A stretch of 38,896 nucleotides of DNA from Acidimicrobiales bacterium (GTDB lineage Bacteria; Actinomycetota; Acidimicrobiia; Acidimicrobiales; RAAP-2), in the NCBI GenBank assembly GCA_030043315.1, contig JASHYA010000156.1, positions 1 through 38,896 on the forward strand, given 5' to 3'. The notes under the pieces were generated by a model. The model did no database searches and was not told the origin of the DNA. It saw nothing but the letters and a program-made list of their open reading frames with translations. Below are positions 1 to 38,896 of the stretch, piece after piece (the stretch's first letter is position 1; each line of letters starts with the position of its first letter). The position numbers were made by a program, and so were the translations under genes.

Positions 1-120
1 GGATCGCCCCTGTCGCGAACGGGCCAGGGACGACGGGCCACTCCTTTCGCCGGGGATCGGCACTCCCACGGGTCGAGCCGTCCCGATCGACGGGTAACGT
101 CGCCGGAGGACCTGCAGACT

Positions 121-1203
121 GTGGCCTTGGCCGAGACCGTGAGCTCACGCGTGGATCGCTCGAATCCCCTTCGTGCGCGGTGGCGCGGCGCCCGCTCGCC
201 CCTTCTCGCGGGTACCGTCCTCGCGGTCGTCGCGACCGCCATCTGGTCAGGCAATTTCGTCGTCGCCAGAGCACTTCGCCAGACGACGTGGCCCGTGGAG
301 CTGGACTTCTGGCGCTGGCTGGTGGGCTTGGCCGTCCTCGTCCCCTTCTCGCTCCGGGGACTTCGCGCTGACTGGCCGGCCATCAAGCGGCACTGGCGAT
401 ACCTGCTCCTCAGCGGAGTCGTCGGGGTGTCCGCATTCAACACGCTGCTGTACTTCGCGGGGGAGACGACGTCCGCGATAAACCTCTCCCTCCTCGCGGT
501 GGCATCGCCCATCTTTCTCGTCCTCCTCACCGCCCTGATCGACCGGAAGCGTCTCAGCTGGCGCCGCGCCGCAGGTCTGTTCATCGGAGCGTGCGGCGTT
601 GTCGTCCTCATCAGCGGTGGGTCCGTGAAGGTGCTGTCCAATCTCTCCTTTCACGAGGGGGACCTCATCATGCTGTTGGCGACCGCGCTCTTCGCGGTCT
701 ACAGCGCCCTCGTCCGTCACAAGCCGGCCGAGGTTCGTGGTCTGTCCTTCCTCGTCGCCTCGATCGCGGCCGGCCTCGTCGTGCTCCTGCCCGTCTACCT
801 CGCTCAGGCGCTCACGACCGCGTCCACGCCCGTCCACGGCGAGACGATCCTCGGCGTCGGCTACGCGGGGATCGGAGCGTCCGCGCTCGCCTACCTTGCG
901 TGGAATCGGTCCATCGCATTGATCGGCACGGCGAGGGCGGGGTTCGTCTACTACCTGATTCCCGTCTTCACCGGCGTGGAAGCGGTGGTGCTGCTCAGAT
1001 CCGGCGTCTCGGTCGCTCAGGCGGTGAGCCTCGTCTTGATCGTGGGCGGCATCGTCATGGGCAGCCGAAATGCCGGGACAGACGCGCGGGGGCCCCAGCG
1101 TGAGCCCCAGGCCCGCACGGCGAATGACGCGGACGACGCTCACGTGGGTACGATCGCCCAGGCGAGCCGTGCGTGCGGCCCCGGCCCGAAGGAGGATCGA
1201 TGA
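121..1203 (+). CDS. DMT-superfamily (EamA) transporter
   Basis: 360-residue integral membrane protein of the drug/metabolite transporter type, with about ten hydrophobic helices arranged as two EamA repeats. The first begins around residue 30 (TAIWSGNFVVARAL, the usual repeat opening) and the second around residue 180. It probably exports small metabolites or amino acids, but the substrate cannot be read from sequence. The GTG start at 121 has a GGAGGA ribosome site at 105-110. The last 45 or so residues are hydrophilic and charged, a cytoplasmic tail longer than usual for the family. The stop TGA overlaps the ATG of the following small gene, so the two are translationally coupled. Family assignment is firm; function is not. 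Confidence 0.88.
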   Translation: MALAETVSSRVDRSNPLRARWRGARSPLLAGTVLAVVATAIWSGNFVVARALRQTTWPVELDFWRWLVGLAVLVPFSLRGLRADWPAIKRHWRYLLLSGVVGVSAFNTLLYFAGETTSAINLSLLAVASPIFLVLLTALIDRKRLSWRRAAGLFIGACGVVVLISGGSVKVLSNLSFHEGDLIMLLATALFAVYSALVRHKPAEVRGLSFLVASIAAGLVVLLPVYLAQALTTASTPVHGETILGVGYAGIGASALAYLAWNRSIALIGTARAGFVYYLIPVFTGVEAVVLLRSGVSVAQAVSLVLIVGGIVMGSRNAGTDARGPQREPQARTANDADDAHVGTIAQASRACGPGPKEDR

Positions 1204-1589
1204 TCGGCGAGAAGGTCATGCATTTCCAGGGCAAGGGCACGGACCTTGCAGAGCTGCAACAGAAGATCTCTTCGTACCTCGAGTCCGACGGCTTCACCGT
1301 GCAGAGCTCCGACCCGAGCACACAGGGCACCCTGCTGCAGGCGAAGAAGGGCGGCTTCCTGCGAGGCGTCGTCGACGCCGACCGGGCGCTGTCGATCCTC
1401 ATCTCGGGCACGCCTGAGGACTTCACCTTGAAGATCGGCATCGGCAAGTGGGTGGAGCACCTCGGGGTGATGGCGGTGGAGACGCTGGTCGTCTCGGAAC
1501 TGTTCCTCGTGGTGGACGTGGGGGAGACCGCGTGGAATTTCGAGATCGAGGACAAACTCGCGAAGCAGATCGAGTCGCTCGTGGGATAA
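1200..1589 (+). CDS. Small conserved protein of unknown function, coupled to the DMT transporter
   Basis: 129-residue soluble protein. The ATG at 1200 overlaps the stop of the transporter (ATGA) and follows AAGGAGG at 1189-1195, which decides this start over an upstream in-frame ATG at 1173. It opens with a motif of the type KVMHFQGKG, then a short helix and a mostly beta-rich body (LLQAKKGGFLRG; ALSILISGTPEDFTLKIGIGKW) and ends in an amphipathic helix. No signal peptide, Cys cluster or obvious catalytic motif is visible. The pattern resembles small uncharacterised alpha/beta proteins in which an LxARK-type strand precedes a GxGKW motif, but I cannot name the family. Possible roles, such as binding a ligand connected to the exporter, would be guesses. 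Confidence 0.75.
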   Translation: MIGEKVMHFQGKGTDLAELQQKISSYLESDGFTVQSSDPSTQGTLLQAKKGGFLRGVVDADRALSILISGTPEDFTLKIGIGKWVEHLGVMAVETLVVSELFLVVDVGETAWNFEIEDKLAKQIESLVG

Positions 1590-1625
1590 ATCCCTCACCT
1601 TCGACGACGCGCACCGCGTCGCGAC

Positions 1626-1644
1626 CACCCGGCCCGCGCGGGTG
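1626..1644. terminator. Short GC hairpin between convergent genes
   Basis: CACCCG, a seven-base loop, then CGGGTG form a 6-bp stem lying between the stop of the small protein gene (1589) and the stop of the convergent DUF2277 gene (1645). No T-run follows on either side. Position between converging genes is the main reason to call it a terminator. Confidence 0.35.
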
Positions 1645-1911
1645 TCAGCGTGGGCCGGTGGACGATCCTGACGCAAGACGCCGGAGCGGCGGCAACGTCG
1701 GTGGCGGTTGCCGGCGCGGCGGGAGCCGCTCGAGCAGCCGCGTCGTCGCTGCGGCGATCTCCTCCACGGCCTCTCCGAATGCGGCATCGTTCGCGACCGA
1801 GGTCCGCGCGACCCCGCTGACCTTGCGGACGTACTGGCGGGCCGCCGCCTCGATCTCCTCTGCGGTGGCCGCCGGCTCGAGGCCACGCAACGTGGTGATG
1901 TTCCGGCACAC
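1645..1911 (-). CDS. DUF2277 family protein
   Basis: 88-residue small protein. The N-terminus MCRNITTLRGLEP followed by ATAEEIEAAARQYVRKVSG is the characteristic opening of DUF2277 proteins, whose members almost always begin MCRNI. I therefore chose the GTG at 1911 rather than the in-frame GTG at 1917. The first 65 residues are the conserved helical domain (a second helix runs AFGEAVEEIAAATTRLLERL). The last 25 residues are Pro/Arg-rich and look non-conserved. Function is unknown for the family. The neighbour upstream on the same strand is the GNAT-cupin gene, with 20 bp between its stop and this start. Confidence 0.82.
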   Translation of the reverse strand: MCRNITTLRGLEPAATAEEIEAAARQYVRKVSGVARTSVANDAAFGEAVEEIAAATTRLLERLPPRRQPPPTLPPLRRLASGSSTGPR

Positions 1912-1931
1912 GCGCACATCCTAGGTACCGG

Positions 1932-2891
1932 TCACCCCTCGCCGTCGACGAGCTCGACGTCCTGGGGGCCGTCGAACACCGCGACGAACGTGCAGCCGCG
2001 TGCACCCGCGGGCGCGTGGTGCATCACAGTGCCCGCTGGAAAGTGGCAGTACGAGCCGGGCCCGAGCCGTTCGCCCTCGACCTCGAGCTCGCCGTCCAAG
2101 ACGATGAAGGTGTGGGCGGCGCTGTGACGGTGCGACGCGGCCGTCAGTCCCGGCGGGTAGCGGATGAGATAGTGCTCCGCGCCGGTCAGAGGGTGGCGGT
2201 ACAGGAGGTGGACCCCGATGGGCCGGTCGTAGATCTCGAGCGCGGCGTCGCGCAGCTCCCGGCCTGCGAGGTCCGGGATCCGGACGACCGTCGCGGCCAC
2301 CGGGAGCGTCGGGTCGGGACAGCCGTCCACGTGCTGGGCCCGCCACTCCTGCTCGAGGATCGCGAAGTCGAGCTCGTCCGACCACTCCCCTTTGAAGCAC
2401 TCGTTCTCCCTGAGGTGCGCTTCTTCGCGCATCCCGAGCCGTCTTGCCAGCCGCGCCGACGGCGTGTTCCGCAGATCAACCCTGGCGGTGACGCGGTGCA
2501 GCCCCAGGTCGTCGAAGGCCAGGTGAAGCAGGCCGTGGACTGCCTCCGTGGCGTAGCCGTGCCGCGCGTACCCGGGATGGAAGACGTAGCCGACCTCTCC
2601 GCTCCGGTGCTCCTCCGAGGTCCAGCGCAACAGGACGTCGCCGATCAGGACACCTTCGCCGACGAGCTCGACCCCCAGGCCGAGGGACTGCCCGTCTTCG
2701 TCGAGCCCACGCCGCGCCCAGTGGGTCGCGAGCTGCTCGCGTACCGCGTCCGCGTCCATCGGCTCGAACGGCACGTACCGGCACACCTCCGGCAACGACC
2801 GGTAGGTGACGAGCCCATCGAGATCTGCCTGGGTGAGCGGCCGCAGCACGAGCCTCTCCGTACGGATCGGGTAGCGCGGCACGAGGCCCAT
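1932..2891 (-). CDS. GNAT N-acetyltransferase fused to a C-terminal cupin
   Basis: 319 residues in two domains. Residues 1-185 are a RimJ/RimL-type GNAT acetyltransferase: TERLVLRPLTQADLDGL opening, YVFHPGYARHGYATEAV as the acetyl-CoA binding strand-loop, and RNTPSARLARRLGMREEAHL as the closing motif. Residues 195-319 form a single-domain cupin, with a metal-site first motif around SHRHSAAHTFIVLDGELEVEG and a second motif around GSYCHFPAGTVMHHAPAG, similar to ChrR-like cupins. The acetyltransferase should modify an amine or protein N-terminus; the cupin may bind metal or a small ligand. The two domains are in one frame with no stop between. The gene follows DUF1697 by 15 bp on the same strand and is probably co-transcribed. 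Confidence 0.88.
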   Translation of the reverse strand: MGLVPRYPIRTERLVLRPLTQADLDGLVTYRSLPEVCRYVPFEPMDADAVREQLATHWARRGLDEDGQSLGLGVELVGEGVLIGDVLLRWTSEEHRSGEVGYVFHPGYARHGYATEAVHGLLHLAFDDLGLHRVTARVDLRNTPSARLARRLGMREEAHLRENECFKGEWSDELDFAILEQEWRAQHVDGCPDPTLPVAATVVRIPDLAGRELRDAALEIYDRPIGVHLLYRHPLTGAEHYLIRYPPGLTAASHRHSAAHTFIVLDGELEVEGERLGPGSYCHFPAGTVMHHAPAGARGCTFVAVFDGPQDVELVDGEG

Positions 2892-2906
2892 CGCCCCAGC
2901 GTCCCC

Positions 2907-3491
2907 TCAGGAAGCCACGAGCTCGACGAGGGCAGTGACCGTCGCCCAGTTGCGCGCCGTGCCCTCGCGCATCGGGGTGCGGTTCGTGCCTCCCCGGCCG
3001 AGCTCCACGCCGAGCGCACTGCGTCCGAACCCGTCCGGGGTCCACAGGTAGAGCGCTCGCCCGACGACGCGCGCGTCGTCTCGAGATCCCTTCCCCCGTG
3101 CACGTCCGACGGCGGCGGCGACCGCCGCGACGCCTCCTTCGTCCGGTGGTTGGGGGAGGAACGCGACGTGCAGCAACCGATGGTCGGTCACGCCCGGGAA
3201 CGGGTTGACCCGGACGACGTCCATGAGCTCCGCAGCCCGCACGACGATCACCGAGACGTGCACGCCCAGTCGCTCGGCGATCGTCGCCTCCATGGCTCTG
3301 GCGATCGTCGGGTCCTTGGCGCCGGGCGCTCGTGCAGCGAACACGACGTTGCCGCTCTGGAGGTAGGTGACGACCTCTTCGTGGCCGAGCGACTCGACCA
3401 CCTCGCGCAGGACCGGCATCGAGATCCTGTTGGCGCCCGACACGTTCACGCCGCGGAGCAGCGCGACGTGCGACCGCGCCCTGGCCGTCAT
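2907..3491 (-). CDS. DUF1697 family protein
   Basis: 194 residues. The N-terminus reads ALLRGVNVSGANRISMPVLR, then LGHEEVVTYLQSGNVVF, which is the diagnostic DUF1697 sequence (the LRGINVGG...YLQSGNVVF pattern). A second conserved block, VNPFPGVTDHRLLHVAFLP, lies near residue 95, and YLWTPDGFGRSAL-type residues near 150. The length fits the family (about 180). DUF1697 proteins are cytoplasmic, of unknown biochemical role, and common in Actinobacteria. The gene starts 10 bp after the stop of the cNMP-binding protein and precedes the GNAT-cupin gene by 15 bp, so the three form an apparent operon. Confidence 0.87.
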   Translation of the reverse strand: MTARARSHVALLRGVNVSGANRISMPVLREVVESLGHEEVVTYLQSGNVVFAARAPGAKDPTIARAMEATIAERLGVHVSVIVVRAAELMDVVRVNPFPGVTDHRLLHVAFLPQPPDEGGVAAVAAAVGRARGKGSRDDARVVGRALYLWTPDGFGRSALGVELGRGGTNRTPMREGTARNWATVTALVELVAS

Positions 3492-3501
3492 CGCGGCGGC
3501 T

Positions 3502-3867
3502 TCAGCTCCCGTCGGAGTCGGAGGCGTCCCCTCGCAGCCGAGATGCCATCGCCGACATCACCTGGAGGGCGAACATCGGCGTCTCCTGGACGAGGAAGAG
3601 GAACCGCTTTTGGTCGATCGCCGCGAGCACGCAGTCGGTCACCGCAACCGCTGTCGCGGAGCGTGGCGTCTTGTCGATCAGCGCCATCTCGCCGAAGACG
3701 TCGTCGGGGCCGAGCGTCCTCAGCACCTTGCCGGCCGAGCGGAGCTCCAACGTGCCGTCGACGATCCCGTACATCTCCTGGCCGGCGTCACCCTCGCGGA
3801 AGACGGCGGTGCCCGCGGGCACCTCCAGCGTCCGCTGGGCGTTCAAGAACAGGCCCGTGACCCGCAT
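3502..3867 (-). CDS. Stand-alone cyclic-nucleotide-binding (CRP-type) domain protein
   Basis: 121 residues that are essentially one cNMP-binding beta-barrel. Visible are the AGTAVFREGDAGQEMYGIVDGTLEL strand pair and the phosphate-binding cassette region DVFGEMALIDKTPRSATAVA, in which GEMALID and the R-S-A-T arginine match the classical cyclic-nucleotide contact motif. There is no helix-turn-helix, kinase or channel segment, so it is a free sensor domain rather than a CRP regulator. ATG at 3867 is preferred over GTG at 3879 because GGAGG sits five bases before the ATG. It probably binds cAMP or cGMP; the partner is unknown. It heads the group with DUF1697 and GNAT-cupin. Confidence 0.83.
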   Translation of the reverse strand: MRVTGLFLNAQRTLEVPAGTAVFREGDAGQEMYGIVDGTLELRSAGKVLRTLGPDDVFGEMALIDKTPRSATAVAVTDCVLAAIDQKRFLFLVQETPMFALQVMSAMASRLRGDASDSDGS

Positions 3868-3956
3868 CAGCGCCTCCACCGTCTGGGTTCGACCGGATGG
3901 TCGACCGACGTGACGCTACTGCGCTCGACGCCGCCGATCGCACGGTGCTGCGCCGG

Positions 3957-4391
3957 TCAGATGAAGCCCGGCTCACCCAGCTCTTCGTCGGTGACGGTCC
4001 GCGCGCAGGTGGGACAGTACCAGTGGGCCTCGAGCGCCGTTCCGCACTCGTCGTGAACGGGGCCATCGACGGGCGTCCCCGCCTGCTCGGCCCCCCAACG
4101 AGCGAGGAGCCGTACCGCACCGGCGAGGTCCCGTCCCGAGACAGTGAGCCCGTAGCTGTAGCGCGGCGGACGACTCGAGTACGGGGTCGCGACGACCAAC
4201 CCGAGCCCCTCCAAGTGGCGGAGCCGTTGCGCGAGCACGTTCGAGGCGATCGCACCGAGCGACTCCTGCAGCTCGTTGAAGCGCATGGCCCCGCCAAGCA
4301 GGGCGCTCACCACGAGGAGGGACCACCGGTCGCCGATCCGGGTGAGCGCCGCGTCCAGTCCGTCGTCTGGTCGTTCCTGCATGTGCGCCAT
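3957..4391 (-). CDS. HxlR-family transcriptional regulator with C-terminal Cys-rich ribbon
   Basis: 144 residues. Residues 14-100 form the HxlR/MarR-like winged helix: LTRIGDRWSLLVVSALLGG (typical WxLLIL helix), RFNELQESLGAIASNVLAQRLRHLEGLGLV (recognition helix and linker) and a wing with SSRPPRYSYGLTVSG. Beyond residue 110 is a short extension, HDECG...YCPTC, with three Cys and a His spaced like a zinc ribbon, which could sense metal or redox state. ATG at 4391 has GGAGG five bases upstream and is preferred over the GTG at 4409. The gene diverges from two protease genes over a perfect palindrome at 4426-4445, the likely operator for both directions. Confidence 0.88.
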   Translation of the reverse strand: MAHMQERPDDGLDAALTRIGDRWSLLVVSALLGGAMRFNELQESLGAIASNVLAQRLRHLEGLGLVVATPYSSRPPRYSYGLTVSGRDLAGAVRLLARWGAEQAGTPVDGPVHDECGTALEAHWYCPTCARTVTDEELGEPGFI

Positions 4392-4425
4392 TTTCGCCTC
4401 CGGTGTCACGAGTCGCCAGGACCGG

Positions 4426-4445
4426 TAGTAACTTGCAAGTTACTA
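4426..4445. promoter_or_regulatory. Perfect 20-bp palindrome, probable HxlR operator
   Basis: TAGTAACTTGCAAGTTACTA is a perfect inverted repeat between the divergent HxlR and protease genes. A third half-like element, GTTACTAGTTAC, overlaps its right arm (4439-4450). HxlR regulators are dimers that bind palindromes of this size near their own promoter, so autoregulation and control of the proteases is the natural inference. The AT-rich site is conspicuous in GC-rich DNA. Confidence 0.75.
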
Positions 4446-4476
4446 GTTACAAGGGATCAGCGAGGGAGGACCTCAA

Positions 4477-5391
4477 GTGGCAGTGATCGAGGAAATGCAG
4501 CAGGCCGTGGAGCAGGTGGCGGATAAGGCGGCGGCGAGTGTCGTGCGGATCGGCCGCGGACCCGGCCGTGGCGCCGGGATCGTGATCGGTGACGGTGCGG
4601 TCCTGACCAACGCGCACAACCTCCGGGGGGCCGAGACGACGGTCAGCTTCGCCGACGGGCGGGTCGAGCAGGGCACGGTCGCCGGCGTCGACGTGGACAG
4701 CGATCTGGCGGTGGTGCACGTGCCGACCGCCGGCGCCCCGGCGCTCGAGTGGCACGAGGGTGACCTCGGCCTCGGGGCGACGGTGTTCGCGGTGACTTCG
4801 CCCGCTGGCGGTGGCGTGCGGGTCACCGTCGGCACGGTCTCGTCCTCGGCCCGACCTTTCCGCGGTCCGAGGGGACGCCTCGTCCCGGCCGGCGTCGAGC
4901 ACACCGCGCCGCTCGCTCGCGGCTCGTCGGGCAGTCCGGTCGTCGACGCGGCCGGCACGTTGGTCGGCGTGAACACCCACCGGATCGGTGAGGGCTTCTA
5001 CCTCGCCATCCCGGCCGACGCCGATCTCCGCCGCCGCGTGGACGCGCTCGCCCGTGGGGAGTCGCCCAGCCGTCGGTACCTCGGCCTTGCGCTGCTGCCG
5101 TCGCGGGCGGCGCGACGCCTGCGGGCGGCGGTCGGGCTCCCCGGGCGCGAGGGTCTGCTCGTGCGGGCAGTCGACGAGGACGGCCCCGCAGCGCGAGCCG
5201 GCGTCCGCGCGGGGGACCTCCTCGTCGAGGCCGGCGGGCAGCCGCTCGGCTCCCCTGACGACCTCTTCGACGTGCTCGGCGCGCTGACGGACGGCGAGGC
5301 GCTGGACCTCCGGGTCGTGCGGGGCGCAGACGAGCTCGACATCCGGGTGACGTTCGTCGAGTCCGGCGGCGAGGAGTCGGGGACGGCATGA
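4477..5391 (+). CDS. Cytoplasmic HtrA-like serine protease with PDZ domain (first of tandem pair)
   Basis: 304 residues. The trypsin-like domain carries His47 (TNAHN), Asp76 (DVDSDLAV) and Ser151 in G-S-S-G-S-P, so the triad is present although the usual GNSGGP is GSSGSP. Residues 200-300 form a PDZ domain (RYLGLALLPS, then GLLVRAVDEDGPAARAGVRAGD). There is no signal peptide or membrane segment, so it should act in the cytoplasm, unlike standard HtrA/DegP. GTG at 4477 follows AGGGAGGA (4463-4470). Its stop overlaps the next gene's ATG. It could degrade or remodel cytosolic proteins under HxlR control; substrates are unknown. Confidence 0.87.
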   Translation: MAVIEEMQQAVEQVADKAAASVVRIGRGPGRGAGIVIGDGAVLTNAHNLRGAETTVSFADGRVEQGTVAGVDVDSDLAVVHVPTAGAPALEWHEGDLGLGATVFAVTSPAGGGVRVTVGTVSSSARPFRGPRGRLVPAGVEHTAPLARGSSGSPVVDAAGTLVGVNTHRIGEGFYLAIPADADLRRRVDALARGESPSRRYLGLALLPSRAARRLRAAVGLPGREGLLVRAVDEDGPAARAGVRAGDLLVEAGGQPLGSPDDLFDVLGALTDGEALDLRVVRGADELDIRVTFVESGGEESGTA

Positions 5392-6404
5392 CCACGGCCG
5401 TCGTCACCGGTCTGGACGGGACGTCCGCGCTCGACGAGGTGGGGACGCCCGACGGGGGCGAGGCGCTCGACGCCTACTCGGCCGTCGTCAGCTCCGTCGT
5501 CCGGACCCTCTCGCCTGCGGTGGCGAGTGTCCGGATCCCCGGCCGCGGGGCAGGTCGCGGCGGGGCGGGCTCTGCGGTCGTGATCGCGCCCGACGGTCTG
5601 CTCGTGACCTCCGCTCACGTGGTCGGTGCAGCGAGTGGCGGCTCTGCTGCGTTCGGCACCGGCACGGAGTGGGAGTTCGACGTCGCTGGGACCGACCCGC
5701 TCTCCGATCTCGCCGTTCTCCGCCTGCGGCTCTCCTCGGCCGATGCGCCGCCGCGGGCCGCGGCGCTCGGTGACGCGGAGGGGCTCGTCGTCGGGCAGCT
5801 CGTCGTGGCCGTGGGCAACCCGCTCGGGTTCGCCGGTTCGGTGAGCGCGGGCGTCGTGAGCGGGCTCGGTCGCTCGCTCGCGACGTCCTCGGGCAGCGCC
5901 ACCCGTGTGGTGGACGACGTCATCCAGACCGACGCCGCCCTGCACCCTGGCAACTCCGGGGGCGCGCTCGCCGACGGCCGCGCACGGGTGGTCGGGATCA
6001 ACACCGCGGTGGTCGGACCGTGGGTGGGTCAGGGACTGGGCATGGCGGTGCCGATCAACGCCACGACGCGACGCATCATCGCGTCCCTCATCAGGGACGG
6101 GCGGGTGAAGCGCGCGCACCTCGGCATCGCGGGTGGACCGAGGCCGCTTCCCCCGGACCTCCGCCGGGCCGACCAGAAGGCGGCGATCGAGGTGACGATG
6201 GTCGTCGGTGCGAGCCCGGCGGCTCGAGCCGGCGTCCGCACCGGCGACGTGCTGCTGTCGGTGGACGGTCAGTCGGTGCAGAGCGTCGCCCAGCTCCAGG
6301 GCCTCATGGGCGAGGGGAGCATCGGGCGTGAGGTACCGGTCACGGTGTGGCGCGGCGGTCGCACCGTCGACCTCGTCGTCGTCCCCGAAGAGCTCCGCGC
6401 CTGA
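5388..6404 (+). CDS. Cytoplasmic HtrA-like serine protease with PDZ domain (second of tandem pair)
   Basis: 338 residues with the complete S1C triad: His77 (TSAHVV), Asp107 (DPLSDLAVL), and Ser190 in HPGNSGGAL. The substrate-pocket strand GQGLGMAVPIN is also typical of HtrA. A single PDZ domain covers about residues 245-335 (HLGIAGG...AARAGVRTGDVLLSVDGQSV). The N-terminal 25 residues are polar with no signal peptide, so the protein is predicted to be cytosolic. ATG overlaps the stop of the upstream protease (ATGA), which implies equal or coupled synthesis and possibly a hetero-oligomer. It is closer to canonical DegP/DegQ than its partner. Family call is firm; a cytosolic role is inference. 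Confidence 0.9.
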   Translation: MTTAVVTGLDGTSALDEVGTPDGGEALDAYSAVVSSVVRTLSPAVASVRIPGRGAGRGGAGSAVVIAPDGLLVTSAHVVGAASGGSAAFGTGTEWEFDVAGTDPLSDLAVLRLRLSSADAPPRAAALGDAEGLVVGQLVVAVGNPLGFAGSVSAGVVSGLGRSLATSSGSATRVVDDVIQTDAALHPGNSGGALADGRARVVGINTAVVGPWVGQGLGMAVPINATTRRIIASLIRDGRVKRAHLGIAGGPRPLPPDLRRADQKAAIEVTMVVGASPAARAGVRTGDVLLSVDGQSVQSVAQLQGLMGEGSIGREVPVTVWRGGRTVDLVVVPEELRA

Positions 6405-6499
6405 CGCGGGGCACGCCCACGAGCGTACCGGCGGAGCTCACCGTTCCTCGGTGGGTGCCCGGGGGCCGCACCGGACGGGCCGACCCGTTCGGGGTGCCG

Positions 6500-7360
6500 T
6501 CACCGCTCGACGAGCCGAAGCGGTTCACCGAGCGGCGGCATCGCGCCGACGTGCCCGAGACACGCCCGCGCCGAGAGACGCGCAAGCTCGGGACCTCCGA
6601 CTATCCACCCGGCAGCAAACGCGTCACCGGCGCCCGTGGCGTCCCGCACGGTCTCCGCCTCGAGCGCCGCCCAGGTCCTCTGTCCGTCGGCGTCGTGGAG
6701 CACGAACCCGCTACTGCCGAGCTTGACCACCATGGTCGTCCCCTCGATGTGGCCGATGGCTCCGCGCTCCGCGTCGTTCGCGAAGACGACGTCCGGTGAG
6801 CAGGCACCGATCCGCCGGTTCGCCTCGGAGGCGCCGACCGACTCGACGAGCGTCGCCGCGGACACGTCCACGCTGACGGTCGCCCCCATCCCGTGCGCAT
6901 ACCCGGCGGCGACGGTCGCCGCTGCCCCGGCATCCGGACCGAAGAGCGAGTACCCGGAAACGTGCAGCCAGTCGCATCCTCGGAACCACTCCGCCCGGAT
7001 GTCGTCCGCGCACAGTCCCGCCGCCGCTCCCCGGTCCGAGACCATGGACCGCTCTCCCCCCGGAGTGACGAGCGAGACGACCGTTCCCGTCGGTTCCCGA
7101 CCGCCGGTCTCCCGAGACCCGAGCAGCTCCACCCCGTGACGGTCGAGAAGGCCCGCGACCAGGTCGCCGGCGAGATCGTCTCCCACCTTCGACACGACGG
7201 CAGCCCGCGCGCCGAGCGCGCTGCACCAGGCGGCGACGTTGCTCGCCTGGCCGCCGTTGGAGAGCGAGATACGACCGGGAACGTCGTCGTCGACCACCGG
7301 AAGTCTCGAGAGCTCGACGACAACGTCGACGACCGCGTCACCAATCGTGCAGACGAACAT
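6500..7360 (-). CDS. PfkB-family carbohydrate kinase
   Basis: 286 residues. PfkB signature one is seen as SNGGQASNVAAWCSALGARAAVVSKVG near residue 35. Signature two, with the anion hole and catalytic Asp, is RDATGAGDAFAAGW near residue 240. The protein phosphorylates a sugar or nucleoside using ATP in the cytosol. A nucleoside hydrolase is encoded just upstream on the same strand, so ribose released from nucleosides is the most economical substrate; pseudouridine or another nucleoside is also possible. The lid is short and the protein is somewhat smaller than E. coli ribokinase (309). An apparent 28-codon ORF lies between it and the hydrolase gene. Confidence 0.87.
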   Translation of the reverse strand: MFVCTIGDAVVDVVVELSRLPVVDDDVPGRISLSNGGQASNVAAWCSALGARAAVVSKVGDDLAGDLVAGLLDRHGVELLGSRETGGREPTGTVVSLVTPGGERSMVSDRGAAAGLCADDIRAEWFRGCDWLHVSGYSLFGPDAGAAATVAAGYAHGMGATVSVDVSAATLVESVGASEANRRIGACSPDVVFANDAERGAIGHIEGTTMVVKLGSSGFVLHDADGQRTWAALEAETVRDATGAGDAFAAGWIVGGPELARLSARACLGHVGAMPPLGEPLRLVER

Positions 7361-7374
7361 GCGGCGGGTCCCTG

Positions 7375-7461
7375 CTATCCCAGCTCGTTCACGAGGGCGC
7401 AGACGAGCTCCTCATCCGCGAAGCTCGGGTCGAGCGTCCGGACCGGCCTGCGGTACATCAT
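7375..7461 (-). CDS. Possible 28-codon ORF between nucleoside hydrolase and PfkB kinase
   Basis: ATG-ATG at 7461/7458 overlaps the TGA stop of the nucleoside hydrolase (TGATG-type coupling). The frame runs MMYRRPVRTLDPSFADEE then LVCALVNELG before a TAG at 7375-7377, 14 bp before the kinase ATG. Codon choice is GC-biased like real genes here. It could be a genuine small protein, or a leader whose translation carries ribosomes to the kinase start. No homologue is recognised. The evidence is only overlap geometry and codon bias. Confidence 0.35.
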   Translation of the reverse strand: MMYRRPVRTLDPSFADEELVCALVNELG

Positions 7462-8420
7462 GCGAGTTTTCGCAGCGCTTCGATGATCAACTCGTACAAG
7501 GCCTCCGAATCGATGCGCACGGGGACCCGGTGGCGCGGGTCGAGATGCTCGAGGTCGCGACCCGCGGGCGGCTCCCTAGCTTCTGCGAAGCGAACCACGG
7601 TCGTCCCGGCAGTCCAGCGCCCGGTCAGTTCCACATCGATGGCCGCCGACCTCGTCTCGAAGATCTCAGGCGAGAGGACGTATGCGATCGCACACGGGTC
7701 GTGCACAGGTGGGTCGCTCAAATCCGTGTGGCGCAGATAGGCGCCTCGGTAGAACTCGAGCAGCCGCGAGACGAACCCGCCAACGGGAGTGCCGAGCTCC
7801 TCGATCCGCCGCTGCACGTGCCGGGTACAACCGGCCTGGTGGGTCACGTCGAGCGTGACCATCGTCACCGACCACGGCGCGCCGAAGACGATAGCGGCCG
7901 CCTCCGGATCGACGAAGATGTTGAACTCCGCCGTCTGGGTGACGTTCCCGGGCCCGTAGGCGCCGCCCATGATCACGAACTCGTGGACCGCTTGGGCAAC
8001 CCGGGGCTCTCGACGCAGCGCGGCAGCGACGTTGGTGAGCGGCCCGGTTGCGACGAGGCTCACGTCGCCCGGTGATGACATCACGCTCTCGACGATGAAG
8101 TCCACCGCATGGCCCGAGCTGGCGTCGCGGTCCGGAACGATCCTGGACGGGCCGTCCAGCCCGCTCTCTCCGTGGAACCGTGGTGCGGTGCGCAGGGGAC
8201 GGACGAGCGGCCGATCGTGTCCGGCGAAGACAGGGATGTCGCCGATCCGACCGACGGTCGCGACAGCCAGCGCGTTACGGGTCGTCTTGTCCAAGGTCTG
8301 ATTACCGGCGACCGTCGTGATCCCGACGAGCTCGGCCCTCGTCGTACCGGCCGCGAGGAGGATCGCAATGGCGTCGTCGTGGCCGGGATCGCAGTCGAGA
8401 AGGATGCGCTTCGTCGTCAA
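7458..8420 (-). CDS. Inosine/uridine-preferring nucleoside hydrolase
   Basis: 320 residues. The N-terminal Ca2+ and ribose binding motif DCDPGHDDA (residues 9-17) is the hallmark DxDxGxDD of nucleoside N-ribohydrolases. Further family blocks are TTVAGNQTLDKTTRNAL, the VATGPLTNVAAALRREP strand-helix, MGGAYGPGNVT and AEFNIFVDPEAA with the Asn-Asp region that closes the metal site. It hydrolyses purine or pyrimidine ribosides to base and ribose. The start is a TTG at 8420; no strong ribosome site precedes it, and an upstream CTG cannot be excluded. The downstream PfkB kinase probably phosphorylates the product. Confidence 0.9.
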   Translation of the reverse strand: MTTKRILLDCDPGHDDAIAILLAAGTTRAELVGITTVAGNQTLDKTTRNALAVATVGRIGDIPVFAGHDRPLVRPLRTAPRFHGESGLDGPSRIVPDRDASSGHAVDFIVESVMSSPGDVSLVATGPLTNVAAALRREPRVAQAVHEFVIMGGAYGPGNVTQTAEFNIFVDPEAAAIVFGAPWSVTMVTLDVTHQAGCTRHVQRRIEELGTPVGGFVSRLLEFYRGAYLRHTDLSDPPVHDPCAIAYVLSPEIFETRSAAIDVELTGRWTAGTTVVRFAEAREPPAGRDLEHLDPRHRVPVRIDSEALYELIIEALRKLA

Positions 8421-8647
8421 CGTTGAGCCGTCCAGGGCACGTCTCCACCTCGTCGCACGACGCGACGATTCTGCGTCCTGCCCTCGACCTCAGACTACGC
8501 AGGCGCCCACGTGAGATCCAAGAAGAACCCGACCCCGGACGGCAGGCGATGGTCGAGGACGCAACGTGCGGACCTCACGACCGATGATTGACCGGCCGCC
8601 GATCGAGAACCGACCCGCCACCGGTCTGCACGCGTGGTCGTCTCGGC

Positions 8648-8653
8648 TATACA
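8648..8653 (+). promoter_or_regulatory. Candidate -10 element of a leaderless promoter (TATACA)
   Basis: TATACA ends six bases before the GTG at 8660 of the oxidoreductase. Transcription would therefore begin at or within a base or two of the start codon. There is no Shine-Dalgarno sequence before that GTG, consistent with leaderless translation, which is common in Actinobacteria. No convincing -35 hexamer is seen. Confidence 0.45.
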
Positions 8654-8659
8654 TGCCCG

Positions 8660-9646
8660 GTGGCCAGGTTCCGCGCGGTTGTCGCCCCCGCCCCCGGTCC
8701 CGCGACGCTCGTCGAACTTTCCGATCAGGACCTGCCGGACGAGGACGTGACGGTTGCGGTCGTCTACTCGTCGCTCAACTACAAGGACGCCCTGGCGGTG
8801 ACCGGCCGTGGAAAAGTGATCCGAACCTTCCCGATGACGTGCGGCATCGACCTTGCCGGGAAGGTCGTCGAGTCGAGGGATCCGTCCCTCGAGCCCGGTG
8901 ACGAGGTCATCGTCACCGGCTGGGGGCTTGGTGAGAGCCATCCGGGCGGCTACAGCGAGCTGCAGTGCGTCCGTCCGGAATGGGTGGTACGACCGCCAGA
9001 AGCCTTCGACTTGCGCAGGTGCATGGCGGTCGGCACGGCAGGGCTCACCGCGATGCTCTGCATTCTCGAGCTCGAAGGAAGGGGGCTCTCGGCTTCGTCC
9101 GATCCCCAGGTGCTCGTCACGGGAGCCGGGGGAGGCGTCGGCAGCTTCGCCGTGGCGCTACTTGCGAGCGCGGGCTACAGGGTCGCGGCCTCCACCGGTC
9201 GCCCCGAACTGGAGGGGTACCTCCGCTCGCTGGGAGCGGGGGAGGTCATCGAACGCGACGTGCTCGCCGTAGCGGTGGAGCGACCACTCCAGTCGGAGCG
9301 TTGGGCCGGTGTGGTCGATACGGTCGGAGGCACCACGCTCGCCAACGCGATCGCGCAGACCCGGTACGGAGGAGCGGTCGCGGCGTGTGGGCTGGCAGGC
9401 GGGAGCGGTCTTCCCACGACGGTGCTGCCGTTCATCTTGCGCGCGGTGACGCTCGTCGGCATCGACTCCGTCATGTGCTCCACGGAACGCCGGGCCGAGG
9501 CGTGGGCCCGTATCGCTGAGCAGCTGCCCGTCTCCCTGGTCGACTCCGTGCACGAGGTCAGGCCGATGGAAGAGGTCGTCGGCCTCTCCGGCGCGGTGCT
9601 CGCCGGGTCGGTACGCGGTCGTATCGTGATCGACACCCGCTCCTGA
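8660..9646 (+). CDS. YhdH/AcuI-type NADPH-dependent oxidoreductase (acrylyl-CoA reductase family)
   Basis: 328 residues from the GTG at 8660; this start fits the family length (about 325) and removes a 24-residue Arg-rich leader. The MDR fold is seen: SSLNYKDALAVTGRGKVIRTFPMTCGIDLAG is the diagnostic YhdH N-terminal block, GDEVIVTGWGLGESHPGGYSE follows, and VLVTGAGGGVGSFAVALLASAGYRVAASTGR is the Rossmann NADPH site. No zinc-ligand Cys cluster is present. AcuI homologues reduce acryloyl-CoA to propionyl-CoA; other members reduce quinones or enones. No propionate or DMSP genes are nearby, so the in vivo substrate is open. It appears to be a single-gene unit. Confidence 0.87.
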   Translation: MARFRAVVAPAPGPATLVELSDQDLPDEDVTVAVVYSSLNYKDALAVTGRGKVIRTFPMTCGIDLAGKVVESRDPSLEPGDEVIVTGWGLGESHPGGYSELQCVRPEWVVRPPEAFDLRRCMAVGTAGLTAMLCILELEGRGLSASSDPQVLVTGAGGGVGSFAVALLASAGYRVAASTGRPELEGYLRSLGAGEVIERDVLAVAVERPLQSERWAGVVDTVGGTTLANAIAQTRYGGAVAACGLAGGSGLPTTVLPFILRAVTLVGIDSVMCSTERRAEAWARIAEQLPVSLVDSVHEVRPMEEVVGLSGAVLAGSVRGRIVIDTRS

Positions 9647-9694
9647 CCAAGGACGTAGGGGGACGCCGCCGGCGATCGGGATGGCGGAGAGAGG

Positions 9695-10699
9695 TCAGTT
9701 CCCGGCGAGCGCCGGCACGACCTGGTCGCCGTAGGCGGTGAGGGTGGCGTCCTGGGCGTCGTGCATCAGGTAGAGCGCGAAGTGCGAGACCCCGAGACCT
9801 TCGAGCTCGCCCAGCTTTGCCACGTGGTCGGCGGTGGTTCCGAGGACGCAGAAGCGGTCCACGATCTCGTCGGGGACGAACTCGGTGTCGGGGTTTCCGG
9901 TCCGACCGTGGTGCGCGTAGTCGTAGCCTCTTCGGCCCTCGATGTACGCGGTCAGCGCCGCCGGGACCGCGCCGGACTCCTGGCCGTAGCGCGCGACGAG
10001 GTCGGCCACGTGGTTGCCCACCATCCCCCCGAACCAGCGCACCTGGTCCCGCTGGTGCGCCAGGTCGTCGCCGATGTAGGCGGGGGCCGCCACGCAGACG
10101 GTAAGGGCATCGGGGTCTCGGCCCGCCTCCTCGGCCGCCGCCCGGAAACGGCCGATCGCCCAGGAGATCACGAAGGGGTCGGCCAGCTGGAGGATGAGAC
10201 CGTCGGCCTCCCGGCCTGCGACGGCGAGCGCCTTGGGGCCGTAGGCGGCCATCCACACCTCGAGCGTCCCGTCTTTCACCCAGGGGAAGCGGACGAGCTT
10301 GCCGTGGAGCTCCACCTCCTCGCCGCAGACCATCGCCCTCACCGTCCGGATGCAGGCGCCGACCTCCTCCACAGTCGTCGGGCGCTCGCCGATCACCCGG
10401 ACCGCGGAGTCGCCGCGTCCGATGCCGCAGATGGTCCGGTTACCGAACATGTCGTTCAGGGTTGCGAACAACGACGCCGTGACGGGCCACTCCCTCGAGC
10501 GTGGGTTCGTCACCATCGGCCCGACCATCACGCGCTCGGTCGCCTCCAGGATGCGGGGGTAGATGACGAAGGGCTCCTGCCAGAGCACCGGTGAGTCGAA
10601 CGTCCACACCGAGGAGAAGCCGAGGCCCTCGGCGCGCTTTGCCAGTTCGACGAGTCGCGTGGCGGGGGGATCGGTCTGCAGGACCAGTCCGAACTTCAT
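9695..10699 (-). CDS. LLM-class flavin/F420-dependent oxidoreductase
   Basis: 334 residues of the bacterial luciferase-like TIM barrel. The opening MKFGLVLQTDPPATRLVELAKRAEGLGFSSVW, the GPMVTNPRSREWPVTASLFATLN strand and ICGIGRGDSAVRVIG are characteristic of the MER/F420 oxidoreductase branch. It binds F420H2 or FMNH2 and reduces or oxygenates a small molecule. ATG overlaps the dihydropyrimidinase stop (ATGA), so it is the last gene of a three-gene operon with hydantoinase and ureidopropionase. It may act on the same ring compound or on a downstream product. No dihydropyrimidine dehydrogenase is present, so it could provide a redox step in that route; this is inference. Confidence 0.88.
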   Translation of the reverse strand: MKFGLVLQTDPPATRLVELAKRAEGLGFSSVWTFDSPVLWQEPFVIYPRILEATERVMVGPMVTNPRSREWPVTASLFATLNDMFGNRTICGIGRGDSAVRVIGERPTTVEEVGACIRTVRAMVCGEEVELHGKLVRFPWVKDGTLEVWMAAYGPKALAVAGREADGLILQLADPFVISWAIGRFRAAAEEAGRDPDALTVCVAAPAYIGDDLAHQRDQVRWFGGMVGNHVADLVARYGQESGAVPAALTAYIEGRRGYDYAHHGRTGNPDTEFVPDEIVDRFCVLGTTADHVAKLGELEGLGVSHFALYLMHDAQDATLTAYGDQVVPALAGN

Positions 10700-12117
10700 C
10701 GTCCACCTGCCCCACCCCGTGGGACGTCCACTCCCGAGAAGGGCGCCCGTCGGACGAACCGTCCGTGGCCGTCACGCCCCTTGAACGCGCCGTGCTCGAT
10801 CACGACCTCGCCTCGGGAGATCACCGTCTCCACGGCTCCCGTCACCTCCATCCCCTCGTACGCGGAGTAGTCCACCGCCATGTGGTGCGCCGAAACCGAG
10901 AGCGTGTGGGTGCGCGTCGGGTCGTACACGACGAGGTCGGCGTCGGCGCCGGGGAGCAGCGATCCCTTCTTCGGATAGAGACCGAAGAGGCGGGCGGGCG
11001 CCGTCGAGGTGAGCTCCACCCAACGCGCGAGCGAGATCCTCCCCTGGACGACACCCTGGTAGACGAGGTCCATTCGATGCTCCACGCCCGGCAGACCGTT
11101 CGGGATCTTCGAGAAGTCCCCGCGCCCGAGCTCCTTCTGGTCCTTCATGCAGAAGGGGCAGTGGTCCGTCGAGACCACCGACAGGTCGTCGGTGCCGAGC
11201 CCGCGCCATAGCGCTTCGTGGTGGGCGCGCGCCCGGATCGGTGGCGAGCAGACGTACTTCGCGCCCTCGAGGTCCGGGCCCGCCATGAGCGACTCGTCGA
11301 GGAACAGGTACTGGGGGCAGGTCTCCGCGAAGACCTGCCGCCCCGCGTCGCGTGCCGCGGCGACCTCGGCCAACGCTTCCTTGGCCGAGAGGTGGACGAC
11401 GTAGAGGGGACAGCCCGCCACGCCCGCGAGCACGATCGCACGGTGCGTCGCCTCGCCCTCGAGGACCGAGGGCCGCGTCTCCCCGTGCATGCTCGGCTCG
11501 CCCCGACCCGCGGCGAGCGCCTGGGCGACCAGCACGTCGATGGCGATGCCGTTCTCGGCGTGCATCATGACCACGGCACCGGTGTCGGCAGCGGTCTGCA
11601 TCGCCTGCAGGATCTTGCCGTCGTCGGAGTAGAAGACACCGGGGTAGGCCATGAACAACTTGAAGCTGGTGACCCCGTCGGCGACGAGCCCGTGCATCTC
11701 CTTGAGCACCGGCTCGTTGACGTCCGAGAGGATCATGTGGAAGCCGAAGTCGATCGCGCAGTGCCCCTCCGCGCGTGCCATCCAGGTGTCGAGGCCCTCT
11801 CGCGCGGAGCCGCCGCGCGGCTGGATGGCGAAGTCGACGATCGTCGTCGTGCCGCCGTGTGCTGCGGCGCGGGTCCCGGTGAAGAACGTGTCCGCGGAGT
11901 ACGTGCCCCCGAAGGGCATCTCCATGTGCGTGTGGACGTCGATCCCGCCGGGCAGCACGAACTTTCCGACCGCGTCCACACGCGCGAGGTCCGCCGACTC
12001 CGGGGCGCTCCCGGGGGCGAGCAGCGCCGCGACGTGCTCGCCGTCGATCAGCACGTCGGCGGGGGCGATCCCCGACGCGGTGACGACGGTGCCGCCTTCG
12101 ACGAGGAGCCGGCTCAT
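10696..12117 (-). CDS. Dihydropyrimidinase / D-hydantoinase
   Basis: 473-residue cyclic amidohydrolase. Metal and catalytic landmarks are GGIDVHTHMEMPFGG (first His pair), SFKLFMAYPG with the Lys that is carboxylated to bridge the two zincs, MMHAEN, VVHLSAKEAL and VSTDHCPFCMKDQ (Asp). These are arranged as in dihydropyrimidinases and hydantoinases, and length fits. The enzyme opens dihydrouracil, dihydrothymine or 5-substituted hydantoins to N-carbamoyl amino acids. Its start overlaps the stop of the upstream ureidopropionase-type nitrilase (ATGA), whose enzyme would remove the carbamoyl group. The symbol hydA would fit, but pyrimidine versus hydantoin preference cannot be decided. Confidence 0.93.
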   Translation of the reverse strand: MSRLLVEGGTVVTASGIAPADVLIDGEHVAALLAPGSAPESADLARVDAVGKFVLPGGIDVHTHMEMPFGGTYSADTFFTGTRAAAHGGTTTIVDFAIQPRGGSAREGLDTWMARAEGHCAIDFGFHMILSDVNEPVLKEMHGLVADGVTSFKLFMAYPGVFYSDDGKILQAMQTAADTGAVVMMHAENGIAIDVLVAQALAAGRGEPSMHGETRPSVLEGEATHRAIVLAGVAGCPLYVVHLSAKEALAEVAAARDAGRQVFAETCPQYLFLDESLMAGPDLEGAKYVCSPPIRARAHHEALWRGLGTDDLSVVSTDHCPFCMKDQKELGRGDFSKIPNGLPGVEHRMDLVYQGVVQGRISLARWVELTSTAPARLFGLYPKKGSLLPGADADLVVYDPTRTHTLSVSAHHMAVDYSAYEGMEVTGAVETVISRGEVVIEHGAFKGRDGHGRFVRRAPFSGVDVPRGGAGGR

Positions 12118-12953
12118 GGCGCTACGAGCGGGCCGTACGCGTCGGGACGCCGGTCACGGTAGAAGGCCCAGAGCTGGCGCACCTCTTCCAAGACCCCCAT
12201 GTCGAGGTCGCGGACGATCACCTCGTCGTCGGTTCCCGACGCGGCGTCCCCGACGAGCTGGCCGCGCGGATCGCAGAAGTACGAGCCGCCGTAGAAGTCG
12301 TCGTCGCCCAGCGGCTCGACGCCCACCCGGTTGATGGCCCCGACGAAGTACTCGTTGGCCACGGCGGCCGCCGGCTGCTCCAGGTTCCACAGGTAGGACG
12401 ACAGCCCACGGCTCGTCGCCGACGGGTTGAAGACGATGCGCGCGCCCGCGAGCCCGAGGGCCCGCCAGCCCTCGGGGAAGTGGCGGTCGTAGCAGATGTA
12501 GACCCCTATGCGGCCCACCGCGGTGTCGAAGACCGGGAAGCCGAGGTTCCCCGGGCGGAAGTAGTACTTCTCGAAGAACCCCTTCACCTGCGGGATGTGG
12601 TGCTTGCGGTAGCGGCCGAGGTCGCGGCCGTCCGCGTCGACCACGACCGCCGTGTTGTAGTAGACGCCCGGCTGCTCCTCTTCGTAGACCGGTGCGATGA
12701 CCACCATCTCGGTCTCCCTGGCGAGCTCCCGCACCCTCTCGGTCGTTGGACCCGGGATCGGCTCCGCGTACGCGTAGTACGTGGGATCCTGGACCTGACA
12801 GAAGTACGGCCCGTAGAAGAGCTCCTGGAAGCAGAGCACCTGCGCCCCCTGCGAGGCCGCCTCCTTCGCCAGCACGAAGCTTGAATCGATCATCGACTCT
12901 TTGTCGCCGGTCCACCTCGTCTGCACCAGCGCGGCTCTCACGATGTCCGCCAT
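12114..12953 (-). CDS. Nitrilase-superfamily amidohydrolase, beta-ureidopropionase / N-carbamoyl amidase type
   Basis: 279 residues with the complete nitrilase triad: Glu44 (CFQELFYGPYFC), Lys117 (RYRKHHIPQ) and Cys154 (VYICYDRHFPEGWRALGLAGA). The FFEKYYFRPGNLGFPVF segment is typical of beta-ureidopropionase and N-carbamoylputrescine amidase. It would hydrolyse N-carbamoyl-beta-alanine or another N-carbamoyl amine to amine, CO2 and ammonia. ATG at 12953 is chosen over GTG at 12956 because GGAGG lies seven bases before it. It is first in the operon with dihydropyrimidinase and the LLM oxidoreductase, which supports the reductive pyrimidine or hydantoin pathway. Confidence 0.9.
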   Translation of the reverse strand: MADIVRAALVQTRWTGDKESMIDSSFVLAKEAASQGAQVLCFQELFYGPYFCQVQDPTYYAYAEPIPGPTTERVRELARETEMVVIAPVYEEEQPGVYYNTAVVVDADGRDLGRYRKHHIPQVKGFFEKYYFRPGNLGFPVFDTAVGRIGVYICYDRHFPEGWRALGLAGARIVFNPSATSRGLSSYLWNLEQPAAAVANEYFVGAINRVGVEPLGDDDFYGGSYFCDPRGQLVGDAASGTDDEVIVRDLDMGVLEEVRQLWAFYRDRRPDAYGPLVAP

Positions 12954-12956
12954 CAC

Positions 12957-13124
12957 CCTTCCTCCTTCTCAGATCGGCCCAGCATTCACCCGTGCTCGAC
13001 GCCTGACAAGTGGCTCGCCGCTCAGCTCAGCTCCGCTTCGCTCCTCTCCGGATCCGCCCGGATCGGCCAGGCAAGGCCTGAGGCCGGAGCGCGGTGCACA
13101 CGCCCGGCGCGCGAGCATCGCGCC
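12957..13124. promoter_or_regulatory. Divergent intergenic region between pyrimidine operon and decarboxylase
   Basis: These 168 bp must hold promoters for both directions. The leftward ribosome site (GGAGGAAGG) is at its left edge. It contains the palindrome CGGATCCG and a short hairpin CAGGC-AAG-GCCTG near 13069. No clear -10/-35 pair or extended operator stands out. The rightward gene has no ribosome site before its ATG. Confidence 0.3.
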
Positions 13125-14678
13125 ATGGACGACACGACGCCTCTCCTCCGCCGCGGCCACCCTCGAAATGCGGAAGGGTTCGACTGGCATCCCGAGCCGG
13201 CGATGTTCGACCTCCCGGCGGACGGCGCGCGCAAAGCGCTCGAGGAGCTCGGCCGTGACGCATGGGCGCTCGCCCTCGACTACCTGTACGACGAAGCGCT
13301 CGTCCGTCCCGTCGGTCCCGACTCCTACGAGGAGCTGCGGGCGCGCTTCTTCGGTCCTTCGGGTGGTCCGGCACCCGCCCCGGCGACCCCTCAGTCCTCG
13401 TCGGTGGTGCTCAGTGAGGTCCGTGAGCGGGTCGCGCCCTACGCGTACAACGCCTACCACCCCCGGTCCTTCTCCTACTTCACGCCGCCGCCTCTCCCGA
13501 TGTCGGTCATGGGGGAGCTGCTCTGCCAGGTGTTCCACCAGGGGATCGACGTCTTCCACTCCGGCCCGATCGGCGCGCTCGTCGAGGAGGAGGTGACTCG
13601 CTGGCTCGCGGATCTCGTCGGCGCCGGGCCCGACGGCTGGGCGGTGCTCACCTCCGGCGGGGTGATGGCCAACATCATGGCGATGACGGTCGCGCGCGAC
13701 CGGCACCTCCCCCACCTGGTCGGAGCCGAGGGTCCGCCGCGAGGCCGGACGCTCGAACGCGCCCGGGTCTACGTCTCCGACCAGGCGCACTTCTCCGTCG
13801 GCCGCGCCCTCGACATGCTCGGCTTCGCGCCCGAGGCCCTCGTCGTCGTGGAGAGCGACGAGCGGTACCGACTGCAGGCCGTGCCCGTCGCTCGCCGGAT
13901 CGCCGAGGACCGGGCGGCCGGGCTCGTCCCCTTGTGCATCGCCGCCGTGTGCGGGTCCACCAACACCGGGTCGGTCGACGACGTCCCCGGCCTCGCCGAG
14001 CTGGCCCGACGCGAAGGGCTGTGGCTCCACGTGGACGCCGCGTTCGGGGGTGCGGCGCGGCTGTCGGCGCGCGACGCAGGTCGCGTGCCGGGCCTCGAGC
14101 TCGCCGACTCGGTCACCGTCGACCCGCACAAATGGCTGTTCCAGGCCTACGACATCGGCGGCCTCGTAGTGCGCCACCGTGAGGACCTGCACCGGACCTT
14201 CTCGCGTTCGCCGGAGTACTACCGGTCCGCGATGCCCGAAACCGAGCCGCTCAACTGGCTCGAGTACTCGATGGAGGGCACGCGCCGCTTCCGTGCCCTC
14301 AAGCTCTGGACCTGCTGGAAGCACGTTGGGAGCGAAGGTTTCGCCCGCCTCGTCGAGCACGACAACGACGTCGCGGCCGTCCTCGCCGCCGAGCTCGACG
14401 GTTCCGACGACTTCGAGACCGCCGTGGCGCAGCCCGACCTCTCGGTCGTCTGCTTCCGCCACCTCGTGGCCGGGATGTCCGAGGTACAGCTCGACGAACA
14501 CCAGGACCGGCTGCAGCGTGCCCTCGAGGTCTCGGGCGAGGCATGGGTCTCCACCACGAAGCTGCGCGGGCGGACCTACCTGCGGGCGGGCGTGATGAAC
14601 TGGCTCACGACCGACGACGACGCGCTAGGCATGCTCGAGAGCCTGCGGGAGCTCGCGCGCACACTCTGCGCCGACTGA
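13125..14678 (+). CDS. PLP-dependent group II amino-acid decarboxylase
   Basis: 517 residues of the aromatic-L-amino-acid/glutamate decarboxylase fold. PLP-binding Lys336 lies in VDPHKWLFQAYDIG. The ring-stacking His is in YVSDQAHFSVGRA, the pyridine-nitrogen Asp in WLHVDAAFGGAARLS, and VLTSGGVMANIMAM forms the phosphate region. Family length is right. It decarboxylates an L-amino acid to an amine; candidates include aromatic amino acids, histidine or diaminobutyrate. The gene lies between the carbamoyl-degradation operon and the hut operon, which does not settle the substrate. No Shine-Dalgarno sequence is seen before the ATG, so initiation may be leaderless. It could alternatively act as an aldehyde synthase (decarboxylation plus oxidative deamination). 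Confidence 0.88.
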   Translation: MDDTTPLLRRGHPRNAEGFDWHPEPAMFDLPADGARKALEELGRDAWALALDYLYDEALVRPVGPDSYEELRARFFGPSGGPAPAPATPQSSSVVLSEVRERVAPYAYNAYHPRSFSYFTPPPLPMSVMGELLCQVFHQGIDVFHSGPIGALVEEEVTRWLADLVGAGPDGWAVLTSGGVMANIMAMTVARDRHLPHLVGAEGPPRGRTLERARVYVSDQAHFSVGRALDMLGFAPEALVVVESDERYRLQAVPVARRIAEDRAAGLVPLCIAAVCGSTNTGSVDDVPGLAELARREGLWLHVDAAFGGAARLSARDAGRVPGLELADSVTVDPHKWLFQAYDIGGLVVRHREDLHRTFSRSPEYYRSAMPETEPLNWLEYSMEGTRRFRALKLWTCWKHVGSEGFARLVEHDNDVAAVLAAELDGSDDFETAVAQPDLSVVCFRHLVAGMSEVQLDEHQDRLQRALEVSGEAWVSTTKLRGRTYLRAGVMNWLTTDDDALGMLESLRELARTLCAD

Positions 14679-14696
14679 TCCGGCCGGGCGGGTCGG

Positions 14697-14740
14697 CGCC
14701 CCGGCCGTGGCGTCGACGTCCACGGCGCCGGCGGGGCCGG
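14697..14740. terminator. GC-rich hairpin between convergent decarboxylase and hutI
   Basis: CCGTGG (14705-14710) and CCACGG (14720-14725) pair around a nine-base loop, and outer GCCCCGG/CCGGCGGGGC arms can extend the stem with a small bulge. It lies between the stops of two convergent genes (14678 and 14752) and can serve both strands. There is no T-tract, which is usual for high-GC actinobacterial terminators. Confidence 0.5.
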
Positions 14741-14751
14741 CGCGCTAGTGC

Positions 14752-15939
14752 TCAACGCCCGGTGGGCGGCGTACGCGCACCGTCCTTCCACGTCGCTCCG
14801 ACGAGCGGGACCCCCGGCCGGTACGGGAGGTGGAGGTACGTCGGTGCGTCGAGCACGGCGAGGTCCGCCCGCGCGCCGTGGCGCAGATGGCCCACGTCGT
14901 CACGCCGGAGCGCCTTCGCCCCGCCCAGCGTCGCGGCGGCGAGCGCCTCCTCCGGCGACATGTGGAGCTCGCGCACGGCGAGCGCGATGCACAGCGGCAT
15001 GCTCGTGGTGTAGCTCGTCCCTGGGTTGCAGTCCGTGGCAAGGGCGACCGTGACCCCCGCATCGAGGAGCCGACGCGCGTCCGGGTACGGGGCACGCAAC
15101 GAGAAGTCGCACGCGGGGAGGAGCGTGGCGACGGTCGCCGAGCCGGCCAACAGCTCGACGTCGTCGTCGCTGAGGTACGTGCAATGGTCGGCGGAGGCTG
15201 CCCGTGCCTTCACGGCGACCCGGACGCCGGGTCCGTGGCCGAGCTGGTTCGCATGGACCCGTGCGCCGAGCCCGCGTGCCCTGCCCGCGTCGAGCACCAC
15301 CCCGGCCTGGTCGGCATCGAACGCACCCTCGTCGCAGAAGACGTCCACCCATCGCGCGAAACGGGCGCACGCGTCGAGCATCGCACCGGCGACCAGCGCC
15401 ACGTAGTCGTCGGCGCGTCCGGCGAACTCGCCCGGCACGACGTGCGCTCCGAGGAAGGTCGTCTCCTCGGTGACCGCGCGCGCGAGCCGGAGGCACCTCG
15501 CCTCGTGCTCGACGGCGAGCCCGTAGCCGGACTTGCACTCGAAGGTCGTGGTGCCGGCGCGCAAGGCCTCCGCCGTCAGCCGCGCGAGCGTCCCTGAGAG
15601 TTCGGAATCGCTCGCCACCCTGGTCGCGGCCACCGTCGTCTCGATGCCGCCCGCCGCGTAAGGGCGTCCGGCCATCCGTGCGGCGAACTCAGTGGCCCGG
15701 TCGCCGGCGAAGACCATGTGCGTGTGGCTGTCGACGAAGCCCGGGACGATCGCGGCGCCGGCAATGTCGACGACCTCGTCCCCCGCACCTTGCGGCGCGG
15801 CGTCGTCCGGGCCGGTCCACGCGACACGCCCTGTCTCGACGAAGAGCGCGGCGTCGTGGAGGACCCCGAGCGGGCCTTCGCCCGCGGCCGGATCGTTCGT
15901 CACGAGCTCTCCGATACGGCGGAAGAGCACCGATCCCAC
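14752..15939 (-). CDS. hutI: Imidazolonepropionase (histidine degradation, third step)
   Basis: 395 residues. The metal-binding motif [22 protein letters not shown] near residue 70 is specific for HutI, followed by [16 protein letters not shown] and [10 protein letters not shown]. The C-terminal block [16 protein letters not shown] is also diagnostic. The enzyme opens 4-imidazolone-5-propanoate to N-formimidoyl-L-glutamate. The GTG at 15939 comes 12 bp after the hutF stop, so it is the last gene of the leftward hut operon. Length compares with about 405 in characterised HutI. Nothing appears missing. Confidence 0.95.
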
Positions 15940-15951
15940 GTGGCCCGTGCC

Positions 15952-17310
15952 TCAGCCGTTGCCCGCCGCGCGGACCACGTCGTCGATGACGCGGCCAAGA
16001 TCGCTCGCCACGTCCTCGATCAGCAGGTGGCGTCCCTCGGCGACGACGTGGCGTCCCGAGACCACCACATCGGTGACGTCGGGCGCCCCCGCCGCGAACA
16101 CGACGTGCTCGAGCAGCGTGCCGCGCGCTGCGCCGGCGAGCCGCACCGACGAGAGCGCCACGGTGACCAGGTCCGCGGGCGCCCCGGACTCGAGCCGTCC
16201 CGCCTCCGGCCAGCCGATCGCCCGGTGGCCCGCGGCCGTCGCCGCGTTCAGGAGCGCCGCAGCGCTGAACCGGCCCCGGAGCCCGGACGCCAACCGCTCG
16301 TCGAGCTCGAGTGCACGCGCCTCTTCGAACGGATCCACCACCGCATGGCTGTCGGTGCCGAGGGCGATCGGGGACCCCTCCTCGGCGAGGGTGTAGGCGG
16401 GGCCGATCCCATCGGCGAGCGCACGCTCGGTGGTCGGGCACATGCACACCGTCGTCCCGCTCGCACCCAGCGTCCTCGCACCCTCGGGGCCGAGGTGGGT
16501 CGCGTGGACCGCGGTCGTAGCGGGCCCGAGCGCACCGCCTGCAGCGAGGAGGGCGACCGGTGGCGCGTCGTAGGCGGCGACGACTGCGTCGTTCTCCCCG
16601 GGCTGCTCGGAGACGTGGACGTGGAACGGAACGTGGTGGGCCCCGGCCCAGGCCGCAACCTCACCCGCAGCACTGGGCGGGACCGCGCGCAGCGAGTGGG
16701 CCGCTGCGCCGACCCTGGCCCCGCCCCGGGGCGGCGACCCGGTGAGGGCCTCGACCCGGGACGCCCAGGTCGCCACGTCCCCGTCGGAGAACCGCTCCTG
16801 GACCCCTTCCGCCGGTTCCCCCGGCGCCCGCTCCAGATAGCAGGTGTCGACGAGGGTGAGGCGGATCCCCGCGTCGCGGGCGGCGTCGAAAAGCGCGAGA
16901 CCCATCTCGTTCGGGTCGGCGTACCGCCGGCCGCCGGCCGCATGGTGGAGGTAGTGGAACTCGCCGACCGCGCAGTAGCCGGCCAGCACCATCTCGGCGT
17001 ACACGGCACGCGCGAGCCGCCGGTACAGGTCGGGGTCCAGGACGGCCGCGACCGCGTACATCTCGTCGCGCCAGCTCCAGAAGTCTCCCGGCCGTTCGAC
17101 GCGCCCGCGCAACACGCGGTGGAACGCATGACTGTGCGCGTTGGCGAACCCGGGCAGGGTGAGCCCCGCGAGCCGGGCGTCGCCCGACGCGGGGACAACC
17201 CCACGTTCCACGGCCGAGATGGACTCACCGTCGACGGTGATCGCCACGTCCGCCACGGCCTCGTTCCCCCCCAGGTACGCGAAGTCGCAGTGGTACCGCC
17301 TCACTGCCAC
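15952..17310 (-). CDS. hutF: Formimidoylglutamate deiminase
   Basis: 452-residue amidohydrolase. PGFANAHSHAFHRVLRGRVERPGDFWSWR is the HutF-type metal motif, and GEFHYLHHAAGG, HVSEQPGENDAV, HATHL and LGTDSHAVVDPFEEAR supply further metal and catalytic residues. It deaminates N-formimidoyl-L-glutamate to N-formyl-L-glutamate and ammonia. This places the organism on the five-step branch of histidine degradation rather than the formamide-releasing branch. The start is GTG at 17310; an alternative GTG at 17304 overlaps the upstream stop as GTGA. The presence of HutF predicts that an N-formylglutamate deformylase must exist; see the next gene upstream. Confidence 0.93.
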   Translation of the reverse strand: MAVRRYHCDFAYLGGNEAVADVAITVDGESISAVERGVVPASGDARLAGLTLPGFANAHSHAFHRVLRGRVERPGDFWSWRDEMYAVAAVLDPDLYRRLARAVYAEMVLAGYCAVGEFHYLHHAAGGRRYADPNEMGLALFDAARDAGIRLTLVDTCYLERAPGEPAEGVQERFSDGDVATWASRVEALTGSPPRGGARVGAAAHSLRAVPPSAAGEVAAWAGAHHVPFHVHVSEQPGENDAVVAAYDAPPVALLAAGGALGPATTAVHATHLGPEGARTLGASGTTVCMCPTTERALADGIGPAYTLAEEGSPIALGTDSHAVVDPFEEARALELDERLASGLRGRFSAAALLNAATAAGHRAIGWPEAGRLESGAPADLVTVALSSVRLAGAARGTLLEHVVFAAGAPDVTDVVVSGRHVVAEGRHLLIEDVASDLGRVIDDVVRAAGNG

Positions 17311-18533
17311 ACGAGCTCCTCCAGCACGCGGGAGAGCGCCCGGACACCGTCGACACAGTCCTCGTCGGACGCGTGCTCATCGGGGCTGTGGCTCACCCCC
17401 GTCGGGTTCCGCACGAACAGCATCGAGGTCGGGACCACTTGGGCAAGTACTCCCGCATCGTGGCCCGCGCCGGTCGGCATCTCGGGAGCAGCGTCCCCGA
17501 GCGCGCGGGCGACGCGTGCACGCAGCTCCTCGTCGAACGCGACCGCCGCGGATCGCGACTCCTCGACCACGCGGCACGAGACGCCGTGCTCGGCCGCGGA
17601 TCGCTCCCCTTCCGCGCGCACCTCGCCGACGATCTCTTCGAGCGTCACCTCGGCGGGCGCACGCGCGTCGAGCCACGCCTCCACCGACGCAGCGACGGCG
17701 TTCGTCGCGTTCGGTCTCACTGCGACACGACCGACGGTCGCGAGCCCGCCGCGGCCCGCCGCCGCGGTGCGCGCCGTGGCGACCGCCGCCGCGAACGGCA
17801 ACATCGGGTCCCTGCGGTCCTCCAATCGCGCGGTGCCCGCGTGGTTGGCCTCACCTTCGAGGCAGATCCGCCACCGGCCGTGCGGCCAGATCTCGGTGGC
17901 GATCCCGACGGCCGCTCCCGCGTCCGAGAGGAAGCGGCCCTGCTCCACGTGGAGCTCGACAAACGCCGCGAGTCCTCCCATCCGCTCCTCGTCCCGACCG
18001 AGCGCGCCGGGATCGTTGCCCGCGCCGTGCATGGCGTCGGCGAGCGACGTTCCCGTCGCGTCCAGGAGGGCGCACGCGCGCCCAGGGTCGAGCGCGCCCA
18101 CCGAGAGCTTGCTCCCGAGACACGCCACGCCGAAGCGCGCTCCCTCTTCTTCGGTGAAGCCCACGACCGCGACCGGTCTGCTCGGCGCGGCACCCCCAGC
18201 CCGCAGCTCGTCCAGGGCGAGAAAGGCGGCGACCACCCCGAGGGGCCCGTCGTAAGCGCCGCCCCCCGGCACGCTGTCGAGGTGGCTCCCCGTCGCCAGC
18301 GCGCCAGCCGGAGGTGCGCCCCCGGCGGGGTCGTGTCCCCACCACGCCCAGAGGTTCCCGTTCCGGTCCTGCTCGACCACCAGGTCGCGCGCGGTCGCCG
18401 TGCGACGGAACCACGCCCGAAGCTCCAGATCCGCGCCGGTCCACGCGAAGCGGTCGTAACCGCCATCAGGCCGACGCCCGATCGGGGCGAGCTCCGTCCA
18501 CATGGCCCGGAAGCCCGAGAGGAGGTCGGTCAT
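17301..18533 (-). CDS. M20-family amidohydrolase (allantoate amidohydrolase/N-carbamoylase type), candidate N-formylglutamate deformylase
   Basis: 410 residues of the dizinc M20 carbamoylase group. Metal ligands lie in ATGSHLDSVPGGGAYDGPLG (His, bridging Asp), FTEEEGARF (Glu pair) and ELHVEQGRF (His), with the C-terminal GVSHSPDEHA His. The protein is annotated in family terms as allantoate amidohydrolase or N-carbamoyl-L-amino-acid hydrolase. No allantoin genes are nearby and it sits between hutH and hutF, overlapping hutF, where a hutG-type deformylase would be expected. The straightforward inference is that it cleaves N-formyl-L-glutamate to formate and glutamate. Family is firm, substrate is inference. 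Similar gene order is known to me from Streptomyces hut clusters. Confidence 0.88.
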   Translation of the reverse strand: MTDLLSGFRAMWTELAPIGRRPDGGYDRFAWTGADLELRAWFRRTATARDLVVEQDRNGNLWAWWGHDPAGGAPPAGALATGSHLDSVPGGGAYDGPLGVVAAFLALDELRAGGAAPSRPVAVVGFTEEEGARFGVACLGSKLSVGALDPGRACALLDATGTSLADAMHGAGNDPGALGRDEERMGGLAAFVELHVEQGRFLSDAGAAVGIATEIWPHGRWRICLEGEANHAGTARLEDRRDPMLPFAAAVATARTAAAGRGGLATVGRVAVRPNATNAVAASVEAWLDARAPAEVTLEEIVGEVRAEGERSAAEHGVSCRVVEESRSAAVAFDEELRARVARALGDAAPEMPTGAGHDAGVLAQVVPTSMLFVRNPTGVSHSPDEHASDEDCVDGVRALSRVLEELVWQ

Positions 18534-18557
18534 CTGGGGGTGGTCATCCGGGGTCGG

Positions 18558-20099
18558 TCACCTGATGGGTCCGGCGACCGCCGCGGCCGCCTCGACGACC
18601 GCCCCGGTCGCGACGAACGCCTCGGCGGCGGCCAGCTCCGGAGAGGTGAACCGGTCCGGCCCCGGTCCAGGTACCCGTTCGCGCAGGGCGGCCACCACCG
18701 CCCCCGACGCTGGCGCGAACGCGAGCGGCGCACGCAGCTCGAGCCCGCGCGCGGCCGTCACCAGCTCGACGGCGAGGATCCGCCGGAGGTTGTCGACCGC
18801 GCGCCGAAGCTTGCGCCCCGCGCTCCAACCCATCGAGACGTGGTCCTCCTGCATCGCCGAGCTCGGGATCGAATCGACGCTCGCGGGTGCCGCCAGCCGC
18901 TTGTTCTCCGAGACCATCGCCGCCTGGGTGTACTGGGCCATCATCAGCCCCGAGTCAACCCCGGGGTCCCGAGCCAGAAACGGCGGGAGGCCGTGGGACC
19001 GCGTCCGGTCGAGCAGCCGGTCGGTCCGGCGCTCCGAGATGGAGCCGAGGTCGGCGGTGGCGATGGCGAGGAAGTCCAGTACGTAGCCGAGCGGCGCACC
19101 GTGGAAGTTCCCGTTGGAGGTCACCTCTCCGCTCTCGAGGACGACCGGGTTGTCGATCGTCGCGGCAAGCTCGCGCTGGGCGACCGCCGCCGCGTGCGAG
19201 ATGGTGTCCCGCACGGCACCGGCAACCTGTGGCGCGCACCGGCACGAGTAGGGGTCCTGGACACGCGGATCGCCAGTCCGGTGCGAGGCGACGATCGCAG
19301 AGCCTGCCATCACCCTCATCATGTTGTCCGCGCTCACCGCCTGGCCCGGGTGGGGGCGGAGCGGCGCGTGCAGCTCCGGGCGGAACGCCTGATCGGTCCC
19401 GAGCAGGGCCTCGACGCTCATCGCCGCCGTCACGTCCGCGGTCGCGCAGAGGAGCTCGAGATCCGAGATCGCCAGCACGAGCATCCCGAGCATGCCGTCG
19501 GTGCCGTTGATGAGCGCGAGCCCCTCTTTCGCCGCGAGGCGCACCGGCGCGAGGCCGACAGCCGCGAGGGCCTCGGCGCCAGGGACCCTGGCGCCGCCGT
19601 CCTCGCCGAGGACCTCTCCCTCCCCCATCGCCACGAGCGCGCAGTGCGCGAGGGGGGCGAGGTCGCCGCTGCAGCCGAGAGAGCCCTGCTCGGGCACGAG
19701 CGGGGTGATCCCGGCGTTCAGCATCCGGACGAACGCCTCGGCGACCAGCGGGCGGGCCCCCGTCCGTCCCGACGCCAGGGTCTTCAGGCGGAGGAACATG
19801 AGCGCCCGCACCACTTCGCGCTCCACCGGCGGGCCCATGCCTGCCGCGTGCGATCGGATGAGGCTCACCTGGAGGTCGTCGCGGAGCTCGGGCGGGATGT
19901 GGCGGGTGGCGAGCGCTCCGAAGCCGGTCGAGATGCCGTACGCGGGCTCCGTGGCCGCAGCCAGCCGTTCCACGGCCGCGCGCGACGTCGCCATCGCGGC
20001 GAGCGCGTCCGTCGTGAGGCGGACCGGCGCGTCTTCGCGCGCAACCGCCACGACGTCTGTCGCCGTGACGCCCGAGCTCGAGACCGAGACGGTGGTCAT
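18558..20099 (-). CDS. hutH: Histidine ammonia-lyase
   Basis: 513 residues of the MIO aromatic ammonia-lyase family. The cofactor-forming tripeptide is Cys143-Ser144-Gly145 (GSLGCSGDLAPLAH) rather than the commoner Ala-Ser-Gly. The catalytic Tyr lies in AYGISTGFGALA, and QDPYSCRCAPQVAG and NGNFHGAPLGY are HutH-typical active-site strands. It removes ammonia from L-histidine to give urocanate. A 76-bp gap separates it from hutU upstream, and 24 bp from the M20 gene downstream. Histidine rather than phenylalanine or tyrosine specificity is supported by the complete hut context. Confidence 0.95.
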   Translation of the reverse strand: MTTVSVSSSGVTATDVVAVAREDAPVRLTTDALAAMATSRAAVERLAAATEPAYGISTGFGALATRHIPPELRDDLQVSLIRSHAAGMGPPVEREVVRALMFLRLKTLASGRTGARPLVAEAFVRMLNAGITPLVPEQGSLGCSGDLAPLAHCALVAMGEGEVLGEDGGARVPGAEALAAVGLAPVRLAAKEGLALINGTDGMLGMLVLAISDLELLCATADVTAAMSVEALLGTDQAFRPELHAPLRPHPGQAVSADNMMRVMAGSAIVASHRTGDPRVQDPYSCRCAPQVAGAVRDTISHAAAVAQRELAATIDNPVVLESGEVTSNGNFHGAPLGYVLDFLAIATADLGSISERRTDRLLDRTRSHGLPPFLARDPGVDSGLMMAQYTQAAMVSENKRLAAPASVDSIPSSAMQEDHVSMGWSAGRKLRRAVDNLRRILAVELVTAARGLELRAPLAFAPASGAVVAALRERVPGPGPDRFTSPELAAAEAFVATGAVVEAAAAVAGPIR

Positions 20100-20175
20100 C
20101 GCACTCTGCCCACCGGGTCTGTCGCGCGGGTGCGGCGGGCCGCGCGAACGTCGGCGATGTGCGAGCGGCGCTCCG

Positions 20176-21861
20176 TCACGCCGGCTCGCCGGACGTCATG
20201 GGTATCCGGACGTGGTGCACGTCGGCGACCGTCCCAGCTTCGGGGTACCCCGCGTCCACGTGACGCAGAACTCCCATCGTCGGATCGTTCGTCAGCACCC
20301 GTTGGAGCTTTGCCGCCGCGAGGTCCGAGCCGTCGGCAAGACACACCTGTCCCGCGTGGATCGACCGTCCGATACCCACGCCGCCGCCGTGATGGATCGA
20401 CACCCAAGAGGCGCCACTGGCAGTGGAGACCAGCGCGTTCAGAAGCGGCCAGTCCGCAATCGCGTCGGAGCCGTCTCGCATCGCCTCGGTCTCGCGGTAC
20501 GGGGAGGCGACCGAGCCGCAGTCCAGGTGGTCGCGCCCGATCACGATCGGCGCGGAGACCTCGCCGGAGGCGACCATCTCGTTGAACCGCCCCCCGGCAC
20601 GGTCACGCTCGCCCAGGCCGAGCCAGCAGATCCGCGCCGGCAGCCCCTGGAAGTGGACCCGCTCGCCTGCGACGCGGATCCAGCGCACGAGCCTGTCGTT
20701 GTCGGAGAAGAGCTCCGTCACTGCCGCGTCGGTGGCCGCGATGTCCTTGGGGTCCCCGGAGAGCGCCACCCACCGGAACGGCCCCTTCCCCTCGCAGAAC
20801 AGCGGTCGGATGTAGGCCGGCACGAAGCCGGGGTAGTCGAACGCGCGATCGAACCCGCCGAGTCGGGCCTCGGCCCTGAGGCTGTTGCCGTAGTCGAAGA
20901 CCTCCGCTCCCCTGTCCATGAGCGTGACGAGCGCCTCGCAGTGGACGGCCATCGCGGCCCGGGCCCTGCGCAGGTACCCGTCCGGGTCGTCGTTGCGCAG
21001 GCGCCCCGCTTCCTCGAGCGAAAGGCCCGGCGGGACGTAGCTGAGCGGGTCGTGCGCGGGGGTCTGATCCGTCGCGATATCGACCGGCACGTCACGGCGG
21101 ACAAGTTCGGGGAGCACCTCGGCGCCGTTGCCGACAAGTCCGACCGACAGGGCCCTTGCGTCACGGCGGGCGTGCTCCGCCAGTTCGACCGCCTCATCGA
21201 GGCTGTGCGCGAGCGTGTCGAGGTAGCCCGTCGACAAGCGTCGCTCGATCCTGGTCGGGTCGACGTCGCAACAGATCACCGCCCCACCGTTGATGGTGAC
21301 AGCGAGCGGCTGGGCGCCACCCATCCCCCCGGCACCCGAGGTGACCGTGACCGTGCCCGCCAGCGTCCCGCCGAAGCGCTTCTCCGCCACCGCAGCGAAG
21401 GTCTCGTAGGTCCCCTGCAAGATGCCCTGGGTGCCGATGTAGATCCACGACCCGGCCGTCATCTGGCCGTACATGGTGAGGCCGAGGGCCTCGAGCCGGC
21501 GAAACTCCTCCCACGTCGCCCAGTCGGGAACCAGGTTCGAATTGGCGATCAGAACCCGGGGCGCCCACTCGTGCGTGGTGACCACACCGACCGGCCGTCC
21601 CGACTGGACGAGGAGCGTCTCGTCTTTCTCGAGCGCGCCGAGGGCCCGCTCGATCGCGTGGAACGAGGGCCAGTCGCGCGCTGCCTTCCCCGATCCGCCG
21701 TAGACGACCAGCTCCTCGGGGTGCTCGGCGACCTCGGGGTCGAGGTTGTTGCGGAGCATGCGGAGCGCGGCTTCCTGCGGCCATCCCTTGCACGTGATCC
21801 TCGACCCCCTCGGCGCGCGAACGGCCTCGGGCCGTCGGCGACCACGTGCGTCCTCGACCAC
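20176..21861 (-). CDS. hutU: Urocanate hydratase
   Basis: 561 residues, the same length as the E. coli-type enzyme. Characteristic segments are [20 protein letters not shown], the NAD+-binding region [40 protein letters not shown] and [17 protein letters not shown]. It adds water to urocanate to give imidazolonepropionate, using NAD+ as an electrophile. Of two in-frame GTG codons, the one at 21861 is preferred: GAGGAGG ends five bases before it, while the GTG at 21867 overlaps that ribosome site. It follows the IclR gene by 43 bp and is the first structural gene of the operon. Confidence 0.96.
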
Positions 21862-21904
21862 CGTCACCTCCTCAGCTCATCACTCCGCCGCTTGGGGTTC
21901 GCGG

Positions 21905-22675
21905 CTAATGCGCCACCGCGGGGGACACCTTGCTCACCGGCGACAGTCCCCCGAGCCTGGCCGTAGCCCGACCGGCCGCAGCCACCACCTCGGCTGCCAC
22001 TTCGACCGGCGAGGTCCTCGCGTCCATGAGGAAGCTCACGCCCACCGCCCCGCAGCAGGAGTGCAGGTCGAAGACCGGGGCAGCGACGCACTCGATACCG
22101 GACACCGTGTCGCCCTCGTCTACCGCGTACCCGCGGGACCGGATCTCGGCCAACTCCGCGGCGAGCTCGTCACGAGTCCGCCGACGACCGTCACTGCTCG
22201 GCTGCTCCGGGTCCAGGTGAGGTGCGACCTCTTCGGAATCGAGCCACGCGAGGCATGCCTTGCCGACCGAGGTCCATTGCGCGGGGAGCCTCACCCCGAC
22301 CGCGGTCACCAGCTGCACGCCGAGGAGAGGGGGGTCCTCCTTCCAGAGGTAGATGACGTCGGTGCCGGCGAGGACCGCGAAGTGAGACGTGGCTTGGAGC
22401 CGGCGCGTCAGATCCCGAAGTACCGGAGCGATCTCGCTCATCGGATTGGCGCGGTGCAGCAGTGCGGATCCGACCTCGAACGCTTTCACACCGATCTTGT
22501 AGGTCCCCGGCTCGGCCGGCTCGACGAACCCTTCCGAGATCAGGTCCTGGAGCACCGCGTGCACAGAGCTCTTCGGCGCACCCAGCGCCGCGGTGATGCC
22601 GCTGAGCGGCATGGGCCTCTCGGAACCTGCGAGGAGCTCGAGCACTCGCACCGCCCTCGGGACCGCCGTGCCCAT
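21905..22675 (-). CDS. IclR-family transcriptional regulator of the hut region
   Basis: 256 residues. N-terminal winged helix: PRAVRVLELLAGSERPMPLSGITAALGAPKSSVHAVLQDLISEGFVE (residues 5-55). The ligand domain has the IclR pattern PAQWTSVGKACLAWL, the DEGDTVSGIECVAAPVFDL block and AVGVSFLM. ATG at 22675 has AAGGGG upstream and gives normal IclR length; an upstream ATG at 22726 lacks a ribosome site. It leads the hut operon and diverges from the ABC transporter operon, with a 16-bp palindromic motif at each promoter. It probably senses urocanate or another pathway intermediate. An IclR-type HutR is known in corynebacteria; orthology here is not tested. Confidence 0.9.
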   Translation of the reverse strand: MGTAVPRAVRVLELLAGSERPMPLSGITAALGAPKSSVHAVLQDLISEGFVEPAEPGTYKIGVKAFEVGSALLHRANPMSEIAPVLRDLTRRLQATSHFAVLAGTDVIYLWKEDPPLLGVQLVTAVGVRLPAQWTSVGKACLAWLDSEEVAPHLDPEQPSSDGRRRTRDELAAELAEIRSRGYAVDEGDTVSGIECVAAPVFDLHSCCGAVGVSFLMDARTSPVEVAAEVVAAAGRATARLGGLSPVSKVSPAVAH

Positions 22676-22777
22676 GTGCACCCCTTGCACGCCATCACGC
22701 CTCGCCGGGTCGGGTCGGCCGGCCATGGGTGACGCGTCGTCTCACGGCGACGCACGGCGGCGTGGAAGACCCCAGCT

Positions 22778-22793
22778 GTTCCTATATACGAAC
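22778..22793. promoter_or_regulatory. Palindromic operator copy 1 (IclR side)
   Basis: GTTCCTATATACGAAC is a near-perfect palindrome (14 of 16 positions symmetric) about 100 bp upstream of the IclR start. It contains a TATATA that can serve as -10 for the leftward promoter, so a bound dimer would block transcription. A matching copy occurs at 22920-22935. Confidence 0.7.
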
Positions 22794-22919
22794 CCCTTTC
22801 AAGCTACTCGGGGTGCTTCCCCCTCACAATCCGCCCCCGGGGGTACGTCCTCGCCGGATGCCCGGGTTGACCCTCCCCAGAGCCACTGTCATCATGGAGC
22901 CCGTTCATTTTGTAACGGC

Positions 22920-22935
22920 GTCCGTATATGGGAAC
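22920..22935. promoter_or_regulatory. Palindromic operator copy 2 (ABC transporter side)
   Basis: Read on the minus strand this is GTTCCCATATACGGAC, identical to copy 1 at 14 of 16 positions. It overlaps TATATG at 22925-22930, a plausible -10 for the transporter promoter with a start about 25 bases before the GTG at 22961. The paired sites 142 bp apart suggest joint repression, possibly with looping. Confidence 0.68.
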
Positions 22936-22960
22936 GGCCGGACCTATTGGGGGGTGCTGC

Positions 22961-23881
22961 GTGAGGCTCCGGAATTTCTCTGTGTGGTGCCTATTGGCGT
23001 GCCTTGCGGCGACGACCTCGACGTTCGCGGTGAGCGGCCTGGCCGGCGCCTCGCCTCACTCAGGAGGAACGCCTTCCGCCTGGAAGAAGGCGCGGGCACT
23101 CGTCCCGGCGGCAATCCGCAAGAGCGGCGTCGTCACGGTGGCGACGACAGCGTCCTATCCTCCCTACGAGCTCTACGCGTCGAACAACAAGACAATCGTC
23201 GGCGTCGACCCGGACCTCGGGCACGCCATCGGCAAGGTGCTCGGTCTCAAGTTCGAGTTCCACAACGTCACATATGACGACATCCCGACCGAGATCAAGG
23301 ACGGCCACTACGACGTGGGCATGTCGGCAATCGGGGTCTTCAAATTCCGGGAGAAGGTGGTCAACTTCGTCGACTACGCGACGTTCGGCGAGGCGTTCTT
23401 GACGCCCAAGACGAGCTCGTTCAAGGCGGACGACCTCTCGCAGGTCTGCGGCGAGACCATCGCCGCCCAATCGGGGACGAGCGAGTCGATCCAGTTGGGC
23501 AAGCAGAGCAAGATCTGCACCAGCGAGCACAAGAAGGCGGTGACCGCCCTCACGTACCCGAGCGAGAACACCGCGGTGTTGGCCGTGCACAGTGGTCGCG
23601 CACCGGTGTTGTTCGCGGACCTCGCAACGGCCGACTGGGTGCTGAAGGAGAACCCCGGCCAGTACCGGCTCCTCATCGTGCACGACCCCGCGATCAAGGG
23701 GCTCACCGGCCCCTATGGCATCGCTCTGGCGAAGGGCTCCAAGCTCCTCGCGCCGATCGAGGCGGCGGTCAAGATCCTGATCGCCGACGGGACCTACGAG
23801 AAGATCTTCGCCAAGTGGGGCGTGAAGCAGGACGAAGTCCGAACCGTCCAAATCAATCACGGCGTCACAACAACAACATAG
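22961..23881 (+). CDS. Amino-acid ABC transporter substrate-binding protein
   Basis: 306 residues from the GTG at 22961 (G-rich ribosome site at 22949-22955). Residues 1-30 are a Sec signal peptide (hydrophobic CLLACLAATTSTFAV, then SGLAGAS as likely cleavage region); a Cys is present inside the hydrophobic stretch but a lipobox is not clear. The mature protein is an SBP family 3 bilobed receptor: GVVTVATTASYPPYELYAS, GVDPDLGHAIGKVLGLKFEF, and DGHYDVGMSAIGVFKFREKVVNF. It delivers an amino acid or analogue to the permease that follows. The location beside hut genes and the shared operator make histidine or urocanate a plausible ligand, but the ligand is not proven. Confidence 0.9.
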   Translation: MRLRNFSVWCLLACLAATTSTFAVSGLAGASPHSGGTPSAWKKARALVPAAIRKSGVVTVATTASYPPYELYASNNKTIVGVDPDLGHAIGKVLGLKFEFHNVTYDDIPTEIKDGHYDVGMSAIGVFKFREKVVNFVDYATFGEAFLTPKTSSFKADDLSQVCGETIAAQSGTSESIQLGKQSKICTSEHKKAVTALTYPSENTAVLAVHSGRAPVLFADLATADWVLKENPGQYRLLIVHDPAIKGLTGPYGIALAKGSKLLAPIEAAVKILIADGTYEKIFAKWGVKQDEVRTVQINHGVTTTT

Positions 23882-23972
23882 GCATCAATACGGTCGACAC
23901 AGGACCGAGCCGGCGAGCAGCAATCTGGCCGAGGAGCCCGACGGACGTGGCTTCTCGGCAGAAGGGAGATCG

Positions 23973-24965
23973 TTGACGCTCGCACCGCCGACGAGCGAGA
24001 GGACCGGGGCAGAAGCCGACGGGGCGCCGGCGCACGACGAGATCATCCCTGTCCGCCATCCAGGACGGTGGGTCGGTGCCGTGGTGATCACCGTGCTGTT
24101 CGCGATGCTCGTGCACTCGCTGGTCACCGACCCGCGGTACCAGTGGGGCGTCGTCGGGCAGTACTTCGGCTCCGATCTCATCCTCAGTGGGCTCAGGCTC
24201 ACGCTCGAGCTCACCGTCCTTTCGATGCTGATCGGGATCGTCGTCGGCGTGACCGTCGCCGTCATGCGACTATCCCCGAACCCGATCCTCTCCAAGGGGA
24301 GCGCCCTGTACATCTGGTTCTTCCGGGGCACCCCGGTGCTCGTGCAGCTCTTCTTCTGGTACAACATCGCGGCGCTCTACCCCCGCGTCTCGATCGGCGT
24401 GCCGTTCGGTCCCGCGTTCGTCGGCGGGTCGACCAACTCGATCGTCACCCCCCTCATCGCCGCGCTGCTCGGTCTCGGGCTCAATGAGGGCGCCTATATG
24501 GCCGAGATCGTCCGCGCCGGCATCCTCTCGGTGGAGCGGGGTCAGATCGACGCTGCCTCGGCGCTGGGTCTGTCCCGACTCAAGACGATGAAGGGGATCG
24601 TCCTCCCGCAGGCGATGAGGGTGATCATCCCGCCGACCGGTAACGAGACCATCGGGATGCTGAAGACCACTTCGCTGGCGAGCGCGCTCTCCTTGTCCGA
24701 ACTGCTGTTCTCGGCCCAGATCGTCTACGAACGGACGTTCCAGACGATTCCGCTGTTGATCGTGGCCAGTCTCTGGTATCTCATCGTCACGACGGTGCTC
24801 ACCGTCGGGCAGATGCGGATCGAGAGCTACTTCGGCAGGAGCGTCGGCACCCCCGGGGGGGGCAGGCGAAAACGCGCTCGCAGCTACCTCCGGGCGGCCT
24901 TGCGTTTTCACGTCGACGCGCAGGAACTCCTCACACTCGGGAACAGCGGGCGACGCGGACGATGA
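23973..24965 (+). CDS. Amino-acid ABC transporter permease
   Basis: 330 residues of the His/Glu/Gln/opine permease group (HisMQ-like). The LTLELTVLSMLIGIVVGVTVAVMR start of the transport domain, WFFRGTPVLVQLFFWYN, and the EAA loop EIVRAGILSVERGQIDAASALGLS, ending in PQAMRVIIPPTGNE, are seen. The start is a TTG at 23973 preceded by AAGGGAGA. An N-terminal cytoplasmic segment of 30 residues precedes helix one. Being a single permease, it should work as a homodimer. The stop overlaps the ATPase ATG (ATGA). Confidence 0.92.
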   Translation: MTLAPPTSERTGAEADGAPAHDEIIPVRHPGRWVGAVVITVLFAMLVHSLVTDPRYQWGVVGQYFGSDLILSGLRLTLELTVLSMLIGIVVGVTVAVMRLSPNPILSKGSALYIWFFRGTPVLVQLFFWYNIAALYPRVSIGVPFGPAFVGGSTNSIVTPLIAALLGLGLNEGAYMAEIVRAGILSVERGQIDAASALGLSRLKTMKGIVLPQAMRVIIPPTGNETIGMLKTTSLASALSLSELLFSAQIVYERTFQTIPLLIVASLWYLIVTTVLTVGQMRIESYFGRSVGTPGGGRRKRARSYLRAALRFHVDAQELLTLGNSGRRGR

Positions 24966-25759
24966 TCCAAGCCGCCGGGAACGCCGATCCTGCCAACGCG
25001 CGGCCGATCGTCCAGGCAGTGCGCGTATGGAAGTCCTACGGGGCGACGTCGGTGCTGCGCGGTGTCAGCTTCGACCTCCGGCCGCACCAGGTGCTGTGCA
25101 TCATGGGCGCGTCGGGATCCGGAAAATCGACCCTTCTGCGTTGCATCAATCACCTCGAGCGCGTAGACGCGGGGAGGATCTGGATCGACGGGAAGCTCAT
25201 CGGCTACCGACCCGAGGGCCACAAGCTGTTCGAGCTCCCCGAGCGCGAGGTGTGCAAGCGGCGCGCCGAGGTCGGCATGGTGTTCCAGCACTTCAACCTC
25301 TTCAAGCACATGACGGTGCTCGAGAACGTCTCCTACGCTCCGATCAAAGTGAAGCGCGTCGACGTCGCAAAAGCCAGGGAGCGGGCCAACCAGCTCATCG
25401 CCCGCGTCGGCCTGGCTGACAAGGCTGCCGCGTATCCAAGCCAGTTGTCGGGCGGGCAACAGCAACGGGTGGCCATCGCCCGGGCACTGGCGATGACACC
25501 CAAGCTCATCCTCTTCGACGAGCCGACCTCCGCCCTCGACCCCGAGCTCGTCAAGGAGGTCCTGGACGTCATCCGGGAACTGGCAACCGACGGCATCTCG
25601 ATGATCGTCGTCACCCATGAGGTCGGCTTTGCCCGCGAGGCGGCCGACTGCATCGCCGTCATGCACGAGGGGCTCATCGTGGAGTCGGGTGCCCCCGATC
25701 AGATGATCGACCAGCCAACCCATCCGCGGACGCGCGAGTTCCTCTCGCAGGTCCTCTGA
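24962..25759 (+). CDS. Amino-acid ABC transporter ATP-binding protein
   Basis: 265 residues. Walker A is GASGSGKST, the Q-loop is MVFQHFNLF, the signature is LSGGQQQR and Walker B is LILFDEPTSALDPE, followed by the His switch VTHE. This is the polar amino-acid (HisP/GlnQ) type. A small insertion (LIGYRPEGHKLFELPEREVCKRR) sits between the Walker A region and the Q-loop and is longer than in GlnQ. It energises uptake with the preceding binding protein and permease. The next gene starts 24 bp downstream, so catabolic genes follow in the same transcript. Confidence 0.94.
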   Translation: MIQAAGNADPANARPIVQAVRVWKSYGATSVLRGVSFDLRPHQVLCIMGASGSGKSTLLRCINHLERVDAGRIWIDGKLIGYRPEGHKLFELPEREVCKRRAEVGMVFQHFNLFKHMTVLENVSYAPIKVKRVDVAKARERANQLIARVGLADKAAAYPSQLSGGQQQRVAIARALAMTPKLILFDEPTSALDPELVKEVLDVIRELATDGISMIVVTHEVGFAREAADCIAVMHEGLIVESGAPDQMIDQPTHPRTREFLSQVL

Positions 25760-25783
25760 CACCCTGACAGCGAGGATCCCTGC

Positions 25784-26950
25784 GTGCGCATCACCGACGT
25801 CGTCTTCCACACCGTCGCCGTCCCGTTCCGGACCGAGGAGGTCTGGGCCTTCGGGCGGCGGTCCCATCTCGAGACGGTGGTCATCGAGATGCTCACCGAC
25901 GAGGGGATCGTCGGCCTGGGCGAGGCCGCCGGCTACCCGAGCATCGGCGTCGTCGAACAGGCCATCGTCACCTCGACGCCTCTCGTGGTGGGGGAGAACC
26001 CGCTGGCGATCGAACGGATCTCGAAGAAGCTCTCCATCCTGGGGGCCTGGCACCACATGAAGGCGAGCAACCCCGGGATCGGTGCGATCGAGATGGCCTG
26101 CTGGGACATCGTCGGCAAGGTCTGCGGTCAGCCCTTGGTCACCCTGTTCGGTGGGCCCGTGCGCGAGCAGGTCGAGTACTTCTACTACCTCAGCCAGGGG
26201 GAGCCCGGTGCGATGGCGGAAGACGCCAAGGCGGGGCTCGGGCGAGGGTTCGGCACCTTCTACATCAAGGTCGGTTCGCCCGACATGTCCATCGACCTCG
26301 CCCGCGTGGCCTCGGTCCGCAGTGCGTTGGGCGACGGGCCGCGCATCCGGGTCGACGCCAACGAGGCATGGTCGACGGCCGGCGCGCTCGGCGCGCTCGG
26401 ACGGCTGGCGGAGTACGACATCGAGCTGGCCGAGCAGCCGGTGCTCGGAACGAACCTGTCGGAGATGGCCTACCTACGCCGTCGCCTCCCCATGCCGCTC
26501 CTCGCCAACGAGTCGTCGTGGACGAGACCGATGCAGCTCGAGGTGATCAAGGCCGGCGCGGCCGACGTCGTCTCCGTGGACAACCAGATGGACGGAGGCC
26601 TCGCCAATCTGAAGCGCGGCGCCGACTTGTGCGAGGTTGCGGGGCTCCCGGTGCTCAAGCACAGCCTCGGAGAGCTGGGCATCGCCATGTACGCCGGCGC
26701 GCACGTGATCGCGAGCAGCGCCAACTTCCTCTTCGCCAGCCAGTCGTACGCCTCGTTCCTCGCCGACGACGTGATCGACGGCTGCGATGCCCTGCCATAC
26801 GTCGACGGCAAGCTCTCCCTCCCGACCAGTCCCGGGATCGGGATCACCCTCGATCGGGACAAGCTCGAGCGCTACAAGGAGGCCCACCGCCGCTCGGTGC
26901 CGTCATCGCCTGTGGGACGGGACTTCTCGCCCATCTGGCCCCGGTGCTGA
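25784..26950 (+). CDS. Enolase-superfamily (mandelate racemase / muconate lactonizing enzyme) protein
   Basis: 388 residues. The capping domain is followed by a barrel with metal ligands Asp191 (RVDANEAW), Glu217 (LAEQP) and, at the third position, Asn242 (LLANESS) followed by Glu243. The usual KxK acid/base pair is Tyr160-x-Lys162 (FYIKVG), and Asp266 plus His293 (VLKHSLGELG) form the second dyad. It therefore resembles acid-sugar dehydratases and MR-type enzymes more than KxK racemases, though its operon is amino-acid related. It could racemise or dehydrate the imported compound. The GTG start at 25784 has CGAGGA nearby. The specific reaction is unknown. Confidence 0.85.
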   Translation: MRITDVVFHTVAVPFRTEEVWAFGRRSHLETVVIEMLTDEGIVGLGEAAGYPSIGVVEQAIVTSTPLVVGENPLAIERISKKLSILGAWHHMKASNPGIGAIEMACWDIVGKVCGQPLVTLFGGPVREQVEYFYYLSQGEPGAMAEDAKAGLGRGFGTFYIKVGSPDMSIDLARVASVRSALGDGPRIRVDANEAWSTAGALGALGRLAEYDIELAEQPVLGTNLSEMAYLRRRLPMPLLANESSWTRPMQLEVIKAGAADVVSVDNQMDGGLANLKRGADLCEVAGLPVLKHSLGELGIAMYAGAHVIASSANFLFASQSYASFLADDVIDGCDALPYVDGKLSLPTSPGIGITLDRDKLERYKEAHRRSVPSSPVGRDFSPIWPRC

Positions 26951-26961
26951 GGGGGGGTGCC

Positions 26962-28128
26962 ATGAACGTGGGCGCGGTGGTCGTGGGTGCGGGTGTCACC
27001 GGCTCGTCGGCGGCCTTCCACCTCACCCGGCTCGGCGTGCGCGAGGTCCTCGTGGTCGACCGCGGCGGACCGGCATCCGGCATGAGCAGCCGCTCGTCGG
27101 CTCTCGTGCGCATGCACTACACGTTCCGACCAGAGGTCGAGTTGGCCGTCCGCAGCGACCGGATGTTCGCGTGCTGGCCGGAGCTGACCGGGAAGCCGCC
27201 GTGCGTCACGCGCACGGGCTTCGTCCGCCTCGTCCGCACGGGCGACGTGGAACGATTGCGCCACAACGTCGCCATGCAACGGGACGTCGGTGCCGACGTC
27301 CGGCTCGTGACCGGAGACGAGCTGAGGAGCCTGGCTCCCGGCATGCGCACCGACGACGTGGCCGTGGCCGCCTACGAGCCCGACGGCGGCTTCGGGGACG
27401 GCGCCGTCGTCGCCGGTGACTTCTTGGCCGCTGCGCGTGAAGCCGGCGCGCGGTTCACAGCAGGCACCGAGGTGCGGGACCTGCTCGTACGGCGGGGAAG
27501 GGTGGAGGGCGTGCTCACCGACAGCGGCCGGGTGGAGGCGGATACGGTCGTCCTCGCAACCGGCCCTTGGTCCCCCCCACTGCTGGCACGACACGGTGTC
27601 TCGCTGCCCATCGAGGCCGAGCTGCACCACGTCGCAGTGGTCCGCCACGTACCCGGCGGAGGCGCGCCCCTGGCCTGCATCGACTCGACCACCTCCACCT
27701 ACTTCCGCCCGGAGGGCACCGGCAACACCACGCTCATCGGCACCCTCACGGGGGAGCGCCCGGCGGCACCCGAAGACGCACTGGCAACCCCGGGGCCCGA
27801 GCAGCTGGCCGAAGTCGTCGGGGCGGCAGCTCGTCGGATACCCGCCCTGGAGCACGCGGGGATCGGTCGGGGCCTCTCCGGCGTCTACGACATGACGCCG
27901 GACGGTCGCCCGCTCCTCGGGGCTGTCGACGGTCTCGAGGGGCTGGTGCTCGCGGTCGGGTTCTCCGGCACCGGCTTCAAGATCTCCCCCGCCGTGGGCG
28001 AGGCCCTCGCCGAGCTGGTCGTGCACGGCAAGAGCCTGAGCGTCGATCTCCGGCCATTCCGACCGAGCCGGTTCGACGAAGGTGCGCCGATCAGCCCTGC
28101 GTGGTCCTATTCCGACGAGTACGACTGA
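26962..28128 (+). CDS. DAO-type FAD-dependent oxidoreductase (D-amino acid / sarcosine-type oxidase)
   Basis: 388 residues. The N-terminal dinucleotide fold VVVGAGVTGSSAAFHL (GxGxxG) and EVLVVDRG bind FAD. SGMSSRSSALVRMHY resembles the DAO substrate-facing loop. The C-terminal DMTPDGRPLLGAVDGLEGLVLAVGFSGTGFKISP is the conserved DAO closing motif, as in sarcosine oxidase beta, DadA and glycine oxidase. It oxidises a secondary or D-amino group to an imine. ATG at 26962 follows a GGGGGGG run and lies 11 bp after the preceding stop. With a transporter and an enolase-superfamily enzyme upstream, it likely oxidises the imported or isomerised compound. Confidence 0.9.
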   Translation: MNVGAVVVGAGVTGSSAAFHLTRLGVREVLVVDRGGPASGMSSRSSALVRMHYTFRPEVELAVRSDRMFACWPELTGKPPCVTRTGFVRLVRTGDVERLRHNVAMQRDVGADVRLVTGDELRSLAPGMRTDDVAVAAYEPDGGFGDGAVVAGDFLAAAREAGARFTAGTEVRDLLVRRGRVEGVLTDSGRVEADTVVLATGPWSPPLLARHGVSLPIEAELHHVAVVRHVPGGGAPLACIDSTTSTYFRPEGTGNTTLIGTLTGERPAAPEDALATPGPEQLAEVVGAAARRIPALEHAGIGRGLSGVYDMTPDGRPLLGAVDGLEGLVLAVGFSGTGFKISPAVGEALAELVVHGKSLSVDLRPFRPSRFDEGAPISPAWSYSDEYD

Positions 28129-28165
28129 CCCACCGCGACCGAGGGATCACCGTACCCGCCTATGC

Positions 28166-28171
28166 CATAGT
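28166..28171 (+). promoter_or_regulatory. Candidate -10 element (CATAGT) of a leaderless promoter
   Basis: CATAGT lies five bases before the ATG at 28177, the same geometry as the TATACA ahead of the oxidoreductase at 8660. No ribosome site precedes the ATG. If active, the amidase gene has its own promoter in addition to read-through from the transporter operon 48 bp upstream. Confidence 0.35.
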
Positions 28172-28176
28172 GCGGC

Positions 28177-29205
28177 ATGGTCGACTTCGATGTCGTCGAG
28201 TACCGTCCGGACGCACGCGAGCTCGCGTGGACGTTCGGCGGCGTGCCACCGGTGCGCACGGTCGCACCGGGCACCGTGCTCGAGCTGTGGACCGAGGACG
28301 CGTTCGCGGGCAAGGTGCGCGCCGAGACGGACCTCGTGAGCCGGGTCTGTGAGTTCCCCTTCGTGAACCCGCAGACCGGGCCCTTCCAGGTCGAGGGCGC
28401 GGAGCCGGGCGACACCCTCGCCGTGCACTTCGTCTCGATCGAGCCCTCGCGCGACTGGGCGGTCTCTACCACGGTGCCGCTGTTCGGCGCGCTGACCGCA
28501 ACGCACATCACCGCGATGCTCCACGAGCCGCTACCCGAGGTGGTGTGGGTGTGGCAGCTCGACCGCGCCACGCGCACCTGCCGATTCCGCGCCCGGGACG
28601 GCGGGTGGGCAGTCGACCTCCCGATGGACCCGATGCACGGGACCCTGGGCGTCGCCCCTGCCAACCTCGAGGTCCGCAGCTCGCTCGTGCCGGACGCCTT
28701 CGGGGGCAACATGGACACCCCCGAGCTGCGCACCGGTGTCACCTGCTACCTCGGGGTGAACGTCCCTGGCGCGCTCGTATCCCTGGGCGACGGCCATGCG
28801 CGCCAGGGCGAGGGCGAGACCTGCGGGGTCGCGGTCGAGTGCGCGATGGACACCGTGGTCGTGCTCGACCTCGTGAAGGGGGCGCCATGCCCCTGGCCGC
28901 GCATCGAGAGCGACACCCACATCATGTCGACCGGGTCCGCCCGGCCACTCGAGGACGCCTTCCGGATCGCGCAATCCGACATGGTCTCCTGGCTGCATGC
29001 CGACTTCGGGCTCGACGTGCTCGACGCCTACCAGCTGGTCAGTCAGGCGGTGGAGGCGCCACTCGCCAACGTCGTCGACGTGAACTACACGTCCGTCGCC
29101 AAGATGGCGAAGCGCTGGCTGCCGCCGCGCGAGGTCTTCGCCGGCACCCACGGCAAGCTCCGCGCGGCGGCAGAGGAGTACCGCAAGCGGCGGGGCCGGC
29201 CTTGA
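28177..29205 (+). CDS. Acetamidase/formamidase family amidohydrolase
   Basis: 342 residues of the FmdA/AmdA family. Conserved features are the NPQTGPFQVEGAEPGDTLAVHF strand region, the DPMHGTLGVAP block, FGGNMDTPELRTGVTCYLGVNVPGALVSLGDGHARQGEGE (metal and active-site loop with NMD and GDGHA), and IESDTHIM. Members hydrolyse formamide, acetamide or short amides to the acid and ammonia. It would remove ammonia or formate from an amide arising in the upstream pathway. HutF makes formylglutamate rather than formamide, so classical hut does not need it. It ends directly at a strong hairpin. Confidence 0.92.
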   Translation: MVDFDVVEYRPDARELAWTFGGVPPVRTVAPGTVLELWTEDAFAGKVRAETDLVSRVCEFPFVNPQTGPFQVEGAEPGDTLAVHFVSIEPSRDWAVSTTVPLFGALTATHITAMLHEPLPEVVWVWQLDRATRTCRFRARDGGWAVDLPMDPMHGTLGVAPANLEVRSSLVPDAFGGNMDTPELRTGVTCYLGVNVPGALVSLGDGHARQGEGETCGVAVECAMDTVVVLDLVKGAPCPWPRIESDTHIMSTGSARPLEDAFRIAQSDMVSWLHADFGLDVLDAYQLVSQAVEAPLANVVDVNYTSVAKMAKRWLPPREVFAGTHGKLRAAAEEYRKRRGRP

Positions 29206-29221
29206 AACGGCCGGCCCCGCC
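29189..29221. terminator. 13-bp perfect-stem bidirectional terminator
   Basis: GGCGGGGCCGGCC is followed by a seven-base loop (TTGAAAC, which contains the amidase stop TGA) and the exact complement GGCCGGCCCCGCC. The left arm codes for the last residues of the amidase. The hairpin separates the rightward operon from the convergent htrA gene. It has no T-tract. Confidence 0.8.
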
Positions 29222-29291
29222 ACTGATGGTGAACCACCCCGATGGTCTGCGACGCGTCGGTAGACGATGCGGCGCCACCTGCCGGATGCGA

Positions 29292-31055
29292 TCAGTCCGG
29301 CGGACCTGTCGCCAGCGTGATCGTCGCTGTCTCGGTCTGGCCGGAGGTCGTCCTCCAGACGACCTTCACCGAGTCGCCTGGGTGGTACCCGAGCATGATC
29401 TTCATGAGCCCGCTCGGGCTCGTGACGGCCGTTGTGCCGATGCTCGTGATGACGTCTGTCTGCGTGAGCCCTGAGCCCTCCGCCGGCGTGCCCGAGATCA
29501 CCCCTTCGACGACCGCGCCGCTCGTCGTCGTCGTGGGCACTGTCGTGGCTGTGAGTGTCGTTGTGTTACCGAAGCCGAAGTTGTTGGACCGTGTCTCTTT
29601 CGAACCCACGTAGACGCCCAGGAACGCCGTCCCGCCGATGTGCACCGATGTGGAGGCCTTCCCCGCGATGATCCGGTGTGCCGTCGAGATGGCCTCGTTG
29701 ATCGGGATCGAGTAGCCCTGGCCTGTGGACGCGCCCTGGAAGCTGTAGCCCTCCTGCTCCGACGCTGCGGTGTCCATCCCGACGACTGCGCCCGAGGTGG
29801 TCACGAGGGGTCCGCCCGAGTCGCCGGGGATGATGTCCGCGTTGCTCTCGATGAGCCCCTTGAGGTGCTCGGTGGTGGTGCCGAGCGACCCCTCGTCGCT
29901 CGCTGTGATCGACTGGTCGAGGTCGGTGACCGAGCCGCCCGCGGCGCTCGGCTCCCCGCCGGTGCCGCCTGCGTTCCCGATCCCGACGATCGCCTCACCC
30001 ACCTTGACCGACGAGGAGTTGCCGAGGTGCACCGTCTTGAGGCCAGAGGCCCCCTTCAGCTGGATGACCGCGATGTCGTCTGTGCGCGTGTAGCCGAGCA
30101 CGCTCGCCGAGTAGGTCTTCTTGTTACCGAGGTCGGTGACCGAGATCGTGGTCGCCCCCTCGATCACGTGGTTGTTCGTGAGGACCTTGCCTGTGGACGT
30201 GAGGACCATGCCGGTGCCGGCCGCCTCCTCTGTCTCGTACTTGAGGACCGTGTTGATGTCCACGAGCTCCGGCTCCACCTTGGCCCTGATTGTCGAGATG
30301 TCCGAGGGCGCGCCGGTGGCCGACGACACCTTTGTGCCCAATGTGCCGCTCGACGATGTCGCCGACGATGTCGTTGTGAATGTCGACCTCGATGTGGCAC
30401 CGCCCGGGAGGAGGGAGCGGTTCGACGCCGGGGTGTTGCTCCCGCTGCTCCAAACGCCGTAGCCGATCCCGACACCGATGAGCAGCGCGAGCACCATGAG
30501 ACCGGCGCCGAGGGCGGCGGCCAAGCCCTTACGCCGGGACCGGTCGCCGGACGTCGCCGGTTGCTGGGGCCCCCACCCGCCGCCCGAGGGGCCCCACCCC
30601 CACGGCCCGCCGGACCAGTGGCCTCCGTGCCACCCACCTGGACCGGATGGGCCGGCGGGCCCGCCCGGGCCGTACCCGTAGGAGCCGTAGCCACCCTGCG
30701 GGTAGCCGCTCTGCGGGTAGCCGCCCTGCGTACCTCCGGCGTCACCCTGCGCGCCCCCCGCGGCCGGTTCGGAGCTCGGCCAGTGGCTGGCAGGACCCGG
30801 CGTCCCATAACCCCCCCACGCCGCCGGCCCCGTATGCGGCTGCTGCCACCAGGGAGCGTCCGATCGAGGCGCAGGAGGAACCTCTTCGGTCGGGTCGGAC
30901 GCCGCGATCGGGTCGGGGCCCGTCGTCATCTCGGTCGGCGTGGTCGGGTCGGTCGGTCCGGTCGACTCGGTCGGCGTGGTCGGGTCGGGGGACGCGGCGG
31001 CCCCGGTCGACCCAACGTTCTCGGGACTGCTGTCATCCGCAGGGCGGTCGCTCAT
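29292..31055 (-). CDS. Membrane-anchored HtrA-family serine protease with PDZ domain
   Basis: 587 residues. Residues 1-170 are a low-complexity cytoplasmic region, Thr/Pro-rich then Gly/Tyr/Pro-rich (GGYPQSGYPQGGYGSYGYG). One transmembrane helix spans about 178-201 (AAALGAGLMVLALLIGVGIG), a Ser/Thr linker follows to about 250, then an external trypsin-like domain with His296 (TNNHVIEG), Asp327 (TRTDDIAV) and Ser413 (IIPGDSGGPL). A PDZ domain occupies the C-terminus. This is the actinobacterial HtrA/PepD layout, for envelope protein quality control. GAGGAG precedes the ATG. The linker is unusually rich in ACA codons and the N-terminal part has a 36-nt repeat; both are described in the findings. 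Confidence 0.93.
   Translation of the reverse strand: MSDRPADDSSPENVGSTGAAASPDPTTPTESTGPTDPTTPTEMTTGPDPIAASDPTEEVPPAPRSDAPWWQQPHTGPAAWGGYGTPGPASHWPSSEPAAGGAQGDAGGTQGGYPQSGYPQGGYGSYGYGPGGPAGPSGPGGWHGGHWSGGPWGWGPSGGGWGPQQPATSGDRSRRKGLAAALGAGLMVLALLIGVGIGYGVWSSGSNTPASNRSLLPGGATSRSTFTTTSSATSSSGTLGTKVSSATGAPSDISTIRAKVEPELVDINTVLKYETEEAAGTGMVLTSTGKVLTNNHVIEGATTISVTDLGNKKTYSASVLGYTRTDDIAVIQLKGASGLKTVHLGNSSSVKVGEAIVGIGNAGGTGGEPSAAGGSVTDLDQSITASDEGSLGTTTEHLKGLIESNADIIPGDSGGPLVTTSGAVVGMDTAASEQEGYSFQGASTGQGYSIPINEAISTAHRIIAGKASTSVHIGGTAFLGVYVGSKETRSNNFGFGNTTTLTATTVPTTTTSGAVVEGVISGTPAEGSGLTQTDVITSIGTTAVTSPSGLMKIMLGYHPGDSVKVVWRTTSGQTETATITLATGPPD
30930..30988. repeat. 36-nt-period tandem repeat within the htrA N-terminus
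   Basis: A 23-base unit beginning CTCGGTCGGCGTGGTCGGG occurs at 30930-30952 and again at 30966-30988, a period of 36 nt (12 codons). It encodes the duplicated PTTPTE element in the cytoplasmic disordered region. The in-frame period means slippage would change only tract length. Confidence 0.75.
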
Positions 31056-31114
31056 CGTGTCTCCTCGGTCGCTGTCGCGATCTTGGGGGCTCGTTCGAAG
31101 GCTACGGGCTCCCC

Positions 31115-31129
31115 GTACTGTGCCAGTAC
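31115..31129. promoter_or_regulatory. Inverted repeat upstream of htrA
   Basis: GTACTG-TGC-CAGTAC is a perfect 6-3-6 inverted repeat 60 bp upstream of the htrA ATG. Nearby TTCGCGAA (about 31147-31154) is a second small palindrome. They could be operators for envelope-stress control, but no regulator is assigned and promoter hexamers are unclear. Confidence 0.35.
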
Positions 31130-31194
31130 ACCGGACCTACCTAAGAGTTCGCGAAAGACCGGCTAAGGACTCGCCGAAATTTCGTCTTCCCAGG

Positions 31195-32205
31195 TCAACC
31201 GTCGTGACCTCCCCGCGCACCTGGCGTTGCCGGTACGCGTGTGTCTTCGGTCAACAGATCACCGTCACCGCCCTCCCCCCGGACGTCACGCGCGAGCGAC
31301 GCGGCCCTCGGATGTCGCGCGCGTACGTGCGAATCGTCGACCTCGACGATGGGGCTCCTGGTGAGGAGGAGAACGCTCCCGACGAGCAGCGCGAGGAGCA
31401 GCGCTTCCCCACAGAGGTACCCGGCTCCGCTACGAATGTGCTCACCGAAGAGCGTGATCCCGAGCAGGCTCGCGACCAGCGGGTCGACGATCGTGAGCCC
31501 CGGCTGCGACGCGACCAGTGGGCCCGCCTGGAAGGCGTTGGACACGAGGAACATGCCGATCGCCCCGGAGACGATCAGGGCGTACGGCGACCAATTCCCG
31601 AATACCGCTGCCGGCCCCTGTGCGATGTGACCGCTCAGCTCCTTCACCACCGCAGCGACGAAACCCCAGGTGACCGCCGCCGCGATTGCGAGGAACGCCG
31701 CTCTGCGCGCCGGAGTGGGCGGTCGTCCCCGCCGTCCGCGGACCATCGACAGGCCGATCGCGATCGCAGCGGCGAGTGATACCGCACCCGCGGCCTCCAG
31801 CCACTGTGGCAGTCCCGCGTTCGCCGACGAACCTCCCGATGGGTCCGCGACGTACAGAAAGCCGCCGAGCGCCACGGCCATGCCGGCGGCCGCCAGCCAG
31901 TCGCGGCCACGGACACGGGCGCGTTCGCGCAAGGCGAGGTAGCCGAAGACCAGCAGGAGCTCCGAGGCGATGACCGGCTGCACCACCGCGAGCTCGCCGA
32001 AGTGGAGCGCGGTCACTTGGAACACGAATCCGGCGACCATGCACAGGACCGCCAAGAACCACAGCCGACGGTGGAAGAGGAAGGTGAACAGCTTCCAGCT
32101 GAAGCGCAGCTCCCCCGGCGCCGGTGCCGCGGCGACCCGGAACGCGATCGAGGCGGTCGCCGTGAAGAGGCTCGCCGCCAGCGCGAGCGAGATCTCGATC
32201 GTCAT
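31195..32205 (-). CDS. DMT-family membrane transporter
   Basis: 336 residues with about nine to ten hydrophobic helices in the two-repeat DMT arrangement. It opens TIEISLALAASLFTATASIAFRVA; PVIASELLLVFGYLALRERARVRGRDW and PGLTIVDPLVASLLGITLFGEHIR are the helix-4/5 and helix-9/10 signatures typical of EamA and NIPA-like proteins. The C-terminal 60 residues are hydrophilic. ATG at 32205 is chosen because the upstream 17 codons contain no hydrophobic segment and lie in intergenic-like sequence. Substrate is unknown. It lies between gyrA and htrA on the same strand with 131 bp of promoter space, so it is probably a separate unit. Confidence 0.85.
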   Translation of the reverse strand: MTIEISLALAASLFTATASIAFRVAAAPAPGELRFSWKLFTFLFHRRLWFLAVLCMVAGFVFQVTALHFGELAVVQPVIASELLLVFGYLALRERARVRGRDWLAAAGMAVALGGFLYVADPSGGSSANAGLPQWLEAAGAVSLAAAIAIGLSMVRGRRGRPPTPARRAAFLAIAAAVTWGFVAAVVKELSGHIAQGPAAVFGNWSPYALIVSGAIGMFLVSNAFQAGPLVASQPGLTIVDPLVASLLGITLFGEHIRSGAGYLCGEALLLALLVGSVLLLTRSPIVEVDDSHVRARHPRAASLARDVRGEGGDGDLLTEDTRVPATPGARGGHDG

Positions 32206-32299
32206 GGCCGCACTCCCGGGAAACCCCCCTGCCGGACACGCCGCCCGACCACCCACATTATCGGCGGCATCTCACGGCGCACCCAGGGACGACGGGTGC

Positions 32300-32332
32300 A
32301 CGCCCCGCGAGGCCCCACGGGGCCGGGGCGGC
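32300..32332 (-). terminator. GC-rich hairpin after gyrA
   Basis: Nested arms GCCCC (32302-32306) with GGGGC (32325-32329), and inside them GGCCCC-AC-GGGGCC, lie just after the gyrA stop at 32337. The inner loop of two bases is too tight, so real pairing must shift. It is a likely, not certain, terminator. Confidence 0.4.
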
Positions 32333-32336
32333 CTGT

Positions 32337-34844
32337 CTACTCGCTGCCCGAGACCCTCGCGACGGCCGCCACCGTTTGCCCGTCGTCCAGGTTCATCACG
32401 CGGACTCCGGTCGCGTCGCGGCCTTGTGAGGCGATCTCCCGAACGGCGGTGCGGATCACGACCCCTCCCGTCGAGACCAGGAGGATCTCCTCGTCCAGCC
32501 CCACCATGAAGGCGGCCACCACCCGGCCTCTCTTCGCGGTGAGGCGGATGCCCCGTACGCCCTGGCCGCCCCGCACCTGGCGATTGAACCGGTCCACCTT
32601 CGTCCGCTTGCCGTACCCGGCGTCGGTGACCATGAGGATGTCGGAGTCGTCCCTCGCGACGTCGAGCGAGACCAGCTCGTCACCTTCGCGCAGCCGGATG
32701 CCGCGGACGCCCGCAGCATCCCGGCCCATCGGGCGAACGTCGTCCTCAGAGAAGCGGATCGTCATGCCGGTCGTCGTCACCGCGAACAGCTCGTCCGAGC
32801 CGGCCGTCGTCACGACCCGGACCAGCTCGTCGCCGTCGCGCAGGTTGATCGCGATGAACCCCTCCCGGCGCGACTTGTCGTACTCGCTGAACGGGGTCTT
32901 CTTCACCTGCCCGCGAGCCGTCGCGAAGACGAGGTAGTGGTCCGCCGGAAAGTCACGCGTCTCGACCACCGCTTGGACCGTTTCCCCCGTCTCGAGCGGC
33001 AACAGGTTCACGAGGGCGGTCCCGCGTGCCGTGCGCTCCTTCATCGGGATCTCGTGGCCTCGGAGCCGGTAGACACGTCCGCGGTTCGAGAACAGCAGGA
33101 GATAAGAGAGGGTCGTCGTGTGCACGACGTTCGTGACGAGGTCCTCTTCCTTCAGCCTTGCCCCCTGCACGCCGCGTCCACCCCGACCCTGGGTACGGAA
33201 GGCGTCCGCCGAGACCGCCTTGATATAGCCCGCCGCGGTCGTCGTGACCACGATCTCCTCGTCGGCGACGAGATCCTCCACGCCCAGCTCGCCCGGGTCA
33301 TGGGTGATCACCGAACGGCGGGGGTCGGCGAACCTATCTCGGACCGCGGTCATCTCCGTCGCAATGACCCCCCGGAGCTTGGCGGGGTCCGCGAGGATCG
33401 CCTGAAGCTCGGCGATCGTCTCGCGGAGCTGCGCCATCTCCTCTTCGAGCTCCGAACGGCCCAGCCGCGTGAGCCGTCCGAGGGTCATGTCGAGGATGTG
33501 GTTCGCCTGCTCCTCGCTGAACGAGAAGGGCTCCACCATGAGGGCGGCCCTCGCAGCCGGCCGGTCGTCGGACGCCCGGATCGTCGCGATGACCGCGTCC
33601 AGCATGTCGATGGCACGCAGCAGCCCTTCGACAATGTGGGCTCGCGCTTCGGCCTTGCGCAGCCGAAATTCCGAGCGGCGCCGGACGACCTCAACCTGGT
33701 GCGCGACATAGTGGGTAAGCACCTGCGCGAGGTTGAGCGTGCGGGGGACGCCGTCGACCAGCGCCAGCATGTTGACCGCGAAGTTCGTCTGGAGCGGCGT
33801 GTGCTTGTAGAGCTGGTTGAGCACCACGTTCGCGTTGGCGTCGCGCTTCAGGCGGATGATGAGCCGCGTCTGCCGGTTGGCCGAGGAGTCGAGCACCTCG
33901 GCGATACCGTCGACCTCACCGGCGCGGACAAGGTCGTCGATCTTCTGGCTGATGACCGGGACCGAGGTCTGGTAGGGGAGCTCCGTCACGACGATGCGCG
34001 TGGCGTCGCGCCCCTCCTCGATCTCCGCGACCGCGCGCATCTTGACCGACCCCCGGCCCGTTCGGTACGCGTCGAGGATCCCCTGCCGGCCGAGGATCTG
34101 CCCCCCGGTCGGGAAGTCCGGCCCCTTCACGAACTGCATCAGCTCGTCGGACGTGGCCTCCGGATGCTCGAGGAGGTGGGCGGCGGCGTCGATGACCTCC
34201 GCCAAGTTGTGCGGGGGGACATTGGTCGCCATCCCGACCGCGATCCCCTGCGAACCGTTGACGAGCAGGTTCGGGAAGCGCGCCGGAAGGACGGCGGGCT
34301 CCTGGGTGCTGTTGTCGTAGTTCGGCTCGAAGTCGACCGTCTCCTCGTCGATCCCCGCCAGGAGGTCGAGCGCGAGCGCCTGCAGCCGGCACTCCGTGTA
34401 GCGCATAGCCGCGGGACCCTCGTCGGGGCCCGGGCCACCGAAGCTCCCCTGCCCGTCCACCAGCGGGTGGCGCATCGAGAAGTCCTGCACCATGCGGACG
34501 AGCGCGTCGTAGATCGCCGCGTCGCCGTGGGGGTGGAAGGTACCCATCACCTCGCCGACCACCGCAGCGCACTTCACTCGAGGCCTGTCGGGGCGGAGGT
34601 TCTGCTCGAACATCGAATAGAGGATCCGCCGGTGGACCGGCTTGAGCCCGTCCCGCACATCGGGCAGGGCACGCGAGACGATCACCGACATCGAGTACTC
34701 GAGGAACGAACGCTCCATTTCCTCTTGGATCTCGATCGGCTCGATGAAGCCGAAGACCCCGCCGTCGCCGGACCCGTCCCCGTCGGGCGGCGCTCCTGCG
34801 CTCCCGTTCGTGGAGGATCCCCGGGTGGTCGGTCGTCTCGCCAT
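32337..34844 (-). CDS. gyrA: DNA gyrase subunit A
   Basis: 835 residues. After a 33-residue polar lead, the breakage-reunion domain shows [18 protein letters not shown], the quinolone-region [15 protein letters not shown] and catalytic Tyr149 in [10 protein letters not shown]. The C-terminal DNA-wrapping domain contains the GyrA box QGRGGRG near residue 530, followed by six beta-blade repeats ([26 protein letters not shown] and others). It cuts and rejoins DNA to introduce negative supercoils with GyrB. ATG at 34844 follows GAGGAGG, which overlaps the gyrB stop. The residue equivalent to E. coli Ser83 is Ala109, as in mycobacteria. No intein is present. Confidence 0.97.
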
Positions 34845-34857
34845 CGTGCGCGCCTCC

Positions 34858-37025
<2,168 letters not shown>

Positions 37026-37436
37026 TCAGCGCGCCGGCCGGACCACCACCTCGAGCCGGTCCAGCCGTTCCCCCGTCTCGTGGGTGAGGAGTGCCAGGAC
37101 GCCGGGTGCAAGAGCCCGCATCTGCGTCGCCCACGGCGGCTGGTCGACAGCCACCACCAGCGTGCCGCCCTCGAGTCGCAACGGCCGCGCGTGACGCGCC
37201 ACAGCCGGCCCGACGAGCTGCTCCCACCTGGAGAAGACCGTGCCGAGCGTGGACGCCGAGATGCGGCGCGCCACTGGGTCTGGCGGTGCCGTCTGGTCGC
37301 CTTCGTCTCGGGCGTTCGGCGTCTTCCCGGACGCCCGCGGCGGCGTGAGCCCGCCCACCAGGTCGTCCAGCGACTCCGACACCGGCCGGGGCCCCTTGTC
37401 GACTCCGTCGCGTGAGCGGTGTCCGCGTCGTGTCAC
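37026..37436 (-). CDS. DciA/DUF721-type protein (replicative helicase loader)
   Basis: 136 residues. The start is the GTG at 37436, overlapping the recF TGA as GTGA; the longer open frame upstream is only the shadow of recF. The C-terminal DUF721 domain (about residues 60-136) reads ISASTLGTVFSRWEQLVGPAVARHARP, then GGTLVVAVDQPPWATQMRAL, with the conserved W and AxH motif of the family. The N-terminal half is polar, with KGPRPVSESLDDL preceding. DUF721 proteins were identified as DciA, which recruits DnaB in bacteria lacking DnaC/DnaI. The position between recF and gyrB is the standard actinobacterial location. Confidence 0.92.
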   Translation of the reverse strand: MTRRGHRSRDGVDKGPRPVSESLDDLVGGLTPPRASGKTPNARDEGDQTAPPDPVARRISASTLGTVFSRWEQLVGPAVARHARPLRLEGGTLVVAVDQPPWATQMRALAPGVLALLTHETGERLDRLEVVVRPAR

Positions 37437-38551
37437 GCCGAGCACCCCGCGGTCCGGACGTCGACGACCGCACCGACCTCGATACCCTCGGGAAGCACCG
37501 TCGCCGTGGTGAGCAGCGCCTGGCCCGGCGGGAGATGGCGCACGAGCGCGCGGCCGCGATCCGGGTCCAGCTCGGAGAAGACGTCGTCGAGGAGCAAGAG
37601 CGGCGCACCGCCCCGGCGTTCCGTCACGAGCTGATGCAACCCGAGCCGGAGCGCCAGCGCGAGGCTCCGCTGCTCGCCCTGAGAGGCCCGGGTTCGGGCC
37701 TCTCGCCCCTGGATGGACAGGACCACCTCGTCGCGCTGGGGTCCCACGGTCGAAAGAGCTCGGCGGAGGTCGTCTCGTCGGCTCGCCGCGAGTGCGTCGC
37801 CCAGCTCCCCCTCCCAACCGGCCACATAGGACATCGTCACGACTGGCCCGTCGCCATCCGCCCCGGCCAACGCCGCGTAGTCGGCTTCCACCCTGGACCG
37901 GGCGTCCGCAACGAGCGCACTCCTGGCATAAGAGACAGCTTGTCCGTACCTGACGAGCCGCTCGTCCCAGACGTCGAGAGTCGACGCGACCTCCGGAGTG
38001 AGCCGGCCACCCGCCTGCCGAAGCAACGCTGCACGCTGGTGCAGGACCCGGTCCATCGCGTCGAGGTCCGCCGCCGCGCGGTGGTCGAGCAGGCGCAGCG
38101 CGGCATCCAACAAGGTGCGTCGCCTTACGGGTGGCCCTTGCACCAACCCGAGGTCGTCCGGGGAGAAGACCGTGACCGGCACCGCGTCCGCGAGCTCGGC
38201 CCGTCCGTGCACCACCTGGTGGTTGACGAGCGTGCGCGCTCCACCTCGCACCGGCAGCTCGCTCTCGACGAGCACGGGACGAACCTCACGCTCCAGCTCC
38301 GCGCGAACGATCGCCCGATCCTGTCCGCTCCGCACCATCGTCTCGCGCGCGCTCGTGCGGAACGACCGCTGGGACCCGAGGTAGGCGATCGCTTCGAGAA
38401 GGGTGGTCTTTCCGGATCCGTTCGGACCGATCAGCACCGTGGTCGCGTCCGGCACCACGTCGAGCCGGGCTTCCGCGAACAGCCGGACGTCGCGCAGTTC
38501 GAGGTGGCGCAGCTGCGTGCTTGCTTCCCGCGGGTACGTCGCGGCCGTCAT
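37433..38551 (-). CDS. recF: DNA replication/repair protein RecF
   Basis: 372 residues. The start region TQLRHLELRDVRLFAEARLDV matches RecF openings. Walker A is GPNGSGKTTLLEAI, FRTSARETMVRSG follows, and the signature and Walker B region ASQGEQRSLALALRLGLHQL...LLLLDDVFSELDP is complete. RecF binds ssDNA-dsDNA junctions and loads RecA with RecO and RecR. ATG at 38551 is the only plausible start, giving standard length. Its normal ribosome site appears to have been displaced: an IS200/IS605-like right end stops about 10 bp upstream, and the nearest GGGGAGGA, inside that end, is 15 bases from the ATG. Translation initiation may be altered. Confidence 0.95.
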   Translation of the reverse strand: MTAATYPREASTQLRHLELRDVRLFAEARLDVVPDATTVLIGPNGSGKTTLLEAIAYLGSQRSFRTSARETMVRSGQDRAIVRAELEREVRPVLVESELPVRGGARTLVNHQVVHGRAELADAVPVTVFSPDDLGLVQGPPVRRRTLLDAALRLLDHRAAADLDAMDRVLHQRAALLRQAGGRLTPEVASTLDVWDERLVRYGQAVSYARSALVADARSRVEADYAALAGADGDGPVVTMSYVAGWEGELGDALAASRRDDLRRALSTVGPQRDEVVLSIQGREARTRASQGEQRSLALALRLGLHQLVTERRGGAPLLLLDDVFSELDPDRGRALVRHLPPGQALLTTATVLPEGIEVGAVVDVRTAGCSA

Positions 38552-38570
38552 GGCCCGGGTTTGACGTCCT

Positions 38571-38590
38571 CCCCGCCCTGAAGGGCGGGG
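38571..38590 (-). ncRNA. 3'-terminal hairpin of a putative TnpB-associated omega (reRNA) scaffold
   Basis: Perfect 8-bp stem with a four-base loop, placed ten bases inside the element end. In TnpB systems this stem-loop precedes the variable guide transcribed from flanking DNA. Here the would-be guide (38541-38560, minus strand) covers the recF start codon. Whether an RNA is made is unknown. Confidence 0.4.
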
Positions 38591-38615
38591 ATTCCTGCCT
38601 CCCCCGTGCTGTCTC

Positions 38616-38896
38616 TCACGCCGCAATGAGGGTGGTGTGAGCCGTAGGCACGGGTTGTGCAGGGTTCGCCCGAGCAACTCCGTCGCCGCGAGGCCGGTTG
38701 AGCCTCTTGTCGCGGCGCGCCACCGCATGCGGGTGATGCTGCTGCCCGCACCGTGAGCCTCGCTGCTTGCTGATGTTGGACGCCGGGTCCCCACAGACGT
38801 CGTCGCGGGTGAGGAGAGCAAGGGCTGCTTCCTCCACGTCCAACAGGTCGACGACCTTCCCGTCCACCTGGGTGGGGTGGACGTAGAGGGCCAAAA
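38616..38896 (-). CDS. Unidentified partial ORF within the insertion remnant
   Basis: An open frame of at least 92 codons enters from the right edge and ends at 38616. It contains YVHPTQVDGKVVDLLDVEE followed by a segment with two Cys (DDVCGDP, GSRCGQQHH) and a Pro/Arg-rich tail. I recognise no transposase or nuclease domain. It may be a decayed element gene or only non-coding scaffold. Confidence 0.2.
   Translation of the reverse strand, partial: LALYVHPTQVDGKVVDLLDVEEAALALLTRDDVCGDPASNISKQRGSRCGQQHHPHAVARRDKRLNRPRGDGVARANPAQPVPTAHTTLIAA

What the first reader, a model, noticed from the sequence alone, without database searches (positions are those of the whole stretch)
38541..38590. TnpB-type right end stops about 10 bp before recF; its guide would read recF's start codon
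The hairpin plus AGGACGTCAA end abuts the recF leader. In TnpB systems the RNA guide is the DNA just outside this end, here the stretch with the recF ATG. The insertion probably lies between dnaN and recF and has removed the native recF ribosome site. A transcript crossing the junction would be both the recF mRNA leader and the omega RNA.
Basis: partly seen in the sequence, partly recalled or inferred. Interest (0 to 1): 0.6.

Follow-up and report, generated by a model that had tools for sequence, protein, structure and literature searches.

The report
IS605-type transposon inserted between dnaN and recF
A common kind of bacterial jumping gene, carrying the RNA-guided nuclease TnpB, sits exactly between the replication gene dnaN and the repair gene recF, so its guide RNA would read the start of recF; this follows the known rules for such elements and is a tidy but ordinary example.

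Summary
Window 38561-38896 (minus strand) is the right part of a transposon that is 98-99% identical to three other places in the same genome. Its boundary is 9 bp before the recF ATG. It encodes the last 92 residues of a TnpB, a stop codon, a strong hairpin and the end GGACGTCAA.

The left end lies on another contig (C55), directly behind dnaN...GTGTCC TGA C|CAAGTGG. So the element sits between dnaN and recF. Removing it leaves 10 nt between the genes, against 11 nt in the closest empty-site relatives.

All left ends seen are preceded by TGAC, and guide and cleavage tetranucleotides fit the IS608 TnpA pairing rule. Relatives of this TnpB carry a Y1 TnpA gene just upstream.

The predicted guide contains the recF start codon, but its proper target (TGAC plus guide) is the empty dnaN-recF site, not recF in the occupied chromosome.

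The claim that the native recF ribosome site was removed is not supported. A shared omega-RNA/recF leader is plausible but untested. This is a new member of a known kind; regulation or domestication is not shown.

The parts
38561..38896 (-). Right part of an IS200/IS605-type (IS1341-like) element; runs off the contig end
   Evidence: 98-99% identical copies at C239, C330, C286, all ending at this boundary
38616..38894 (-). 3' end of tnpB: last 92 codons plus stop TGA (38616-38618)
   Evidence: Same frame as the end of the intact G012 TnpB; copy L008 starts 'DRLSAFLALYV...', the RuvC-III region
38571..38590 (-). Right-end hairpin CCCCGCCC-TTCA-GGGCGGGG, 3' stem-loop of the predicted omega RNA
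38591..38594 (-). GAAT at the 5' foot of the hairpin: right guide tetranucleotide (GR), identical to that of IS608
   Evidence: sequence; IS608 rule from PMC5934647
38561..38564 (-). TCAA, right cleavage site (CR), last bases of the element
   Evidence: sequence; same tetranucleotide in IS608
38561..38670 (-). Predicted omega RNA scaffold (5' limit approximate), overlapping the end of tnpB
   Evidence: folding z-score -3.7; position rule from PMC8612924 and PMC10278001
38545..38560 (-). Predicted 16-nt guide ACCCGGGCCATGACGG, containing the recF ATG (38551-38549)
   Evidence: inferred from the rule that about 16 nt outside the right end form the guide (PMC8612924)
37433..38551 (-). recF, intact 372-aa reading frame
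   Evidence: SMC_N/RecF Pfam hit; 61-76% identity to 10 genus relatives with a full-length match

Best explanation
An IS200/IS605-type element that carries tnpB and, as far as seen, no tnpA of its own has inserted between dnaN and recF, immediately 3' of a TGAC whose TGA is the dnaN stop codon. Its right end (hairpin, then GGACGTCAA) lies 9 bp before the recF ATG. It was most likely moved as single-stranded DNA by a Y1 TnpA acting in trans or since lost. If tnpB is expressed, the 3' end of its transcript becomes an omega RNA whose guide is the first ~16 nt outside the element, here ACCCGGGCC-ATG-ACGG. With TAM TGAC, TnpB would cut chromosomes that lack the insertion at this site and thereby favour its retention or restoration. 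The occupied site is spared because GTCAA, not TGAC, precedes the guide match. Shown by sequence: the two ends, the insertion, TGAC, the hairpin, the tnpB fragments. Inferred: trans mobilisation, omega RNA production, nuclease activity, TAM use.
For: Shared 336-bp repeat ending at 38561. dnaN followed by the left end on C55, with dnaA next to dnaN. One dnaN and one recF match in the genome, and the two genes are neighbours in the relatives examined. TGAC before all three own left ends and the G012 left end. GL CAAG with target TGAC and GR GAAT with CR TCAA fit the IS608 rule, in which AAAG goes with TTAC and GAAT with TCAA (own reading of that rule). guided_TnpB matches at 8e-20 and 3e-15. The residues that align with the RuvC D, E, D are kept in own and relative proteins. 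Y1 TnpA directly upstream of homologous tnpB genes. Conserved hairpin with two-sided changes. No near match of the guide elsewhere in the genome has TGAC before it among the seven inspected.
Against: C55 and C240 are joined by synteny and by the element, not by a read or a single contig. The middle of the recF-proximal tnpB copy is not resolved, and the C172 copy is frameshifted, so this copy may be inactive. TnpB scores lie below the curated NCBIfam and Pfam cut-offs. No Y1 TnpA was found in this genome, which is 59% complete. No RNA data.
Confidence: 0.9

Rival explanations
1. The hairpin is a native recF leader, for example a regulatory structure of the dnaN-recF operon, with no mobile element.
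For: It lies just before recF on the coding strand and is strongly structured.
Against: The same 336 bp occur next to unrelated sequence at three other places. Nine of ten genus relatives have dnaN stop and recF match 11-67 bp apart and the tenth overlaps, without the hairpin. tnpB coding sequence is directly adjacent.
Confidence: 0.01
2. The element is domesticated: the omega RNA/TnpB complex binds or the omega RNA leader controls recF (or dnaN-recF) expression, as TldR proteins control host genes.
For: All parts are co-directional, the guide spans the recF start codon, and the right end brings a GGAGG sequence 16 nt before the ATG.
Against: RuvC residues are kept, at least four recent copies lie elsewhere in the genome, and none of the ten genus relatives examined has the insertion. 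In the occupied site the guide match lacks TGAC, so the complex is not expected to bind there.
Confidence: 0.04
3. A dead, non-autonomous remnant: tnpB is broken or silent and the insertion is only a neutral scar.
For: No TnpA found; one own copy (C172) and one relative copy (L095) have disrupted tnpB frames; the middle of this copy is unresolved.
Against: 98-99% identity between copies suggests recent movement; the C261 copy is open for 468 codons up to the contig end; the C-terminal frame at 38616-38894 is open.
Confidence: 0.3
4. An IS607-type element (serine recombinase) rather than IS200/IS605.
For: NF038280 IS607_TnpB matches weakly.
Against: IS200_TnpB scores slightly better. Subterminal hairpins with guide/cleavage tetranucleotides at both ends and Y1 TnpA upstream of homologous tnpB genes.
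Confidence: 0.03

Closest known systems
IS608 (Helicobacter pylori, IS200/IS605 family)
   Same: Subterminal hairpins; CR TCAA and GR GAAT identical; insertion 3' of a tetranucleotide that pairs with GL (PMC5934647).
   Different: Target TGAC with GL CAAG instead of TTAC with AAAG; no tnpA seen in the own element.
ISDra2 TnpB/reRNA (Deinococcus radiodurans)
   Same: RNA from the 3' end of tnpB and the right end, with about 16 nt of flanking DNA as guide; TAM equals the insertion target; expected target is the emptied site (PMC8612924).
   Different: TAM TTGAT; here TGAC is inferred from insertion sites only. TnpB 408 aa there (PMC10821889 abstract), about 546 aa in the closest intact relative here.
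tnpA-tnpB elements of the same order (loci L096, L097, L098, L099, L106)
   Same: Homologous TnpB (about 41-49% identity to the G012 query); where both ends of tnpB are seen (L096, L097) the right end has the same form, GGAATCCCC...GGGGAGGAGGTCAA.
   Different: They carry a Y1 TnpA directly before tnpB, which the own and G012 copies lack.
TldR, TnpB-derived RNA-guided transcription factors
   Same: A TnpB-type guide next to a host gene.
   Different: TldRs act as regulators (abstract of PMC13418256); here the RuvC residues are kept, copies are several and the occupied site lacks the TAM.

Membership tests
IS200/IS605-type element | Multicopy unit with constant ends and different flanks | tested here: met
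   Four right ends, three left ends
IS200/IS605-type element | Insertion 3' of a fixed short target, no target duplication | tested here: met
   TGAC before three own left ends and the G012 left end; dnaN-recF flanks join to the spacing of relatives without duplication
IS200/IS605-type element | Subterminal hairpins with guide and cleavage tetranucleotides that pair | tested here: met
   LE: CAAG before hairpin, TGAC target; RE: GAAT before hairpin, TCAA end (rule)
IS200/IS605-type element | Y1 TnpA in the element | tested here: not met
   None in the G012 full copy or in the 59% complete own genome. TnpB-only (IS1341-type) members are known; homologous elements have it
TnpB RNA-guided nuclease | RuvC D, E, D and zinc finger | tested here: met
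   FDMGPS, AEALDY, DRLSAF regions and CxC...CxxC conserved with relatives; assembled from several copies, not from the recF-proximal copy alone
TnpB RNA-guided nuclease | Score above curated family cut-off | tested here: not met
   NF040570 71.4 and 56.2 bits against cut-off 100; PF07282 17.9 against 26.3: a divergent subfamily by these models
omega RNA (reRNA) | 3' stem-loop within 10 nt of the guide, overlapping the tnpB 3' end | tested here: met
   Hairpin ends 10 nt (9 nt if the closing U-A pair is counted) before the guide; criterion from PMC10278001
omega RNA (reRNA) | RNA present and bound to TnpB | not testable with these tools
   Needs small-RNA sequencing or pull-down
TldR-like regulator | Loss of RuvC catalytic residues, single conserved locus, guide to a promoter with TAM | tested here: not met
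   Catalytic residues kept, multicopy, no TAM at the occupied site; definition from own knowledge

The most novel reading that the evidence does not exclude
The insertion has made a working regulatory link: the omega RNA is the recF leader, TnpB processes or covers it, and RecF level is thereby tied to TnpB; with the dnaN stop codon supplying the TAM, the element also enforces itself in the replication operon of its host lineage.
Probability: 0.05. Interest if true: 0.6.

Novelty: new member of a known kind. Interest (0 to 1): 0.25.

Why it matters
It shows a clean case in which an IS605-type element sits in the dnaA-dnaN-recF operon without loss of coding sequence, because its TGAC target coincides with the dnaN stop codon. 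It gives a natural locus where one transcript could be both a guide RNA and a host mRNA leader, a conflict that can be tested. As a mobile element it is ordinary.

Tried and rejected
Native leader hairpin: rejected by copies elsewhere and by empty relatives. Rfam: no match at gathering threshold. Self-targeting: the best second match of the guide (C317, one mismatch in 18) is preceded by CGGTCACG, and the six three-mismatch sites inspected also lack TGAC; the other nine three-mismatch sites were not inspected. Preference for stop codons: two of three own left ends (C55 dnaN, C261 carotenoid-oxygenase-like ORF) have TGAC on an upstream stop codon, but C172 and G012 do not; too few for a claim. 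A class-wide search for the left-end pattern found few convincing further ends outside the own genome, and the one scan of genome contigs returned only the G012 record. Pfam on the C-terminal 92 aa alone gave nothing. A literature search for TnpB with TAM TGAC found no relevant paper in the held library. MAFFT misplaced the bulge in two hairpins, so pairs were counted on a hand alignment. No structure prediction was run: the family was clear from profiles and motifs.

Full report
Observation. On the minus strand the window reads ...GAATCCCCGCCCTTCAGGGCGGGGAGGACGTCAA|ACCCGGGCC-ATG, the ATG being that of recF (37433-38551, Pfam). The window is the whole of contig C240 of a 348-contig genome estimated 59% complete. 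The last 336 bp (38561-38896) recur at 98-99% identity on C239, C330 and C286, and similarity ends at or within one base of 38561 in every case while the flanks differ. The hairpin motif occurs only at these four places, none for the reversed control. It is therefore a transposon right end, not a recF leader.

Content. The reading frame at 38616-38894 (minus) is the C-terminus of a TnpB. It aligns with the end of an intact 546-aa TnpB in a genus relative, G012. That protein matches NCBIfam guided_TnpB at 3e-15, and the N-terminal 468 aa in the own genome (contig C261) match it at 8e-20, both below the curated cut-off, so this is a divergent subfamily. The residues that line up with the RuvC D, E and D are kept. 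Homologues in other families of the order have a Y1 TnpA gene directly upstream; the own genome shows no Y1 TnpA, though it is incomplete.

Other side. The only dnaN in the genome is on C55, with dnaA beside it. C55 breaks off 91 bp into the left end of the same element, which begins right behind dnaN: CGGGTGTCC TGA C|CAAGTGGCGAGCGCAAGCCCCGTCC. The join of C55 and C240 through the element is inferred from synteny: of 29 related genomes whose junction was read, 28 have dnaN directly before recF (overlapping or up to 67 bp apart) and one, G042, has 634 bp between them. The joined flanks give TGA-C-ACCCGGGCC-ATG, 10 nt between the genes, against TGA-CGGGCGCCCCG-ATG, 11 nt, in L023 and L026 and a near-identical L024. 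So the insertion is precise and nothing appears lost. TGAC at the dnaN stop is present in all ten genus relatives read.

Ends and target. Three own left ends (C55, C261, C172) and that of G012 are each preceded by TGAC. In IS608 the target TTAC pairs with the guide AAAG, and the right end TCAA with GAAT (PMC5934647). Here the right end has TCAA and GAAT unchanged, and the left end has CAAG at the hairpin foot with target TGAC: the one change in the target (T to G) is matched by one in the guide (A to C). This is my reading of the published rule and supports the IS200/IS605 assignment. The right-end hairpin pairs in 86 of 88 cells over 11 related ends, with two-sided changes at five pairs.

Mechanism. 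TnpB-bound RNAs derive from the 3' end of tnpB and the right end, and their last ~16 nt come from the flanking DNA (PMC8612924); TnpB can process the 5' side of its own mRNA but not the 3' side (PMC10278001). Applied here, the guide is ACCCGGGCCATGACGG, which contains the recF ATG. The matching target with TAM is the empty dnaN-recF site. In the occupied chromosome the 5' neighbour is GTCAA, so no cut is expected. Near matches elsewhere that were inspected have no TGAC before them. TnpB activity, TAM use and RNA production are inferred, not shown.

Effect on recF. recF is intact. The native ribosome site was not removed: the relatives have only 11 nt there and no obvious Shine-Dalgarno sequence. 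The right end brings GGAGG, 16 nt before the ATG and partly in the hairpin, at a long spacing.

Verdict. The finding is a well-resolved new member of a known kind. Interest is modest and rests on the placement in the dnaN-recF operon.

Noticed in passing
L010 (G000:C261) 1403-1405 and L056 (G000:C55) 89-91: In two of three own left ends the TGAC target overlaps the TGA stop codon of the upstream gene (dnaN; a carotenoid-oxygenase-like ORF), so the insertion spares the upstream gene. Could be selection; too few cases.
   Followed up: partly
L065 (G000:C172), reverse complement 1-300: Another copy lies inside an antisense gene with a HEAVPGHHFQ motif (DUF885-like, from memory), and its tnpB has a frameshift.
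   Followed up: no
L007 (G000:C239) from about 337: The right end of a further copy runs into what looks like an antisense egtD-like (histidine methyltransferase) gene, judged by eye from the translation.
   Followed up: no
L049 (G042): 634 bp separate the dnaN stop from the recF match in this order relative, unlike all others read; the content was not identified.
   Followed up: no
L008 (G000:C330) 348-355 and L051 (G012) end: Some right ends read GTCAC where most read GTCAA, so the last base of the cleavage site varies or belongs to the flank.
   Followed up: no
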